This document shows positions 1-64,000 of a stretch of DNA of 64,000 nt, one piece after another. The position numbers and the translations under genes are program-made. Location of the stretch: contig NZ_JROH01000010.1 of the NCBI RefSeq assembly GCF_000786205.1, positions 62,001-126,000 on the forward strand, in the 5' to 3' direction. How positions within the stretch are numbered: position 1 is the stretch's first letter; every line of letters starts with the position of its first letter. The notes under the pieces are model-generated. The model made no database searches, had not been told where the DNA came from, and saw only the letters and a program-made list of their open reading frames with translations. The DNA comes from Sphingomonas sp. 37zxx (GTDB lineage: Bacteria > Pseudomonadota > Alphaproteobacteria > Sphingomonadales > Sphingomonadaceae).

Positions 1-1
1 C

Positions 2-2992
2 ACCGACGGCCTGCTGTCCGACGCCCAGCTCGAAAGCGTCATCTACGCCGGCGAAGCCCATGCCGGTCATCTCGCCGGATCATGGACGGTGGATGAGACG
101 TTCGATCTCGTCTCGGCCGCCCGCGATGACGCCGAGAACGCCGTCCGCTTTCGCCGTGGCTGGTTCCTGGGCGATGGCACCGGCGCCGGCAAGGGCCGCC
201 AGGTCGCCGGCATCCTGCTCGATAACTGGCTGAAGGGCCGCCGCCGCGCCGTCTGGGTGTCGAAGTCCGACAAGCTGATCGAGGACGCGCAGCGCGATTG
301 GTCGGCCCTCGGCATGGAGCGCCTGCTGGTCACGCCGCTCTCGCGCTTCCGCCAGGGCACCGCGATCCGGCTGGCGGAGGGCGTCCTTTTCACCACCTAC
401 GCCACGCTGCGCTCCGACGCGCGCGAGGAGAAGGTTTCGCGCGTCCGGCAGATCGTCGAATGGTTGGGCTCCGACTTCGACGGAGTGATCATTTTCGACG
501 AGAGCCACGCCATGCAGAACGCCGCTGGCGGCAAGGGAGAACGCGGCGACCATGCCGCCTCGCAACAGGGTCGTGCCGGCCTCCGGCTCCAGCACGCACT
601 CCCGAATGCGCGCATCGTCTATGTCTCGGCGACCGGCGCCACCACGGTCCAAAATCTCGCCTATGCCCAGCGCCTCGGCCTCTGGGGCGGCGAGGACTTT
701 CCCTTCGCCACACAGGCCGAGTTCGTCGAGGCGATCGAGGCCGGCGGCGTGGCGGCCATGGAAGTGCTCGCCCGCGACCTACGCGCGCTCGGCCTCTATG
801 CGGCCCGTTCGCTCTCCTACGAGGGTGTCCAATACGAGCTGGTTGAGCACACGCTTACGCCCGAGCAGATCCGCATCTACGACGCCTATGCCGACGCCTT
901 CGCGATCATCCACAACAATCTCGACGCGGCGATGCAGGCCGCCAACATCACCGGCTCGACTGGCACGCTGAATGCGCAGGCCAAGTCCGCCGCCCGATCC
1001 GCCTTCGAGAGCGCCAAGCAGCGGTTCTTCTCGCACCTGATCACCAGCATGAAGACGCCGTCCCTGATCCGCTCCATCGAGCGCGATCTGGAAGACGGCC
1101 ACGCCGCCGTCATCCAGATCGTCTCGACCGGCGAAGCGCTGATGGAACGCAGGCTGGCGGAGATCCCGACCGACGAATGGGACGACGTGCGGGTCGACAT
1201 CACGCCGCGGGAGTACGTGCTGGACTATCTTGCCCATTCCTTTCCGGTGCAGCTCTACGAGCCCTTCACCGATAGCGAGGGCAACCTGTCGTCGCGTCCG
1301 GTCTATCGCGATGGCCAGCCGGTCGAAAGCCGCGAAGCCGTCGCCCGCAGGGACCGGCTGATCGAAAAGCTCGCCTCCCTGCCGCCGGTGCATGGCGCGC
1401 TCGACCAGATCGTCCAGCGCTTCGGCGCGGACACAGTGGCCGAGGTGACGGGCCGCTCGCGTCGGATCGTGCGCAAGGGCGATCGACTGGTTGTCGAGAA
1501 CCGCGCCGGTTCCGCCAGCCTCGCCGAGACGCAAGCGTTCATGGATGACAACAAGCGTATCCTCGTGTTCTCGGAAGCAGGCGGCACCGGGCGCTCCTAT
1601 CACGCCGAACTGTCGGCTCGGAACCGGCGGCTGCGGGTCCATTATCTGCTCGAGGCTGGATGGAAGGCGGACGCCGCCATCCAGGGTCTCGGTCGCACCA
1701 ACCGGACGAACCAGCAGCAGCCGCCGCTGTTCCGGCCGATCGCGACCAACGTCAAAGCCGAGAAGCGTTTCCTCTCCACGATCGCCCGCCGTCTCGACAC
1801 GCTCGGCGCGATCACCAAGGGCCAGCGCCAGACCGGCGGCCAGGGCCTGTTCCGCCCCGAGGACAATCTGGAGAGCCACTACGCCCGCGACGCCCTGCGC
1901 CAGCTCTATCTATTGCTGGTCCGGGGCAAGGTCGATGGATGCTCGCTCCAGGTGTTCGAGGACGCCACCGGCCTCTCGCTGATGGATGCGGGCGGCATCA
2001 AGGACGAGTTGCCGCCGGTCACAACGTTCCTGAACAGGTTGCTGGCGCTCACCATCGACCTGCAGAACATCCTGTTCACGGCGTTCGAGCAGTTGCTGAC
2101 CACCCGCATCGAGGGCGCCATCGCATCCGGCGTCTACGACGTCGGGCTCGAAACGCTCACGGCCGAGAGTTTCGTCGTCACAGATCGGCGGGCCATCTAT
2201 GCCCATCCGGGCACCTCCGCCGAAACCCGGCTCCTCACCATCACCCAGCGCGAGCGCAATCGGCCCGTCACGCTCGATGCGGCGTTGGATCTTCTCTCCG
2301 ATCCACGCGCAATCCTGCTCATCAACGAGCAGTCCGGCCGCGCCGCCGTGCAGGTTCCGACCACCAGCCTGATGCTCGACGACGGTGAGGTCGAACGCCG
2401 GGTGCGGCTTACCCGGCCGATGGAGCGTCCCGCCTTACCGCTGGCAATGATGCCCCAGACCCATTGGCGCGAGGCCGACCGAAACGCCTTCGCGTCCGCC
2501 TGGAACGCCGAACTTGCCGAGGTGCCGGCGTTCACCGACAGCACCATCCACGTTGTCAGCGGCTTGCTGCTGCCGATCTGGAAGCGGCTACCGAACGAAT
2601 CGACGCGCGTCTACCGGCTCCAGACCGACACCGGCGAGCGGATCGTCGGTCGGCGCGTCTCCCCGGCCTGGGCCGCGACCGCCACCGCGACCGGCGCTTC
2701 GAGTCTCACATCCGAGGACGCCTTCACCGCGCTGCTGGAGGGTCGCACCGTCCTCGATCTCGCCGAAGGCCTGCAGCTTCGCCGGGTCCGCGTCATGGGG
2801 GCCAACCGCATCGAACTGTCCGGTTTCACCGACACGATGCGGGATCGCCTGCGCGCCTACGGCCTGTTCCACGAGATCATCTCCTGGAAGCTGCGCATGT
2901 TCGTGCCGACCGACGCGAGCGGCCCCGCCATTCTGGCGCGGGTGCTGGAACGCTATCCAGTCGAGCGTATCGCAGAGCGGGGGGCCGCATAG
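2..2992 (+). CDS. Strawberry-notch-like superfamily 2 helicase/NTPase (5' end outside window)
   Basis: The reading frame is open from base 2, so the start codon lies left of the window; a GTG at 89 is only an internal codon, because the conserved stretch SDAQLESVIYAGEAH precedes it. Walker A (GDGTGAGKGRQ) is at about visible residues 57-67, and the DEAH-type box FDESHAMQNA is near base 495. A C-terminal helicase half contains FSEAGGTGRSYHAELSARN and GLGRTNRTNQQQPP, as in the bacterial strawberry-notch (SNO) family. It probably acts on DNA during ICE replication or transfer, but the specific job is unknown. The stop codon TAG is followed immediately by the ATG of the Toprim gene, so the two are co-transcribed. 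Confidence 0.9.
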   Translation, partial: TDGLLSDAQLESVIYAGEAHAGHLAGSWTVDETFDLVSAARDDAENAVRFRRGWFLGDGTGAGKGRQVAGILLDNWLKGRRRAVWVSKSDKLIEDAQRDWSALGMERLLVTPLSRFRQGTAIRLAEGVLFTTYATLRSDAREEKVSRVRQIVEWLGSDFDGVIIFDESHAMQNAAGGKGERGDHAASQQGRAGLRLQHALPNARIVYVSATGATTVQNLAYAQRLGLWGGEDFPFATQAEFVEAIEAGGVAAMEVLARDLRALGLYAARSLSYEGVQYELVEHTLTPEQIRIYDAYADAFAIIHNNLDAAMQAANITGSTGTLNAQAKSAARSAFESAKQRFFSHLITSMKTPSLIRSIERDLEDGHAAVIQIVSTGEALMERRLAEIPTDEWDDVRVDITPREYVLDYLAHSFPVQLYEPFTDSEGNLSSRPVYRDGQPVESREAVARRDRLIEKLASLPPVHGALDQIVQRFGADTVAEVTGRSRRIVRKGDRLVVENRAGSASLAETQAFMDDNKRILVFSEAGGTGRSYHAELSARNRRLRVHYLLEAGWKADAAIQGLGRTNRTNQQQPPLFRPIATNVKAEKRFLSTIARRLDTLGAITKGQRQTGGQGLFRPEDNLESHYARDALRQLYLLLVRGKVDGCSLQVFEDATGLSLMDAGGIKDELPPVTTFLNRLLALTIDLQNILFTAFEQLLTTRIEGAIASGVYDVGLETLTAESFVVTDRRAIYAHPGTSAETRLLTITQRERNRPVTLDAALDLLSDPRAILLINEQSGRAAVQVPTTSLMLDDGEVERRVRLTRPMERPALPLAMMPQTHWREADRNAFASAWNAELAEVPAFTDSTIHVVSGLLLPIWKRLPNESTRVYRLQTDTGERIVGRRVSPAWAATATATGASSLTSEDAFTALLEGRTVLDLAEGLQLRRVRVMGANRIELSGFTDTMRDRLRAYGLFHEIISWKLRMFVPTDASGPAILARVLERYPVERIAERGAA

Positions 2993-4051
2993 ATGGCCCG
3001 CGACGCTTCTGAACTGGCACATCGTCTTGCGCGCAACGCCGAGGCGGTCTGCCGCCACTACCTCTCCAACGGCCGCCGCGAAGGCCGCTACTGGCTGGTC
3101 GGCGACGTCCATAACTGCCCCGGCCGGTCGATGTTCGTCCGGCTGACAGGGCCGGAGTCCGGCAAGGGTGCGGCTGGCAAATGGACCGACGCCGCTACAG
3201 GCGAGCACGGTGATCTGCTCGACGTCATCCGTGAGAGCTGCGGCCTGATCGACTTCAAGGACGTCGCCGATGAGGCCCGTAGTTTCCTTGCCATGCCACG
3301 ACCCGAGCCTGAACCCGAACAGAAACCGCGACCGGCATCGGCACCGGCTGGATCGCCGGAATCGGCGCGGCGGCTGTTCGCCATGTCGCAGCCGATTTTG
3401 GGCACTCGCGCAGAGACATATTTGCGCAAACGCGGCATTGCGACTTTGCACGGAACCGGAGCCCTGCGCTTCCATCCGCATTGCTACTACCGGCCGGACA
3501 GGCATTCGCCGACCGAGACCTGGCCGGCGATGATCGCATCCGTCACCGACCTGAACGGCGGGATCACGGGCGCGCATCGCACCTGGATCGCGCCCGATGG
3601 CAGCGGCAAGGCGCCGGTGGACACGCCGAGGCGCGCGATGGGCGACCTTCTCGGCAACGCGGTCCGCTTCGACGTCGCGCACGATATCATGGCGGCCGGC
3701 GAAGGCATCGAGACCATGCTGTCGCTGCGAATGGTACTGCCCCACTTGCCGGTGGTGGCGGCGCTCTCGGCGGCTCATCTCGCCGCCACCCTGTTCCCGG
3801 CAACACTGCGCCGTCTCTACATCGCGCGCGACGACGATCCGGCCGGTGACGGGGCGGTGCAAAGCCTGATCGAACGGGCGCAGGCGGTCGGGATCGAGGC
3901 GATCACCCTGTCGCCACGGGTCGGGGACTTCAACGAGGATCTCCGCGCGTTCGGCATCGATGCACTTCGGGCAGCCCTGCGGGTACAGATCGCACCGGAA
4001 GATGTCGCCCGCTTCATGGCGACGCCGACATTGGTCGGCATGGAGATGTGA
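2993..4051 (+). CDS. Toprim-domain primase-like protein
   Basis: This 352-residue protein starts on the ATG that directly follows the helicase stop codon. The N-terminal half (about 1-100) resembles the zinc-finger-like/DUF7146 part of plasmid primases. The C-terminal third holds a Toprim fold signature: the conserved glutamate in AAGEGIETMLS (about 225-235) and the acidic DDD of ARDDDPAGDGA (about 278-288). Proteins of this kind in ICEs and plasmids are thought to prime DNA synthesis of the transferred strand. Pairing with the SNO helicase is common in alphaproteobacterial ICEs. A central Pro/Glu-rich linker (about 103-122) separates the parts. Confidence 0.85.
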   Translation: MARDASELAHRLARNAEAVCRHYLSNGRREGRYWLVGDVHNCPGRSMFVRLTGPESGKGAAGKWTDAATGEHGDLLDVIRESCGLIDFKDVADEARSFLAMPRPEPEPEQKPRPASAPAGSPESARRLFAMSQPILGTRAETYLRKRGIATLHGTGALRFHPHCYYRPDRHSPTETWPAMIASVTDLNGGITGAHRTWIAPDGSGKAPVDTPRRAMGDLLGNAVRFDVAHDIMAAGEGIETMLSLRMVLPHLPVVAALSAAHLAATLFPATLRRLYIARDDDPAGDGAVQSLIERAQAVGIEAITLSPRVGDFNEDLRAFGIDALRAALRVQIAPEDVARFMATPTLVGMEM

Positions 4052-4180
4052 GCGGCGTCCCGTGACCGGTGTCCTGCATGGGCTACGGGTTGCACCTCAA
4101 CATCGGAGAGAGCCGCGACCACGGCCTTCTGAGAGGGCGATCGGGACGGCAAACGGCCCGGTCCGGCAATGGCTGCGCCC

Positions 4181-4262
4181 GGCTATTTTCCGCCGGCGGG
4201 CAAGCCGCCTTTGCATCGCGAGGCAAAATAGCCAGCCTTCGCCATCCTCCGCTGCGCTTCGG
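4181..4262 (+). promoter_or_regulatory. Structured leader of the DUF2493 gene
   Basis: A perfect 9-bp inverted repeat, GGCTATTTT (4181-4189) and AAAATAGCC (4225-4233), encloses a GC-rich loop. It is followed by a block (4217-4262, beginning CGCGAGGCAA and ending near CGCTGCGCTTCGG) that recurs in front of the DUF736 gene at 8767-8813. The rest of the 309-bp gap 4052-4360 shows no gene. Function is unknown: an RNA element, an operator or a transcription attenuator are all possible. Confidence 0.5.
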
Positions 4263-4360
4263 CCCTCCGCTTTGCTCCGGGTGCAGGACTGGTCCGCCCG
4301 CCGTCTTTCGTCGCCATGAAGGCCGCGGCGGTCGCGGCTGATCCGACGAAGGAGCACCTC

Positions 4361-5299
4361 ATGATCATCGACCATGACGACACCGGCTTCGAGCCCCATC
4401 ACGCCTCATCGCCCACCGACCATCTCCTCTCTGAACTCCAGCTCTATGGCTACAGGCCCTTCCAGGACGAACCCGACCCGAGGCCGCTCCCCGAAGGCAA
4501 CGTCGTCGCCGGCGCCATCGCCGACATCTTCGACGCCCTGATCGTGAGCATGAGCGACACGCGCCTCGAACCCGACCTCGACGACCTGCTGTGGTCGACC
4601 GTTAATCTCTTCCACCGCGCCACCGACCGGATCGAGCGCGAGCTGGATGACAACGAGCAGGCGCAGCGCCGCAGCCAGCGTGAACAGGACGGCAGCGAGG
4701 TGAAGTCGGTCGAACTGGAGCGCCTGACCGCCGAGGGTCAGACCATGATCGAGCGCCGTAACGCCTTCGAACTGATGCGCGACCAGGCCGCCGAGCACTT
4801 CGAGCGTCACACCGGGTCATCGTGGCGGCCGCGCAGCGGATCGATGGTCAACCATCGCGCCCTGACCTCGGCGATGATCGACAGCCGCGACTTTCTCGCC
4901 GCCAAACGGCGGGCCGAGACCGAGGTGATGCTCCCGGCCGGGCCCAAGATCGCCTTCACCGGCGGGCTCGACTTCAACGATCATCGCCTGATCTGGGACA
5001 CGCTCGACAAGGTCCACGCCAAGCACCCGGACATGGTGCTGTTGCATGGTGGATCGCCCAAGGGCGCCGAACTTATCGCATCTAAGTGGGCCGACAATCG
5101 CAAAGTGCCGCAGGTCGCCTTCAAGCCCAATTGGACCAAGCACGCCAAGGCCGCACCGTTCAAACGCAATGACCAGATGCTCGACGTCCTGCCGATCGGC
5201 GTCATCGTCTTTCCGGGCACCGGCATCCAGGACAACCTCGCCGACAAGGCGCGCAAGCTCGGCATCCCGGTCTGGAAGTTCGGCAGTGGCGGCGCGTAA
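4361..5299 (+). CDS. DUF2493 (SLOG-like) domain protein
   Basis: The ATG at 4361 is chosen because AAGGAG (4349-4354) lies 6 nt upstream; an in-frame ATG at 4316 has no such site. The 312-residue protein has an acidic, helical N-terminal region and a C-terminal Rossmann-like DUF2493 domain beginning KIAFTGGLDFNDHRLIWDTL, with the nucleotide-binding-type loop HGGSPKGAELIASKWA and a final VIVFPGTGIQDNLADKA. SLOG domains are thought to bind nucleotide-derived ligands. The gene is a standard member of alphaproteobacterial ICE backbones, but its role there has not been established. It faces the metallopeptidase cassette tail to tail. Confidence 0.85.
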   Translation: MIIDHDDTGFEPHHASSPTDHLLSELQLYGYRPFQDEPDPRPLPEGNVVAGAIADIFDALIVSMSDTRLEPDLDDLLWSTVNLFHRATDRIERELDDNEQAQRRSQREQDGSEVKSVELERLTAEGQTMIERRNAFELMRDQAAEHFERHTGSSWRPRSGSMVNHRALTSAMIDSRDFLAAKRRAETEVMLPAGPKIAFTGGLDFNDHRLIWDTLDKVHAKHPDMVLLHGGSPKGAELIASKWADNRKVPQVAFKPNWTKHAKAAPFKRNDQMLDVLPIGVIVFPGTGIQDNLADKARKLGIPVWKFGSGGA

Positions 5300-5361
5300 G
5301 CGCCTGTCAGACCTCGCCGACCCCCGTGCAACTCAGGAACATTATTTTACGTTCGAGCACG

Positions 5362-6600
5362 CTATGCATCTTCTTGCCGCAGCGCCTTGGCATCCATCAT
5401 TTCAGCTGCGACAGCTCGTGCTCCATGGCTTCCAGCATGAAGGCGAGCGCAAAGAGCGTGAAACAGTTCCATCGCCGGCCCACCCACAATGTCGGTGATG
5501 GTGGCGTCTGCGTGCTCCTCGGCTGCCATCATCTCCGCAGCCCCCCACAAGGCACCTAACGAGCGCGCAACGTGCCGAACCTTTCCTCGGGCGAACAGTT
5601 CTCCAGACAAAGAAGCAAATAGGGCGTGATTTGGCTGACCGCTCGATATGCACCTTCTGACGAGGTGGTTCAGCGGTGACGCAATAAGTTTTGGTTCCCG
5701 TTCCAAAGCTCCCATGAAAAGGAAAGCTCTTCTGAGGATGGCGCCACTAAAATCGGACGGAACTCCTTCCAGACCTGCTGCACGCCAGAATAGCTGTTCT
5801 TCTGTGTGGAGCCGTAGGACGCGGCTATCGCTTCCTGGATGGTACATTCTGGCCTCACCGCCCGGGACGAATCCTGGCGTGAATTGCTCAAGCCAACTCA
5901 GGGCGAGCAATCCTGCAATTCCACCTGCGAATGCAAGCTCAGGACAATCCGTATTTTTTCGCTGAAGGAGCACAAGGCCAAGCGCTCTTCTATCGCAATC
6001 GTACTCGCGACCTCGCAGCCTACAGAAATCTTGGAATCCGGTAAGGCTTAGATCGGATTGGTCGCCGTGCGCCTCAATCCTGTGAACCAACTCGTGTCCA
6101 ACTATAAATTCAATCGCTGCCACAAATACGGCTGGACCGATGTGATCTGACTTTGACTTAGGAAATGTCAGTGGTACGCCAACTTCGAGATACTCTCCAA
6201 GAGTTTTCCCATATACTTCACGTTCCTCTTGGGTCATCGCAAATTTTACTGCGCCGACACCGTCTGGACCAACCGTCACCCCGGAAAAAAGCATTTCGAT
6301 GAGGTTTCTTAGAAAGGCGATGTAGTGCCGACTTAGGAGTATTACCTGGCCACCGTCGTCAACACCTATTGTCGATCCGACGTCAATATTATCGGCGATA
6401 TGGATTTCGTACTTTGTCTCCCCGGGGAGAAACGGGGATATCGTTTCAAAAATGTCCTCTAATTGTTTGGACAATAGGCGTCGCTCGGTTTCAACCTTCG
6501 TTGCGGCGTCTGGATTGAGAATTCTCGCAGCCGAGTAATCCTGCTGCATCGCCCGGACATACTCCGAGACTTCTGCACGCCGAATTACGTCATTTATCAT
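5362..6600 (-). CDS. Putative zinc metallopeptidase (HExxH), second gene of a low-GC cargo pair
   Basis: The ATG at 6600 gives 412 residues; a TTG at 6615 in the same frame would add five. It overlaps the stop of the upstream gene (6590-6592) by 11 nt, which implies translational coupling. In the 417-residue numbering, HELVH is at 174-178 in a hydrophobic helix (FIVGHELVHRIEAHG). EYDCDRRAL at 204-212 offers the third ligand Glu plus the Asp and Ala pattern of M48-like gluzincins. YHPGSDSRVLRL at 258-269 resembles the HPxxxxR motif of the same enzymes. No signal peptide or clear membrane segment is visible, so it is probably cytoplasmic. GC is about 50 percent against about 65 percent around it, indicating recent acquisition. 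The family is not recognised; phage-exclusion (Lit-type) peptidases are one possibility. Confidence 0.75.
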   Translation of the reverse strand: MINDVIRRAEVSEYVRAMQQDYSAARILNPDAATKVETERRLLSKQLEDIFETISPFLPGETKYEIHIADNIDVGSTIGVDDGGQVILLSRHYIAFLRNLIEMLFSGVTVGPDGVGAVKFAMTQEEREVYGKTLGEYLEVGVPLTFPKSKSDHIGPAVFVAAIEFIVGHELVHRIEAHGDQSDLSLTGFQDFCRLRGREYDCDRRALGLVLLQRKNTDCPELAFAGGIAGLLALSWLEQFTPGFVPGGEARMYHPGSDSRVLRLHTEEQLFWRAAGLEGVPSDFSGAILRRAFLFMGALEREPKLIASPLNHLVRRCISSGQPNHALFASLSGELFARGKVRHVARSLGALWGAAEMMAAEEHADATITDIVGGPAMELFHALCARLHAGSHGARAVAAEMMDAKALRQEDA

Positions 6601-7261
6601 CAATTTCGTCCGCAAAACTCTCAGGATCGTTCACGTCCATTACGTCGGATTGATACGGCGCCAAAGGATTGGTCCCGAACGCCATTCCAAAAACAAATCT
6701 TATAGGTGAAAAAGCTATCGTACCGGAGATGTCGGGAAGATGGAGTAGGCCGGTTTGCTGTCGCGCATAGTCAGCGTTGAGCGCCAACGGGAGTCCGCCA
6801 GCGTCGTACTTGACTTTAATGTCAGCTTCAGATTGCCCGGAGCAGACAATATCAGCATGTTCGACCACATGCGTTTCAACAACTATCCGATAAAATAGGC
6901 TCCAGTTCGCTTTACTCGTCGAGTTTGCCAGCTTGGCCAAAACGGGATGCAGATTCTTTACTCGCCGAACAATGCGTTTTCCTCTGATGTAAATGCCTGG
7001 TTGATTTGAGAACATAACACTGGCCTCAGCCACTCCAGTAGCATTTCCTGAAACTCCTCCCTTCCTAACGCCGTTACTGAAGTATTCCAGCATATGAGCC
7101 GTTTCCTCTTCTTCAATTTCAGCGTTTATCAACGTTCTTAGGTTACCATAATGCTTAACACGACCACCGCTACCAATGCGGATGTAATCACCTATACTTA
7201 GATTGCCCGGGGGGTCCAATGGGAACAAATCGAACGCCGCTTTCACTGCATCATAGTACAT
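6590..7261 (-). CDS. Unrecognised protein, first gene of the metallopeptidase cassette
   Basis: This 223-residue protein starts at an ATG with a strong GGGAGG site (complement of 7270-7275) about 8 nt away. No known family was recognised. The sequence alternates short beta-type segments (YIRIGSGGRVKHYGNLRTLI, FYRIVVETHVVEHADIVCSG, GTIAFSPIRFVFGMAFG) and has one loop rich in Gly and Ala, with an acidic C-terminus. It has no signal peptide. It is co-transcribed with, and overlaps, the HExxH peptidase gene, so the two probably act together, for example as a protease and its substrate, inhibitor or effector. GC is about 48-50 percent. A beta-rich pore-former is conceivable but not shown. Confidence 0.7.
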   Translation of the reverse strand: MYYDAVKAAFDLFPLDPPGNLSIGDYIRIGSGGRVKHYGNLRTLINAEIEEEETAHMLEYFSNGVRKGGVSGNATGVAEASVMFSNQPGIYIRGKRIVRRVKNLHPVLAKLANSTSKANWSLFYRIVVETHVVEHADIVCSGQSEADIKVKYDAGGLPLALNADYARQQTGLLHLPDISGTIAFSPIRFVFGMAFGTNPLAPYQSDVMDVNDPESFADEIDDK

Positions 7262-7406
7262 TGGTCAGCCCTCCCTGCTTCGATGCGAACTAATCACGTA
7301 GGTCGTTCATACCACTCCGGGCTTTCTCCTACCATCCAGCGTCAGCACTGACCCAGCCTGTTTGGTCCGGCGACCCACCCCCCGCTTCCAATAGCGCTGA
7401 TCCTTG

Positions 7407-7508
7407 GTCCGGCCCATGGCCTGACGCCATCAACCCGTAAAGGGTCCGCTACGCGAGCGTGCGGCCTTGCGGCTTCGCCCCTGCGGTGATTGCGGCCATG
7501 GGCCGGAC
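7407..7508 (+). promoter_or_regulatory. Long inverted repeat upstream of small ICE gene
   Basis: Two perfect 15-bp arms, GTCCGGCCCATGGCC (7407-7421) and GGCCATGGGCCGGAC (7494-7508), are separated by a 72-bp GC-rich loop. The structure lies in the 306-bp gap between the metallopeptidase cassette promoter side and the ATG at 7568, and is placed like the leaders at 4181 and 8732. It could be a structured 5' leader or the terminator of an older transcript; nothing else is evident in the gap. Confidence 0.5.
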
Positions 7509-7567
7509 ACATCGGGCGCCTGTCGCGCGGGGGATGGTCTCCCGCCTCCAAGACAGGAGCCGGAACA

Positions 7568-7741
7568 ATGTCGCAAACCCTCTCAAATGCCCACGCCCGC
7601 GGCTGGAACCTCGCCACCACCCTGATGGTCTGCATCATCGTCTTCCAGGCCGGCAACGGCGAGTTTGGTGTCATGCCTTCGGCTGAGTATGACGGCGATG
7701 AAGCCGCCATCATCCACGAGTTCGACCCCTTCCAACCGTGA
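7568..7741 (+). CDS. Small hypothetical ICE protein (57 aa)
   Basis: The ATG at 7568 has AGGAG (7555-7559) at good spacing; this internal start is preferred over in-frame upstream codons. The product has a short hydrophobic segment (NLATTLMVCIIVFQA) followed by an acidic tail (AEYDGDEAAIIHEFDPF). Its function is unknown. It sits in front of a membrane-protein gene and behind a long inverted repeat. Similar small proteins appear at this place in related ICEs, by recollection only. Confidence 0.55.
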   Translation: MSQTLSNAHARGWNLATTLMVCIIVFQAGNGEFGVMPSAEYDGDEAAIIHEFDPFQP

Positions 7742-7807
7742 AGGGGCGGCGGTCACGCCAGGCGGCGCGGAGATCCTGCGAAGATTTTCGCTCCCGCCGC
7801 TCCTCAT

Positions 7808-8332
7808 TTGCGGCTATGGTCGCTCCAGCGCCGTGGTGGTGGTGGAAGGCGCGACCGTTCGACTATTGTCGCGGAGACCACCATCATAATCATCATCGGC
7901 ATTCTTCTCAGTATCGTTGGGCTGGGCTTTCTTTGCTGGCTGTTGTTCACGCTCGCCGTCTATGCGTTACCTTTTTTCGCCGCCGTGTCCGCCGGTATAT
8001 TCGTCCATGACAGCGGCACCGGTCCATTCGGCGCCATCGTCGTCGGCGCGCTCGCTGGCATCCTCACGCTGATCGCCGGACAGGTGGTTTTCGCCACTGT
8101 GCGCTCGCCGTTCATCCGCTTGGGCGTCGCGTTGCTGTTCGCCGCGCCGGCTGCATTCGCCGGCTATCACGCGACCCATGGAATCGCCGCGCTGACCATG
8201 CCGTCCGGGATCTGGCAGCAAGTCTTCGCGGGTGTGGGCGCCGTCGTCGTCGGCGCGACCGCCTGGGCGCGGATGGCGATGCTATCGCCCGATCCGTCGG
8301 GCGGGGCGTTGCGGGGACCGGCTCTGCCGTAA
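7808..8332 (+). CDS. Small multi-pass membrane protein of unknown function
   Basis: The coding region is clear from about 7868 onwards: four to five hydrophobic helices (TIIIIIGILLSIVGLGFLCW, ALPFFAAVSAGIF, AIVVGALAGILTLIAGQVVF, LGVALLFAAPAAFAGYH, VFAGVGAVVVGATAW). The start is uncertain. A TTG at 7808 gives 174 residues with an Arg/Gly-rich head that looks non-native, while the family-like start would fall near 7868 at a non-ATG codon (ATT GTC). A start-codon mutation or sequence error is possible. The gene sits in the small-protein region between the cargo insert and DUF736. It is likely an inner-membrane ICE accessory protein. Confidence 0.6.
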   Translation: MRLWSLQRRGGGGRRDRSTIVAETTIIIIIGILLSIVGLGFLCWLLFTLAVYALPFFAAVSAGIFVHDSGTGPFGAIVVGALAGILTLIAGQVVFATVRSPFIRLGVALLFAAPAAFAGYHATHGIAALTMPSGIWQQVFAGVGAVVVGATAWARMAMLSPDPSGGALRGPALP

Positions 8333-8731
8333 GTCCGAGGCCGGGGTCGACAAGGGCACCGGGCGCCCCCTCGGTTTCCGAAATCGGCATGGATCGGGCC
8401 TTGCAGAATGCTCGGCCCGGACCTTGAAACGAGATGACCTCGGCCGGCGGTCACACTTGGAACCGTCGGCGTCGACGGCGCGCCGATCAACGGTGTCGGT
8501 GTCAGCGTCAGCGTTGTCCGTGCCGGTTCTCGGGTTTCGGTTGTGGCGCCGATGGCTGAAGACAGAGCGGCGTCTCGCCTGAATCATTGAGCCTCCCGTC
8601 CGGTGCTGGCGATGCTCGCGGGTTCTCCCTGAGATTTCCCTGTTCGGTCGCGCGCTGCCCACACGGCCTCTTCAATGGCGTGATCTGGCCGAAGGACGGC
8701 GCGCCTCGATCGCCTATGCCGCAACGCCGCC
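8333..8731. other. Non-coding stretch, nothing recognised
   Basis: The interval between the membrane protein and the DUF736 leader is GC-rich. The overlapping open frames on both strands have the composition of chance frames in GC-rich DNA, with no credible ribosome sites or motifs. No RNA gene was seen. Confidence 0.5.
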
Positions 8732-8813
8732 GGGCGACTTTCTTCCCCTGGGCTGCGCCCATTCCTCGCGAGGCAAGAAACTCGCCCAGCTGGCATCCTT
8801 CGCTGCGCTACGG
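8732..8813 (+). promoter_or_regulatory. Structured leader of the first DUF736 gene
   Basis: A 13-bp inverted repeat with one mismatch, GGGCGACTTTCTT (8732-8744) and AAGAAACTCGCCC (8775-8787), is followed by a block (8767-8813) sharing CGCGAGGCAA, CCAGC and CATCCTTCGCTGCGCTACGG with the leader at 4217-4262. Arm sequences differ but the architecture is the same, which suggests a conserved folded element about 100 nt ahead of both start codons. Confidence 0.5.
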
Positions 8814-8911
8814 CCTGCGAGCAGGTGCGGCGTCGATCGCCTTCGGCCTGTCGATCGCCATCGAGGCCGCGATGGGCGCGGGCTCGAAAACAGTGATCAA
8901 GGAGAACCACC

Positions 8912-9235
8912 ATGGCGAACATCGGCACCTTCAAGAAGTCCGGCAACGAGTTCCAAGGCGAAATCGTCACCCTCAGCGTCCAGACCAAGGGCGTCCGCAT
9001 CGTCCCCGAAGCCAACCGGGCCAACGACAACGCCCCCAGCCACCGCGTCTATGTCGGCCGCGCCGAGATCGGCGCCGCCTGGTCCAAGCGCTCCAGCGAG
9101 GGCCGCGACTATCTCTCGGTCAAGCTGGACGATCCGAGCTTCAACGCTCCGATCTACGCCAACCTCTTCGACGACGAGGACGGCGAAGCCTACGCCCTCA
9201 TCTGGTCCCGCGGCCGCAAGGCCAACGGCGACTGA
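8912..9235 (+). CDS. DUF736 family protein
   Basis: This 107-residue protein has AAGGAG shortly before the ATG (GATCAAGGAGAACCACCATG). It opens MANIGTFKKSGNEFQGEIVTL and ends with NAPIYANLFDDEDGEAYALIW, the two signature parts of DUF736. The family is nearly universal in alphaproteobacterial ICEs and some plasmids, often highly expressed, but has no assigned function. A second, diverged copy is encoded at 14513-14851 in this same element. It is preceded by the structured leader at 8732-8813. Confidence 0.9.
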   Translation: MANIGTFKKSGNEFQGEIVTLSVQTKGVRIVPEANRANDNAPSHRVYVGRAEIGAAWSKRSSEGRDYLSVKLDDPSFNAPIYANLFDDEDGEAYALIWSRGRKANGD

Positions 9236-9506
9236 ACCGGCCCCCGCGACGCCCCGCCCGACACACTGGGCGGGGCTCCTTTTCCCGCTCGGCGGTCCAT
9301 GACGACGACAAAGATGCACGACCGCGCCGTTCGCCAACCGACTCGCAAGGCTCGTTGAGCAGGTCGACTTGGCTTTACCGCCAGCCTCCGATCGACGCCC
9401 GTCCACTCGGCGACAATCGTGATGAAAACCGTGCGCGCCCACGGATGGGTACGAATCACTAGTTTACTAGGTGGCAGTATATTAGGTAAAATGGCGACCT
9501 CACCGC
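9236..9506. promoter_or_regulatory. Upstream region of the XRE gene with palindrome CTAGT-tt-ACTAG
   Basis: No gene is seen between DUF736 and the XRE regulator. The last 60 bp are AT-rich, unlike the surroundings, and hold a perfect 5-bp inverted repeat CTAGT/ACTAG (9459-9470) and the half-related TATTAGGTAAA downstream. This looks like a promoter and operator, probably for autoregulation by the XRE protein. No confident -35/-10 pair can be fixed by eye. Confidence 0.45.
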
Positions 9507-9740
9507 ATGAGATTGCGGGAGATCGTTGCCAAGAATCTACGCCGGCTGAGACACGCGAAAGGCATGTCGCAGGAGGAGCTTGCTGACCGTGCCGACATCA
9601 ACCGCAACTATGTCGGGATGCTCGAACGCGAGCAGCACGCCGCCACCATCGACATGCTGGAAAAACTTGCCGAGGTGCTTGAGGTCGATCCGATCGTTTT
9701 CTTCGAGAAGCCGGACGGCGCGGCAGCAGAAGGGCGCTGA
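9507..9740 (+). CDS. XRE-family transcriptional regulator
   Basis: This 77-residue single-domain repressor has a helix-turn-helix at about residues 8-60 (NLRRLRHAKGMSQEELADRADINRNYVGMLE), typical of Cro/C1-type regulators. The C-terminus is short, with no sensor or oligomerisation domain. It follows an AT-rich upstream region carrying a palindrome that may be its operator. In related ICEs such a protein sits next to the DUF2285 genes and is presumed to control transfer or excision genes. The precise target is unknown. Confidence 0.9.
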   Translation: MRLREIVAKNLRRLRHAKGMSQEELADRADINRNYVGMLEREQHAATIDMLEKLAEVLEVDPIVFFEKPDGAAAEGR

Positions 9741-9872
9741 CAAAGTAGGCCTAAGCGATGCTCGCGGCGCATCACGCGATGCAATTCCGTGGTGCTTCCA
9801 CAATTCCATCAACCCAATATGGTTAATTTCGGAACCAGTGGCCGTCCCCGCTGGGACCTCTCGGGGACTATT

Positions 9873-10136
9873 ATGACTGCGCCGGATTTTCTCGATCAGC
9901 CGCCCGAAAGCGCGACGCTGACCGAGTATGACCGCAAGCATTTGAAGCTCTATATCCGCCTGCTCGACGCCGAGACCGAAGGCGCGGATTGGCGGGAGGC
10001 GGTCACCATCCTGTTCGGCCTAGACCCCGCCTGCGATCCCGCGCGTGCCCGGCATATCCATGAAACGCATCTCACGCGCGCCCGATGGATGACCGAACAT
10101 GGTTATCGCCACCTTCTCCGACAGGGCCAGCACTGA
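9873..10136 (+). CDS. Small DUF2285-type DNA-binding protein
   Basis: This 87-residue protein is taken from the ATG at 9873 (MTAPDFLDQPPES), the usual family start; an in-frame TTG/GTG-type start further upstream would add an unrelated head. Its body (LTEYDRKHLKLYIRLLDAE ... RARWMTEHGYRHLLRQ) aligns with the C-terminal domain of the next gene (LTPQRRRRLRHMLQALDG ... VRLVRDGLAMVGGGYRDLLR), so both are DUF2285/RovC-like DNA-binding domains. It probably works with the XRE protein and the downstream regulator in controlling the ICE. Confidence 0.75.
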   Translation: MTAPDFLDQPPESATLTEYDRKHLKLYIRLLDAETEGADWREAVTILFGLDPACDPARARHIHETHLTRARWMTEHGYRHLLRQGQH

Positions 10137-10257
10137 ACCCGGAGGTGATGCCGCAGGCTGATCGCGCGTTGCACTCTCAGGGACTTCCTCGCCCTCGCTC
10201 AACCGGGAATCGTGACTGGCCCCGCAGTCGCCACGCATGTGAGCCCGGAGGAAATCG

Positions 10258-11029
10258 ATGGAGCCCGACCCATCTCAGTGGCGATATTCAGCCGTTTATG
10301 ACTATTTCGACGACATCGGCGCCTCCGACCTGGCCTGGGAGTGCCTGCGCCGCAACGTCGACTATCAGCGCGACTACGCCCAAACCGTAAGACAGATGGA
10401 TGACCTCACGCAGGCGGCCGATGCGTTCCGCCTGCGCTGGGGGCTGCAATTTCCCAGCTCGCCCGAGTCGGACCGCACTCGAGGAGCCGGTCTACTGGAC
10501 GCCGGAGGCGGATCTCGGAAAAGTTCTGCTGACAGTGACGCCGCTGACCGCTGGCCCAGGCGGCGATCTCTCGGCCGCGCTTGACGAGAGCGCCTCGCGC
10601 CTCGCCGCGGACGGGCTTCATCTCATCCATGGCGTTGGTCCTTCCGCGGTTCACGTCGTGCGCCTCACGGGAGCCGCCGCCGATCAGCCGCTGGCCGCGC
10701 TCGTCCCGCTCGACGCCGATGCGCCCGACCGTCTGAGCGCCATCTCGCGCCTCTGGCGCGCGCTGCATTCGCCTCCGCCACCAGCCGACATGCGGCTCAC
10801 GCCACAGCGTCGCCGTCGTCTCCGCCACATGCTGCAGGCCCTCGATGGCCGCACCTTCGGCGCGACCTATCGCGACATCGCGGAGGTGATGTTCGGCGTG
10901 CCCCGCGTCGCCTCCGATCCGTGGAAAACCTCGGCCCTGCGCGACACCACCGTCCGGCTCGTCCGTGACGGCCTCGCAATGGTGGGCGGCGGTTATCGCG
11001 ATCTGCTGCGTCATCGTCGCCGAACCTAG
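10258..11029 (+). pseudogene. Transcriptional regulator (PF20109-like + DUF2285), split by a +1 frameshift
   Basis: The ATG at 10258 has GGAGGAA (10247-10253) upstream. The first frame encodes the N-terminal regulator-like domain (DPSQWRYSAVYDYFDDIGAS ... FRLRWGLQF). At the CCC run 10453-10455 the family sequence continues one base later (PARPSRTALEEPVYWTPEAD) and runs to 11029 through a complete DUF2285 domain. One extra C restores a normal protein of about 256 residues. This is either a real inactivating insertion, a sequencing error or, less likely, programmed frameshifting. In intact ICEs the protein is a single chain. Confidence 0.8.
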
Positions 11030-11050
11030 CGCCGAACGCCGTCTGGGAGG

Positions 11051-11087
11051 GGGTGCGATTTAGCGAAGCTGTCTTCGCCATCCCCCC
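11051..11087 (+). terminator. Hairpin between the DUF2285 gene and the HTH gene
   Basis: GCGAAG (11063-11068) and CTTCGC (11073-11078) form a perfect 6-bp stem with a CTGT loop, flanked by GGGGGTG and CATCCCCC, which can extend pairing after an internal bulge. There is no T-run, so it could be either a weak terminator or a leader structure for the gene at 11168. Confidence 0.4.
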
Positions 11088-11167
11088 TGACGAGAACCCT
11101 CCGCCAACGTGGCCCCGATCCGCCGCCTGTTCCCGGCGACGGCCCGCAACCGCCACGGAGGCTCCCC

Positions 11168-11449
11168 ATGCGCGATACCCAATCCGGCCTTCCGCCACGC
11201 TTTCTCAGAACCCCCGAAGCCGCCCGCTTCCTCGGACTGTCGGGTCGCACCCTGGAAAAGCACCGTACCTACGGCACCGGCCCGGCCTATCGGAAGCTCG
11301 GCGGACGCGTCGTCTATGCCATCGATGACCTGCAGGCTTGGGCCGATCGCGGCGCCAAGACGTCCACCTCCGATCCAGGCGTCGGGACCGTTCTGCCGGC
11401 CAGGCGCATCGAGGCGCCGGCGGCATCCGGCCATCAACGGCATCGCTGA
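11168..11449 (+). CDS. Helix-turn-helix (excisionase/MerR-like) protein
   Basis: This 93-residue protein is preceded by GGAGG at good spacing. The core, RFLRTPEAARFLGLSGRTLEKHRTYGTGPAYRKLGGRVVYAIDDLQAWADR, is the winged-helix HTH_17 type used by excisionases and AlpA-like regulators. It lies 15 nt before repA, and in related ICEs it always precedes the replication initiator. It may act as a recombination directionality factor or as a repressor of the rep-par block. The tail after about residue 65 is low complexity. Confidence 0.85.
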   Translation: MRDTQSGLPPRFLRTPEAARFLGLSGRTLEKHRTYGTGPAYRKLGGRVVYAIDDLQAWADRGAKTSTSDPGVGTVLPARRIEAPAASGHQRHR

Positions 11450-11464
11450 GCCGGCGCGAGACCG

Positions 11465-12340
11465 ATGTCCACTCGCCTCAGCTCCATAGAGCGTCAGCAG
11501 CTCGACCTGTTCCGGGCCTTGCCCGGCGACTTCGCGCCACGTGACGCGCAGGATCTGATGGCCTGGCCGTTCTTCTCGCTGGCCAAGTCGCGCCGCGTAC
11601 AACCGATCGACTTCCGCATGGCGGACGTGACGATCCGGGTCGAAGCGACGCCCGAGCACGGCATGGCGACCATCTGGGACGCCGATGTCCTGATGTGGGC
11701 CGCGTCCCAGATCGTCGAGGCGCGCGATGCGGGACTTCGTACCTCCCGTCTTATGGCCGCGACACCCTACGAAATCCTGACCTTCATCGGCCGGGGCGTG
11801 TCGCTACGCGACTATGACCGGCTGAAAGCCGCGCTTGACCGCCTGCAATCGACGACGATTGCGACCTCGATCCGCCAGCCGACCGAACGGCGGATGCATC
11901 GCTTCTCCTGGATCAACGAATGGAAGGAGCGCGTGGACGGCCGCGGCCGTCCGCTCGGGGTCGAACTGATCCTGCCGGACTGGTTCTACGCCGCGGTCAT
12001 GGACGACGCGCTCGTGCTCACCATCGACCGGACCTATTTCGATCTGACCGGCGGGCTGGAGCGCTGGCTCTACCGGATCGTGCGCAAGCACGCAGGCCGC
12101 CAGAGCGGCGGCTGGAGCTTCGAAGTTCCGCACCTCTATGTGAAATCCGGCAGCCTCTCGCCGCTCAAGCGCTTCGCCTTCGAGCTGCGCGCCATCGTCC
12201 GCCGGCAGGCTTTGCCTGGCTACGCGCTGACGCTCGCTCCAGGCCCGTTCGGCCGTGAAATCCTGATCTTCAAACCCGCCGCCATGCCCGCCGCTCCGCG
12301 CGCGCCGCATCGCGTCTTGCCGCCTGGGGATAAGCTGTGA
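11465..12340 (+). CDS. repA: Replication initiator protein A
   Basis: This 291-residue protein belongs to the RPA family (PF10134), found in alphaproteobacterial plasmids and Tn4371-like ICEs. Typical segments are SSIERQQLDLFRALPGDFAPRD at the N-terminus, a central PYEILTFIGRGVSLRDYDRLK, and FDLTGGLERWLYRIVRKHAG. It should bind the iterons that begin 7 nt after its stop codon (12347-12410) and start replication of the excised circle. The ATG at 11465 follows the HTH gene closely, and parA lies just beyond the iterons, giving a plasmid-like replication-partition unit inside the ICE. Confidence 0.9.
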   Translation: MSTRLSSIERQQLDLFRALPGDFAPRDAQDLMAWPFFSLAKSRRVQPIDFRMADVTIRVEATPEHGMATIWDADVLMWAASQIVEARDAGLRTSRLMAATPYEILTFIGRGVSLRDYDRLKAALDRLQSTTIATSIRQPTERRMHRFSWINEWKERVDGRGRPLGVELILPDWFYAAVMDDALVLTIDRTYFDLTGGLERWLYRIVRKHAGRQSGGWSFEVPHLYVKSGSLSPLKRFAFELRAIVRRQALPGYALTLAPGPFGREILIFKPAAMPAAPRAPHRVLPPGDKL

Positions 12341-12346
12341 ATCATC

Positions 12347-12410
12347 TCGTGCTATCGGGAACCCGACCCATCGTGCCATCGGGAACCGGTTCCTCGTGCT
12401 ATCAGGAACC
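12347..12410 (+). repeat. Three 17-bp iterons (candidate vegetative origin)
   Basis: Direct repeats of TCGTGCYATCRGGAACC occur at 12347-12363, 12371-12387 and 12394-12410, with start-to-start spacing of 24 and 23 bp, immediately after repA. Copies 1 and 2 differ at one base, and copy 3 has A for G at one other. Position and spacing fit RepA-binding iterons. They are also placed to let RepA repress parA. Confidence 0.8.
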
Positions 12411-12418
12411 GGAATCTG

Positions 12419-12481
12419 GCCTAACCCATTGGCGTCGCGCGATAATCGGCGACTCTAACCTATCTAACTCAGAATCTAACC
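12419..12481 (+). repeat. CTAAC repeats and AT-rich stretch next to iterons
   Basis: CCTAACC begins at 12420, and TCTAAC occurs at 12454, 12463 and 12475 in a locally AT-rich region between the iterons and parA. It could be the melting region of the origin, or a ParA/RHH operator or centromere. No protein-coding potential is seen in 12341-12539. Confidence 0.5.
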
Positions 12482-12539
12482 TTTTCTGTAGAGGCGCGGC
12501 GGTCTGTGGAAAACCCCGCTCCGAGCGGGGAAGCGCGTC

Positions 12540-13178
12540 ATGATCGTCGCGCTCCTCAACCAGAAAGGTGGCGTCGGCAAGACCACCCTGGCGTTGCACC
12601 TCGCCGGTCAATGGGCTCGGCAAGGCAAGCGTGTCACGCTGATCGACGCGGACCCGCAGGGCTCAGCGCTGGACTGGTCCGAGCAGCGCAGCCGTGAAGG
12701 GCTGCCGAGGCTGTTCGGCGTCCTCGGCCTCGCCCGCGACACACTGCACCGGGAAGCGCCCGAGCTTGCCCGTGATGTCGACCACATCGTCATCGACGGG
12801 CCGCCGCGTGTCGCCGGGCTGATGCGGTCGGCGCTCCTCGCTGCCGATCTGGTGCTGATCCCGGCTCAACCATCTCCGTTCGACGGCTGGGCGTCGGGCG
12901 AGATGCTGAAGCTGATCGAGGAAGCACGCATCTTCCGTCCCCAGCTCATTGCTCGCTTCGTGCTGAACCGCTGCGGCGCACGCACCGTCATCGCCCGCGA
13001 GACGGCCGAGACACTCGCCGATCACGATCCACCATTGCTTGCCGCGACCATCGGCCAGCGCGTCGCCTTCGCGGATACGGCACGCACCGGCCGGCTGGTC
13101 TCCGACCTCGACGCGGACAGTCCCGCCACGCGCGAGATCGCCGCGCTCGCCGCCGAGATCGGGAGGATCATCCGATGA
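12540..13178 (+). CDS. parA: ParA-type partition ATPase
   Basis: This 212-residue protein begins MIVALLNQKGGVGKTTLALHLAG, a deviant Walker A motif (KGGVGKTT, residues 9-16). It also has the Walker A' motif LIDADPQGSALDW and the Walker B-like HIVIDGPPR. It has no N-terminal HTH, so it is the small ParA (type Ib) form, which needs a separate centromere-binding partner. That partner is probably the ribbon-helix-helix protein encoded next, whose ATG overlaps the parA stop (13175-13178). The pair should stabilise the excised, replicating circle. Confidence 0.93.
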   Translation: MIVALLNQKGGVGKTTLALHLAGQWARQGKRVTLIDADPQGSALDWSEQRSREGLPRLFGVLGLARDTLHREAPELARDVDHIVIDGPPRVAGLMRSALLAADLVLIPAQPSPFDGWASGEMLKLIEEARIFRPQLIARFVLNRCGARTVIARETAETLADHDPPLLAATIGQRVAFADTARTGRLVSDLDADSPATREIAALAAEIGRIIR

Positions 13179-13429
13179 CCGGCCGCGATCCCAAGCGCGG
13201 CTTCGCGTCCCGTCCCAGCGATGCCGAGAGCTGGGTGAAAGCGCCCCCGTCGTCGACGGCGAGCCGCACGAGCGCCGACGCTTTTACCGCGCGCCTGACG
13301 GTCGACATCACCTCCGAGCTGCGTGGCCGCATCAAGGTCGCAGCCTTCCGGCGAGGGATCACCGTCGCCGACATGCTGCGCGACCTCCTTTCCCGGACCT
13401 TTCCCGACACCGATGGAGGCACGCCATGA
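13175..13429 (+). CDS. Ribbon-helix-helix protein, probable ParA partner
   Basis: This 84-residue protein overlaps parA by ATGA. Its C-terminal half, FTARLTVDITSELRGRIKVAAFRRGITVADMLRDLLSRTFP, matches a ribbon-helix-helix fold like those of ParG or CopG. The N-terminal half is disordered and Ser/Arg-rich, as in ParG proteins, where the flexible arm stimulates ParA. The RHH assignment is inferred from the pattern. Its binding site may be among the repeats at 12419-12481. Confidence 0.7.
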   Translation: MTGRDPKRGFASRPSDAESWVKAPPSSTASRTSADAFTARLTVDITSELRGRIKVAAFRRGITVADMLRDLLSRTFPDTDGGTP

Positions 13430-13935
13430 TCGGCAGCACACCGCTCGGTCGCCCGCACGTTCATGGCGCAGCGACCACCCTGACCCACGTCGAACTGACC
13501 TGGTACGAGAAACGCATCGAGCACTGGATACGCTTCGGTCGTTTCGCCGAGGAGAAAATCCTCGATCGCCGCCGGCGCATCGTCAGCTTCGTACCGGATA
13601 GCATCTTCGCATTCGTCCGCTGGGCGTCGAACGACTTCGGCACAGTCATCTCGCGGATCGACATCGTGCGGGCCGTCGCGCCGGGCGAACCCTATGCGAC
13701 GCTGCCTTTCGTCCGGCCCGGCGGCGATATCCTGCTGCGCATCGACGGCTGGCCCAAGGTCGAGCGGGTGCTCCAAGCGATCGACGCCGTGGAGGCCCTC
13801 GACGTCGACCCGATCGAGGCCGCGCCGGATCACTGGCGGCACGTCCACAACCGTCTGACCGCTGGTCACGAACCGCGCCCCTACACAGCCGAACGCCATA
13901 GCGCCTGGCTATTGCGCCGGAGGGCCGAGCAATGA
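13426..13935 (+). CDS. DUF2840 family protein
   Basis: The ATG at 13426 overlaps the preceding stop (ATGA) and has GGAGG just upstream (GATGGAGGCACGCC). The 169-residue product contains LTWYEKRIEHWIRFGRFAEEKILDRRRR and FVPDSIFAFVRWASNDFGTVISRIDIVRA, characteristic of DUF2840. It is found only in ICE and plasmid transfer regions between parA and traF. No catalytic motif is visible and its function is unknown. Translation is coupled on both sides, since its stop overlaps the traF start. Confidence 0.85.
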   Translation: MIGSTPLGRPHVHGAATTLTHVELTWYEKRIEHWIRFGRFAEEKILDRRRRIVSFVPDSIFAFVRWASNDFGTVISRIDIVRAVAPGEPYATLPFVRPGGDILLRIDGWPKVERVLQAIDAVEALDVDPIEAAPDHWRHVHNRLTAGHEPRPYTAERHSAWLLRRRAEQ

Positions 13936-14477
13936 CGCGCTTCGCATGGGTCATGTCGACCTATTTCGCCACGATGGGCGTCGCGGTCTCGGCTTTCGTG
14001 GACCTGCCCAAAAAACTCATCTGGAACGTCACCGCCAGCGCGCCGATCGGGCTCTATGCCGTGCAGCCGCCAGACGGAATCGAGATCACAGATCTTGCCG
14101 TCGTAGCGCCGCCCGAACCGGTCGCGAGTTTCCTTGAGGCTGGCGGCTACGTCCCGCGCGGCGTGCCTCTGATGAAGCGGGTTCTGGCGCTTGCGGGGCA
14201 GAAAGTCTGCCGGGAAAACCTCCTCGTCACGGTCGACGGCATTGCCATGGGCACGGCGCGCGAACGCGACAGCCATGGCCGTGATCTGCCCGTCTGGCAG
14301 GGCTGTCGGACCATCGCCGAGGGTGAGGTTTTCCTCATGAACTGGCAGTCGGCCGACAGCCTCGACGGGCGCTATTTCGGCCCGCTTCCGGCCAAGTCGA
14401 TCGTCGGCCGAGCGACACCGCTCTGGACCGACGAGGAAGGCGACGACCGTTTCGAGTGGCTGGCGCCCACCCGCTGA
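13932..14477 (+). CDS. traF: TraF-like S26 signal peptidase (pilin maturation)
   Basis: This 181-residue protein overlaps DUF2840 by ATGA. It has an N-terminal membrane anchor and the Ser/Lys dyad of the S26C family: Ser36 in ASAPIGLY and Lys82 in LMKRVLALAGQ. A third conserved part is SLDGRYFGPLPAKSIVGRATPLW. TraF of RP4 cleaves and helps cyclise the TrbC pilin in the periplasm, so the substrate here is probably the trbC product encoded at 21399. Confidence 0.9.
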   Translation: MTRFAWVMSTYFATMGVAVSAFVDLPKKLIWNVTASAPIGLYAVQPPDGIEITDLAVVAPPEPVASFLEAGGYVPRGVPLMKRVLALAGQKVCRENLLVTVDGIAMGTARERDSHGRDLPVWQGCRTIAEGEVFLMNWQSADSLDGRYFGPLPAKSIVGRATPLWTDEEGDDRFEWLAPTR

Positions 14478-14512
14478 TTTCCCACCCACAACCATCCGAT
14501 CGGAGAACCATC

Positions 14513-14851
14513 ATGGCGCATATCGGCAGCTTCACGCGCACCACCGACGGCTATTCGGGGCGCTTGCGGACCCTCTCGCTCGACGTCGAACTCACCCTCG
14601 TCCCGGCCGATAAGACCGATGCCGAGAAGGCCCCGGATTACCGCATATACATCGGCGAAGATGGGGATGGCGCAGAGGTCGGCGCCGGTTGGAAACGCAC
14701 CGGCGAGAAAGCTGGCGCCTATGTGTCGTTGCTGATCGACGATCCCGCTTTCCCGCAGCCGATCCACGCCAATCTGTTCCAGGCCGATGCTGATGGATCA
14801 AGCTTCCATCTGCTGTGGAACCGCCCATCTCGCCGTGACGATCGGGCGTGA
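14513..14851 (+). CDS. DUF736 family protein, second copy
   Basis: This 112-residue product starts at MAHIGSFTRTTDGYSGRLRT (ATG 14513, GGAG about 8 nt upstream) and ends with the signature PIHANLFQADADGSSFHLLW. It is clearly related to, but diverged from, the DUF736 protein at 8912, with extra residues in the middle (KTDAEKAPDYRIYIGEDGD). Carrying two copies, one by the regulators and one in the transfer operon, is common in these ICEs. Function unknown. Confidence 0.88.
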   Translation: MAHIGSFTRTTDGYSGRLRTLSLDVELTLVPADKTDAEKAPDYRIYIGEDGDGAEVGAGWKRTGEKAGAYVSLLIDDPAFPQPIHANLFQADADGSSFHLLWNRPSRRDDRA

Positions 14852-14855
14852 TGTC

Positions 14856-15644
14856 ATGCGAACCGATCAACCTCTCGTCCTGCATTTCCGCCACCCATTC
14901 GGAGACAGGTCGTGCATCCGCATCGTGACCTTTGCCGCGCTTGTCGTTGCGGTGATCAGCGGGCCGCTGGCGACGGCGTCTGCGTCACCGGCCCACGCTC
15001 AAAGCGCCCCCGCGACTGTCGCGAATCCCGCCGATCTCTATGCGGTCCATATCGCCGAGGCCGCGCGACGCTTCAGCATTCCGGCGTCATGGATACGCGC
15101 CGTCATGCGTGTCGAAAGCGCGGGCGATGTACGGGCCGTGTCGTCAGCCGGTGCGGTGGGCCTGATGCAGATCATGCCGCAGACCTGGGCCGATCTTCGT
15201 GTCCGCCATGGTCTCGGGGCCGATCCTTATGACCCGCGCGACAATATCCTGGCGGGTACGGCCTATCTCCGCGAGATGCACGACCGCTACGGTTCGCCTG
15301 GCTTCCTTGCCGCCTACAATGCCGGACCCGGACGATACGAGGAGCATCTGACGACCGGCCGGGCGTTGCCCGCCGAGACGCGGGCCTATGTTGCGGCGCT
15401 GGCTCCGTTGATCGGCGACCAACCGGCCGATGGCGCTGTCGTAGCGGTCGCCGAACCGCAAGCCTGGACCCGCGCGCCGCTGTTCATCGCACGGGCCGAA
15501 AGCGCGCCGACTGCCGATCAACCATCGCCCGACGTGCAGCCGGATCGCAGGCAAACCGGCCGTTCTGTCGTCGATCTTTCGGCCATCGCGCCCCAATCGG
15601 ACGGTCTGTTCGTGCGGCGTACCGGTGCGGGAGAGCCACAGTGA
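14856..15644 (+). CDS. Conjugal lytic transglycosylase (SLT domain)
   Basis: The start is taken at ATG 14856, 5 nt after the DUF736 stop, giving 262 residues. A hydrophobic signal segment (IVTFAALVVAVISGPLATA, cleavage near AHAQS) directs it to the periplasm. The SLT domain holds the catalytic Glu in RAVMRVESAGD, then GAVGLMQIMPQTW and LAAYNAGPGRYEE. It should open peptidoglycan for assembly of the Trb mating pore (VirB1 role). The C-terminal third is a variable, Pro/Asp-rich tail. Confidence 0.9.
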   Translation: MRTDQPLVLHFRHPFGDRSCIRIVTFAALVVAVISGPLATASASPAHAQSAPATVANPADLYAVHIAEAARRFSIPASWIRAVMRVESAGDVRAVSSAGAVGLMQIMPQTWADLRVRHGLGADPYDPRDNILAGTAYLREMHDRYGSPGFLAAYNAGPGRYEEHLTTGRALPAETRAYVAALAPLIGDQPADGAVVAVAEPQAWTRAPLFIARAESAPTADQPSPDVQPDRRQTGRSVVDLSAIAPQSDGLFVRRTGAGEPQ

Positions 15645-15763
15645 CCAGGGGCGCAATCCTTCGCAGCTTGTCGTGGATGATCGCATTTCAGGGTGTGGGA
15701 CCGGTGTGGCAGGGAAGCGCGACAACAGGACGGCGAGATAAAAGCGGCTCTCCGGTCGCCATC

Positions 15764-15783
15764 CAAGTCATTGACATGACTTG
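15764..15783. promoter_or_regulatory. 20-bp palindrome upstream of the relaxase gene (operator or oriT element)
   Basis: CAAGTCAT-TGAC-ATGACTTG is a perfect 8-bp inverted repeat with a 4-bp centre, in the 250-bp gap between the transglycosylase and relaxase genes. Relaxase-proximal inverted repeats are typical of oriT, and the centre also contains TTGACA, which could be a -35 box. No nic consensus can be assigned by eye. A GTG-started 84-codon frame across the gap (15641-15895) is not convincing as a gene. Confidence 0.5.
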
Positions 15784-15894
15784 TCTTTCTCCGTGCCGGA
15801 CGGTCGGGTCGCGTGCCGCTCGCAGGCAGGACATCAATGTTTTCAACGATCTTTCCGGCACTGCCCGTCCATTCTTGCCATCGGACTGGCGGTG

Positions 15895-17658
15895 ATGAAC
15901 GACAGCGGCGAGGATTTCCGCGTCCGTCCAGGACGCATCCGCAGCAAGAGCGGCGGCAAGCCCAAGAGCTTCATCAATCAAGTGCTGCGCGCCGCGAAGA
16001 AGGCCGGGCATACAGCGTCGCATGCAGGCAGCGGCAAGCGCTCGTCCGGTCTTGGCCGTTCGACCTTTGGGCGAGGCCGCATCGCCTTCAGCCGCAATCG
16101 CCTGTTCTCTGCCAGCCGTCGCGTCGTCGTGAAGGCGCGGATCGCGCGTCACCAGGGTCGCGCCTTCCGCTCCGCGCCGCTCTCGGCGCATCTGTCCTAT
16201 CTGAAGCGCGAGGGCGTCACCCGCGACGGTGAGAAGGCTCGGATGTTCGACGCCGACGATGACCGCGCCGATGACGCTGGCTTCGCCGAGCGCGCGAAGG
16301 ACGACCGGCATCATTTCCGCTTCATCATCTCGCCCGAGGACGCCAGTGAGATGACGGACCTCAAGGCGTTCACACGCGACCTTGCCAGGCAGATGGAGAC
16401 GGACCTCGGCACGCGGCTCGACTGGGTCGCCGTCGATCACTGGAACACCGACAATCCTCACGTCCACCTGCTGGTGCGCGGCGTCGATCAGGACGGAAAA
16501 GACCTGGTGATCTCCCGCGACTATATCAGTCGCGGCCTGCGTTCTCGTGCCGAGGAACTGGTCTCGATCGAACTCGGCCCCAAGCCAGAGCGTGAAGTGC
16601 GTTCCGCCCTCGAACGGGAGGTGGGCGCCGAGCGCTGGACGCGCCTCGACCTGGAGATCCGCATTGCCGCCGACGAAACCGGCTATATCGACCTGAGACC
16701 GGAGAGCCCCGGCGCGGGCGATGCGGAATCTCGCCGGCTGATGATCGGCCGGTTGCAGAAGCTGGAGCGCATGGGGCTCGCCGCTCCGGCCGGACCCGGA
16801 GAATGGATGGTCGGCCTGGAAGCGGAGCGAAGCCTCCGCGACCTCGGCCTGCGCGGCGACATCATCAAGACCATGCACCGCGCCCTCACCGAGCGGGGCC
16901 AGGACCGGGCCTTCGGCGACTATGTGATCGAGATCGGCACGGGGGCTTCGCCGATCGTCGGCAGGCTGGTGGACAAGGGCCTCCATGACGAGCTGACCGG
17001 CGAGGCCTATGCCGTGATCGACGGCACGGACGGGCGCGCGCACCACGTCCGCTTCCGCGGCGTCGAGGCCTTCGAGCATTCACCGCCCGTCGGCGGCATC
17101 GTCGAGGTGCGCCGCTTCGGCGGCGCCGACGATGGCCGACCGACGCTCGTGCTGGCCGGACGGTCGGACATCGACCTTGTCGCCCAGGTGACGGCGCCCG
17201 GCGCGACCTGGCTCGATCACCGGCTGGTGGAGCGCGAGCCGACGCCGCTTTCCATGGGCGGTTTCGGGCGCGAGGTGCGGGACGCGATGACGGCCCGCGC
17301 TGACCATCTCGCCGACGAAGGGCTCGCCCGCCGGCAAGGGCAACGCATCATCCTGCAGCGCGACCTGCTCAACACGCTGCGCCGGCGCGAGCTGGATGCG
17401 GTCGGGACGAAGCTCTCGGCCGAGACGAGGCTGCCCTACGCTCAATCGGCGGCCGGCGAGCATGTCGCCGGCACCTATCGTCAACGGCTGACGCTGTCGT
17501 CGGGTCGCTTCGCCATGATCGACAACGGCCTCGGCTTCCAGCTCGTGCCGTGGTCGCCGCCGTTGGAGAAGCAACTGGGTCGCCATGTCGCCGGCGTTGC
17601 CAAAGATGGTGGCGACATCGAGTGGGGCTTTGGACGGAAACGAGGGCTCGGTCTGTAG
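15895..17658 (+). CDS. Relaxase (VirD2-like nuclease with DUF3363)
   Basis: The ATG at 15895 (MNDSGEDFRVRPGRIR) gives 587 residues and avoids an unrelated upstream extension. A basic, Ser/Gly/Arg-rich head (to about 75) precedes the HUH nuclease. SAHLSYLKREGVTRDGE provides the likely catalytic Tyr. HHFRFIISPEDA and the metal-binding VDHWNTDNPHVHLLVRG (about residues 179-195) follow. The C-terminal half is DUF3363. It should nick oriT, stay covalently bound to the 5' end and pilot the strand to TraG. The palindrome at 15764-15783 may be part of its site. Confidence 0.92.
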   Translation: MNDSGEDFRVRPGRIRSKSGGKPKSFINQVLRAAKKAGHTASHAGSGKRSSGLGRSTFGRGRIAFSRNRLFSASRRVVVKARIARHQGRAFRSAPLSAHLSYLKREGVTRDGEKARMFDADDDRADDAGFAERAKDDRHHFRFIISPEDASEMTDLKAFTRDLARQMETDLGTRLDWVAVDHWNTDNPHVHLLVRGVDQDGKDLVISRDYISRGLRSRAEELVSIELGPKPEREVRSALEREVGAERWTRLDLEIRIAADETGYIDLRPESPGAGDAESRRLMIGRLQKLERMGLAAPAGPGEWMVGLEAERSLRDLGLRGDIIKTMHRALTERGQDRAFGDYVIEIGTGASPIVGRLVDKGLHDELTGEAYAVIDGTDGRAHHVRFRGVEAFEHSPPVGGIVEVRRFGGADDGRPTLVLAGRSDIDLVAQVTAPGATWLDHRLVEREPTPLSMGGFGREVRDAMTARADHLADEGLARRQGQRIILQRDLLNTLRRRELDAVGTKLSAETRLPYAQSAAGEHVAGTYRQRLTLSSGRFAMIDNGLGFQLVPWSPPLEKQLGRHVAGVAKDGGDIEWGFGRKRGLGL

Positions 17659-17801
17659 GGCCGTTGGCGACCTTGCATTCCCGCAACGTACCTGTCTTTG
17701 CGCGCAGGAGCCGCCGATCCTTCGACCACCGTTGCCGACGCCTTGTAACAGACAGGACCCGACACCGACCTTGACGGTATTTGCTGTTGAGGAAACCCGT
17801 C

Positions 17802-19790
17802 TTGTCCGCCACCAAAATCCTCTGGGGCCAGATTACAGTTGTCTTCCTGATCGTGCTTTCCACGACCTGGGGCGCGACCCAATGGACGGCATGGCAGCTT
17901 GGCTTTCAGCCGCAGCTCGGCGTGCCGTGGTTCGAGCTCGCGGGGATGCCAGTCTACTATCCGCCAGCCTTCTTCTGGTGGTGGTTCTCTTACGACGCCT
18001 ATGCGCCGCACATTTTCGTGCAAGGCGCCTACATCGCCGCGTCAGGCGGCTTCATCTCGATCGCCGTCGCGATTCTCATGTCGGTCTGGCGTGCCCGAGA
18101 AGCCAAGAACGTCGAAACCTATGGCTCCGCGCGCTGGGCGACGCCGGCCGAGGTGAAGGGCGCTGGCTTGCTCGGCCCGGACGGCGTGGTGCTCGGCAAG
18201 CTGGAGCGGGACTATCTGCGCCATAACGGCCCCGAGCATGTGATGTGCTTCGCGCCGACCCGTTCGGGCAAGGGCGTTGGCCTGGTGGTCCCGTCGCTGC
18301 TGACCTGGCCCGGCTCGGCCATCGTCCACGACATCAAGGGCGAGAACTGGGGCCTGACCGCGGGTTTCCGCGCCCGGCACGGCCGCGTGCTGCTGTTCGA
18401 TCCGACCAACACCGCGTCGGCCGCCTACAATCCGCTGCTGGAGGTCCGCCGGGGTGAATGGGAGGTCCGCGACGTCCAGAACGTCGCTGACGTGCTGGTC
18501 GACCCGGAAGGCTCGCTCGAACGGCGGAACCATTGGGAGAAGACCAGCCATTCGCTGCTGGTCGGGGCGATCCTCCATGTCCTCTACGCCGAACCGGACA
18601 AGACGCTGGCCGGCGTTGCCGGTTTCCTCTCCGATCCCAAACGACCGATCGAGACCACGCTGCAGGCGATGATGACGACGCCTCATCTTGGTGAAGCCGG
18701 GCCGCATCCGGTCGTGGCCTCGACCGCGCGCGAGCTGCTGAACAAATCCGACAACGAACGCTCGGGCGTGCTCTCCACCGCCATGTCGTTTCTCGGGCTC
18801 TATCGTGATCCGGTCGTCGCCCAGGTCACGCGGCGCTGTGACTGGCGCATCACCGATCTGATCGATGGCGATCGGCCGGCGACGCTCTACCTCGTGGTGC
18901 CGCCGTCGGACATCAGCCGCACCAAGCCGCTGATCCGGCTGGTGCTCAATCAGATCGGACGACGCCTGACCGAGGATCTGCACGCGAAGAACCGGCGCCA
19001 TCGCGTGCTCTTGATGCTCGATGAGTTTCCCGCGCTCGGCCGGCTCGACTTCTTCGAGTCCGCGCTCGCCTTCATGGCGGGCTACGGCCTGAAGGCGTTC
19101 CTGATAGCGCAGTCGCTCAATCAGATCGAGAAAGCCTATGGCGCCAACAACTCGATCCTCGACAACTGCCATGTCCGGGTGAGCTTCGCCACCAACGATG
19201 AGCGCACCGCCAAGCGCGTCTCGGATGCGCTGGGCACCGCGACCGAGATGAAGGCGATGAAGAACTATGCGGGCCACCGGCTGTCGCCTTGGCTCGGCCA
19301 TCTGATGGTTTCCCGCTCGGAGACCGCGCGGCCGCTTCTGACCCCCGGCGAGGTGATGCAACTCCCACCGGCCGACGAGATCGTCATGATCGCGGGTGTC
19401 CCGCCGATCCGGGCGAAGAAGGCTCGCTATTTCGAAGACAGGCGTCTGACCGAACGGGTTCTGCCCCCTCCGGAACTTGTGACGAAACAGGCTGCGTCGA
19501 AGCCGGACAGTTGGTCGGCGATCACTCCGCAGAAACCTTCGGCCGAGCTGGTTGCCGAGGCCAAGCAGGCCGAGAAGGATGCCGCCAATAGCGGTCTGCG
19601 TCGGGAACCCGAACTTCCCGATCATGTGGCGATCGTGAAGGAAACCACCGAGCCACGTCCGCACGAGGAATTCGCGGTGATCGACGACGAGCCGGAGGAC
19701 ACCGTCCGCCAGGCGCGGCTTCTTCGCCAGCAAGCGCGCGGCATCGCCCGTCAGGTGTCGATGGATCCCGGCGACGGCATCGAGATGTAA
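17802..19790 (+). CDS. traG: TraG/VirD4-type coupling protein ATPase
   Basis: The start is TTG 17802 (giving MSATKILWGQ), because TGAGGAAA at 17788-17795 is well spaced; the product is 662 residues. Two N-terminal transmembrane helices (about 5-30 and 80-100) precede a cytoplasmic ATPase with Walker A APTRSGKGVG (about 151-160) and Walker B LLMLDEFPALGRL. The C-terminus is acidic. It links the relaxase-DNA complex to the Trb pore at the inner membrane. The next gene, for a CopG-type regulator, begins 9 nt after its stop. Confidence 0.95.
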   Translation: MSATKILWGQITVVFLIVLSTTWGATQWTAWQLGFQPQLGVPWFELAGMPVYYPPAFFWWWFSYDAYAPHIFVQGAYIAASGGFISIAVAILMSVWRAREAKNVETYGSARWATPAEVKGAGLLGPDGVVLGKLERDYLRHNGPEHVMCFAPTRSGKGVGLVVPSLLTWPGSAIVHDIKGENWGLTAGFRARHGRVLLFDPTNTASAAYNPLLEVRRGEWEVRDVQNVADVLVDPEGSLERRNHWEKTSHSLLVGAILHVLYAEPDKTLAGVAGFLSDPKRPIETTLQAMMTTPHLGEAGPHPVVASTARELLNKSDNERSGVLSTAMSFLGLYRDPVVAQVTRRCDWRITDLIDGDRPATLYLVVPPSDISRTKPLIRLVLNQIGRRLTEDLHAKNRRHRVLLMLDEFPALGRLDFFESALAFMAGYGLKAFLIAQSLNQIEKAYGANNSILDNCHVRVSFATNDERTAKRVSDALGTATEMKAMKNYAGHRLSPWLGHLMVSRSETARPLLTPGEVMQLPPADEIVMIAGVPPIRAKKARYFEDRRLTERVLPPPELVTKQAASKPDSWSAITPQKPSAELVAEAKQAEKDAANSGLRREPELPDHVAIVKETTEPRPHEEFAVIDDEPEDTVRQARLLRQQARGIARQVSMDPGDGIEM

Positions 19791-19799
19791 GGGACAGCC

Positions 19800-20246
19800 A
19801 TGCGTGACCGGATGAATGTCTATTTTCCGCCGGCAATGCTGAAGCAGATCGCCGATCTCGCCGACCGCAAAGGGCTGTCGCGTTCGGCGATCGTCGAGGC
19901 GGCCGTGGCGTCCTTCCTGTCGCCCGATGGCGCCGACCGCCGCGAGGCCGCCTTCACCCGTCGTCTCGACCGCCTGTCCCGGCAGGTTCAGCGGTTGGAG
20001 CGCAATGTCGGCGTCTCCACCGAAACGTTGGCGCTGTTTGTCCGTTTCTGGCTGACCATCACGCCACCACTGCCGAGCGACGCTCAAGCGGCAGCTCAAG
20101 CCAAAGGTCGGGAGCGTTATGAAGGTTTCATCGAGACATTGGGACGACGGCTGCAGAAGGGCCAGAGCCTGCTGCATGAGATCCCTGAAGATGTCGGGGC
20201 GAAGATGCCGCCGGAAGCCGAGGACGATTCGCCGAAGGAAAGCTGA
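19800..20246 (+). CDS. CopG-type ribbon-helix-helix protein of the transfer operon
   Basis: This 148-residue protein has an N-terminal ribbon-helix-helix (RMNVYFPPAMLKQIADLADRKGLSRSAIVEAAVASFLS), a helical middle (RRLDRLSRQVQRLERNVGVSTETLALFVRFWLTI) with heptad-like spacing, and an acidic tail. It always sits between traG and trbB in these elements. It may regulate the trb promoter in the 170-bp gap that follows, or assist relaxosome assembly. Neither role can be shown here. Confidence 0.85.
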   Translation: MRDRMNVYFPPAMLKQIADLADRKGLSRSAIVEAAVASFLSPDGADRREAAFTRRLDRLSRQVQRLERNVGVSTETLALFVRFWLTITPPLPSDAQAAAQAKGRERYEGFIETLGRRLQKGQSLLHEIPEDVGAKMPPEAEDDSPKES

Positions 20247-20418
20247 AAGCAGCATCTCTTGCTGCGCTCTCAAAACGGCCGTTCCGCCGTTCTCCTGTCT
20301 TTCTACGCCAGCGCGCTACTACGCCCTTGACCTTCTTGCGCCGGCCCCATTGCTGCCTCTTCTAATCATCCCCGATCCAGGGCCGCTCATCTTGCAGCCC
20401 CAATAGACGGGGACGACA

Positions 20419-21402
20419 GTGGCGGTTTCTCACCGGCAATCCGAGGCGGTTTCACGCGGGGCGCGCATGCTGCGTACCGCGCTCGGCCCCGCCATCGCCG
20501 GGTTTCTGGAAGACCCCAAAGTCGTCGAGGTGATGCTCAACCCCGACGGACGGCTCTGGATCGACCGGCTGTCGGAAGGCCTGTCCGATACGGGCGAGCG
20601 CCTGTCGCCGGCCGACGGGGAGCGCATCGTCCGCCTCGTCGCCCATCATGTCGGCGCCGAGGTCCATGCCGGCGCTCCGCGCGTCTCGGCCGAACTGCCC
20701 GAGACGGGAGAGCGGTTCGAGGGGCTTCTGCCGCCCGTCGTGGCCGCGCCGGCCTTCGCGATCCGTAAGCCCGCCGTCGCCGTGTTCACGCTCGATGACT
20801 ACGTCGCGGCCGGAATCATGGCGGAGACCCAAGCCGCCGTACTGCGGTCGGCCGTGGCGTCGCGCCAGAACATCCTCGTCGCCGGCGGCACCTCCACCGG
20901 CAAGACCACGCTCACCAACGCGCTGCTGGCCGAAGTCGCCAAGACCGGCGACCGCGTGGTGCTGATCGAGGATACGCGCGAGCTGCAATGCGCCGCGCCC
21001 AACCTCGTGGCGCTGCGCACCAAGGACGGTGTCGCCTCGCTGTCCGATCTTGTTCGCTCCTCGCTGCGCCTGCGCCCCGATCGCATTCCGATCGGCGAGG
21101 TGCGCGGAGGTGAAGCTCTCGATCTCCTCAAAGCCTGGGGCACCGGCCATCCGGGCGGCGTCGGCACGATCCACGCGGGCGCCGCACTTGGCGCCCTGCG
21201 GCGGATGGAACAGCTCATCCAGGAAGCCGTCGTCACCGTCCCGCGCGCCCTGATCGCCGAGACCATCGACCTCGTCGCGGTCCTCGCCGGACGCGGTTCC
21301 GCGCGACGGCTCGTCGAACTCGCCCGCGTCGAAGGGCTCGGCCCGGACGGTGACTACGCCCTTTCCCCCGCAACCCCCGACCATCGAGGAGACCAGCCAT
21401 GA
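20419..21402 (+). CDS. trbB: TrbB, VirB11-like traffic ATPase
   Basis: This 327-residue protein starts at GTG 20419. Walker [10 protein letters not shown] is at residues 156-164, followed by the Asp box [14 protein letters not shown], Walker B-type [24 protein letters not shown] and the His box GTIHAG. It forms a hexamer at the inner-membrane face and powers pilus and pore assembly. It is the first gene of the trb operon, with a 172-bp gap in front that probably contains the promoter. The stop overlaps trbC (ATGA). Confidence 0.95.
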
Positions 21403-21731
21403 ACCGCCATGCCTCAAGCATCCGCCGTCACGTCGCCACGGCCGTTGCCGCGACCTTCGTGACGCTTGCCCTTGCGCCCGCCGCTTACGCCGCCGGCTCT
21501 TCCATGCCTTGGGAAGCACCGCTGCAATCGATCCTCGAATCCATCGAAGGCCCGGTCGCCAAGATCATCGCCGTGATGATCATCATCATCACCGGCCTGA
21601 CGCTGGCTTTCGGCGACACCTCCGGCGGCGCCCGCAAACTCATCCAGATCGTCTTCGGCCTATCGATCGCCTTCGCCGCTTCGAGCTTCTTCCTGTCGTT
21701 CTTCTCGTTCGGCGGCGGGGCGCTGATCTGA
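21399..21731 (+). CDS. trbC: TrbC, mating-pair pilin subunit
   Basis: This 110-residue pre-pilin has a twin-Arg-free Sec signal peptide ending AAYAAG, followed by SSMPWEAPLQSILESIEGPVAKI and two hydrophobic helices (IIAVMIIIITGLTLAF and IQIVFGLSIAFAASSFFLSF). It is the VirB2/TrbC family subunit of the conjugative pilus, matured by TraF (13932). Overlaps with both neighbours show tight translational coupling. Confidence 0.93.
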   Translation: MNRHASSIRRHVATAVAATFVTLALAPAAYAAGSSMPWEAPLQSILESIEGPVAKIIAVMIIIITGLTLAFGDTSGGARKLIQIVFGLSIAFAASSFFLSFFSFGGGALI

Positions 21732-21994
21732 TGGAGGAGCCAGTCCCCGGATATGTCGCGCCGGTCCATCGCGCGCTGACCGAGCCGATCCTGCTCGGCG
21801 GCGCGCCGCGCGCCGTCGCGATCCTCAACGGCACGCTCGCAGCGGCGCTGGGATTGGGGCTCCGGCTCTGGCTGGTCGGCCTGCTGCTCTGGGTCATCGG
21901 TCACGCCGCCGCCGTATGGGCGGCCAAGCGCGACCCGATGTTTGTCGATGTTGTGCGCCGCCATCTGCGCATCCCCGGCCATCTCTCCGTCTGA
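21731..21994 (+). CDS. trbD: TrbD, inner-membrane mating-pore protein (VirB3-like)
   Basis: This 87-residue protein begins at ATG 21731, sharing one base with the trbC stop. It has the family opening VPGYVAPVHRALTEPILLGGAPRAVAILNG and a membrane hairpin (TLAAALGLGLRLWLVGLLLWVIGHA). VirB3/TrbD associates with the TrbE ATPase, encoded 11 nt downstream. Confidence 0.92.
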   Translation: MEEPVPGYVAPVHRALTEPILLGGAPRAVAILNGTLAAALGLGLRLWLVGLLLWVIGHAAAVWAAKRDPMFVDVVRRHLRIPGHLSV

Positions 21995-22005
21995 GGCCGA
22001 CCCCA

Positions 22006-24465
22006 ATGATGAACCTCGCCGAATATCGCCGTCCGACAACACGCCTCGCCGACTTCCTGCCCTGGGCGGCACTCGTCGGCGACGGCGTTGTTCTCAACAA
22101 GGACGGCTCGTTCCAGCGTACCGCACGCTTCCGGGGACCGGACCTCGACAGCGCCGTTCCGGCCGAGCTGGTCGCGGTCGCCGGCCGCATCAACAATGCG
22201 TTGCGCCGTCTCGGCTCCGGCTGGGCGGTGTTTGTCGAAGCGCAGCGCCATCCCGCCAGTTCCTATCCGGCAAGCCGCTTTCCGGATTCGGCATCGGCGC
22301 TGGTCGATACCGAACGCAAAGCCGACTTCGAGGAGGAAGGCGTCCACTTCGAGTCGAGCTACTTCCTCAGCCTGCTCTATCTGCCGCCGGCCGAGGACGC
22401 GGCACGCGCCGAACGCTTCCTCTACGAGGGCCGCGAGCGGGCCGAAGGCGCCGACGCGCGCGAGGTGCTGCGAGGCTTCGTCGACCGCACCGATCGCGTC
22501 TTGCAGTTGATCGAGGGCTTCATGCCCGAGAGCGCCTGGCTCGATGACGCCGAGACGCTGACCTATCTCCACGCCACCATCTCCACCAAACATCAGCGCG
22601 TCCGCGTCCCCGAGGTGCCGATGCACCTCGACGCGCTGTTGGCCGACCAGCCGTTGACCGGCGGCCTTGAGCCCCGTCTGGGGTCCACGCATCTGCGCGT
22701 GCTGACCGTCGTCGGCTTCCCGACCGCGACGACACCCGGCATCCTGGACGAGTTGAACCGGCTCGCCTTTCCCTATCGCTGGGCGACGCGGGCGGTGATG
22801 CTCGACAAGACCGACGCCACCAAGCTGCTGACCAAGATCCGGCGGCAATGGTTCGCCAAGCGCAAGTCGATCGCCGCCATCCTCAAGGAGGTAATGACCA
22901 ACGAGTCGTCGGTGCTCCTCGACACCGACGCCCACAACAAGGCGATGGATGCCGACGCGGCGCTTCAGGAACTTGGTCAGGATCTGGTCGGCCAAGCCTA
23001 TGTGACCGCGACCGTCACGGTCTGGGACGACGATCCGCGCATCGCCAACGAGAAGCTGCGTCTTGTCGAGAAGGTGATCCAGAGCCGCGACTTCACCTGC
23101 ATGGTGGAGACGGTCAATGCGGTCGAAGCCTGGCTCGGATCGCTGCCCGGCCATGTCTACGCCAATATCCGGCAACCGCCAGTTTCGACGCTGAACCTCG
23201 CCCATATGATCCCACTTTCGGCGGTCTGGGCCGGCCCGGCCAGGGACGAACATTTCGACGCGCCGCCGCTGTTCTTCGCCAGAACGGAAGGCTCGACCCC
23301 GTTCCGCTTCTCCCTGCATGTCGGCGATGTCGGACACACGTTGGTTGTCGGCCCGACCGGCGCCGGCAAGTCGGTGCTGCTGGCGCTGATGGCCTTGCAA
23401 TTTCGGCGCTATGCTGGTTCCCAGATCTTCGCGTTCGACTTCGGCGGCTCGATCCGCGCCGCCGCCATCGCCATGGGCGGCGACTGGCATGACCTCGGTG
23501 GCGCGCTGTCGGACGATGCGTCTGAACCGGTGGCGCTTCAGCCGCTGGCCCGCATCGACGACGCGGCCGAGCGCGGCTGGGCGGCCGAATGGATCGTCGC
23601 GATCCTCGCCAGCGAGAAGATCAGCGTCACGCCCGAGGTGAAGGATCATCTTTGGTCGGCGCTGACCTCTCTGGCCTCGGCTCCCGTCGCCGAGCGGACA
23701 CTGACCGGCCTGTCGGTGCTGCTGCAATCGCAGAACCTCAAGCGGGCGCTCCAGCCCTATTGCATCGGCGGTCCCTATGGCCGGTTGCTCGACGCCGAGA
23801 CCGAGCGGCTGGGCGAGGCTTCCGTCCAGGCGTTCGAGACCGAAGGTCTGATCGGCACCGGCGCGGCGCCTGCCGTGCTCGCCTACCTATTCCACCGCAT
23901 CGAGGGTCGGCTCGACGGCCGTCCGACGCTGCTGATCGTCGATGAGGGCTGGCTCGCGCTCGACGACGAGGGCTTTGCCGGCCAGCTCCGCGAGTGGCTG
24001 AAAACCCTGCGCAAGAAGAACGCCAGCGTGATCTTCGCCACCCAGTCGCTCTCCGACATCGACGGCAGCGCCATCGCACCGGCCATCATCGAGAGCTGCC
24101 CGACGCGGCTGTTCCTGCCAAACGAGCGGGCGATCGAGCCGCAGATCACCGCCATCTACCGCCGCTTCGGTCTCAACGATCGCCAGATCGAAATCCTGAG
24201 CCGGGCGACGCCGAAGCGCGACTACTACTGCCAGTCGCGGCGCGGCAACCGCCTGTTCGAGCTGGGCCTCGGCGATGTCGCGCTCGCCTTCACCGCCACC
24301 TCCTCGAAATCCGATCAGGCCGCAATCGAGCGCGTGCTCGCCGACTACGGTCGTGACGCCTTCGTCTCGGCCTGGCTCGCCGAACGCGGCGCGGCCTGGG
24401 CCGCGGACCTCATCCCCGATCTCGTCAACCTCATCCCTCAAGCCAGCCGGGAGATCCAGCCATGA
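22006..24465 (+). CDS. trbE: TrbE, VirB4-like ATPase
   Basis: The start ATG 22006 (MMNLAEYRRPTTRLADFLPW) gives 819 residues, the normal family length. The N-terminal CagE/VirB4 region is followed by Walker A VVGPTGAGKSVLL (about residue 448) and Walker B LLIVDEGWLALDDEG (about 642), then ATQSLSDI. It is the largest ATPase of the mating pore and energises substrate passage and pilus subunit extraction. The stop overlaps trbJ (ATGA). Confidence 0.95.
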   Translation: MMNLAEYRRPTTRLADFLPWAALVGDGVVLNKDGSFQRTARFRGPDLDSAVPAELVAVAGRINNALRRLGSGWAVFVEAQRHPASSYPASRFPDSASALVDTERKADFEEEGVHFESSYFLSLLYLPPAEDAARAERFLYEGRERAEGADAREVLRGFVDRTDRVLQLIEGFMPESAWLDDAETLTYLHATISTKHQRVRVPEVPMHLDALLADQPLTGGLEPRLGSTHLRVLTVVGFPTATTPGILDELNRLAFPYRWATRAVMLDKTDATKLLTKIRRQWFAKRKSIAAILKEVMTNESSVLLDTDAHNKAMDADAALQELGQDLVGQAYVTATVTVWDDDPRIANEKLRLVEKVIQSRDFTCMVETVNAVEAWLGSLPGHVYANIRQPPVSTLNLAHMIPLSAVWAGPARDEHFDAPPLFFARTEGSTPFRFSLHVGDVGHTLVVGPTGAGKSVLLALMALQFRRYAGSQIFAFDFGGSIRAAAIAMGGDWHDLGGALSDDASEPVALQPLARIDDAAERGWAAEWIVAILASEKISVTPEVKDHLWSALTSLASAPVAERTLTGLSVLLQSQNLKRALQPYCIGGPYGRLLDAETERLGEASVQAFETEGLIGTGAAPAVLAYLFHRIEGRLDGRPTLLIVDEGWLALDDEGFAGQLREWLKTLRKKNASVIFATQSLSDIDGSAIAPAIIESCPTRLFLPNERAIEPQITAIYRRFGLNDRQIEILSRATPKRDYYCQSRRGNRLFELGLGDVALAFTATSSKSDQAAIERVLADYGRDAFVSAWLAERGAAWAADLIPDLVNLIPQASREIQP

Positions 24466-25223
24466 CCCGTGTCCGCTCGCGCTCGCGCGCGGCGTTTTTC
24501 GCCGCCGCCCTCATCGCCACGCCGTTGGCGCTCTCGCCCCTGATGGTTCAGCCCGCCGCGGCGCAATGGATTGTCTACGACCCGACAAACTACGTGCAGA
24601 ACGTGCTCTCGGCCGCCCGTGCGCTGGAGCAGATCAACAACCAGATCACCTCGCTTCAGAACGAGGCGCAGATGCTGATCAACCAGGCCCGCAATCTGGC
24701 GAGCCTGCCTTACTCGTCCCTCCAGCAGCTTCAGCAGTCGGTTCAGCGCACGCAGCAGCTCCTGACCCAGGCGCAGCGCATCGCCTATGACGTTCAGCAG
24801 ATCGACCAGGCCTTCTCCACCACCTACGGCGCGGCCTCGACGACGGCTTCAGATCAGGGGCTGATCGATGGCGCCAAGCAGCGCTGGCAGACAACGGTGG
24901 CGGGGCTGCAGGACGCGATGCGCGTCCAGGCCGGCGTCGTCGGCAATATCGACACCAACCGCACCCAGATGTCGGCGCTGGTCTCCTCCAGCCAGGGCGC
25001 GACCGGGGCGCTGCAGGCGACCCAGGCCGGCAACCAGATTCTCGCCCTCCAGGCCCAGCAACTCGCCGACCTCACCGCCGTCGTGGCCGCGCAGGGGCGG
25101 GCCCAGAACCTGGAGTCCGCACAGCGCGCCGCGGCCCAGGAACAGGCCCGCGAGCAGCTTCGCCGCTTCCTTGCGCCGGGCACGGGCTACCAGCCGGGCA
25201 ACGCGAAGATGTTCCAGAATTGA
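24462..25223 (+). CDS. trbJ: TrbJ, VirB5-like mating-pore protein
   Basis: This 253-residue exported protein has an Arg-rich signal peptide cleaved near QPAAAQ, then WIVYDPTNYVQNVLSAARALEQINNQI, and long Gln/Ala-rich amphipathic helices with coiled-coil character. TrbJ/VirB5 is a minor pilus-tip or periplasmic component involved in contact with the recipient. It overlaps trbE by ATGA and is followed by trbK. Confidence 0.92.
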   Translation: MTRVRSRSRAAFFAAALIATPLALSPLMVQPAAAQWIVYDPTNYVQNVLSAARALEQINNQITSLQNEAQMLINQARNLASLPYSSLQQLQQSVQRTQQLLTQAQRIAYDVQQIDQAFSTTYGAASTTASDQGLIDGAKQRWQTTVAGLQDAMRVQAGVVGNIDTNRTQMSALVSSSQGATGALQATQAGNQILALQAQQLADLTAVVAAQGRAQNLESAQRAAAQEQAREQLRRFLAPGTGYQPGNAKMFQN

Positions 25224-25231
25224 GGCCGGCC

Positions 25232-25582
25232 ATGGACATGAAGATGCTGGCCCGCGTCGGCGCACTGGCCTTCGTGCTGCTCGCGATCCTCGCCACGGCC
25301 ATCGAGTTCGGCCGGGAGGAGGATGCGCCCTCTTCGCCGCCGCACGCTCCGATCGCGGCGGCCGATCCGCTGCGCGGCGAACTCGTTCGCTGCCAGTTGC
25401 TCGGCGAGGCCGGCGTCCGCGATACGGCCTGCCTTCGCGCCTGGGCCGAGAACCGCCGCCGCTTCATGGCGCCGGGCGCCCGGCCCATGGAGCGGCTGCC
25501 GCAGGCGGCAGCGCCGACGTCTGCCGACGACGTGGTCCGGAAGGAAACCGCGCCCGCCGCCATCACCCCGGAGAGCGAGTAA
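25232..25582 (+). CDS. trbK: TrbK-type small protein (putative entry exclusion)
   Basis: The ATG at 25232 is preferred to the TTG at 25220; the product is 116 residues. It has an N-terminal membrane helix (VGALAFVLLAILATAIEF), then a short periplasmic domain with two Cys (RCQLLGEAGVRDTACLRAWAENRRRF), the signature of the alternative TrbK (TrbK-alt) family. It is thought to block redundant conjugation into a cell that already holds the ICE. The disordered tail is Pro/Ala-rich. It lies between trbJ and trbL as usual. Confidence 0.8.
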   Translation: MDMKMLARVGALAFVLLAILATAIEFGREEDAPSSPPHAPIAAADPLRGELVRCQLLGEAGVRDTACLRAWAENRRRFMAPGARPMERLPQAAAPTSADDVVRKETAPAAITPESE

Positions 25583-25586
25583 CGTC

Positions 25587-26933
25587 ATGGGCGGCACCGG
25601 CGTCATTGACCGTTTCCTGGAAGTCTTCACCCGCTATATCGATTCCGGGTTCGGCCTGCTCGGCGGTGAAGTCGCCTTTCTCGCCACCACGCTGATCGTC
25701 ATCGACGTGACGCTCGCCGCCCTGTTCTGGTCTTGGGGCGCCGATGACGACATTCTCGCGCGCCTCGTCAAGAAGACGCTGTTCATCGGCGTCTTCGCTT
25801 ACATCATCGGCAACTGGAACAATCTCGCCCGCATCGTCTTCGAGAGCTTCACCGGCCTCGGACTGAAAGCGAGCGGCACCGGCTTCAGCGCAACCGATCT
25901 CCTCCGCCCGGGCCGCGTCGCCCAGGTCGGCCTCGATGCCGGGCGTCCGATTCTCGAATCCATGTCCGGCCTCATGGGCTACATCGGATTCTTCGAGAAT
26001 TTCCTTCAGATCGTCGTCCTGCTCTTCGCGTGGGTGATGGTGCTGCTCGCCTTCTTCATCCTCGCCATCCAACTCTTCGTCACCCTGATCGAGTTCAAGC
26101 TGACCACGCTCGCCGGCTTCGTGCTGATCCCCTTCGGCCTCTTCGGCAAGACCGCCTTCCTCGCCGAGCGGGTGCTTGGCAATGTTGTCTCCTCCGGCGT
26201 CAAGGTGCTGGTGCTCGCCGTCATCATCGGCATCGGCTCGACCCTGTTCGCCGAGTTCACCGCCGGTTTCGGCGGCGCACAACCGACGATCGAGGACGCC
26301 ATGGCGATCGTGCTGGCGGCGTTGTCGCTGCTCGGCCTCGGCATCTTCGGTCCCGGCATCGCCAATGGTCTGATCTCCGGCGGACCGCAACTCGGCGCCG
26401 GCGCGGCGATCGGAACCGGCCTTGCCGCCGGTGGCGTGGTCGCCGCGGGTGCTGCCGGAATGGGAATGGCAGCGGGTGCGGCGGGCGGAGCGCTGGCCGG
26501 CGCAGCGCGCGGCGGCGCCGCTCTCGCGGGCGGAGCCTCCACCTCATATGGCATCGCCTCGGCCGGACAACGCGGCGCGGCTGGTGTCGCCGCCGGACTC
26601 GGCGGGGTCGCCAAGGCCGGCGCCGGCGCTGCTGTCCAGCCCTTGAAGAGGGCCGCGACCAAGGCGGCTGAATCCATGAGGGACAGCTATCGCGGCGGAG
26701 CCAGGGGCGCCGTCGAGGCCACAGGCGGCGCTTTCACCGGCGGCGCGAGCGGCGATGGCGCATCCGCCCCTGCCTCATCCATGACAGCCGCATCCGCTCC
26801 GCCCGCCTGGGCGCAGCGCATGAGGCGCTCCCAGACCATCAACCACGGCGCCACCGCCGCCGCCCATGCCGTCCGCTCCGGCGACAGCCATGGCGGCGGG
26901 GCTTCCGTCAATCTCGCCGAAAGTGACCGCTGA
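25587..26933 (+). CDS. trbL: TrbL, VirB6-like polytopic membrane protein
   Basis: The ATG at 25587 (MGGTGVIDRFLEVFTRYID) starts a 448-residue protein. About six membrane helices occupy residues 30-260, including IVVLLFAWVMVLLAFFILAIQLFV. After about 280 the chain is Gly/Ala-rich and low complexity (LAAGGVVAAGAAGMGMAAGAAGG), then a polar Ser/Gly tail. TrbL forms part of the inner-membrane channel. Its stop shares bases with the trbF start at 26933. Confidence 0.93.
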   Translation: MGGTGVIDRFLEVFTRYIDSGFGLLGGEVAFLATTLIVIDVTLAALFWSWGADDDILARLVKKTLFIGVFAYIIGNWNNLARIVFESFTGLGLKASGTGFSATDLLRPGRVAQVGLDAGRPILESMSGLMGYIGFFENFLQIVVLLFAWVMVLLAFFILAIQLFVTLIEFKLTTLAGFVLIPFGLFGKTAFLAERVLGNVVSSGVKVLVLAVIIGIGSTLFAEFTAGFGGAQPTIEDAMAIVLAALSLLGLGIFGPGIANGLISGGPQLGAGAAIGTGLAAGGVVAAGAAGMGMAAGAAGGALAGAARGGAALAGGASTSYGIASAGQRGAAGVAAGLGGVAKAGAGAAVQPLKRAATKAAESMRDSYRGGARGAVEATGGAFTGGASGDGASAPASSMTAASAPPAWAQRMRRSQTINHGATAAAHAVRSGDSHGGGASVNLAESDR

Positions 26934-27616
26934 TGTTCAAACGCCCCTCTGTCCGCTACGGCAAGACGCCCGAGCCCGAGACCCCCTATCAGAAGGCCGC
27001 CCAGGTCTGGGACGATCGCATCGGCTCGGCCCGCATTCAGGCCAAGAACTGGCGGCTGATGGCCTTCGGCTCGCTGCTTCTCTCGGCGGGGCTTGCTTCC
27101 GGCCTGGTCTGGCAGTCCGCCCGCGGGACGATCGTGCCGTGGGTGGTGCAGGTCGATCGCATCGGCGAGGCGCAGGCCGTCGCTCCGGCGCAGGCCGACT
27201 ATCGGCCCACCGATCCTCAAGTCGCCTGGCATCTGGCCCGCTTCATCGAGCAGGTTCGCTCCATTCCGGCCGATCCCATCATCGTGCGGCAGAACTGGCT
27301 GCGCGCTTACGACTTCACCACCGATCGCGGCGCGCTCGCGCTCAACGACTATGCCCGCTCCAACGACCCCTTCACCAAGGTCGGCAAGGTACAGGTCGCC
27401 GTCGAGGTGTCGAGCGTCATCCGCGCGTCGCCCGACAGCTTCCGCGTCGCCTGGATCGAACGCCGCTACGAGAACGGGCAGATCGCCGGAACCGAGCGCT
27501 GGACCGCCATTCTCACCGTCACCATCCAACAACCGCGTGACGCGGAGCGTCTGCGCAAGAACCCCCTCGGCGTCTTCGTCAACGCCATCAACTGGTCGAA
27601 GGAGCTGGGCCAATGA
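26933..27616 (+). CDS. trbF: TrbF, VirB8-like mating-pore protein
   Basis: This 227-residue protein has a cytoplasmic head (TPEPETPYQKAAQVWDDRIG), one membrane helix (LMAFGSLLLSAGLASGLVW) and a periplasmic VirB8 domain with WVVQVDRIGEAQAV, ALNDYARSNDPF and RVAWIERRYENGQ. It nucleates assembly of the pore's core. It overlaps trbL upstream and trbG downstream (ATGA). Confidence 0.94.
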   Translation: MFKRPSVRYGKTPEPETPYQKAAQVWDDRIGSARIQAKNWRLMAFGSLLLSAGLASGLVWQSARGTIVPWVVQVDRIGEAQAVAPAQADYRPTDPQVAWHLARFIEQVRSIPADPIIVRQNWLRAYDFTTDRGALALNDYARSNDPFTKVGKVQVAVEVSSVIRASPDSFRVAWIERRYENGQIAGTERWTAILTVTIQQPRDAERLRKNPLGVFVNAINWSKELGQ

Positions 27617-28668
27617 ACGCACCGCATCCGTATTCAAGGAGAGCCGTCATTCCGGCTCCGCTGAATCCCGCCTTTGCGGCTTTCCGTAAACCCGGACTTC
27701 CGATTCTGCTGGTTTCCGCCATTGCGCTTTCCGCCTGCGCCACCAACAAGCCGCCGCAGATCAGCTATGACGATCCGCAGCCGGCCGTTCTGCAGACCGA
27801 TCCGCCTGCGCCTGTACAGATCGTGGAACTGCCGAGGCCGTTGCCTCTGCCCGGGCAGTTGAAGCCGGTGGAACCGTCCACCCAAACCCCGGAAGCGCGC
27901 GATCCTGCCGTGCGGGTCAACCAGGCCAACGCCGCCGCGCGGGTCCAGCCGGTGCGCGACGGCTTCATCAACGCCGTTCAGGTCTATCCCTTCACGCAGG
28001 GCGCGCTCTATCAGGTCTATACGGCGCCGGGGCAGATCACCGATATCGCCCTTCAGCCGGGCGAGCTGCTTGTCGGCTCCGGCCCGGTCGCCGCCGGCGA
28101 CACGGTGCGCTGGATCATCGGCGATACCGAGAGCGGGGCGGGAGCCACTCGGCAGATCCACATCCTGGTGAAACCCACGCGGGCGGACCTCACCACCAAT
28201 CTCGTCATCAACACCGACCGCCGCACCTATCACATGGAGCTGCGCTCGACGGCCTCCACCTACATGGCGTCCGTGTCCTGGCAGTATCCGCAGGACCAGC
28301 TCATCGCGCTGCGTCGCCAGAACGCCGCCGCGCAAGCCGCAGCTCCGATCGCGAGCGGCGTCGATCTTTCCGCGTTGAACTTCCGTTATGCGATCGAGGG
28401 CGACAACCCGCCATGGCGTCCGCTGCGCGCCTTCGACGACGGGCGGCAGGTCTTCATCGGGTTTCCGCGCGGCATCGGCCAGGGCGAGATGCCGCCGCTG
28501 TTCGTGATCGGACCGGAAGGCAGCACCTCAGAACTGGTGAACTACCGGGTGCGCGGCAACCACATCGTCGTCGACCGGCTCTTTGCCGCCGCCGAACTTC
28601 GCTTCGGCTCGGGTGATCGCCAGCAGCGCGTTCGCATCGTCCGCACCGATGGGAGGCCGGCGTCGTGA
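27613..28668 (+). CDS. trbG: TrbG, VirB9-like outer-membrane core protein
   Basis: This 351-residue protein has a signal sequence with a lipobox-like LSAC (AIALSACATNK), a Pro-rich linker (to about 110), then the CagX/VirB9 fold (VQVYPFTQGALYQVYTAPGQ, ILVKPTRADLTTNLVINTDRRTYH). With TrbI it makes the periplasm-spanning core complex. The lipobox would let it also act as the VirB7-like lipoprotein. The stop overlaps the GTG of trbI. Confidence 0.93.
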   Translation: MNAPHPYSRRAVIPAPLNPAFAAFRKPGLPILLVSAIALSACATNKPPQISYDDPQPAVLQTDPPAPVQIVELPRPLPLPGQLKPVEPSTQTPEARDPAVRVNQANAAARVQPVRDGFINAVQVYPFTQGALYQVYTAPGQITDIALQPGELLVGSGPVAAGDTVRWIIGDTESGAGATRQIHILVKPTRADLTTNLVINTDRRTYHMELRSTASTYMASVSWQYPQDQLIALRRQNAAAQAAAPIASGVDLSALNFRYAIEGDNPPWRPLRAFDDGRQVFIGFPRGIGQGEMPPLFVIGPEGSTSELVNYRVRGNHIVVDRLFAAAELRFGSGDRQQRVRIVRTDGRPAS

Positions 28669-29873
28669 GCGACGAACAGAATGAAGACGAAAGGCCGCTG
28701 ACCGGGAGCGGGTCCAGCGGCGGAAACGAGGCCCCGATGCGGCTCCGGGCCGAGGCCCCGCGCGTCACCCGCCTGTCGCGTAAGGTGCTGGCCGGCCTCG
28801 GCGTCATCGCCGGCGTCGGGGTTGGCGGCGCGCTGATCTTCGCTCTGCAGGGACGGCACGATAACGCACCCACCGAGCTGTTCAGCACGGAGAACCGCAC
28901 CACGGCCGACGGCCTGCAGGGGCTTCCGCGTGACTATGCCGGCGTTCCCCGGCTTGGTCCCCCGCTGCCGGGCGATCTCGGCCGACCGATCGTCAGCGCG
29001 CAGGACCGCGGCCAGCCGGTTCCCGCCGCCGGACCACAGCCCGTTCCTGGTGTCAGCGCCGAAGAACAGCGGCGGCTTCAGGAGATCGAGGCGGCCAGGG
29101 TCAGCCGGCTGTTCGCCAGCACCGAGACGCGGACGAGCCCATCGGCCCCAGCCACAACCCCTGCTGCCACGCCGGCCGCCATTCCCAACCTCGGGAGCCT
29201 CGGCCTGGCGCCGCAGCCAGCGACGCCGACCGCCCAGGATCGCCAGCTCGCTTTCATCAACGCTCCGGTCGATCGCCGCACGGTCGCTCCCGATCGGATC
29301 GCCGCGCCGCCTTCGCCCTATGTCGTGCAGGCGGGTGCCGTGATCCCGGCCGCTCTCATCACCGGCATCCGCTCCGACCTGCCAGGCCAGATCACCGCGC
29401 AGGTGACCGAAAACGTCTATGACAGCCCCACCGGACGTCTCCTTCTTATCCCGCAGGGAACGCGACTTGTCGGCCAGTACGATAACGGCGTCGGCTTCGG
29501 TCAACGGAGGGTGTTGCTGGTCTGGAACCGCCTCATCCTGCCGAACGGCAAATCCATCGTCCTCGAGCGCCAGCCAGGCGCGGACTCCGAAGGCTATGCC
29601 GGACTTGAAGACGGCGTCGACTATCATTTGTGGGATCTCGCCAAGGCGGCCGCGCTCTCGACCCTGCTCGGCGTCGGCGCGGAGCTGGCCACCGACGACA
29701 GCGACCGCTTGGTCAGCGCCATCCGCGACGGAGCCCAGGACACGATCAACGATGCTGGTCAGCAGATTGTTCGCCGCCAGCTTTCCATCCAGCCGACGCT
29801 TACCATCCGGCCAGGCTTTCCCGTCCGCGTGATCGTCACCCGCGATCTCGTGCTCGAACCCTATGGAGGTTGA
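28665..29873 (+). CDS. trbI: TrbI, VirB10-like core protein
   Basis: This 402-residue protein starts at GTG 28665. A short cytoplasmic part and one membrane helix (VLAGLGVIAGVGVGGALIF, about 45-63) precede a Pro/Ala-rich periplasmic region and a C-terminal TrbI/VirB10 barrel domain (YVVQAGAVIPAALITGIRSD, GRLLLIPQGTRLVGQYDNGV, RLILPNGKSIVLERQPGADS). It spans both membranes and transmits ATPase energy to the outer pore. Confidence 0.94.
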   Translation: MSDEQNEDERPLTGSGSSGGNEAPMRLRAEAPRVTRLSRKVLAGLGVIAGVGVGGALIFALQGRHDNAPTELFSTENRTTADGLQGLPRDYAGVPRLGPPLPGDLGRPIVSAQDRGQPVPAAGPQPVPGVSAEEQRRLQEIEAARVSRLFASTETRTSPSAPATTPAATPAAIPNLGSLGLAPQPATPTAQDRQLAFINAPVDRRTVAPDRIAAPPSPYVVQAGAVIPAALITGIRSDLPGQITAQVTENVYDSPTGRLLLIPQGTRLVGQYDNGVGFGQRRVLLVWNRLILPNGKSIVLERQPGADSEGYAGLEDGVDYHLWDLAKAAALSTLLGVGAELATDDSDRLVSAIRDGAQDTINDAGQQIVRRQLSIQPTLTIRPGFPVRVIVTRDLVLEPYGG

Positions 29874-29876
29874 TCC

Positions 29877-30119
29877 ATGGCAAAGCTGAAGCTCGGCGTC
29901 ATCGCCGACGACAGGCCGGTGAAGCTCACCGTCGAACTTCCCGCCGCCGTCCATCGCGATCTCATCGCCTATGCCGAGGTTCTCGGCCGGGAGACTGGTC
30001 AGCCTGTTGGCGAACCGGCCAAGCTGATCGCCCCGATGGTCGAGCGGTTCATGACGACCGACCGCGCCTTCGCGAAAGCGCGGCGGGTCCGTCAGCCGCC
30101 GTTGGACGGCAAGGGATAG
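29877..30119 (+). CDS. DUF2274 family protein
   Basis: This 80-residue protein begins 3 nt after trbI. It contains KLGVIADDRPVKLTVELPAAVHRDLIAYAEVLG and ends PPLDGKG. The pattern of a short strand followed by two helices suggests a ribbon-helix-helix-like fold. It closes the trb operon in nearly all such ICEs, and its role is unknown. Its last 28 nt overlap the 3' end of the convergent LysR gene. Confidence 0.85.
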   Translation: MAKLKLGVIADDRPVKLTVELPAAVHRDLIAYAEVLGRETGQPVGEPAKLIAPMVERFMTTDRAFAKARRVRQPPLDGKG

Positions 30120-30991
30120 CGTTCCTCCAACAGCTTGAGGAAGTGCGCCAGCGCCGGATTGTCGTTGTCGCTCTGCCAATAGGCGGCGTAGCTGATCCGG
30201 GTCGGACCATTGCCGTCCCGCGCTTCGCGATAGACGACGCCGGTGTAGTTGGCGCCGACGCAGGCCTCGCACATCAGGCTGACGCCGAAGCCCGCGCCCA
30301 CCAGGCTCTTGATGTTTTCACGAGTGATGTCGTGGCTGACCACCTTGGGCCGGTCGCCGGGCGAAGCGAGCTTTGCCAACAGGATATCCTGGATCTCCGG
30401 ACCCGGATCGCGCTGGCTCAGCAGGAAGGTCTCGCCCCTGAGATCGGTCCAATAGACGATCTCGTTCGCTGCCAGTGGATGGCCCTCGGGCAGCGCGACC
30501 ATGATCCGCTCGCTCCACAAGGTCATGGACTTCCCTTCGCGGGCGGTCGGCTCCCCGGTGACGATGGCGATGTCGAGTGTGCCACGCTCCAGACCCGCAA
30601 ATAGGCACGCCCGCGCTCCCTCGACCGTGCGGATCTCCACCTGCGAAAACCGTCGCGCGTGTTCCATCAAACTGGCGCGCAAGTTCCCCGCCGAGAGCGA
30701 GGTATAGAAGCCGATGGCCAGCCGGCCTTCCTCACCACGCCCGGCGGCCTTGGCCGTCGCCATCATGTGGTCAAGCTCTTCGACCAAATGCCGGGAGGTA
30801 CGCAGTATTTCGTCGCCGGCCGCGGTGAGCCGCACGCCGCCGCTCGACCGCTCGAACACCGCGACACCCAGACTGTCCTCCATCTGGCGAATGCAGCGGC
30901 TGAGCGTCGATTGCTTTACGCCAAGCGCGTCAGCCGCGCGGCGAAAGCTGCGGTGATGAGCGGCGGCAACGGCGTAACGCAGATGCTTCAA
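30092..30991 (-). CDS. LysR-family transcriptional regulator
   Basis: This 299-residue protein has a typical N-terminal winged helix (HHRSFRRAADALGVKQSTLSRCIRQMEDSLGVAVFERSSGGVRLT, residues 12-60) and a periplasmic-binding-like effector domain. It is convergent with, and overlaps by 28 nt, the DUF2274 gene. LysR genes sit at this spot in related ICEs, often divergent from a cargo gene. Here the sequence beyond its start (30992-31393) is degenerate and then replaced by IS relics, so its original target may be lost. Confidence 0.92.
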   Translation of the reverse strand: MKHLRYAVAAAHHRSFRRAADALGVKQSTLSRCIRQMEDSLGVAVFERSSGGVRLTAAGDEILRTSRHLVEELDHMMATAKAAGRGEEGRLAIGFYTSLSAGNLRASLMEHARRFSQVEIRTVEGARACLFAGLERGTLDIAIVTGEPTAREGKSMTLWSERIMVALPEGHPLAANEIVYWTDLRGETFLLSQRDPGPEIQDILLAKLASPGDRPKVVSHDITRENIKSLVGAGFGVSLMCEACVGANYTGVVYREARDGNGPTRISYAAYWQSDNDNPALAHFLKLLEERYPLPSNGG

Positions 30992-31393
30992 TTCAAGGGG
31001 CGCCGCCAGTGATCCGGCCTCCTTCTTGTCGGCCCACGATCAGTTCAGCCGTTGTCTCCTGATGGCGGGAACAAAATGCCCGTGAGAGCCTCAAAGTGTA
31101 TGTGCCGAATCTGTGGCCATTTCGGGATGATCTATCCTCGCCGGCCGGCGAACCGTCGCGGCTATGCGAATAAGACGTATTTGCGATAAGAGAGTTCCAA
31201 CGATCGAAAAATATTCTCTCCATAGAGCGTCGCCATACCGGCGGACCGCTCAGGGTCGTCGGCTTTCCAGCCCGGCCTCGGCCAGCGCCAGCCCTTGCCC
31301 AGCGGCGACAAACCTTGCGACCAGTCCGAACATCCAGATCATGGTGGTGACCGTTGGAGCCATCAACAAGAACGAGGTCAACAACCTTTACAA
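30992..31393. other. Degenerate stretch upstream of the LysR gene
   Basis: No intact gene is seen. On the minus strand a short hydrophobic frame, MAPTVTTMIWMFGLVARFV followed by AAGQGLALAEAGLE and a stop at 31250-31252, resembles the tail of a membrane protein cut off by the IS481 relic. The assignment is weak. The first part presumably holds the lysR promoter. Confidence 0.35.
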
Positions 31394-31496
31394 GGACCGC
31401 CTCTGTCGTCGTGGCGCTCCCGTGAAGAACCTGGCCCATAGTGCCTCCTTCCACTCCTGCGAAAAGACTGCACCATCAAAGCCCGGGATCAAACAT
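31394..31496 (-). mobile_element. IS481-family element relic (one terminus)
   Basis: About 100 bp match the right end of the intact element at 36265-36365. They include the transposase start MGQVLHGSATTTEAV on the minus strand and the terminal inverted repeat ending GGGATCAAACAT. The rest of that element is missing. It has the same orientation as the intact copy, so the two bracket the P450/peroxidase cargo. Confidence 0.8.
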
Positions 31497-32061
31497 GCAC
31501 GACTTCTTCAAGCGCGGCGGCGTGACGCGCAAAAAAAGACGGCCCACGCCGCCGAGCAGGACCGGCCGGACGTAGCGCGCCGGCGACACGCCTGGTTCGA
31601 CGGCCAGCCGGACCTCGATCCCGAACGCCTCGTCTTCATCGACGAAAGCGGCATGTCCACCAAGATGGCCCGCCGCTACGGCCGCGCGGCCAGAGGCGAG
31701 CGCTGCCGGGCGCCCGTTCCGCACGGGCACTGGAAGACGACGACGTTCGTCGGTGGCCTCACGCTCGGCGGCATCGTCGCACCGATGACCATCGACGGCG
31801 CGATGACCGGCGCCGCCTTCCTCGCCGGAGCCTGTCCCCGCGAAGGCGGGGATCGAGCAGGTCCTGGTCCCGACCCTCAGCCCCGGCGACGTCGTCGTCC
31901 TCGACAATCTGCCGGCCCACAAGCCGGCCGCCATCCGCGAGGCCATCGAGGCCGCAGGGGCCGTCGTGCTCTTCCTGCCGCCATACAGCCCCGACTTCAA
32001 CCCGATCGAGCTGGCCTTCTCGAAGATGAAGGCCCTCCTCAGGAAGGCGGCCGCCCGCACA
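31497..32061 (+). pseudogene. IS630-family transposase remnant
   Basis: The readable pieces are HDFFKRGGVTRKK, then AAEQDRPDVARRRHAWFDGQ, LVFIDESGMSTKMARRYGR, GHWKTTTFVGGLTLGGIVAP, and after a frame change [20 protein letters not shown] and [20 protein letters not shown]. These carry the DDE residues Asp (FIDES), Asp (LDNLPAH) and Glu (NPIE). The first frame change is at an A7 run (31531-31537), a slippery sequence of the kind some IS630 elements use for -1 frameshifting. The second is caused by a 25-bp palindromic insertion (31827-31851). The N-terminus is missing and the C-terminus is cut by an IS5 fragment. Confidence 0.8.
31835..31852. repeat. Palindromic repeat inserted in the IS630 remnant
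   Basis: TCCCCGC-GAAG-GCGGGGA is a perfect 7-bp inverted repeat. It is the core of a 25-bp block (31827-31851) that has no counterpart in the transposase and shifts the frame. Similar CCCCGCGAAGGCGGGG cores are common dispersed repeats in sphingomonad genomes. Confidence 0.6.
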
Positions 32062-32221
32062 GCCCACTCGCGGTCGGTCAGATCACTTGGAAACCGCAGG
32101 CGGTCACGGTTATGCTCAGCACGAGCGATATCGGTCCAGGTCATTGGAAACCCCATTTGATTCAGCAACAAACGGGAATCACAACCTGCTGATATCGCTC
32201 AACTACTTTTCAATCGGGCTC
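32062..32221 (-). mobile_element. IS5-family element relic (5' end)
   Basis: On the minus strand, [18 protein letters not shown] followed by [10 protein letters not shown] is the N-terminus of an IS5-type transposase. It stops abruptly at 32062, where the IS630 remnant begins. The outer side ends with GAGCCCGATTG (complement of 32211-32221), consistent with a terminal repeat. Its end lies about 80 bp upstream of the P450 gene and could contribute to that gene's promoter. Confidence 0.7.
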
Positions 32222-32303
32222 TGAGTGCGCAACAATAGTCTTGCGTCGCGACTTGGCGAGGCTCAATGTGATTGGAACTGATCCGAGGTCTGGAAGGCGA
32301 CCC

Positions 32304-33563
32304 ATGTCCTTTCTTGCCGAGTACGATGCGCTGCCTGCCGACGACCCACGCGCCCGCGCCGCCTTGGTAGTGCGGTGGCTGCGCACCGACTGGCGCGGCC
32401 TCTTCACCGAGCTTCGCTCCACCCGCCCGGTCTTTCCCAACCCTGTCTTCACCATGGTCACGCGGGCGACCGACGTGCTCGATGTACTCGCGCAGCCGAG
32501 CCTCTACACCGTCGCGGCCAATGTTCCGGCGATGGACCCAGCGGTCGGACCCTTCATGCTCGCGCGCGACGAAACGGCGCTAAACTGGCACGAGAAGGGC
32601 GTGATGCGGGCAGTGCTGCGGATTGACGATCTGCCGCGGTTACACGGCATCGCAGCAGAGACGACGGCCGCGGAACTCGGTGGGGCAGCAGGCACGATCG
32701 ACCTTGTCGGTCGCATCGCCCGACTGGTACCGCTGCGGGTGGTGCAGCGCGGCTTCGGCTTCACCGCCCCGGACACCGCCATGCTGCGCTGGTCCTTTGC
32801 CACGCAGCACGCGATGTTTCGAAATCTCGGGGCCGACCCCGCGGTGCTAGCCGCTGGGATCGCCGCGGGGCAGCAGATGCAGGCCTGGCTCTGGCCCTTC
32901 CTCGCGCGACACTGGGCGGCGCCGCCCGATGACGACACACCGGTCGCACGGCTATTGCGCTTGTCGCGTCACGCCGACCTGGCGATGCCGCCCGACCGGG
33001 TGCTGAGCAACATCTGCGGCCTACTGGTCGGCGCCATCGAGACGACCGCCCAGGCCATCGCCCAGGCAACCGAGCAGATCCTGCTGCGGCCGGAGGTGCG
33101 CGAGGCGGCGATCACCGCCGCCGGCGATGCCGATCCGGGGCGCTTCGACGCCATTGTCTTCGAGGCGCTGCGCTTCAATCCGATCACCGGGTTGCAACTG
33201 CGCGTTGCCGCGCGCGATGCATTGATCGGCGCCGGCACGCACTACGCGACGCCCGTTGCTGCCGGCACGCCGGTTGCCGCATGCACCGCCTCGGCGATGT
33301 TCGATCCCGGCCTTTTCCCCGCGCCTGAGCACTTCGACGCCACCCGCCCCGCCAGCGCCTATCTCCACTTCGGCATCGGACACCATGAGTGCCTCGGTAA
33401 GCACGTCGGGCTGGTCATCATCCCTGAGGCGGTGCGACAGGTCATGCGCCTGCCGGGCATCCGCCTCGCCGAGGGCGCGGCGGGGCGGATCGACTTCGCG
33501 GGCGGGCCCTTCCCCGAGCATCTTGGCCTCGTGTGGGACCCACCCGCCGCAGCCGCAGCCTGA
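32304..33563 (+). CDS. Cytochrome P450
   Basis: The ATG at 32304 has GGAAGG about 8 nt upstream; the product is 419 residues and soluble, with no membrane anchor. P450 motifs are complete: I-helix VGAIETT (242-248) with the acid-alcohol pair, ExxR as EALR (287-290), and the haem loop FGIGHHECLG (356-365) with Cys363 as the axial ligand. The intact acid-alcohol pair suggests it can act as a monooxygenase, although hydroperoxide isomerisation is possible. No ferredoxin or reductase gene is adjacent. It is followed after 19 nt by the cyclooxygenase-like gene, so the two form an operon and may act in sequence on the same lipid. Confidence 0.92.
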   Translation: MSFLAEYDALPADDPRARAALVVRWLRTDWRGLFTELRSTRPVFPNPVFTMVTRATDVLDVLAQPSLYTVAANVPAMDPAVGPFMLARDETALNWHEKGVMRAVLRIDDLPRLHGIAAETTAAELGGAAGTIDLVGRIARLVPLRVVQRGFGFTAPDTAMLRWSFATQHAMFRNLGADPAVLAAGIAAGQQMQAWLWPFLARHWAAPPDDDTPVARLLRLSRHADLAMPPDRVLSNICGLLVGAIETTAQAIAQATEQILLRPEVREAAITAAGDADPGRFDAIVFEALRFNPITGLQLRVAARDALIGAGTHYATPVAAGTPVAACTASAMFDPGLFPAPEHFDATRPASAYLHFGIGHHECLGKHVGLVIIPEAVRQVMRLPGIRLAEGAAGRIDFAGGPFPEHLGLVWDPPAAAAA

Positions 33564-33582
33564 GCACGAGGGACACCCCACC

Positions 33583-35217
33583 ATGCTGGAAGCCCCCGCC
33601 CGCACGTCCGGCCGCGACACCAGCGCCGACGGCCTGTGGATTCGACTCCGCGCCTGGGCCCTGCAGCATATGGCGCCGTTGTGGCGCGCCATCGCTGCGG
33701 TGCCGCCGCTGCAGCGTCTGCTGAACCGGGCCCTGATCAACGCCGCCGCCACGGTTGGCCCGCCGCGGCCGCACCCCTTCGCCACCGTCTCCGACTACAC
33801 CTCCTGGCGCTCGCTGACCGACCGGAGCTTCTACGCACGGCATCTTCCAACCGCTGATCCGCCGCCCGACATTCCCACGGCAGCGCAAGCGGTCGCGCTG
33901 TTCCGCCGTGCCGAAGGCGGGATGCGGGAATGTCCCAAGTCCACGCTACTGTTCCCCGTCTTCGCGCAGTACCTCACCGACGGCTTCCTCCGCACTGACA
34001 TGGCGGACCGTCAGCGCACCACCAGCAACCACGACATCGATCTCTCGCCCCTCTACGGCCGGACCTGGGCGCAGACCCAGGTACTGCGGACGCGGGACGA
34101 GAGCCCCGGCCGACGCGGTCGACTCGACAGTCAGGAACTGGCCGGCGAGGAGTACCCGCCCTTCCTGTTCGAGGCCGATGGGAAGACGCTCCGCGGCCGC
34201 TACCTAGACGCTGAAGGCCGGCCGATCCTCGACCCGCCGCTCGGCCTCAAGCCGGGCGACGACGGTGCCGCCAGGCAGATTTTTGCCGTCGGCGGCGATC
34301 GCGCCAATGCGACACCGCTGGTCGCCATGCTGAACACGCTGCTGCTGCGCGAGCACAACCGCCTCGCTGCCGGCATCGAGGCTGAGAACCAATGCTGGGA
34401 CGACGAGCGCATCTTCCAGACCGCTCGCAACTGCCTAATCGTGATCTACATCCGAATCGTTATCGAGGAGTACATCAATCACATCTCCTCGGCGATCCCG
34501 CGTCTCGCCGCCGATCCCTCCGCCGCCTGGACGGCGTCCTGGAACCGGCCGAATTGGATGACTGTGGAGTTCGCCCTGCTCTACCGCTGGCACTCCATGA
34601 TCCCTGAAAGCATCGGCTGGGAGGGGCGGGCCGTACCGGCGGATGCGATGCTGCTCGACAACACCTGGCTTACGCGGGTGGGAATGGCGCGGGCTCTAGT
34701 GTGGGCCGCAGAACAGAGGGTCGGCGCGCTCGGCCTGTTCAACACCCCACAGTTCCTTTTGGACGTCGAGGCACGGGCGATCGCGCAGGGACAGGCGAAC
34801 CGCGTCGCCCGTTACAACGATTACCGCGCCGCCATGGGAATGCCGCGGGTCCGGCGTTTCGAGCAGATGACCGCCGATCCCGAGCGCCTGCGGGCGCTCC
34901 GGGAGATCTATGGCTCGCCTGACCGGCTGGACTTCTACGTCGGGCTTTTTGCGGAGGATGTGAGCTCGAACACGCCCATGCCACCACTGATCGGTCGGAT
35001 GGTGGCGCTGGACGCTTTCACCCAGGCGCTGACCAACCCGTTGATGTCGCGCCAGGTCTTCAACGTACGCACCTTCGGCGCCTGGGGGTTCGCTGAGGTC
35101 GGCCAGCCCCAGAGTATCGCGGCATTGCTGCAGCGGCAGCGGCAGCGGACGACGCTCCCGCCCGGCGCGTCTGTCGAGGCAATCCGCATGACTCGGCCGG
35201 ATTGGGTGCGGGTGTAG
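33583..35217 (+). CDS. Cyclooxygenase-like haem peroxidase (animal peroxidase superfamily)
   Basis: The ATG at 33583 gives 544 residues with no signal peptide. The chain tracks prostaglandin H synthase along its length: SFYARHLP (82-89), HDIDLSPLYGRTW (150-162), GEEYPPFLFE (188-197), RQIFAVGGDR (231-240), LREHNRL (255-261), EEYINHISS (295-303) and EFALLYRWHSMIPES (329-343). In the last, Tyr334 and His337 correspond to the radical Tyr385 and proximal His388 of COX-1. Gln129 matches Gln203, but the distal His207 position is Asp133 (FAQYLTD). It probably oxygenates a polyunsaturated or other long-chain fatty acid and hands the hydroperoxide to the P450. Animal-type peroxidases with other substrates are the alternative. 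Confidence 0.88.
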   Translation: MLEAPARTSGRDTSADGLWIRLRAWALQHMAPLWRAIAAVPPLQRLLNRALINAAATVGPPRPHPFATVSDYTSWRSLTDRSFYARHLPTADPPPDIPTAAQAVALFRRAEGGMRECPKSTLLFPVFAQYLTDGFLRTDMADRQRTTSNHDIDLSPLYGRTWAQTQVLRTRDESPGRRGRLDSQELAGEEYPPFLFEADGKTLRGRYLDAEGRPILDPPLGLKPGDDGAARQIFAVGGDRANATPLVAMLNTLLLREHNRLAAGIEAENQCWDDERIFQTARNCLIVIYIRIVIEEYINHISSAIPRLAADPSAAWTASWNRPNWMTVEFALLYRWHSMIPESIGWEGRAVPADAMLLDNTWLTRVGMARALVWAAEQRVGALGLFNTPQFLLDVEARAIAQGQANRVARYNDYRAAMGMPRVRRFEQMTADPERLRALREIYGSPDRLDFYVGLFAEDVSSNTPMPPLIGRMVALDAFTQALTNPLMSRQVFNVRTFGAWGFAEVGQPQSIAALLQRQRQRTTLPPGASVEAIRMTRPDWVRV

Positions 35218-35281
35218 CGTGAGATAGGCTTGCGTGACGTCATGGCGTCAGTGCAGCAGGCTTACGACGATGGAGATTCGG

Positions 35282-35313
35282 CCGCCGCGCGCTGCTCCGC
35301 GAGAGCGCGGCGG
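35282..35313 (+). terminator. Hairpin after the P450/peroxidase operon
   Basis: CCGCCGCGC (35282-35290) and GCGCGGCGG (35305-35313) form a perfect 9-bp stem with a 14-nt loop, 65 nt after the peroxidase stop. The IS481 copy inserted just beyond it, so any T-tract has been displaced. Confidence 0.5.
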
Positions 35314-35315
35314 TG

Positions 35316-36308
35316 CTAGATGTTTAGTCCCGGCATCTGGTGGAGCGGGTTGGCTCTGAACCGGTGCGGTTCGGCAGCCCAACGTTTGCAGATGAACTCG
35401 TAGGGTGTGAGGCCCTTCAGCGTCTTGAGCCGGCGGCCGTAATTGTAGGCTGCGATGAAGTCGGTGAGGTGCCGCTCGAGCTGGGCGTGATCGTCATAGT
35501 GGTAGCGCCGGACGGTCGCGTCCTTGATCGTCCGGTTCATTCTCTCCACCTGCCCATTCGTCCAGGGGTGCGCGGGCTTGGTCAGACGATGCTCGATGTC
35601 GAGATCGGCGCAGGCCGCCTCGAAGGAATGACAGCGGAAGAGCACGCCCTCGGCCCGCATCGCCTTGATGTCCTCTGGTGTCCAGCCGTCGCCTGTTGGC
35701 TCGGTGAAGTGCGTGCCGTTGTCCGTCAGCACGATGTTGACCTTGTAGGGAACCGCCTCGGCGAGGTGGCGCAGGAAGTCGCCGGCGACGCGACGGGTCG
35801 CCTTCTTGTGCAGCTCGACGAAGGCGAACTTTGAGGTGCGATCGATGGCCACCAGCAGATAGAGCCTGCCTTCGGCTGTCTGCACTTCGGCGATGTCGAT
35901 GTGGAAGAAGCCGATCGGGTAGGACTTGAACTTCTTTTTGTTGGCCTTCTCTCCGTCGACATCAGGCAACCGGCCGATGCCATGTCGCTGCAGGCAGCGA
36001 TGCAGGGACGAGCGCGTCAGATGCGGGATGGTTGCCTGCAGAGCGTAGAGGCAGTCGTCGAGCGGCAGAAGCGTGTGCCGCCGGAAAGCGACGACCACGG
36101 CCTCTTCCTCGACCGTCAGCACGGTCGAACGTGGATCCTTCGGCCCCGTCCGCTGGTCGGCGACCGAGCTCCGCTTCCTCCACTTCGCAACCGTCTTCGG
36201 GTTGATCCCGTGCCGCTTGGCCAGCGTCCTCAGGCTCTCTTGACTATGCTGTATCGCTCGACGGACTGCCTCTGTCGTAGTGGCGCTCCCGTGAAGAATC
36301 TGGCCCAT
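35316..36308 (-). CDS. IS481-family transposase
   Basis: This 330-residue protein has an N-terminal HTH (RAIQHSQESLRTLAKRHGINPKTVAKWRKR) and an rve integrase core: Asp in FFHIDIAEVQTAEGRLYLLVAIDRTSKFAF, Asp in VLTDNGTHF, and Glu in HPWTNGQVERMNRTIKDA. The TAG stop codon is supplied by the CTAG target duplication, outside the element proper. The copy looks intact and may be active. A terminus of a sister copy is at 31394-31496. Confidence 0.93.
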   Translation of the reverse strand: MGQILHGSATTTEAVRRAIQHSQESLRTLAKRHGINPKTVAKWRKRSSVADQRTGPKDPRSTVLTVEEEAVVVAFRRHTLLPLDDCLYALQATIPHLTRSSLHRCLQRHGIGRLPDVDGEKANKKKFKSYPIGFFHIDIAEVQTAEGRLYLLVAIDRTSKFAFVELHKKATRRVAGDFLRHLAEAVPYKVNIVLTDNGTHFTEPTGDGWTPEDIKAMRAEGVLFRCHSFEAACADLDIEHRLTKPAHPWTNGQVERMNRTIKDATVRRYHYDDHAQLERHLTDFIAAYNYGRRLKTLKGLTPYEFICKRWAAEPHRFRANPLHQMPGLNI

Positions 36309-36365
36309 AGCGCATCCCTCGCTGCCTGCGAAAACAATGCACCATCAAAACCTGGGATCAAACAT
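35320..36365 (-). mobile_element. Intact IS481-family insertion sequence with CTAG target duplication
   Basis: The imperfect terminal repeats begin ATGTTTAGTCCCGG (left) and, read inward from the right, ATGTTTGATCCCAGG. CTAG flanks both ends (35316-35319 and 36366-36369), matching the NCTAGN target preference known for IS481. The length is 1046 bp and it carries one transposase gene. Confidence 0.85.
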
Positions 36366-36554
36366 CTAGCCACCCACGCTCACGGGCTGTCGCCTCGATC
36401 AAGCAGCCTTGCGGTAGAGGCCGAGCCGACCTCTAAACCGTCCTATCTCTACGCCATGGCCCTCTACTAGCCTACGAAGTGATTTAAGGCCTTCCGTCTT
36501 TCGAGAACTATTGCCTTCAATCCTCTTCTGCTTTGAACGCTGAGGAGAATCGAG

Positions 36555-36851
36555 ATGCCTCGCCCGGGTGATACACCGATCAAACGCACTATCCGGAGGC
36601 ACCAATTGCGTGAGATCGTGCCGCTGGCAGAAAGTACGATCTACGAAATGGAACAGCGCGGCGAGTTTCCGCGGCGCTTCGCCCTTTCACCCAGATGCGT
36701 GGTTTGGGACTTGGCCGAAGTCGAAGCCTGGTTGGCATCGCGTCGAGCGACGCCCATACCCCGCGCACAACATCCTGACGTCAAGCAACGCCGCACCCGG
36801 CCCGTTAGAGGGCGGGATCCGGCGCCAAGAGGGGCATCGCCGACGGAATGA
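36555..36851 (+). CDS. AlpA-like excisionase/regulatory protein
   Basis: This 98-residue protein has GAGGAG ahead of the ATG. The core, IRRHQLREIVPLAESTIYEMEQRGEFPRRFALSPRCVVWDLAEVEAWLASRR (about 12-64), is an AlpA/HTH_17 domain; the tail is basic and disordered. AlpA-type proteins act as excision directionality factors or activators of P4-type integrases. Its last 47 nt overlap the 3' end of the convergent integrase gene, so the two transcripts are antisense to each other there. Confidence 0.88.
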   Translation: MPRPGDTPIKRTIRRHQLREIVPLAESTIYEMEQRGEFPRRFALSPRCVVWDLAEVEAWLASRRATPIPRAQHPDVKQRRTRPVRGRDPAPRGASPTE

Positions 36852-38061
36852 GCAGGGGAACGTGCTTTCGCCCGGCAACCCAGGCGTCGATGATGTCCGA
36901 CCACTCCTGCATCATGTGACGTCGCTGCACTTCGTATTCAGCCTTGTTATAAACCCCTCGCGATGAGCGGCCGTCTTCGTGAGCCAGGCATTTTTCGATC
37001 CAGTCACTGTTGAAGCCAAGCTCGTTGAGCAGGGTCGATCCAGTTCGACGGAGATCGTGAATCGTAAAGGGCTCAAGCGGCAGACCCTCATGCTTTGCCC
37101 GTTCGACGACGGAATAGGTCACGCGGTTGAAGGTCGCGCGGGACATCGGCGCGTCCGCATCATACCGGGACGGCAGCAGGTATCTTGAATTCCCGGCGCA
37201 GGTCTTGAGCGCGATCATGATGTCGAGAACCTGGCGCGACAGATAGACATTGTGCGCCTTCGTGCGCTTCATTCGCTCTTTTGGGATCGTCCAAACAGCA
37301 TTCTCAAAATCAATTTCGCCCCAGATCGCGTCCTGAAGCTCGCTCTTGCGTACCATCGTCAACAGATACAGCCGCATCCCAAGTCGGATCGTCGGCAAGG
37401 TCGCGATATGCTCAAGCTGCTTGAGCATTACTCGAATCTCAGTGGGCGAAAGCGAGCGGTCCTTCGGGACGAACGTGGCGATCGAAGACGGGCCGACCTC
37501 GTCGGCCGGATTGGTGACCTTCTCGCCGTGCAGGATGGCAAATCCATAGATCTGCTTGAGAATGTCCCGCACGTGGATGGCCGTCGCAGGTGCGCCGCGA
37601 TCGACGATCGCGGCGCAATGCGCTCGAAGATCGTCCGGCCTGATCTCGGTGAGGAGCCGACTGCGCCATGCCGGGAGCAGTTCGCGTTCAAAGATCGAGC
37701 GACGCATCGCGCGCGTGCTGTCGGCCATGGGAGCGGCAGTGAGCCACTTTTCTCCGAACTCACCGAAGCTTTTGGCCTCCTTCAGGCGCCGCTTTTCGCG
37801 TTGCTTTTCGATCGCCGGAGAGATGCCTTCGTCAACGGCGCGCTTGGCGTCGATGCACTTCTCCCGCGCCCGGGCGAGAGATAAGCCGGCGGGGCCATAT
37901 TTCCCAAGGTGTACAGTCTCTCGACGCCCGTTCAGCCGATAATCCAGTCGAAACGAGAGACCGCCGGTTGGCGTGACATGGACGTACATCCCGTCACGGT
38001 CTGCCACCTTGTAAGGTTTATCCTTTGGTTTCAAAGCCTTGATGGCAACGTCCGTCAACAT
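36805..38061 (-). CDS. int: P4-type tyrosine integrase (DUF4102)
   Basis: This 418-residue protein has an N-terminal DUF4102 arm-binding domain (LTDVAIKALKPKDKPYKVADRDGMYVHV ... LGKYGPAGLSLARAREKC), a core-binding domain, and a catalytic domain. The catalytic domain carries Arg in LLTMVRKSELQDA, HDLRRTGSTLL, His in CLAHED and the nucleophilic Tyr in RGVYNKAEY. It is transcribed away from guaA, next to the repeat-rich ICE end (38062-38353). It should catalyse insertion into, and excision from, the guaA 3' end, together with a directionality factor such as the AlpA-like protein. Confidence 0.95.
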   Translation of the reverse strand: MLTDVAIKALKPKDKPYKVADRDGMYVHVTPTGGLSFRLDYRLNGRRETVHLGKYGPAGLSLARAREKCIDAKRAVDEGISPAIEKQREKRRLKEAKSFGEFGEKWLTAAPMADSTRAMRRSIFERELLPAWRSRLLTEIRPDDLRAHCAAIVDRGAPATAIHVRDILKQIYGFAILHGEKVTNPADEVGPSSIATFVPKDRSLSPTEIRVMLKQLEHIATLPTIRLGMRLYLLTMVRKSELQDAIWGEIDFENAVWTIPKERMKRTKAHNVYLSRQVLDIMIALKTCAGNSRYLLPSRYDADAPMSRATFNRVTYSVVERAKHEGLPLEPFTIHDLRRTGSTLLNELGFNSDWIEKCLAHEDGRSSRGVYNKAEYEVQRRHMMQEWSDIIDAWVAGRKHVPLLIPSAMPLLAPDPAL

Positions 38062-38081
38062 CCCACGCCTCCTTCCAAAAG

Positions 38082-38226
38082 TACCGTCATGGCATTTTGG
38101 TCACCCAAGACTCTGGAAAACTGTCTATTTCCAATGGCTTGGGTGAATAAAAATACCGTCAAGAGCCACTCTGACTCTGACGGTACTTTCAAAATCCGGG
38201 TTGGGCAATAGGTCCGTGTACCGTCA
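38082..38226. repeat. Four TACCGTCA sites at the integrase side of the ICE end
   Basis: TACCGTCA occurs at 38082-38089, 38154-38161 and 38219-38226, and inverted (TGACGGTA) at 38178-38185. They lie in the 290-bp gap that contains the integrase promoter and the ICE end. They are candidate arm-type integrase or AlpA-binding sites. Confidence 0.6.
38101..38146. promoter_or_regulatory. Inverted repeat in the integrase 5' region
   Basis: TCACCCAAG (38101-38109) and CTTGGGTGA (38138-38146) are perfect 9-bp arms around a 28-bp AT-richer centre, 40-85 bp upstream of the integrase start. It could be an operator or a transcript hairpin limiting integrase expression. Confidence 0.5.
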
Positions 38227-38255
38227 GCCAGCACGTCAGAGTCGAACTCTGCCCC

Positions 38256-38347
38256 CCGATAGCAGCCGATAGGGACCGCCTATATCTTTGTTTGTTATCA
38301 GTTAGTTATGTCGTATTCTAGCGTAGTTTCGGATAGCCTCGGATAGG
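38256..38347. repeat. Paired CSGATAG repeats with an IHF-like site (probable attachment region)
   Basis: CCGATAG occurs at 38256 and 38266, and CGGATAG at 38330 and 38340. Each pair is spaced exactly 10 bp, one helical turn. Between the pairs, 38296-38308 (TATCAGTTAGTTA) fits the IHF consensus WATCARNNNNTTR in an AT-rich stretch. With the guaA end 7 bp further on, this looks like an integrase-IHF assembly site. Confidence 0.6.
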
Positions 38348-38353
38348 CCAAAA

Positions 38354-39910
38354 TCATTCCCATTCGATCGTGCCCGGCGGCTTCGACGTATAGTCATAGG
38401 TCACCCGGTTGATGCCGCGAACCTCGTTGATGATCCGTGTCGCGACGCGCGGCAGGAAGTCGCCGGGGAAGCTGAAGGCTTCGGCGGTCATCCCATCGGT
38501 CGAGGTTACCGCGCGCAATGCCAGCACATTGTCATAGGTGCGCCCGTCGCCCATCACCCCGACGCTGCGTACCGGCAGCAGCACCGCAAACGCCTGCCAA
38601 ATCGCATCGTACAGCCCAGCGTTACGGATTTCCTCCAGATACACCGCATCGGCCTTGCGCAGGATGTCGCAGCGTTCCTTGGTGACTTCGCCCGGAATTC
38701 GGATCGCCAGGCCCGGCCCCGGGAACGGATGGCGGCCGACGAAGATGTCGGGCAGCCCCAGTTCGCGGCCCAAGGCGCGCACCTCATCCTTGAACAATTC
38801 GCGAAGCGGCTCGACCAGCTTCATGTTCATCCGCGCCGGCAGGCCGCCGACATTGTGGTGGCTCTTGATCGTCACCGAAGGCCCGCCGGTGAAGCTGACG
38901 CTTTCGATCACGTCGGGATAGAGCGTGCCCTGCGCCAGGAATTCGGCACCGCCGACCTTCTTGGCCTCGGCCTCGAACACGTCGATGAAGGTCTTGCCGA
39001 TGAACTTGCGCTTCGCCTCGGGATCGGTAACTCCCGCCAGCCCGCTCAGGAACAGCGTCTCGGCGTTCACATGCACCAGCGGGATATTGTAATGGTTGCG
39101 GAACAGGCTGACGACCTGATCGGCCTCGCTGGCGCGCATCAGCCCGTGATCGACGAACACGCAGGTGAGCTGCTCGCCAATCGCCTCGTGGATCAGCACC
39201 GCCGCCACGGCTGAGTCGACGCCGCCCGACAGGCCGCAAATGACTCGCCCGCTGCCGACCTGCTCGCGGATTTCGGCGATCTTGGCGTCGCGGAATTCGG
39301 CCATCGTCCAGTCACCCGCCAGGCCACAGACATGGCGGGCAAAATTGGCGATCAGCTTGCCGCCATCGGGGGTGTGAACCACCTCGGGGTGGAACTGCAT
39401 CGCGTAATAGCGGCGCGAATCATCGGCGATCACGGCGTAAGGTGCGCCCGCGCTCGCGGCGACGGGGCGAAAGCCCGGTGCCAGCTGCGTCACCTTGTCA
39501 CCATGGCTCATCCACACCTGGTGCGTTTCACCCTCTGCCCACATGCCGTCGAACAACGCGCAACTATCAGCGATCTCGATAAAGGCGCGCCCGAACTCGC
39601 CCGATTCGCCCAGCGTTACCGTGCCGCCAAGCTGCTCCATCATCACCTGCTGGCCATAGCAGATGCCCAGCACCGGCAGCCCGCTGTCGAAGATCGCCTG
39701 CGGCACGCGCGGGCTTTCGGCGTCGAGCACCGACGCCGGGCTGCCCGACAGAATGACACCCGCCGGCTGCATCCGCGCAAAGGCTTCAGCGGCAGTGGTG
39801 AACGGTGCGATCTCGGAATACACCCCCGCTTCGCGCACGCGGCGGGCAATGAGCTGGGTGACCTGGCTACCGAAGTCGACGATCAGGATGGATTGCGAAG
39901 GCGTCTGCAT
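38354..39910 (-). CDS. guaA: GMP synthase (glutamine-hydrolysing)
   Basis: This 518-residue protein converts XMP to GMP. The N-terminal glutamine amidotransferase has the nucleophile Cys in GICYGQQ and His/Glu in [10 protein letters not shown]. The ATP-pyrophosphatase P-loop is [12 protein letters not shown]. The dimerisation domain ends [17 protein letters not shown], so the reading frame is intact after ICE integration. The conserved 3' end is a well-known integration target for genomic islands. It is a core gene on the minus strand, transcribed towards the ICE. Confidence 0.98.
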
Positions 39911-40055
39911 GACAAGCGCATAGCGAGGCCGGCGGGGTTGGGAAAGGTGGTTGTCGCCGCCGGGGTCAGGCGGCCTTGCGTGGCACCAGACGCAAACCCG
40001 CCTGCCCTACTATGGCCGAAGCGAAGTTGCGCCGTTTCCAGCGCAACCTCCTTCC

Positions 40056-42212
40056 CTACCGAATCGGCTTAACCTCCAACCCGGTCCATTTCGCCGCGAA
40101 CGCCCAAAGATCGGCGGTTTCCTCGATGATCTTGTCGGTCGGCTTGCCTGATCCGTGGCCCGCGCGGGTTTCGATGCGGGCGAGGTGCGGCTTGGGGCCG
40201 ATGTCGCTCGCCTGGAGCATTGCGGTGTATTTGAAGGTGTGGCCGGGCACCACGCGATCGTCGGTGTCGGCGGTGGTCGCCAGGATCGCCGGATAGGTCT
40301 TGCCGGCCGCGACATTGTGATAGGGCGAATAGGCGCGCAGCACCTTGAAATCGGCTTCCTTCGACGGATAGCCATAATCATCGACCCAATAGCGCCCGGC
40401 GGTGAAGCGATCGAAGCGCAGCATGTCCATCACCCCTACCGCCGGCAGCGCGGCGGCGAACAGATCGGGGCGCTGATTGACCACCGCACCCACCAGCAGC
40501 CCGCCATTCGACCCACCCTGGATCGCCAACTGGCTCTTGCAGGTGATGCCTTGCGCGATCAGATATTCGCCCGCGCCGATGAAATCGTCGAACACATTCT
40601 GCTTGTTCGCCAGGCGACCGCCGTCGTGCCAGGTCTTGCCATATTCGCCGCCGCCGCGAATGTTGGCGACCGCGAGCACCCCGCCCTGCTCCATCCACGC
40701 AACGCGCGACGCCGAAAAGCCCGGCAGCACCGGCACGTTGAAGCCGCCATAAGCATAGAGCAAGGTCGGTGCCGGGCCGGTAACGTCCTTGCGCTTCACC
40801 ACGAACATCGGAACCTTGGTGCCGTCCTTCGATGCGTAAAAACGCTGTTCGACGACATAGTTCGCCGGGTCGAACGCCACCTTGGGGCTGGCCCAGGGGC
40901 TCGCCTGGCCGGTTTTCACGTCATAGCGATAAATGGTGCTGGGCGTTGCGAAGCTGGTGAAGACGAAGAAGGTCTCGGGATCGCCCTGATCGCCGCCGAA
41001 GCCGCCCGCGGTGCCGATGCCCGGCAGATCGACCTTGCCCACCATCTTGCCACCCAGCGCATAGCGACGCACCTCGGTCTTGGCGTCGACCAGATAGCTG
41101 GTGATCAGCATCCCGCCGACGATGTTCGCGCCCTGCAGCACCGCCGCATCCTCGGCGATCAGGTCACGCGCGGTCGGCGTCGCGGCGCTGACGTCCATCG
41201 TCACGATCTTCGATCGCGGCGCGCCCTTGTTGGTCGACCAATAGAAGGTCGTGCCCCGGTTGCCCGCGAGGCTCCATTCATTCTCAAGCCCCTTCACCAG
41301 TTTGCGCGGGGTCCGCTTGGCATCCTGCAAATCAATCAGCGTCACTTCGTAGCGATTGTCGGTGCCTTCGGTGGTGGTGACCACCAGATAGCGGCCATCG
41401 TCGGTGAGCTGCACCGTATGGCTGCGCTTGGGGGTCTCGGGGGTGGCATAGATCAGCGGATCGACGGCCTGTGCGGTGCCGAGCTTGTGGAAATATACCG
41501 CCTGATTCTCGTTCAGCGCCTGGAACTGCTGGTCGGCGGCGGGCGCGGGGAAGCGCGAGTAAAAGAAGCCCGATCCGTCCTTGGCCCAGACCAGCGTCGA
41601 GAACTTCACCCATTCGACCTTGTCGGCCATCGGCTTGCCGGTTGCCACGTCGAGCACCTGCACCGTCCGCCAGTCAGAACCACCGTCCTGGACGCTGTAC
41701 AGCAGATGCTTGCCGTCCTCCGAAGGCTCCCATTCGCCAAGCGCAGTCGCGCCGTCCTTCGACCAGCCATTGGGATCGAGCAGCAACCGCCCCTGCCCGT
41801 TCACGCTGTCGCGGACATACAGCACCGCCTGGTTCTGCAATCCCGAGTTATAGCTGTAGAAATAGCGGCCGCCCTTCTTGGTCGGCACGCCGAAGCGCTC
41901 ATAATCGAACAGCGCCTTCAACCGCGCCTGAAACAGGTCGCGGCCGGGCAGTGTCGCGAGATAGGCGTCGGTCAGCTTGTTCTGATCGGCGACCCACTTG
42001 GCGACCTCGGCATCGTTGCGCACGTCGTTCTCGAGCCAGCGATAGGGATCGGCGATCCTCTGGCCGAACTGTTCGTCGGCGACGTCGGTGCGGCGGGACT
42101 GCGGGTAATCGAGCGGGGCTGGCATCGCGGCGCGGTTCTCCTGTGCGGGGGGAGCGGCATAGGTCGGGGCGGCGAACAGCAGCGGCAAGAGGGCGAGCGA
42201 GACGCGACGCAT
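40056..42212 (-). CDS. Secreted prolyl oligopeptidase (S9A)
   Basis: This 718-residue protein has a clear signal peptide (MRRVSLALLPLLFAAPTYA). An N-terminal beta-propeller (to about residue 440) limits access to peptides, followed by an alpha/beta-hydrolase domain. The catalytic residues are Ser568 in GGSNGG, Asp651/652 in TDDRVVPGH and His686 in GHGSG. It cleaves short proline-containing peptides, probably in the periplasm. It is a stand-alone gene, separated from rplQ by a terminator hairpin (42234-42267). Confidence 0.93.
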   Translation of the reverse strand: MRRVSLALLPLLFAAPTYAAPPAQENRAAMPAPLDYPQSRRTDVADEQFGQRIADPYRWLENDVRNDAEVAKWVADQNKLTDAYLATLPGRDLFQARLKALFDYERFGVPTKKGGRYFYSYNSGLQNQAVLYVRDSVNGQGRLLLDPNGWSKDGATALGEWEPSEDGKHLLYSVQDGGSDWRTVQVLDVATGKPMADKVEWVKFSTLVWAKDGSGFFYSRFPAPAADQQFQALNENQAVYFHKLGTAQAVDPLIYATPETPKRSHTVQLTDDGRYLVVTTTEGTDNRYEVTLIDLQDAKRTPRKLVKGLENEWSLAGNRGTTFYWSTNKGAPRSKIVTMDVSAATPTARDLIAEDAAVLQGANIVGGMLITSYLVDAKTEVRRYALGGKMVGKVDLPGIGTAGGFGGDQGDPETFFVFTSFATPSTIYRYDVKTGQASPWASPKVAFDPANYVVEQRFYASKDGTKVPMFVVKRKDVTGPAPTLLYAYGGFNVPVLPGFSASRVAWMEQGGVLAVANIRGGGEYGKTWHDGGRLANKQNVFDDFIGAGEYLIAQGITCKSQLAIQGGSNGGLLVGAVVNQRPDLFAAALPAVGVMDMLRFDRFTAGRYWVDDYGYPSKEADFKVLRAYSPYHNVAAGKTYPAILATTADTDDRVVPGHTFKYTAMLQASDIGPKPHLARIETRAGHGSGKPTDKIIEETADLWAFAAKWTGLEVKPIR

Positions 42213-42233
42213 GAACTAATCTCCGCAGAAACG

Positions 42234-42267
42234 AGAAAGGCCGCACCCTAATGGGCACGGCCTTTCT
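42234..42267 (-). terminator. Terminator downstream of rplQ
   Basis: AGAAAGGCCG (42234-42243) and CGGCCTTTCT (42258-42267) form a 10-bp stem with an inner CCC-TAAT-GGG. Read from rplQ it ends in a T-run (CGGCCTTTCT), so it should stop the ribosomal operon before the S9 peptidase gene. Confidence 0.8.
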
Positions 42268-42309
42268 GGCAAGTCCTGCTCAAATCCTCCTAAGCGAAGG
42301 ATGTTGGGA

Positions 42310-42732
42310 TCAGCCCTCGTCGCCGTAATCGTCGTCCGACATCACCGGACCCGAATCCTGGCCCTTGGCGCTGACGTCGCGGTCGACGAATTCGATGATC
42401 GCCATCGGCGATGCGTCCGAAGCGCGCGGGCCGGCCTTGATGATGCGAGTATAACCACCGGGCCGGTCGGCGTAGCGCGATGCCAGCACGTCGAACAGCT
42501 TGATCAACTGGGCATCGTCGAGCAGCCGGGCATGTGCCAGGCGGCGGTTCGACAGGCCGCCCTTCTTCGCCAGCGTCACCAGCTTCTCGACATAGGGGCG
42601 AAGCTCCTTTGCCTTGGCGACAGTGGTGGTGATCTGCTCATGCTTGATGAGCGCGGCCGACATGTTGCGGAACAGCGCGATGCGATGTGCCGAGGTACGT
42701 TGCAGCTTACGGCCGCCTACGCGATGACGCAT
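42310..42732 (-). CDS. rplQ: 50S ribosomal protein L17
   Basis: This 140-residue protein opens [24 protein letters not shown], the invariant L17 start. It is the last gene of the alpha operon. It is separated from rpoA by an unusually long, repeat-filled 255-bp gap, whereas these genes are normally close, so its expression may be partly uncoupled from rpoA. The C-terminal tail after residue 120 is acidic. Confidence 0.98.
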
Positions 42733-42759
42733 GATATTTCCTTCGTTCGTTAAGGGGCC

Positions 42760-42943
42760 GTTCGACGGGACCCCAGACCAGGTGGGGACGGCAGCCCACC
42801 CAAATTATCCGTCACCCCGGCGAAAGCTGGGGCCTTATGCGATCCTCCCCGAGCTTGCTTGGGGAGGGGGACCGCCGAAAGGCGGTGGAGGGGTCGGCGC
42901 GGCAAAGCCGCGCCGTCGGTCGGGCTTGCAGCCCGCCGGCCGA
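42760..42943. repeat. Cluster of palindromic repeats in the rpoA-rplQ gap
   Basis: Several GC-rich inverted repeats lie in series: CACCCCGGCGAAAGCTGGGG, CTCCCCGAGCTTGCTTGGGGAG, ACCGCCGAAAGGCGGT, GGCGCGGCAAAGCCGCGCC and GGGCTTGCAGCCC. They resemble dispersed REP-like units of sphingomonads. No gene is seen here. Confidence 0.7.
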
Positions 42944-42992
42944 GGTGATTGCCGAGCCGCCGGATAGCAACTGCTATCCGACTGCAATCACC
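42944..42992 (-). promoter_or_regulatory. Nested inverted repeats overlapping the rpoA stop codon
   Basis: The outer arms GGTGATTGC (42944-42952) and GCAATCACC (42984-42992) enclose the inner arms CGGATAGCA (42961-42969) and TGCTATCCG (42972-42980). All are perfect 9-bp matches, and the outer right arm contains the rpoA stop. This could be an attenuator or an RNA-processing site between rpoA and rplQ. Confidence 0.55.
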
Positions 42993-44052
42993 CCATGATT
43001 TCCTGCTCGAGCTTCTTGGCCATCTCTTCGATGTTCTCGGGCGGCCAGCCAGGAATTTCCATCCCCAGGCGAAGCCCCATGCCCGAAAGCACTTCCTTGA
43101 TCTCGTTGAGCGACTTGCGGCCGAAATTCGGCGTGCGCAGCATCTCGGCTTCGGTCTTCTGAACCAGATCGCCGATATAGATGATGTTGTCGTTCTTGAG
43201 GCAATTGGCCGAACGCACCGACAGCTCCAACTCGTCGACCTTCTTGAGAAGGTAACGGTTGATCGTCGCGGTATCGCCAGGCGTTTCGGCAGCGGCAACC
43301 GGCAGGCCCGCCGAAACAGGCGCGCTGCGGGTCATCGCCGAATCGTCGAAGTGGACGAACAGCGACAGCTGGTCCTGAAGAATGCGACCGGCATAGGCCA
43401 CTGCATCGTCAGGGGTCACGGTGCCATCGGTCTCGATCGTCAGCGTCAGCTTGTCGTAATCGAGTTCCTGCCCGACGCGGGTATTCTCGACCTTGTAGCT
43501 GACCTGGCGAACCGGCGAATACAGCGCGTCGATGGGGATCAGCCCGATCGGTGCGTCGGCCGGACGGTTGGCAGCGGCAGGCACATAGCCCTTCCCGACA
43601 TCGGCGGTCAGCTCCATGTTGAGCGTCGCGCCTTCATCGAGGTGGCACAGCACCAGCTTGGGGTTCATCACTTCGATGTCGCCCGAAACGGCGATGTCAC
43701 CGGCAGTGACGGTCGCGGGACCGGTCGCCGACAGCTGGAGCCGCTTGGGGCCTTCGCCCTGCATGCGGATCGCCAGCTGCTTGACGTTCAGGACGATGTC
43801 GGTGACGTCCTCGCGGACTCCCGCCAGCGACGAGAATTCGTGCAGCACGTTCTCGATCTTGATCGAGGTGACCGCAGCACCCTGCAGCGACGACAGCAAC
43901 ACGCGGCGCAGCGCATTGCCGAGCGTCAGGCCAAAGCCCCGCTCGAGCGGTTCGGCGATGAAGGTCGCCTTGCGCTTGGTATCGCCACCGGCCTTCTTTT
44001 CGAGACCGCTGGGCTTCTTCAGCTCCTGCCAGTTCTTTGCATTGACAGACAC
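42988..44052 (-). CDS. rpoA: RNA polymerase alpha subunit
   Basis: The start is GTG 44052 ([14 protein letters not shown]), preceded by AGGGGAA; the upstream in-frame extension lacks family similarity. The product is 354 residues, slightly longer than usual (about 330-340), with an acidic/neutral insertion near 238-262. The N-terminal domain dimerises and binds beta/beta'. The C-terminal domain ([30 protein letters not shown]) contacts UP elements and activators. Confidence 0.98.
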
Positions 44053-44154
44053 AGGCTTCCCCTGGGTTGGGCGGGAATGGGACTCTCCCGCCGAAAAGCC
44101 GCGTGGGCACGCGGCTCGCAATGCTGCGAAGCCGCCCGCCCACGCATAATCGAA

Positions 44155-44544
44155 TTAGACGCGGCGGCGCTTCGAAGGACGAACGCCGTTGTGCGGGATC
44201 GAGGTCACGTCGCGGATCGACGTGATCTGGAAACCGACCGCCTGCAGCGCGCGAAGCGCCGACTCGCGGCCCGAACCCGGCCCCTTTACTTCGACTTCGA
44301 GGGTGCGGACGCCGTGCTCGGCAGCCTTCTTGCCTGCATCTTCGGCAGCGACCTGGGCGGCATAGGGAGTCGACTTGCGGCTACCCTTGAAGCCCATCGT
44401 GCCGGCCGACGACCACGAGATCGTGTTGCCCTGCGCGTCGGTGATGGTGATCATCGTGTTGTTGAAGCTGGCGTTCACATGCGCGACGCCCGAGGAAATG
44501 TTCTTGCGTTCGCGCCGACGAAGGCGCTGCGGTTCACGTGCCAT
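44155..44544 (-). CDS. rpsK: 30S ribosomal protein S11
   Basis: This 129-residue protein has normal length. The motifs [19 protein letters not shown] and [11 protein letters not shown] are at the expected places. It is in the 30S platform and contacts mRNA near the Shine-Dalgarno helix. It lies between rpsM and rpoA in the alpha operon order. Confidence 0.98.
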
Positions 44545-44607
44545 TTTACTGTCCTGATATCCTGAATAGCGTAAGCGAGCCGCGACGATCCCGCCGCGGC
44601 TTCAAGC

Positions 44608-44976
44608 TTACTTCTTCTTGCCGGCGATCGCCTTCGACTTGCCCTTGCGGGTGCGCGCATTGGTATGCGTGCGCTGGCCGCGGACCGGCAGGCCCTTGCG
44701 ATGACGAAGCCCACGATAGCAGGCCAGATCCATCAGACGCTTGATGTTCATCGCGGTCTGGCGACGAAGATCACCTTCCACCGTGTGGGTGGCGTCGATC
44801 GTCTCGCGGATCTGCAGCACTTCACTGTCGGTGAGGTCCTGTACCCGGCGTTCGGGAACGATGCTCAATGCCTCGGTGATCTGCTTGGCCTTTGCGGGGC
44901 CGATGCCGTGGATATACTGCAGCGCGATGACGACGCGCTTGTTGGTCGGGATGTTGACACCCGCAATACGAGCCAT
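44608..44976 (-). CDS. rpsM: 30S ribosomal protein S13
   Basis: This 122-residue protein starts [20 protein letters not shown] and ends in the basic tail [20 protein letters not shown]. It sits in the 30S head and bridges to the 50S subunit. It begins the alpha operon, 160 bp downstream of the inserted Uma2-type gene, so its promoter may lie in the 44977-45134 gap. Confidence 0.98.
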
Positions 44977-45134
44977 GAACTATATTCTCCCAGCTCCACG
45001 GGCACGGCATGGCAGCACGCGCCCATCTCGTAGCGTTAATACCGAAACGAACGACACCGACGGTCGCGTAAACGCGCCGCCGGAGTGACCGGTGCTTCGG
45101 AAGGACAGGCAGTTACGCTGCGAGTCGGCGGCTG

Positions 45135-45746
45135 TCAAGCGAGCCGGGCACTGTCAAGTGCGATTTGCGGAACCAATTTCGATGCAACGCGCCCGCCGAA
45201 CGGGTGAACCTCGACGGTGGAATAGGCTTCAGCACCAGGGTCGGTCATTTGGTGGATCACTCGCGCCTTCAGGTCGACAATCCACAATTCCGGAACGCCA
45301 TGCCGCGCATACAGCGGCACCTTTCGCGTGAAATCGTGTCGCAAAGATGAATCGGCGACTTCGATGGCAAGCCGGGCAAACCCCAGTTCGACGAACTGAT
45401 CATCCGGATCGGGTGCGGCGACCAGCAAGTCGGGCTCGGGGAGGCTATGCGGCCCAAGCCGCATCGACACCGGCGACAGCACTTCCAGATCGAGTGCAGC
45501 GGCCTCAACCGCCCGATGAAATTGTGATCCGATTTCGATGATCACCCGGCCATGCGGGCGGTGCAGCGGGCTCATCTGATAGATTTCCCCCTCGATCAGT
45601 TCGAACCGGCCCTTGCCCAGAAAAAAGCCAGCTGCATCGAGCGAAACGAATTCCTCCACCGTCAACTTATGCAAAGTCGGTTCGGAAACAGGGAAATGCT
45701 CTTGGCCCATAACGGCCACAATATCATTCGTCGGGCCGATCGACAA
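45135..45746 (-). CDS. Uma2 (DUF820) family putative nuclease
   Basis: This 203-residue protein may instead start at the Met at residue 13 (MGQEHFPVSEPTLHKLTVEEF). It has the restriction-endonuclease-like Uma2 pattern: KGRFELIEGEIYQMSP, the central LPEPDLLVAAPD, then ARLAIEVADSSLRHD and a basic segment (RKVPLYARHGVPELWIVD). The acidic residues and Lys form a PD-(D/E)xK-like site. The family's biological role is uncertain. Its place inside the spc-alpha ribosomal operon, between adk and rpsM, is unusual and would give it strong co-transcription. Confidence 0.88.
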   Translation of the reverse strand: MSIGPTNDIVAVMGQEHFPVSEPTLHKLTVEEFVSLDAAGFFLGKGRFELIEGEIYQMSPLHRPHGRVIIEIGSQFHRAVEAAALDLEVLSPVSMRLGPHSLPEPDLLVAAPDPDDQFVELGFARLAIEVADSSLRHDFTRKVPLYARHGVPELWIVDLKARVIHQMTDPGAEAYSTVEVHPFGGRVASKLVPQIALDSARLA

Positions 45747-45766
45747 CGGGCCGAACGGGCCTGCCC

Positions 45767-46414
45767 CTACCTGCGCAGCACATCCTCGATCGCCGCCGTC
45801 ACATGCGCGATATCGGCCATGCCGTCGATTCGGGTCACCAGGCCGCGTGCGTCGTAGATCGGCAGGATCGGCGCGGTCTTGGCGCGGTATTCACCCATGC
45901 GGGTGCGAACGGTGTCGGCATTGTCGTCGGGGCGGCGCTTGAAATCGGTGGCACCGCACACGTCACAAACCCCGGAGACTGCCGTCGGCTTGAACACATC
46001 GTGATAGCCGGCACCGCAATTGCCGCAGGTGAAACGCCCGGTGATACGCTCGACCAGCGCATCCTCGTCGACCACCAGTTCGATCACATAATGAAGTTCG
46101 CGGTTCCGCTCGGCCAGCAGCGTATCGAGCGCTTCGGCCTGTGCGGCCGTGCGCGGATAGCCGTCGAAGATCACGCCAGTGTCGGCAGCCAGCTCGTCCA
46201 GGCGCTCGCCGATGATCCCCGACACGATCGCGTCGGACACCAGCCCGCCCGAATCCATCACCGCCTTCGCCTCTAGCCCAACCGGCGTGCCCGCCTTCAC
46301 CGCCGCGCGCAGCATGTCGCCGGTCGATAGCTGGACCATGCCGTGGTCGCGCTCTAGCCGGCTCGCCTGGGTGCCCTTGCCCGCGCCCGGCGGTCCCAGC
46401 AGGATGATATTCAA
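45767..46414 (-). CDS. adk: Adenylate kinase
   Basis: This 215-residue protein catalyses ATP + AMP to 2 ADP. The P-loop is [10 protein letters not shown] (residues 7-16), and the AMP-binding [15 protein letters not shown] is present. The LID is the long form with a four-cysteine zinc site (CGNC ... CDVC), a variant less frequent in proteobacteria. It follows secY in the spc operon, 32 bp away, as in many bacteria. Confidence 0.97.
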
Positions 46415-46446
46415 GCTTCTTCCCCTATTCGATCGTCAGGCGCGGT

Positions 46447-47820
46447 TCAGCGCGCCCGACCGCCCTTGAGCTTCGCCTTCTTGATCAGGTCGCCATACTG
46501 GTGCGCCAGCAAGTGCGACTGGATCTGCGTAACCGTGTCCATGGTTACGTTGACCACGATGAGAAGGCTAGTACCACCAAGGTAGAAGGGGATGCTGAGC
46601 GCCGACACCAGATATTCGGGCACAAGGCAGATGAAGGTCAGATAAGCCGCCCCGATCACGGTGATGCGGGTCAGCACATAATCGAAATACGCCTCGGTGC
46701 TCTTGCCCGGACGAATGCCCGGAATGAACCCGCCATAGCGCTTCAGATTGTCCGCCGTTTCTTCTGGGTTGAACACCACAGAGGTATAGAAGAACGAGAA
46801 GAACACGATGCCAAGCCCGTACAGCAGCATGTACACCGGGCTGCCATGCGTCAGATACTGATTCAGCCCGATCACCACGTCGTTCATGAACCCGCCATCG
46901 CCATTGGCGGCAACATTCTGGCCGGCAAACTGGCTGACGGTCAGCGGCATCAATAGCAGCGACGATGCGAAGATCGGCGGGATGACGCCGGCGGTGTTGA
47001 TCTTGAGCGGCAAATGGCTGCGCTCGGCCTGCACGCCGCGCGCGGTCTGTCGCTTGGGATACTGGATCAGGATTCGGCGCTGTGCCCGTTCCATGAAACA
47101 GATCAGCAGGATCAGCCCGACGACCGCGATCAGAATCCCCAGCAGGCGAACCGGATCCATCGTGCCGGTGCGACCGCCCTCGAACAACTGCACCAAGGTG
47201 GTCGGCAGATGCGCGACGATGCCTGCCATGATGATCAGCGAAATACCGTTGCCGATGCCGCGACTGGTGATCTGCTCACCCAGCCACATCAGGAACATCG
47301 TACCGCCGATCAGCGAAATGACCGCGCTGATGCGGAACAACATGCCGGGCTCGACCACCGCCTGCGCGCCTTGCGTGGCACCGAATGCCTCAAGGCCGAC
47401 CGCGATGAAATAGCCCTGCACGGCGGTAAGGCCGACGGTGCCGTAGCGCGTGTACTGGTTGAGCTTCTTGCGCCCGCTCTCGCCTTCCTTCTTGACCGCC
47501 GCCAGCGTGGGGCTGAGCGAGGAGGCGAGCTGCACCACGATCGACGCGGTGATATAGGGCATCACGCCAAGCGCGATGATCGACATCCGCTCGAGCGCAC
47601 CGCCCGAGAAGGTGTTGAAGAAATCCATGACGCCGCCCTGAGTCTGCTGCGCGAGTAGGTCGAGCTGGGTCGGGTCGATGCCGGGCAGCGGCACATAGCT
47701 GAGCATCCGGAAGATGATGAGCGCGCCCAGCGTGAACCAGAGCCGCTTCTTGAGCTCGGTTGCCTTGCCGAATTTCGACAGGTTCAGGCCGGATGCCATT
47801 TGATCGGCTGCGGATGCCAT
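46447..47820 (-). CDS. secY: Protein translocase subunit SecY
   Basis: This 457-residue, ten-helix inner-membrane channel protein opens SAADQMASGLNLSKFGKATELKKRLWFTLGAL and carries the conserved KGGRAR-type basic C-terminus. It forms the SecYEG pore. In-frame Met codons at residues 1 and 8 leave the exact start slightly uncertain. A 226-bp repeat-bearing gap separates it from rplO. Confidence 0.98.
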   Translation of the reverse strand: MASAADQMASGLNLSKFGKATELKKRLWFTLGALIIFRMLSYVPLPGIDPTQLDLLAQQTQGGVMDFFNTFSGGALERMSIIALGVMPYITASIVVQLASSLSPTLAAVKKEGESGRKKLNQYTRYGTVGLTAVQGYFIAVGLEAFGATQGAQAVVEPGMLFRISAVISLIGGTMFLMWLGEQITSRGIGNGISLIIMAGIVAHLPTTLVQLFEGGRTGTMDPVRLLGILIAVVGLILLICFMERAQRRILIQYPKRQTARGVQAERSHLPLKINTAGVIPPIFASSLLLMPLTVSQFAGQNVAANGDGGFMNDVVIGLNQYLTHGSPVYMLLYGLGIVFFSFFYTSVVFNPEETADNLKRYGGFIPGIRPGKSTEAYFDYVLTRITVIGAAYLTFICLVPEYLVSALSIPFYLGGTSLLIVVNVTMDTVTQIQSHLLAHQYGDLIKKAKLKGGRAR

Positions 47821-48014
47821 ATGTGGTGTGTCCCGGGAATCAGCGGGCGGAACTTTCGCCCATGTCGCGAGTGCATATAGGCGGTTGGGGCGCGTTGTCT
47901 AACCCGACCGGCCAAAGCTGCCGCGCAAAATCCCCTCCCGTACGGTAAGAAGGGGTTGAGGGAGAGCCTGTCCGCGAGCAACCGAAGCGCTCGAGCAGAT
48001 AGCCCCTCCCCCGC

Positions 48015-48036
48015 CCCCTCCCGCAAGCGGGAGGGG
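48015..48036. repeat. Perfect palindrome in the rplO-secY gap
   Basis: CCCCTCCCGC-aa-GCGGGAGGGG is a 10-bp perfect inverted repeat. A related, partly degraded unit lies at about 47932-47975. The gap has no gene. Confidence 0.75.
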
Positions 48037-48046
48037 AGACAGAAGG

Positions 48047-48604
48047 CTACGCCTTCTTGGCGGCGGCCTTCTTGGCTTCCTTATCGGCGATCCGCTCGAG
48101 GCGAACCTTGCCCTTCTTGGCGGCAGCCTTCTCGCCGGGCGAGACCAGCTCGATCACCTGCACCGAACCGCCCGCCTTTTCGACGGCTGCCTTGGCACCC
48201 TTTGAAGCACCGGCAACGACGAACGACATCTTGGCCGAGAAATCGCCCTTGGCCAGGAGGCGGACGCCGTCCTTGCCGCCGCGCGTCAGCCCGGTCGCGG
48301 TCAACAGCGCCTGGTCGATCGTCGCACCCGCTTCGATCTTGCCCGCGTCGATCGCCTTCTGGATCATGCCCAGGTTGATCTCGGCATAGTCCTTGGCGAA
48401 CGGGTTGTTGAACCCGCGCTTTGGCAAGCGCATGTGGAGCGGCATCTGGCCACCCTCGAAGCCGTTGATCGCAACGCCCGAGCGTGCCTTGGCACCCTTT
48501 TGGCCGCGACCTGCGGTCTTGCCCAGGCCCGAACCGATACCACGGCCAACGCGCACGCGCTCCTTACGAGCGCCCTTGTTATCGCGGATGTCATTGAGTT
48601 TCAT
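48047..48604 (-). CDS. rplO: 50S ribosomal protein L15
   Basis: The ATG at 48604 ([20 protein letters not shown]) is the family start; the product is 185 residues. The Gly/Arg-rich N-terminus ([20 protein letters not shown]) threads into 23S rRNA. The C-terminal tail is an extra Ala/Lys-rich stretch ([11 protein letters not shown]) of about 30 residues beyond the usual 145-160. Confidence 0.97.
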
Positions 48605-48708
48605 GTGTTGCACTCGCTTTCGCTTTTGTCGCGCTAAAGACATTTGGGTAAAAACAGGAAGGGGGCCGATAGCCCCCTTCCCTCATTCTGTCACTGGCAG
48701 CGGAGGAA

Positions 48709-48885
48709 TTATTCCTCGACCGACAACATGTGATGCACCTTACGGATCATGCCGCGCACCTCGGGGGTGTCGTCCAGCTCGACCGTCTTGTGCATCTTGT
48801 TCAGCCCCAGCCCGATCAGCGTTGCACGCTGGCTCGGGTCGCGGCGGATGGGCGAACCCGTCTGGGTGATCTTAACCTTGGCCAT
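48709..48885 (-). CDS. rpmD: 50S ribosomal protein L30
   Basis: This 58-residue protein ([20 protein letters not shown], with [19 protein letters not shown] later) is read from ATG 48885 to TAA 48709. It fills the interval between rpsE and rplO exactly as expected for the spc operon. Confidence 0.97.
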
Positions 48886-48890
48886 GTCGC

Positions 48891-49619
48891 TTACTCCACG
48901 ACCGCTGCGGCATCGGCCTCGGCGGTTTGTGAACCACCACGGCCGAGCAGGTCGGCGATCTTCTTGCCGCGACGCTGCGCGACGCTCTTGGGCGAGGTTT
49001 GCTCACCCAGCGACTCGAAGGTTGCGCGGATCATGTTGTACGGGTTCGACGTGCCGGTCGACTTGGTCACCACGTCCGCGACGCCAAGCGCCTCGAACAC
49101 GGCGCGCATCGGACCGCCTGCGATGATGCCGGTACCTGCAGGTGCCGAACGCAGATACACCAGGCCCGCACCGAAGTGACCGACGCCGTCATGATGCAGC
49201 GTGCGACCATCGCGCAACGGCACGCGGATCATCGCCTTCTTGGCAGCGGCAGTCGCCTTTGAAATCGCCTCGGGCACTTCGCGCGCCTTGCCATGACCAA
49301 AGCCAACGCGGCCCTTGCCATCGCCGACGACGACGAGCGCTGCAAAGCCGAAGCGCTTGCCGCCCTTCACCGTCTTCGAAACGCGGTTGATGTGGACCAG
49401 CTTCTCGATCAGCTCTTCGCCGCCATCGTCGCTGCCGCCGCGATTGTCGCGACGGTTGCCGCCGCGATTGTCGCGACCGCCACCACGGTTGTTGTTACCG
49501 CCGGGGCCGCCGCCAGGGCCGCCACGACCACGACCGCCGCGCGGACCGCGCGAAGGTGCATCCTGAGCAGGAGCGGCAGCGGCTGCCGGAGCGCCGGTCT
49601 GGTTGTTCTCGTCCGCCAT
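48891..49619 (-). CDS. rpsE: 30S ribosomal protein S5 with RG-rich N-terminal extension
   Basis: The ATG at 49619 gives 242 residues against the usual 165-175. The normal S5 body starts near residue 70 ([23 protein letters not shown]). Before it lie an Ala/Pro segment and a Gly-Arg-Asn low-complexity run ([31 protein letters not shown]). The extension is probably disordered and RNA-binding. S5 shapes the mRNA entry tunnel and decoding fidelity. Confidence 0.96.
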
Positions 49620-49620
49620 A

Positions 49621-49977
49621 TTAGAACTCCAATCCGCCTTCACGCGCGGCTTCCGCCAGCGCCTTTACGCGACCATGATACAGGAAGCCGCCGCGATCGA
49701 AGACGACCTGGGTGACGCCGGCGGCCTTCGCCGCCTCGGCCAGGCGCTTGCCGACATCGGCTGCGGTCTCGACATTGGCCTTCGCGCTGTCGCGGAAGTC
49801 CTTGTCGAGGCTCGATGCCATGGCCAGCGTGCGGCCGGCGACGTCGTCGATTACCTGCGCATAGATATGCTGGCCCGAACGATGGACCGACAGACGCGGC
49901 CGACCACCGCCACGCGCCCGAAGCGCGGTACGGTTGCGGCGGCGCCGCTTCTCGAAGAGAGACATGCCCTTGGTCAT
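49621..49977 (-). CDS. rplR: 50S ribosomal protein L18
   Basis: This 118-residue protein starts [20 protein letters not shown] and has the 5S-rRNA-binding part [20 protein letters not shown]. It shares one base with the rplF stop and ends one base before rpsE, so translation is coupled. Confidence 0.98.
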
Positions 49978-50510
49978 TACTTCTTCTTCCCTTCCTTGCG
50001 GAAGATGAACTCGCCATCGTACTTGATGCCCTTGCCCTTGTAAGGCTCGGGCTTGCGCCAGCGACGGATTTCGGCGGCCAATTGGCCAACCTTCTGCTTG
50101 TCGGTACCGCTGATCTCGACCGTGGTCGCGTCAGGCGTCTTGACCTCGATGCCCTCGGGCACCGCGATGTTGACGTCGTGGCTGTAGCCGAGCTGCAGCT
50201 TCAGGTTGTTGCCCTGTGCTGCTGCGCGATAGCCGACGCCGGTGATGATCAGCTTCTTGGTGAAGCCGTCGGTAACGCCGGTAACCAGGTTCTGCACCAT
50301 GGTCCGCTGCATGCCCCAAAACGCGCGAGCGCGCTTGGTGCCATTGGCGGGCTGCACCGAAATGCCGCCGTCGACATTCTCATACTTGATGTCTTCGAAC
50401 AGCGGCATCGTCAGCGTGCCCTTGGGGCCTTTGACGCTGATCTGCTCGCCGTCGATCGTCGCGGTCACGCCCGCAGGCACGGTGACCGGCTTCTTGCCGA
50501 TGCGGCTCAT
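49977..50510 (-). CDS. rplF: 50S ribosomal protein L6
   Basis: This 177-residue protein starts [20 protein letters not shown] and has the C-terminal [19 protein letters not shown]. It lies near the factor-binding site of the large subunit. One-base overlaps with rpsH and rplR. Confidence 0.98.
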
Positions 50511-50905
50511 CAGAATACCTCCGCGAGCACTTCGCCACCGACATTCTGTTCACGCGCTTCGGCGTCGGACAGAACGCCACGCGGCGTCGATACGATGGTG
50601 ATGCCAAGGCCGTTGCGGACCTTTGGCAGTTCCTGCGAGCCCGAATAGACCCGGCGACCGGGCTTCGAAACGCGCGCGACATGCTTGATCGCGGGCTGGC
50701 CCTCGAAATATTTCAGCTCGATGCGGATGCCGGCCGCAGGGCCCATCTGCTCTTCGCTATAGCCGCGGATATAACCCTCGCGCTGAAGCACGTCGAGCAC
50801 GCGGGCACGCAACTTCGAGGCAGGCGTCAGGACAGAGTCCTTGCGCGCGCGCTGGCCGTTGCGGATGCGGGTGAGCATGTCACCCAGTGGATCGGTCAAA
50901 GCCAT
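50510..50905 (-). CDS. rpsH: 30S ribosomal protein S8
   Basis: This 131-residue protein has normal length; it starts [20 protein letters not shown] and has [19 protein letters not shown]. It is a primary 16S rRNA binder. In other bacteria it represses the spc operon by binding near rplE, but the target cannot be shown here. Confidence 0.98.
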
Positions 50906-50914
50906 GTCAGGTCC

Positions 50915-51220
50915 TTACCAGCTCGACTTCGTGACGCCGGGGATCAGGCCCTTGTTGGCCAGATCGCGCAGCATGACGCGGGCAAGACGGAACTTGCGGT
51001 AATAGCCGCGTGGGCGGCCGGTCAGCTCGCACCGGTTGCGGATGCGGGTCGGGTTGCCGTTGCGCGGCAGCTCGGCCATCTTCAGGCGCGCCATCAGGCG
51101 CTCCGAATCGTCAAGATCGCGGTCGTTCGCAATGGCCTTCAGCGCCGCGTACTTCGGGGCATACTTCTTGACCAGCTTGCGCCGCTTCTCGTTCTTGTTG
51201 ATCGAACTCAGTTTCGCCAT
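50915..51220 (-). CDS. rpsN: 30S ribosomal protein S14
   Basis: This 101-residue protein is the long, zinc-independent form ([21 protein letters not shown], without a CxxC pair). It is a 30S head protein. A repeat-bearing 160-bp gap separates it from rplE. Confidence 0.98.
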
Positions 51221-51246
51221 CGACTTAAGCTCTCTTTCCTTATGCT

Positions 51247-51375
51247 CCCTCTCCCGCTTGGCGGGAGAGGGTCGGGGTGAGGGTCTGTAACCCCCAGCAT
51301 TGATTTGGTGAAGGCCTGGCCCTCACCCTTTCGCCGCTTGCGCGGCTCGCTCCCTCTCCCGCCTGCGGGAGAGGG
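51247..51375. repeat. Two palindromic units in the rplE-rpsN gap
   Basis: CCCTCTCCCGC/GCGGGAGAGGG occurs at 51247-51271 and again, same arms, at 51352-51375. Further related CCCTCACCC and GGTGAGGG segments lie between them. The two units face each other, as in composite REP (BIME-like) elements. No gene is present. Confidence 0.8.
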
Positions 51376-51381
51376 AAAGCA

Positions 51382-51963
51382 TCACGCCGCCTGCTTCTCT
51401 TCTTCCTCGACCTTCGGGAAGGGGAAGCCGAACAGACGAAGCAGCTCGCGCGCTTCGTCATCGGTGCGCGCGGTGGTGGTCACGATCACGTCCATGCCGC
51501 GCACCTTGTCGATGCGGTCATAGTTGATCTCGGGGAACACCAGCTGCTCCTTCAGGCCGCATGCATAGTTGCCGCGTCCGTCGAAGCTCTTGGGGTTCAG
51601 CCCGCGGAAATCGCGAACGCGCGGCAGCGCGATCGTGATGAAACGGTCGAGAAACTCGTACATGCGCTCGCGGCGAAGCGTTACCTTCACGCCGATCGGC
51701 ATGCCCTCACGCAGCTTGAACGTCGCGACCGACTTCTTCGCCTTGGTGATGACGGGCTTCTGGCCGGCGATCAGCTCCATTTCAGAAGCCGCCTGCTCGA
51801 CCTTCTTCTTGTCCTGCGTCGCTTCGCCAACGCCCATGTTCAGGACGATCTTGTCGATGCGCGGAATTTCCATCGCGTTCTTGTAGCCGAACTTCTCGGT
51901 CATCGCCTTGACGATTTCCGCGTCGTACTTGGCCCGCATCCGCGGAATATACTTATCAGCCAC
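51382..51963 (-). CDS. rplE: 50S ribosomal protein L5
   Basis: The start is GTG 51963 ([20 protein letters not shown]), overlapping the rplX stop by 8 nt; the product is 193 residues. It has RAWRDFR-type 5S rRNA contacts ([20 protein letters not shown]), binds 5S rRNA and contacts the P-site tRNA. Confidence 0.97.
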
Positions 51964-52273
51964 TGATGACCTCCCCGGTCTTGACCGCAACGCGAACCTT
52001 CTTGCCGTCGCGCTCTTCAAAACGGACGCGCGTCGCCTTGCCGTCGGCAGTCACGTGCGCGACCTTCGAGATGTGCAGCGGTGCTTCCGAACGCTCGAGG
52101 CCGCCCTGCGGCTGACCCTGCGAAGGCTTTTTGTGGCGAACGGCGATGTTCACGCCCTGGACCACGACCTTCTCGTCGCGCGGCATCGAACGGACGACCT
52201 CACCGGTCTTGCCCTTGTCCTTGCCCGACAGGACGACAACGCGGTCGCCCTTCTTGATCTTTGCGGCAGACAT
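51956..52273 (-). CDS. rplX: 50S ribosomal protein L24
   Basis: This 105-residue protein has a KOW motif at the N-terminus ([20 protein letters not shown]). It initiates 50S assembly near the exit tunnel. It overlaps rplE and shares a base with rplN. Confidence 0.98.
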
Positions 52274-52641
52274 TACAGAACCTCCGGCGCCAGGCTGATG
52301 ATCTTCATATAGCCACGGCCGCGCAGCTCGCGAACGACCGGGCCAAAGATACGGGTGCCGATCGGCTCCTCGTTCTTGTTGACCAGCACCGCGGCGTTGC
52401 CGTCGAAGCGAATGACCGAGCCATCGGCGCGGCGAATATCCTTGCGTGTGCGGACGATGACAGCGCGATGCACGTCACCCTTCTTCACGCGGCCACGTGG
52501 TGCTGCTTCCTTGACGCTGACGACAATCACGTCGCCAACACCGGCCACGCGACGCTTGGAGCCGCCCAGCACCTTGATGCACTGCACCCGCTTCGCGCCG
52601 CTATTGTCAGCGACGTCGAGATTGGACTGCATTTGGATCAT
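52273..52641 (-). CDS. rplN: 50S ribosomal protein L14
   Basis: This 122-residue protein starts [20 protein letters not shown] and has normal length. It forms an intersubunit bridge. Confidence 0.98.
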
Positions 52642-52705
52642 CGATCCGTATCCTTCTCAATATGGGGTGGATTCCGACCCAGCCCCGCCTTCTACAATGG
52701 TGGCT

Positions 52706-52984
52706 TTAGGCTTCCGCCGCTGCCGCCGTCTCTTCGGGAGTGGCGTGGACGTTGACACGATCCACGACCTTCCACGTCTTCAGCTTCGAAATCGGTGCGG
52801 TCTCTTCGATCCGTACCGTCTCACCCTCACGATAGGCATTCACCTCGTCGTGAGCATGATACTTCTTCGTCCGGCGGATGATCTTGCCGTAGAGCGGGTG
52901 CTTCACCTTACGCTCGACGCTTACCACCACCGTCTTGTCGGTCTTATCCGAGACGATCATCCCGGTCAGCACACGCTTCGGCAT
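52706..52984 (-). CDS. rpsQ: 30S ribosomal protein S17
   Basis: This 92-residue protein starts [20 protein letters not shown] and has the OB-fold segment [18 protein letters not shown]. The short Ala/Glu-rich C-terminal tail is extra. It binds 16S rRNA. Confidence 0.98.
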
Positions 52985-52995
52985 GTCGTTTCCTC

Positions 52996-53199
52996 TTACT
53001 TGGCGGACGAGCGCTGACGCTCGCCCTGCAAGGTCTTGATACGGGCGATGTCGCGACGGACTTCCTTGACCCGGCTCGGCTTTTCGAGCTGGCTGGTCGC
53101 CGCCTGAAAGCGCAGGTTGAATGCCTCGCGCTTCAGGTTGCCCAGATCGTCGGTCAATTGGTCGTCGGTCTTGACGCGCATGTCGGTAGGCTTGGTCAT
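52996..53199 (-). CDS. rpmC: 50S ribosomal protein L29
   Basis: The ATG at 53199 ([20 protein letters not shown]) gives 67 residues, the usual length. It is a helical hairpin at the exit tunnel, where trigger factor and SRP dock. It starts 5 nt after rplP. Confidence 0.97.
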
Positions 53200-53204
53200 C
53201 TCAA

Positions 53205-53636
53205 TCAACCCTCCAGGTGCGAGGTGTCGCCGAGACGGGCAACGACCTTCACCTTGATCGGCAGCTTCATCGCCGCCCGCTCGAATGCTTCTGCCGCAAG
53301 TGGGCCGGGAACACCGTCCAGCTCGAAGAGAATACGACCCGGCTTCACCCGCGCTGCCCAATATTCAAGGGCACCCTTGCCCGAGCCCATGCGGACTTCG
53401 GCGGGCTTCGACGACACCGGAAGGTCGGGGAAGATGCGGATCCACAACCGCCCCTGACGCTTGATGTGGCGCGTGATCGCGCGGCGAGCCGCCTCGATCT
53501 GACGCGCGGTGATCCGCTCTGGCTCCATCGCCTTCAGGCCATACGACCCGAAGTTCAGCGTTGCGCCACCCTTGGCATCGCCCTTGATCCGGCCCTTAAA
53601 GGCCTTGCGGAACTTGCTCTTTTTCGGTTGCAGCAT
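53205..53636 (-). CDS. rplP: 50S ribosomal protein L16
   Basis: This 143-residue protein starts [20 protein letters not shown] and contains [20 protein letters not shown]. It is close to the A site and peptidyl-transferase centre. Normal length. Confidence 0.98.
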
Positions 53637-53646
53637 TGCCTAACCC

Positions 53647-54354
53647 TCAGCGACGGTCGTCGCGCGCCGGGCGAACGCCCGACGTCTGCGATTCAAGATT
53701 GAGGCGATCGGTTGCCATCGGATCATGGCCCAGGATTTCGCCCTTGAAGATCCACACCTTCACGCCGCACACGCCATAGGCGGTATGCGCCTCGGCTTCG
53801 GCATGATCGATGTTGGCGCGCAGCGTGTGCAGCGGCACCCGGCCTTCACGATACCATTCCGACCGCGCGATTTCGGCACCACCAAGACGGCCGCCGCAAT
53901 TAATGCGGATGCCCTCGGCACCAAGCCGCATCGCCGATTGCACCGCGCGCTTCATGGCACGGCGGAACGCAATACGACGCTCAAGCTGGTCGGCGATGCC
54001 CTGCGCGACCAGGCGCGCATCGACTTCGGGCTTGCGGATCTCGACGATGTTCAGCGAGACGTCCGACGGGGTCATCGTGCCGATCTTCTTGCGAAGCTTC
54101 TCGATGTCCGCACCCTTCTTGCCGATGATCACACCGGGACGGGCAGCGAAGATCGAGATGCGGCACAGCTTTGCCGGACGCTCGATGACGACCTTGGAAA
54201 TCGCAGCCTGCTTCAGCGTCGACATGATGTACTGGCGGATGCGAAGATCCTCCAGCAGCAGCCGGCCATATTCCGCGCCCTCGGCGAACCAGCGGCTGTC
54301 CCAGGTGCGGTTGATCTGCAGGCGAAGACCGATTGGATTGCTCTTGTGACCCAT
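53647..54354 (-). CDS. rpsC: 30S ribosomal protein S3
   Basis: The ATG at 54354 ([20 protein letters not shown]) gives 235 residues. The KH domain contains [18 protein letters not shown], and the C-terminal domain has [14 protein letters not shown]. It lines the mRNA entry with S4 and S5. Confidence 0.98.
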
Positions 54355-54355
54355 A

Positions 54356-54739
54356 TCAGGCCTCCTCTTCCTGCTTCTCGCGCACGACAATACGCAGGCG
54401 GCTGAACGGCTTCAGGATGCGGGTCGACTTACCGCGACCGCGCGTGGCGAAACGCTTCATCACGATCGACTTGCCGACCGACGCCTCGGCGACGACGAGA
54501 GCGTCGACGTCAAGGTTGTGGTTGTTCTCGGCGTTGGCGATCGCGCTGGCGAGCACCTTGCGGGCATCGACAGCCATCGCCTTCTTCGAAAAGGCGAGGA
54601 TGTTCATCGCCTGACCGACTGGCTGATTGCGGATCAATGCCGCGACCAGGTTCAGCTTCTGCGCCGAACCACGGATCTGCGTGCCGACCGACAGTGCTTC
54701 ATTGTCGGCGACGCGACGGGGAGCCTTAGGCTTCGACAT
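54356..54739 (-). CDS. rplV: 50S ribosomal protein L22
   Basis: This 127-residue protein contains [20 protein letters not shown] and the hairpin end [21 protein letters not shown]. Its beta-hairpin lines the exit tunnel, where macrolides bind. It shares a base with rpsS. Confidence 0.98.
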
Positions 54740-55017
54740 CAGCGCTTGCCCTTCTTGTCTGCCGCATGGCCGGGGAAGAAGCGCGTGGGCGCGAACTCGC
54801 CCAGCTTCATGCCGACCATTTCTTCGTTGACCGAGACGGGAACGAACTTGCGACCGTTATAGACGCTGAACGTAAGTCCCACGAACTGGGGCAGGATCGT
54901 CGAGCGACGCGACCAGGTCTTGATCGGGCCGCTGCGACCCCCGGCGTCCTGTGCGGTCTCGGCCTTCTTGAGAAGGCTGAGTTCCACAAACGGACCCTTC
55001 CATACCGAACGAGCCAT
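54739..55017 (-). CDS. rpsS: 30S ribosomal protein S19
   Basis: This 92-residue protein starts [20 protein letters not shown] and contains [20 protein letters not shown]. It is a 30S head protein, partner of S13. Confidence 0.98.
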
Positions 55018-55021
55018 GGCG

Positions 55022-55894
55022 TTAGCCCTTCTTCTTGGCGTGACGCGACCGGATGATCATGCGATCGGTCGACTTGTTGTGACGAGTGCGAGCACCCTTG
55101 GTCGGCTTGCCCCAAGGCGTGACCGGATGACGGCCGCCCGAGGTCCGGCCTTCACCACCGCCGTGCGGATGGTCGACCGGGTTCTTGGCAACACCGCGCG
55201 TCAGCGGGCGGATGCCCTTCCAACGGTTGCGGCCAGCCTTGGCAAGATTGGTGTTCTGGTTGTCGGGGTTCGACACCGCACCGACCGTCGCCATGCAATC
55301 GCCGCGAATGTAGCGCTGCTCGCCCGAATTGAGACGAACGATCACCATGCCGCGATCACGACCCACGACCTGCACATAAGTGCCTGCCGAACGTGCGATC
55401 TGACCGCCCTTGCCGGGCTTCATCTCGACATTGTGAACGATGGTGCCGACCGGCATCTGGCCGATTTCCATCGCGTTGCCCGGCTTAACGTCGGTCTTCT
55501 TGCCCGCGATCACCTTATCACCGACAGCAAGACGCTGCGGCGCGATGATGTAGGCGACGTCCGACTTCTCGCCATTCTCGCCGACTTCACCGAACGGCAC
55601 GGCACCGTAGTTGATCAGCGCCAGGAACGCGGTGCGGTTGGGATCATATTCCAGCCGCTCGACAGTGCCCTCGACGTCCCACAGGCGACGCTTGAAATCG
55701 ACGATGCGATAGCGCTGCTTGTGGCCGCCGGCGATGCCGCGCGACGTGACATGGCCCTTGTTGTTACGGCCACCGGTCTTGCGCTTGCCCTCGGTCAGCG
55801 CCTTGACGGGACCGCCCTTGTGGAGCGACGAACGGTCCACCAGGATGAGGCCACGCCGCGACGGCGAGGTCGGATTATAATGCTTGAGTGCCAT
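55022..55894 (-). CDS. rplB: 50S ribosomal protein L2
   Basis: This 290-residue protein starts [20 protein letters not shown]. The conserved [14 protein letters not shown]-type loop appears as [18 protein letters not shown], with the His needed for peptidyl-transferase activity. It is slightly longer than the usual 275-280, the extra residues being in the N-terminal third. Confidence 0.98.
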
Positions 55895-55899
55895 TTGCC

Positions 55900-56214
55900 T
55901 CAGACCCCCGTCGTGACGTCGATCGAATCGCCGTCCTTCAGCGTCACGATCGCCTTCTTGATGTCCGAACGCTTGTAGGGCGTGCCCTTCCAGCGCTTCG
56001 TCTTGCCCTTCTGCACGATCGTGTTCACGCCGGTGACCTTTACGTCGAACAGCGCTTCTACGGCCGCCTTGATCTCCGGCTTGGTGGCGTCATTTGCCAC
56101 CTTGAACACAACCGCGTTGTGCTCGGAGACGAGGGTCGACTTCTCGGTGATGTGCGGTGCGACAATCACGTCATAATGACGATTGTCGATCGCAGCCTTG
56201 GTCTGCTTAGCCAT
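55900..56214 (-). CDS. rplW: 50S ribosomal protein L23
   Basis: This 104-residue protein has [20 protein letters not shown] and [20 protein letters not shown]. It is the main exit-tunnel docking site for trigger factor and SRP. It overlaps rplD by 8 nt. Confidence 0.98.
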
Positions 56215-56833
56215 GGAAGCGTGCCTCCAGCTTCTCGACCGCGGCGCGTGTCAGCACCAGCGTGTCATGCTTCAGGATGTCGTACACATTGGCGCCCATC
56301 GCAGGCATCACGTTGATGTACGACAGGTTGCGGGTTGCCAGCGCAAAGCCGTCTTCCACTGCGTCACCGTCGATCACCAGCGCGGTCTTGCCAAAGCCCA
56401 TTGCGGCCCAGGCACCCTGGAGAACCTTGGTCTTGGCTTCGGCGACCTTGAGGTCGTCGAGCACGACGAGCGTGCCGGCAGCAGCGTGGCTCGACAGCGC
56501 CATCTTCAGACCCAGCGCCCGAACCTTCTTGTTCAGGCTGTTGTCGAAGTCGCGAAGCCGCGCACCGTGCGCCTTACCACCACCGATGAAGATCGGTGCA
56601 CGACGATCGCCGTGACGGGCAGTACCGCCGCCCTTCTGGCGACCGAACTTCTTGCCGGTACGCGCAACTTCCGAGCGCTCGCGCGTCGGACGCGCGGTGC
56701 CGCGGCGGTTGTGAAGCTGCCAGGTGACGACGCGGTGAAGGATGTCAGCGCGCGGCTCGACACCGAATACGGCGTCGTTCAGCTCGATGTCGCCATTCTC
56801 GGTCGCTTCGAGGGTTTGAACCTTGATCTTCAC
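56207..56833 (-). CDS. rplD: 50S ribosomal protein L4
   Basis: This 208-residue protein contains [20 protein letters not shown] and [18 protein letters not shown], the extended loop reaching the exit tunnel. In other bacteria L4 represses the S10 operon through the rpsJ leader, but the RNA site is not evident here. Confidence 0.98.
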
Positions 56834-56835
56834 GT

Positions 56836-57591
56836 TCAGCCCTCCTGGCCGTCGGTCGTCTCGACCGTGGTCACGTCCTGCGCGGGCGTGTCGGCTGCGA
56901 CGTCGTTGTTGTTGGCGACCTGCTTGAGGCCAGCGGGATAGGGAGCGTCGGCATGGCGCGCGACCTTCACCGCGTCCTTGACAATCAACCAGCCACCCTT
57001 CGAGCCGGGAACCGAACCCTTGACGAACAGCAAGCCGCGCTCGACGTCGGTCTGGACGATTTCCAGGTTCTGCTGGGTGCGGTTACGGTCGCCCATATGG
57101 CCGGCCATCTTCTTGTTCTTGAAGACCTTGCCCGGATCCTGGCGCTGACCGGTCGAACCGTGCGAACGGTGCGACAGCGAAACACCGTGGGTGGCGCGCA
57201 AGCCCCCGAAGCCCCAGCGCTTCATAGCGCCAGCGAAGCCCTTGCCCTGCGTCTTGCCCGAAACGTCGACGATCTGGCCGGCGACGAAATGGTCCGCGCC
57301 GATCTCAGCACCGACATCGAGCATCGCATCTTCCGCAACGCGGAATTCGCAAAGCTGCGCCTTCAGCTCGACTTCGGCCTTGCCGAAATGTCCGCGCTGC
57401 GGCTTCGCGGTGTTCTTGGCCTTGGCCGAACCCGCGCCTAGCTGAACCGCGACATAGCCGTCGCGATCGATGGTGCGCTGTGCAACCACCTGAACGCCCT
57501 CAAGCGCCAGAACGGTTACCGGCACATGCCGACCATCGTCCTGGAACAAGCGGGTCATTCCCAGTTTCTTAACGATCACGCCAGTGCGCAT
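56836..57591 (-). CDS. rplC: 50S ribosomal protein L3
   Basis: This 251-residue protein starts [20 protein letters not shown] and contains [19 protein letters not shown], with the Gln methylation region nearby. It has a longer C-terminal tail ([20 protein letters not shown]) than the usual 205-215 residues, acidic and probably disordered. Confidence 0.97.
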
Positions 57592-57874
57592 GACCTGTTG
57601 CTCCTATACAGAGGCCCGCCCGGCCAAAAGCGACCGTGCGGGCGTGCCCAACCCATGATGAAAAGCGGCCCCGTCCCGGGCTGGATATCCGGCGAACCGG
57701 ACGTGACGGGGAACGCTGTCCCGGCGGCTTGCGCCACCGGCGGTATTCCGAATGTCTGTTTGTCATGCCGGCCTGGACCGGCATCTCCTCGTGGCAGGTG
57801 CAATACCTGCCTCAACAAGACCCCAACCAACGCTGAGGTGACGCGAATCCCTAAGAACTCGCGGAAGCAGGCCT
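57592..57874. repeat. rpsJ-rplC gap with palindromic repeat
   Basis: The 283-bp gap lacks a gene. At 57764-57785 ATGCCGG-cctgga-CCGGCAT-type arms form a REP-like unit of the kind common in sphingomonads. The rest shows no clear motif. A gap of this size inside the S10 operon is unusual. Confidence 0.6.
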
Positions 57875-58183
57875 TTACGCCAGCTTGATCTCGACGTCAA
57901 CGCCTGCGGCCAGGTCGAGCTTCATCAGCGCGTCCACCGTCTGCGGGGTCGGCTGCACGATGTCGAGCAGGCGCTTGTACGTGCGGGTCTCGAACTGCTC
58001 GCGCGACTTCTTGTCGATGTGCGGGCCACGGTTGACCGTGAACTTGTCGATGTGAGTCGGCAAAGGGATTGGGCCACGGATGAGCGCGCCGGTGCGACGG
58101 GCGGTGTCGGCGATGTCGCCGGCGGCCTGGTCGAGCACGCGGTGGTCGAACGCCTTCAGGCGAATGCGGATATTGTTGTCCAT
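57875..58183 (-). CDS. rpsJ: 30S ribosomal protein S10
   Basis: The ATG at 58183 ([20 protein letters not shown]) gives 102 residues. It is first in the S10 operon, also known as the NusE antitermination factor. A 190-bp leader before it, downstream of the tuf terminator, should hold its promoter. Confidence 0.98.
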
Positions 58184-58320
58184 GTCCCTACCAATGCGAA
58201 AGAGCGGGGGCTGCCTGATCGATCGCCACCCCGGCGCTGCCGGGCTGACGGCCGTTGGCCGCCTCTTGCTGTTCAATGAAACTGAGCGAGCGCCACTAAC
58301 GGGCGTAGCGTAGAAAAGCA

Positions 58321-58363
58321 ACCGCCCAGCCCTGTTTTCACAGGACCGGGCGGCTTTATTTTT
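58321..58363 (-). terminator. Bidirectional-type terminator between tuf and rpsJ
   Basis: CCGCCC and GGGCGG outer arms enclose an inner CCTGT-tttc-ACAGG hairpin. On the tuf-reading strand the stem is followed by TTGCTTTTCT; on the other strand by CTTTATTTTT. It should end the str operon before rpsJ. Confidence 0.85.
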
Positions 58364-58372
58364 GCGTCTGGC

Positions 58373-59563
58373 TTACTTGGTGATGCCGCTGACAACACCT
58401 GCGCCGACGGTACGGCCACCCTCACGGATGGTGAAGCGCTGGCCGACGTCCATAGCGATCGGCGCGATCAGCTTGATGCCGAGCGCGACGTTGTCGCCTG
58501 GCATCACCATCTCGGTGCCCTCAGGCAACTCGACGGTGCCGGTCACGTCCGTGGTGCGGAAGTAGAACTGCGGACGATAGTTGGCGAAGAATGGCGTGTG
58601 ACGGCCACCCTCGTCCTTCGACAGCACGTACACTTCCGACGAGAACTCGGTGTGCGGCTTGATCGAGCCTGGCTTGCAGAGAACCTGGCCACGCTCGACT
58701 TCTTCACGGCCCACGCCGCGGATCAGCGCGCCGATGTTGTCGCCTGCCATGCCCTGGTCGAGCAGCTTGCGGAACATCTCGACGCCCGTGACCGTGGTCT
58801 TGCGGGTGTCGTGGATGCCGACGATCTCGACTTCCTCGCCAACCTTCACAACGCCGGTCTCGACGCGGCCGGTGACGACCGTACCGCGACCCGAGATCGA
58901 GAACACGTCCTCGATCGGCATCATGAACGGCTTGTCGAGCGGACGCTCGGGCTGTGGGATCGACTCGTCGACCGCTGCCATCAGCGCCAGGATCGCGTCC
59001 TTGCCGAAGGTGTCGTTCGAACCCGACAGCGCGCACGTTGCCGAACCGCGGATGATCGGAATGTTGTCGCCGTCGAAGTCGCGCTTCGAAAGCTCCTCAC
59101 GGATCTCCATTTCGACCAGCTCGAGGATTTCCTCGTCGTCGACCAGATCGACCTTGTTGAGGAAGACCACCATGGTCGGCACGCCGACCTGCTTGGCGAG
59201 CAGGATGTGCTCCTTGGTCTGTGGCATCGGGCCGTCGGTGGCCGAAACCACCAGGATCGCGCCATCCATCTGCGCCGCGCCGGTGATCATGTTCTTCACA
59301 TAATCGGCGTGGCCTGGGCAATCGACGTGCGCATAGTGGCGCGCTGCCGTCTCATACTCGACGTGCGCGGTCGAGATCGTGATGCCACGCTCGCGCTCTT
59401 CGGGTGCCTTGTCGATGTTGGCGAAGTCGACTGCGACGCCGCCCGAGGTCTCGGCCAAAACCTTCGTGATCGCCGCCGTCAGCGACGTCTTGCCGTGATC
59501 GACGTGACCGATGGTGCCGATGTTGAGATGCGGCTTGTTCCGCTCGAACTTTGCTTTCGCCAT
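58373..59563 (-). CDS. tuf: Elongation factor Tu
   Basis: This 396-residue protein has normal length. The GTPase motifs are GHVDHGKTS (19-27), [23 protein letters not shown] and NKVDLVDD. It delivers aminoacyl-tRNA to the A site. It is the last gene of the str operon, followed by a strong terminator. It is the only tuf copy in the window; a second copy elsewhere cannot be excluded. Confidence 0.99.
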
Positions 59564-59644
59564 GATTCCCTACCTTGCTGAATTCAGATTTCCCGGCCGC
59601 TCGGGGACTCGCCGAAAGGCGGCCCCATAGCGGCTCGTATTCGA

Positions 59645-61741
<2,097 letters not shown>

Positions 61742-61800
61742 GGTCTTACTCCTGGTGCCGACGGATCGGCGCGGTGAAATCGGTTCGGGGAGCACCCCGC

Positions 61801-61915
61801 CCGTTCGTCCTGAGCAGCCATTGAGCTTGTCGAAATGGCGTATCGAAGGATGCCGCCTGGGGCAGCCCTTCGATACGGGTCTTCGCCATGCTCAGCCCCT
61901 ACTCAGGGCGAACGG
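61801..61915. repeat. Nested inverted repeat in the rpsG-fusA gap
   Basis: The outer arms CCGTTCGTCCTGAG (61801-61814) and CTCAGGGCGAACGG (61902-61915) have one mismatch; the inner arms CGTATCGAAGG (61839-61849) and CCTTCGATACG (61867-61877) are perfect. The CTTGTCGAA element between them is typical of a dispersed sphingomonad repeat. The transcript would fold into a long hairpin inside the str operon. Confidence 0.75.
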
Positions 61916-61961
61916 AAATCGGGAGCGACGCGGGTGTTACCCCGCGCCTCCCCCATATAGG

Positions 61962-62432
61962 TTACCAGCGATAGTGCGAGAAGGCCCGGTTGGCTTCTGC
62001 CATCCGGTGAGTGTCTTCGCGCTTCTTCACCGCGTTGCCGCGGTTGTTCGCCGCGTCCATCAGCTCGCCCGAAAGGCGGGCCGACATCGTGTTCTCGCTG
62101 CGATTGCGCGCCGAGGTGATGAGCCAGCGGATCGCGAGCGCCTGGGCACGCTCGGGGCGAACCTCGACCGGCACCTGATAGGTCGCACCACCGACACGGC
62201 GGCTGCGCACTTCGATGCCCGGCGCGATGTTGTTCAGTGCATCGTGGAACACGCCGACCGGGTCGCGCTTGGCGCGCTGTTCGACGGTTTCCATTGCGCT
62301 GTACACGATGCCTTCTGCGACGGCCTTCTTGCCGTCGAGCATCACGCTGTTCATGAACTTGGAAAGAATTTGATCACCGTATTTCGGATCGGGAAGGATG
62401 ATCCGCTTTTCGGGACGACGACGACGTGCCAT
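61962..62432 (-). CDS. rpsG: 30S ribosomal protein S7
   Basis: This 156-residue protein starts [20 protein letters not shown] and contains [21 protein letters not shown]. It nucleates assembly of the 30S head. In E. coli it autoregulates the str operon by binding the rpsL-rpsG junction; here that gap is only 48 bp. Confidence 0.98.
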
Positions 62433-62480
62433 TGATTTTTACCTCTTAACTTCAGCCTGATGGTCGAAAGGACGACCGGC

Positions 62481-62852
<372 letters not shown>

Positions 62853-63047
62853 GAAGCCCTTCACCTTTGCGTTACCAGAGCCATTCTGGCGGTTACTTTG
62901 CTGGAGCCCTGTGCGAGCGAATACGAAAACGACCCGGGTGGCTTGACCCACCGGGCCTTTGACGTCTCCAACAACGTTCATTGCTCGTCCCCGCAGCGCC
63001 ACGGATAGGCCGATGGAATCGGCACGTCCGGCTGGGGAACGGACGCG

Positions 63048-63076
63048 CCTATACGCCGGGGGGCTGTTGCGGTCAA
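63048..63076 (-). promoter_or_regulatory. Probable sigma-70 promoter of the str operon
   Basis: On the minus strand, TTGACC (complement of 63071-63076), a 17-bp spacer and TATAGG (complement of 63048-63053) lie about 190 bp upstream of rpsL. The leader contains an imperfect GC hairpin around 62932-62958. Confidence 0.7.
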
Positions 63077-63124
63077 CAGGGCGCGCGCCGCAGACACCCT
63101 GCCCTGCCGGGGCGTCACGCTGCT

Positions 63125-64000
63125 TTACTGCACCGCGCCCTTCTCCAGTACCCCGCCCTTCACCACATGGCTCACCCGCTCGAGCACGCGAATATCCGCC
63201 AGCGGATCGCCGTCGACCGCAACGATGTCGCCATAACGCCCGACGGCGATCGCCCCGACATCGCGTTCACGCCCCAGCGCCTGCGCGGCGTTGGTGGTCG
63301 CTGCCTGGATCGCCTGCATCGGCGTCATCCCGAACTGCACCATCGTCGCGAACTGCCCCGCGGCGGTGTCGTGCGGCATCACCCCGGCGTCCGATCCGAA
63401 CACCAGCTTGATCCCCATCCGCACCGCCTTGGCAAAATTGTCGCGCTGCACCTGCGCCACCTCGCGGTCCTTGCGCAGATTTTCCTCGAGCGCGCCGGTC
63501 GCCGCGCCCTCGCGCTGGGTATATTCGGTGTTGAAGATGTCCATCGACAGCCAGGTGCCACGCTCCTTGGCCAGCCTCAGCCCCTCGTCGTCGATCAGGC
63601 TGGCATGCTCGATCGTGTCGATTCCCGCGCGGATCGCCGCTTTGATCCCATCGGCCCCATGCGCGTGCGCGGCGACCTTGAGGCCCCACATATGCGCCTC
63701 GTCAGCAGCAGCCTTTAATTCGTCGGCGGTCATCTGCTGCTGGCCGGGTTCGGTATTCTTGGAAAACACGCCGCCGGTGGCGCAGACCTTGATCACCTCG
63801 GCCCCAAAACGCCGGTTCTCGCGCACCTGATAGCGCACCGCCTCGGCCCCGTTCACCCCGCGCTCGGTCTGCTCCTTGTAGCGCGGCGGCAGCAGGTTGC
63901 TCCCGCCGCAATGCCCGCCGGTCGCACCGAAGCTCCAGGTCGCGGGCACGATCCGCGGGCCGGGGTAGAAGCCGCCCTCGATCCCCTGCTTTAGCGCGAC
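63125..64000 (-). CDS. Amidohydrolase family protein (N-terminus outside window)
   Basis: The frame is open to the right edge, so the true start lies beyond 64000; at least 291 residues are visible. Amidohydrolase metal-site segments are present: [18 protein letters not shown] with Lys/Thr, [19 protein letters not shown] (HxH), [15 protein letters not shown] (His) and [13 protein letters not shown] (Asp). The end is [20 protein letters not shown]. It resembles imidazolonepropionase-like or prolidase-type peptide/amide hydrolases. The substrate is unknown. It is divergent in function from the ribosomal block, and its stop is 50 bp before the str promoter. Confidence 0.9.

Follow-up and report, generated by a model that had tools for sequence, protein, structure and literature searches.

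A mobile-element gene pair of a cytochrome P450 and a cyclooxygenase-like enzyme in Sphingomonas sp. 37zxx that probably makes oxidised fatty acids

The gene pair and its mobile setting

The window analysed here, a 64,000-nt stretch of one contig of Sphingomonas sp. 37zxx, carries a gene for a 419-residue cytochrome P450 followed, after a gap of 19 nt, by a gene for a 544-residue cyclooxygenase (COX)-like protein, both as intact open reading frames (Table 1). A sequence-only reading of this DNA had described a P450 with all its motifs next to a protein tracking prostaglandin H synthase (PGHS), and the open reading frames, the Pfam profiles and a match to PGHS-1 all agree with that description. 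A promoter scan of positions 31800-35600 returned no sigma-70-like site, and the two genes are probably carried on one message.

The pair has IS sequences on both sides and shares its surroundings with trb-type T4SS genes and an integrase beside guaA. Repeats resembling the end of guaA lie on the same contig (at C21:30509 and C21:46087, each differing at 2 of 17 positions, with one more such match on contig C103; the control gave 0). Judged by its integrase and T4SS genes, the region is probably an integrative and conjugative element, so that the mobile setting proposed earlier holds in outline.

Table 1. Features of the gene pair and the surrounding element (window coordinates)
Feature	Position	Strand	Remarks
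trbI of trb conjugation cluster, left of cargo	28665..29873	+	
Segment resembling the terminus of the IS481 copy	31394..31496		86% identity over 103 nt to 36263-36365
Transposase remnant, left cargo flank	31626..31823	+	DDE_3 match; residues 155-220 of ORF 31164-32192
Shine-Dalgarno-like GGAAGG ahead of P450 start	32292..32297	+	sequence
Cytochrome P450, 419 aa, first of pair	32304..33563	+	EALR, GAIETT, FGIGHHECLG (Cys363)
Shine-Dalgarno-like GAGGGA ahead of COX-like start	33568..33573	+	sequence
COX-like (10S-dioxygenase-like) predicted heme dioxygenase, 544 aa	33583..35217	+	Tyr334, His337, distal Asp133
IS481-family insertion sequence, right cargo flank	35315..36370	-	transposase 35316-36308
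AlpA-type regulator	36555..36851	+	
Tyrosine integrase adjoining guaA	36805..38061	-	
guaA 3' end, candidate attachment site	38354..38373		

Family and active-site residues of the two proteins

The COX-like protein matches the An_peroxidase profile (PF03098) with 138.4 bits against a cut-off of 25, and its best solved relative by phmmer is PGHS-1 (E 5.8e-47, residues 28-500). A fold search with its AlphaFold model (pLDDT 86.3, pTM 0.90) finds PGHS at Z 37.0-38.4, alpha-dioxygenase at 27.1-27.6 and myeloperoxidase at up to 26.0. Profile and predicted fold together place it in the peroxidase-cyclooxygenase superfamily. Alpha-dioxygenase identity was ruled out, PGHS being nearer both in fold and in sequence (phmmer E for alpha-dioxygenase, 1.6e-10). 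The model superposes on PGHS from residue 83 onward, a part that we take to include the membrane-binding helices, which makes the earlier description of “two soluble enzymes” doubtful for this member of the pair.

The proposed radical tyrosine (Tyr334) and proximal histidine (His337) are where they had been said to be and do not vary across the 22 aligned proteins; the radical tyrosine is retained in every COX-like row read. Alignment with COX shows Y348, Y385 and H388 retained, Arg in place of V291, Ala at the positions of Arg120, Tyr355 and Ser530, and Asp (D133) at that of the distal His207. The three Ala and the Asp rule out identity with prostaglandin H synthase (COX-1/2). The distal Asp, Tyr348/Tyr385/His388 and Ala at 530 are the residues of the bacterial 10S-dioxygenase type, to which the protein is assigned by alignment. 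In the portion of PMC13049297 covered, the linoleate 10S-dioxygenase (10S-DOX) of Nostoc punctiforme is given Asp at 207, retained Y348, Y385 and H388, and Ala at 530, and Arg at 291 is described as conserved in DOXs. Compared by these published residues, the two proteins share a length of about 540 residues, the COX fold, the distal Asp, Tyr348/Tyr385/His388 and Ala530, but differ at position 504, which is Tyr in COX and the window protein and Phe in the Nostoc enzyme, and at 526, which is Val here and Ile there.

The upstream protein matches the p450 profile (PF00067) with 38.4 bits against a cut-off of 22.8 and has the ExxR pair (E287/R290), GAIETT in the I-helix and the FGxGxHxCxG heme loop; by motif and profile it is a cytochrome P450. 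Its predicted model was too poor for use (pLDDT 60.4).

Conservation of the pair and exchange of partners

A P450 gene directly precedes the COX gene in the window and in eight other genomes or plasmids (L013, L014, L015, L036, L037, L038, L083/L094 and L084/L096). In 5 of the 6 relatives whose junction was measured, the P450 stop and a potential COX start overlap by 4 nt. The pair sits on plasmids in three legume symbionts, R. etli, R. gallicum and S. medicae. A 1022-aa open frame in L014 was ruled out as a P450-COX fusion, the COX lying in a different frame. The window pair and L036 cluster together in both the P450 and the COX trees, L013/L014/L015/L037/L038 are grouped in both, and the trees agree wherever both are supported. 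A survey of adjacency had been set beforehand as a test able to refute the idea of a joint pathway, and the idea came through it. In the family of G695 (200 genomes), the P450 occurs at 50% identity or more in 3 genomes, each of them among the 8 that have the COX (Fisher 4.3e-5, or 1.1e-3 once the centre genome is removed), with the 50% line set after the hits were seen.

The association is not universal. The COXs of L011 and L012, which have no P450 alongside, are interleaved among those of paired loci, COX relatives from Acaryochloris plasmids (36.5-37.3% identity) fall outside the P450-paired clade, and for 27 of the 43 COX relatives in the tree, flanks of 1.5-6 kb contain no P450 and no catalase-related gene. 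No significant P450 or catalase-related match lies alongside the L012 COX, and a search of that genome at E 1e-20 gave no match like the window P450. The COX trees leave out L001 and L050 (the window itself), L006, L007 and L008 (treated as duplicates of L027, L029 and L023), L010 (distant), L031, L032 and L034 (cut or frame-broken), and L060, L061, L062 and L092, and the second also PGHS-1. The P450 tree leaves out L001, L002 and L050 (the window again), L051/L066 (P450 same as L048), L055, L056 and L082 (genomes same as L067, L068 and L063), L094/L096 (same as L083/L084), and L058 and L059 (partial).

The partners themselves are exchanged. Members of the P450 family lie beside, or are fused to, a COX-like, RoxA-like di-heme or DyP enzyme, three unrelated peroxidase-type proteins, at 18 of 31 loci, some of them near copies of one another (L074/L075, L076/L078, L085-L087). 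The same partner types were found beside 0 of 30 control P450s (Fisher 1.6e-7). Among the control loci 17 had a partial Pfam match and short flanks; widening these to about 3 kb still gave 0/30, and the 13 fully matched controls alone give Fisher 2e-4. DyP and P450 are in one case fused in a single 1007-codon frame. The closest relative of the COX-like protein (Ensifer L011, 62%) has catalase-related and di-heme genes as neighbours and no P450; the gap upstream of it shows no significant match to a P450 remnant and contains a second catalase-related unit. Catalase-related neighbours of COX relatives recur in L039, L040, L043, L044 and L062.

The I-helix, read in all 41 rows of the P450 tree, differs among these partnerships. 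A Glu-Thr acid-alcohol pair is present in 11/11 COX-associated and 10/10 di-heme-paired P450s, in just 1 of 9 paired with DyP, and in 0/7 paired or fused with an unknown domain. The acid thus follows partner type within one P450 family.

These exchanges may, more tentatively, reflect a modular set of oxylipin-making enzymes carried by Alphaproteobacteria and some other Pseudomonadota: a single P450 family, repeatedly paired or fused with non-homologous heme enzymes that supply it with fatty-acid hydroperoxides (COX-like, RoxA-like di-heme, DyP-like), and a COX-like enzyme that trades its P450 for catalase-related proteins. The window pair would be the mobile P450/COX version, and such pairs could be a source of DOX-P450 fusions like the fungal one.

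A fatty-acid oxygenation module and its alternatives

What could such a pair do? The reading that we favour, at a probability of roughly 0.57, is a two-gene module for fatty-acid oxygenation, in which a hydroperoxide produced from a fatty acid by the dioxygenase is the substrate of the P450. The COX-like enzyme would bind an unsaturated C18 fatty acid, and the Tyr334 radical, formed at the His337-ligated heme, would take an allylic hydrogen. Addition of O2 would give a hydroperoxide, by analogy with Nostoc 10S-DOX at C10 of oleate or linoleate. The distal His is needed for peroxidase activity; because Asp replaces it, the enzyme should be a weak peroxidase, and the hydroperoxide would therefore leave unreduced. 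Received at the Cys363 heme of the P450, it could become a diol, an epoxy alcohol, an allene oxide or cleavage products. Of the dioxygenase-P450 oxylipin pathway proposed earlier, a dioxygenase with a hydroperoxide-consuming heme partner survives as the best reading; the retained Glu-Thr pair speaks against a pure isomerase role for the P450.

Could the P450 be an ordinary monooxygenase instead? The COX-like protein would again be a fatty-acid dioxygenase, and the P450 would use O2 and NAD(P)H, with a ferredoxin system encoded elsewhere, to hydroxylate either that fatty acid itself or what the dioxygenase makes from it. P450s adjoining a COX do look O2-competent from their sequences, because all 11 retain the Glu-Thr pair of O2-activating P450s, and conventional bacterial monooxygenases, CYP142 and macrolide hydroxylases for example, make up most of the best 60 solved relatives listed for the window P450. 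However, relatives in the same family that have lost the acid (GGPPQPP, GAIPT) still keep a peroxidase-type neighbour, and the gene tables for the flanks of L036, L037 and L045-L048, although incomplete, show no ferredoxin or reductase. Redox partners are often unlinked to P450 genes. On this evidence we consider an ordinary monooxygenase unlikely, if still a serious contender.

It is improbable that both proteins simply handle peroxide, the COX-like enzyme and its di-heme, DyP or catalase-related substitutes being peroxidases that shield or supply a peroxygenase-type P450, with no oxylipin made. The swapped partners do come from peroxidase or catalase superfamilies, and GFADG is retained in the one DyP partner whose whole sequence was read, which may thus be a genuine peroxidase. 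Yet the COX-like protein lacks the distal His while its radical Tyr is kept in every row read, and fatty-acid dioxygenase activity is reported, in the portions of PMC13049297 and PMC4496055 covered, for both the related Nostoc 10S-DOX and the di-heme FadCcp of Pseudomonas. Least credible by far is that insertion sequences, which do flank the window pair, joined unrelated genes: the locus survey (eight further genomes or plasmids with this gene order, and agreeing trees) and the 0 of 30 control P450s rule out chance adjacency, and in the two plasmids checked, those of R. etli and S. medicae, the genes listed next to the pair include no transposase.

The favoured module, dioxygenase followed by P450, has several counterparts. 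Both animals and fungi have COX-like dioxygenases with P450 partners. In animals, thromboxane or prostacyclin synthase likewise adds a P450 step after a COX fold, although the window protein has none of Arg120, Tyr355, Ser530 or the distal His of animal COX, and to our knowledge such bacteria are not expected to contain arachidonate. Compared by their descriptions, the fungal Ppo/linoleate diol synthases also combine a COX-like dioxygenase with a P450, but as a single fused polypeptide with the DOX first, whereas the window has two proteins with the P450 first, a reversal that had been pointed out before. Within the P450, the HEC heme loop is as reported for fungal 9-AOS in the part of the literature covered, whereas SRS4 reads GAIETTAQ here and has Asn/Gln amides (GMxxNQxQ) in fungal LDS/EAS members, AOS members varying (PMC13049297 Table 3, as far as covered).

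Searches of the open-licence literature yielded no description of this P450-COX-like pair, and among the bacterial enzymes characterised in the literature covered, Nostoc 10S-DOX comes nearest to COX. It acts with a catalase-related 10S-hydroperoxide lyase encoded by a separate gene (PMC13049297, portion covered), where the window gene is closely coupled to that of a P450, within an integrative element; going by that portion, it is a closer precedent than the fungal fusion. The oleate diol synthase system of Pseudomonas aeruginosa (PA2077/PA2078) is likewise a two-gene bacterial fatty-acid dioxygenase and diol synthase, but both of its enzymes are di-heme proteins of the cytochrome c peroxidase kind, without COX fold or P450 (PMC4496055, portion covered). 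RoxA-like di-heme kin replace the COX-like partner beside the P450 family of the window.

A conserved, mobile bacterial pair provides small proteins in which to study how a P450 chooses between hydroperoxide conversion and O2 activation, and a way to ask about the origin of the fused fungal enzymes. As a guess, its oxylipins could be signals in the legume symbionts that carry it.

The P450 and COX-like gene pair

The P450 and cyclooxygenase (COX)-like genes form the closely spaced tandem that the sequence-only reading had described, and both are intact (table). Each start is preceded by a Shine-Dalgarno-like stretch, and GC by codon position (0.74/0.53/0.83 for the P450, 0.68/0.51/0.84 for the COX-like gene) resembles that of neighbouring coding genes.

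Features of the gene pair and its surroundings in the window
Feature	Position	Strand	Remark
trb-type T4SS			left of pair; trbI last
IS481-like end and DDE transposase remnant			left of pair
P450, 419 residues	32304-33563	+	intact reading frame
COX-like heme dioxygenase, 544 residues	33583-35217	+	intact reading frame, 19 nt after P450
IS481-type element	35315-36370		right of pair
AlpA and tyrosine integrase adjoining guaA			right of pair

By sequence, the nearest solved relatives of the COX-like protein are animal prostaglandin H synthases (PGHS; E 5.8e-47). Its AlphaFold model (pLDDT 86.3, pTM 0.90), for which the window's protein was combined with 21 from related loci (22 in all), superposes on PGHS across 472-478 residues at Z 37.0-38.4, against about 25-30 for peroxidases and 27.1-27.6 for alpha-dioxygenases among the matches listed; Foldseek ranks them in the same order, with PGHS ahead of both. 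Because the structural alignment starts at PGHS residue 83, and so covers helices that form part of the membrane-binding region in PGHS, helices of that type appear to be present in the model, and the earlier description of the enzyme as soluble is doubtful.

The proposed radical Tyr334 and proximal His337 are there in the window sequence. Relative to ovine PGHS-1 (PGHS numbering), Tyr348, Tyr385 and His388 are unchanged, and the substitutions are Arg120 to Ala, His207 to Asp, Val291 to Arg, Tyr355 to Ala, Gly526 to Val and Ser530 to Ala. Every one of the 42 rows that cover the distal position (duplicates counted) has Asp at it, as do 22/22 rows of an alignment of COX-like proteins. These residues rule out a prostaglandin synthase. 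According to Oliw 2026 (PMC13049297), the 542-residue Nostoc 10S-dioxygenase has F143tdsF where COX has F205thqF, keeps Tyr348, Tyr385 and His388 and carries Ala at 530, and Arg is conserved at the Val291 position of DOXs. Compared by this description, the window protein matches the published Nostoc residues except at 504 (Tyr rather than Phe) and 526 (Val rather than Ile).

Conservation of the pair and exchange of partners

A P450 directly followed by a COX-like gene recurs in Neorhizobium (L013), an Erythrobacter MAG (L014) and Azorhizobium (L015), on plasmids of Rhizobium etli (L036), Sinorhizobium medicae (L037) and R. gallicum (L038), and in two further genomes (L083/L094 and L084/L096); the survey proposed from the sequence thus finds the adjacency conserved, in the same order. 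In five of the six named relatives measured, a candidate COX start (TTG in one case) and the P450 stop share 4 nt, although the S. medicae record puts its start further upstream; the R. etli gap is 20 nt.

The phylogenies suggested at the same stage agree, for seven pairs, at the splits supported in both trees. All 11 COX-associated P450s in the 41-row P450 tree, nine adjacent to a COX and two in genomes with a COX elsewhere, form one clade (98/95). In the 43-row COX tree the window's protein groups with those of R. etli L036 and Ensifer L011 (100/99), and these three fall within a nine-member clade (99/92; 93/82 in the first COX tree). COX rows without a P450 (L011, L012) are interleaved among the paired ones. 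The COX proteins of L083/L094 and L084/L096 lie on another branch with those of Paracoccus (100/96), so the pairing with a P450 must either have formed on two occasions or have been lost in the lineages between. Nine of the 43 rows have an adjacent P450, two an unlinked one in the genome and five a catalase-related neighbour; most COX relatives are unpaired, since 27 have neither partner within flanks of 1.5-6 kb.

The closest COX relative, that of Ensifer (L011, 62% identity), has no P450 beside it; its neighbours are a tandem catalase-related protein and a di-heme protein of the RoxA-like kind. Paracoccus yeei plasmids (L039, L040) carry these three genes too, although their catalase-related unit is single, and catalase-related neighbours also occur in Methylobacterium currus (L043) and Ruegeria (L044, L062). 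The Pfam catalase match exceeds the cut-off in Ensifer (36 bits) and M. currus (28.8), falls below it in P. yeei (17) and is absent in Ruegeria, where the assignment was made by similarity to the other catalase-related proteins. These neighbours matter because the reported partner of the Nostoc 10S-dioxygenase (PMC13049297) is a 10S-hydroperoxide lyase that is itself catalase-related.

The Ensifer catalase-related unit is duplicated within one 664-aa protein (L011:3832-5826), and a Tle1-like phospholipase frame after the COX-like gene (L011:7753-9354) could release the fatty-acid substrate. A Phyllobacterium plasmid encodes a 949-aa protein that joins a catalase-related domain with an animal-type heme peroxidase (L061:2558-5404), and a patatin-like phospholipase is the third gene upstream. 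Two COX-like genes on draft or metagenome contigs (L032, L034) are split over two frames, which may reflect faulty assembly or gene decay.

Co-occurrence was followed in 200 genomes from the family, probably GTDB Acetobacteraceae, of Roseomonas sp. CECT 9278 (G695), the centre of the sample and picked for having a COX. A P450 at >=50% identity occurs in three and a COX relative in eight, which include all three (Fisher 4.3e-5, or 1.1e-3 without G695, with the 50% line set after the hits were known). In six further genomes the P450s reach 36-44% and no COX passes the threshold applied. P450 and COX are unlinked in G695 and in a second genome, G687, and 5 of 25 COX-bearing genomes from the related-locus search have such a P450.

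Partners of the P450 family and the predicted reaction

P450 relatives at about 36-44% identity adjoin RoxA-like di-heme proteins (Methylobacterium, Bradyrhizobium and others), the type to which the Pseudomonas fatty-acid 10S-dioxygenase belongs (PMC4496055); those at about 26-35% adjoin DyP-type peroxidases (Skermanella and others). One genome (G479) has a DyP-P450 fusion in a single 1007-codon open frame (L138:710-3733, minus strand), with DyP_N, DyP_C and P450 matches each above cut-off in the 996-aa stretch scanned; the peroxidase part comes first, an order like that of fungal DOX-P450 fusions. Six family P450s (L074, L075, L077, L079, L080, L081) continue at the C-terminus into a domain of unknown function, in open frames of about 1400-1550 aa; in Skermanella this domain family has its own gene, second upstream of the P450 (L049:1919-3430).

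Partners were counted at 31 distinct loci found by P450 similarity alone, excluding the window's own and including near copies (L074/L075, L076/L078, L085-L087), so that not all are independent. A COX-like, di-heme or DyP gene is fused or lies in the 1.5-kb flanks at 18 (on the opposite strand at L090), the unknown domain is found instead at eight, and neither at five. Wider stretches add a di-heme gene one gene further upstream of L069 (as L102) and a DyP-like gene about 1.5 kb downstream of L055 (as L101); L088, L089 and L082 have no COX-like, di-heme or DyP partner even there. Control P450 loci outside the family gave 0/30, also when about 3 kb of flank was taken for the 17 controls with a partial match (Fisher 1.6e-7; 2e-4 if the control set is restricted to the 13 with a full match).

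Conservation, partner swapping and these counts favour a model in which a hydroperoxide-making dioxygenase would feed its product to a heme partner. The GFADG motif is intact in the one DyP partner whose sequence was read completely, so not every partner need be a dioxygenase. Could the P450 be an oxygen-activating hydroxylase instead? The main counter-evidence to the hydroperoxide-fed model is its own I-helix acid-alcohol pair (Glu/Asp then Thr), kept in 11/11 COX-associated and 10/10 di-heme-paired P450s of the 41-row tree, in one of nine DyP-paired (L053) and in none of the seven that carry the unknown domain; these seven have Pro at the acid position, as most DyP-paired ones do. The members that seem least apt to activate O2 are thus not those beside a COX. 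At the Thr position, fungal LDS have Asn and some AOS Thr (PMC13049297 Table 3). The sequence is compatible with either hydroperoxide conversion or hydroxylation with O2. Across the tree, the I-helix acid tracks partner type.

Pairing of COX-like dioxygenases with heme partners is already known; for a bacterial version with a P450, no published description was found in the open-licence literature searched.

Mobile setting and origin

The mobile-element setting assigned to the pair holds in outline, with a trb-type T4SS, an integrase beside guaA and IS sequences on both sides; guaA-end-like sequences are candidate repeats. The guaA 3' end recurs with 2 mismatches in 17 at two places outside the window on its contig (C21:30509-30525 and C21:46087-46103); these copies are identical over 19 nt, on the same strand and 15.6 kb apart. 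The search gave one more 2-mismatch match, on contig C103, and a reversed-pattern control gave none. These features fit an integrative conjugative element whose length would be about 54 or 70 kb; a second island may be present as well.

Other genomes of the family to which the window belongs, including one of the same genus, have COX-like genes lacking a P450 or catalase-related neighbour in the flanks examined. The window's COX groups with Rhizobiaceae proteins in the COX tree, not with those of its own family, which suggests horizontal arrival. The two guaA-end-like copies on C21 suggest that guaA has taken up two islands, or a composite element, in tandem.
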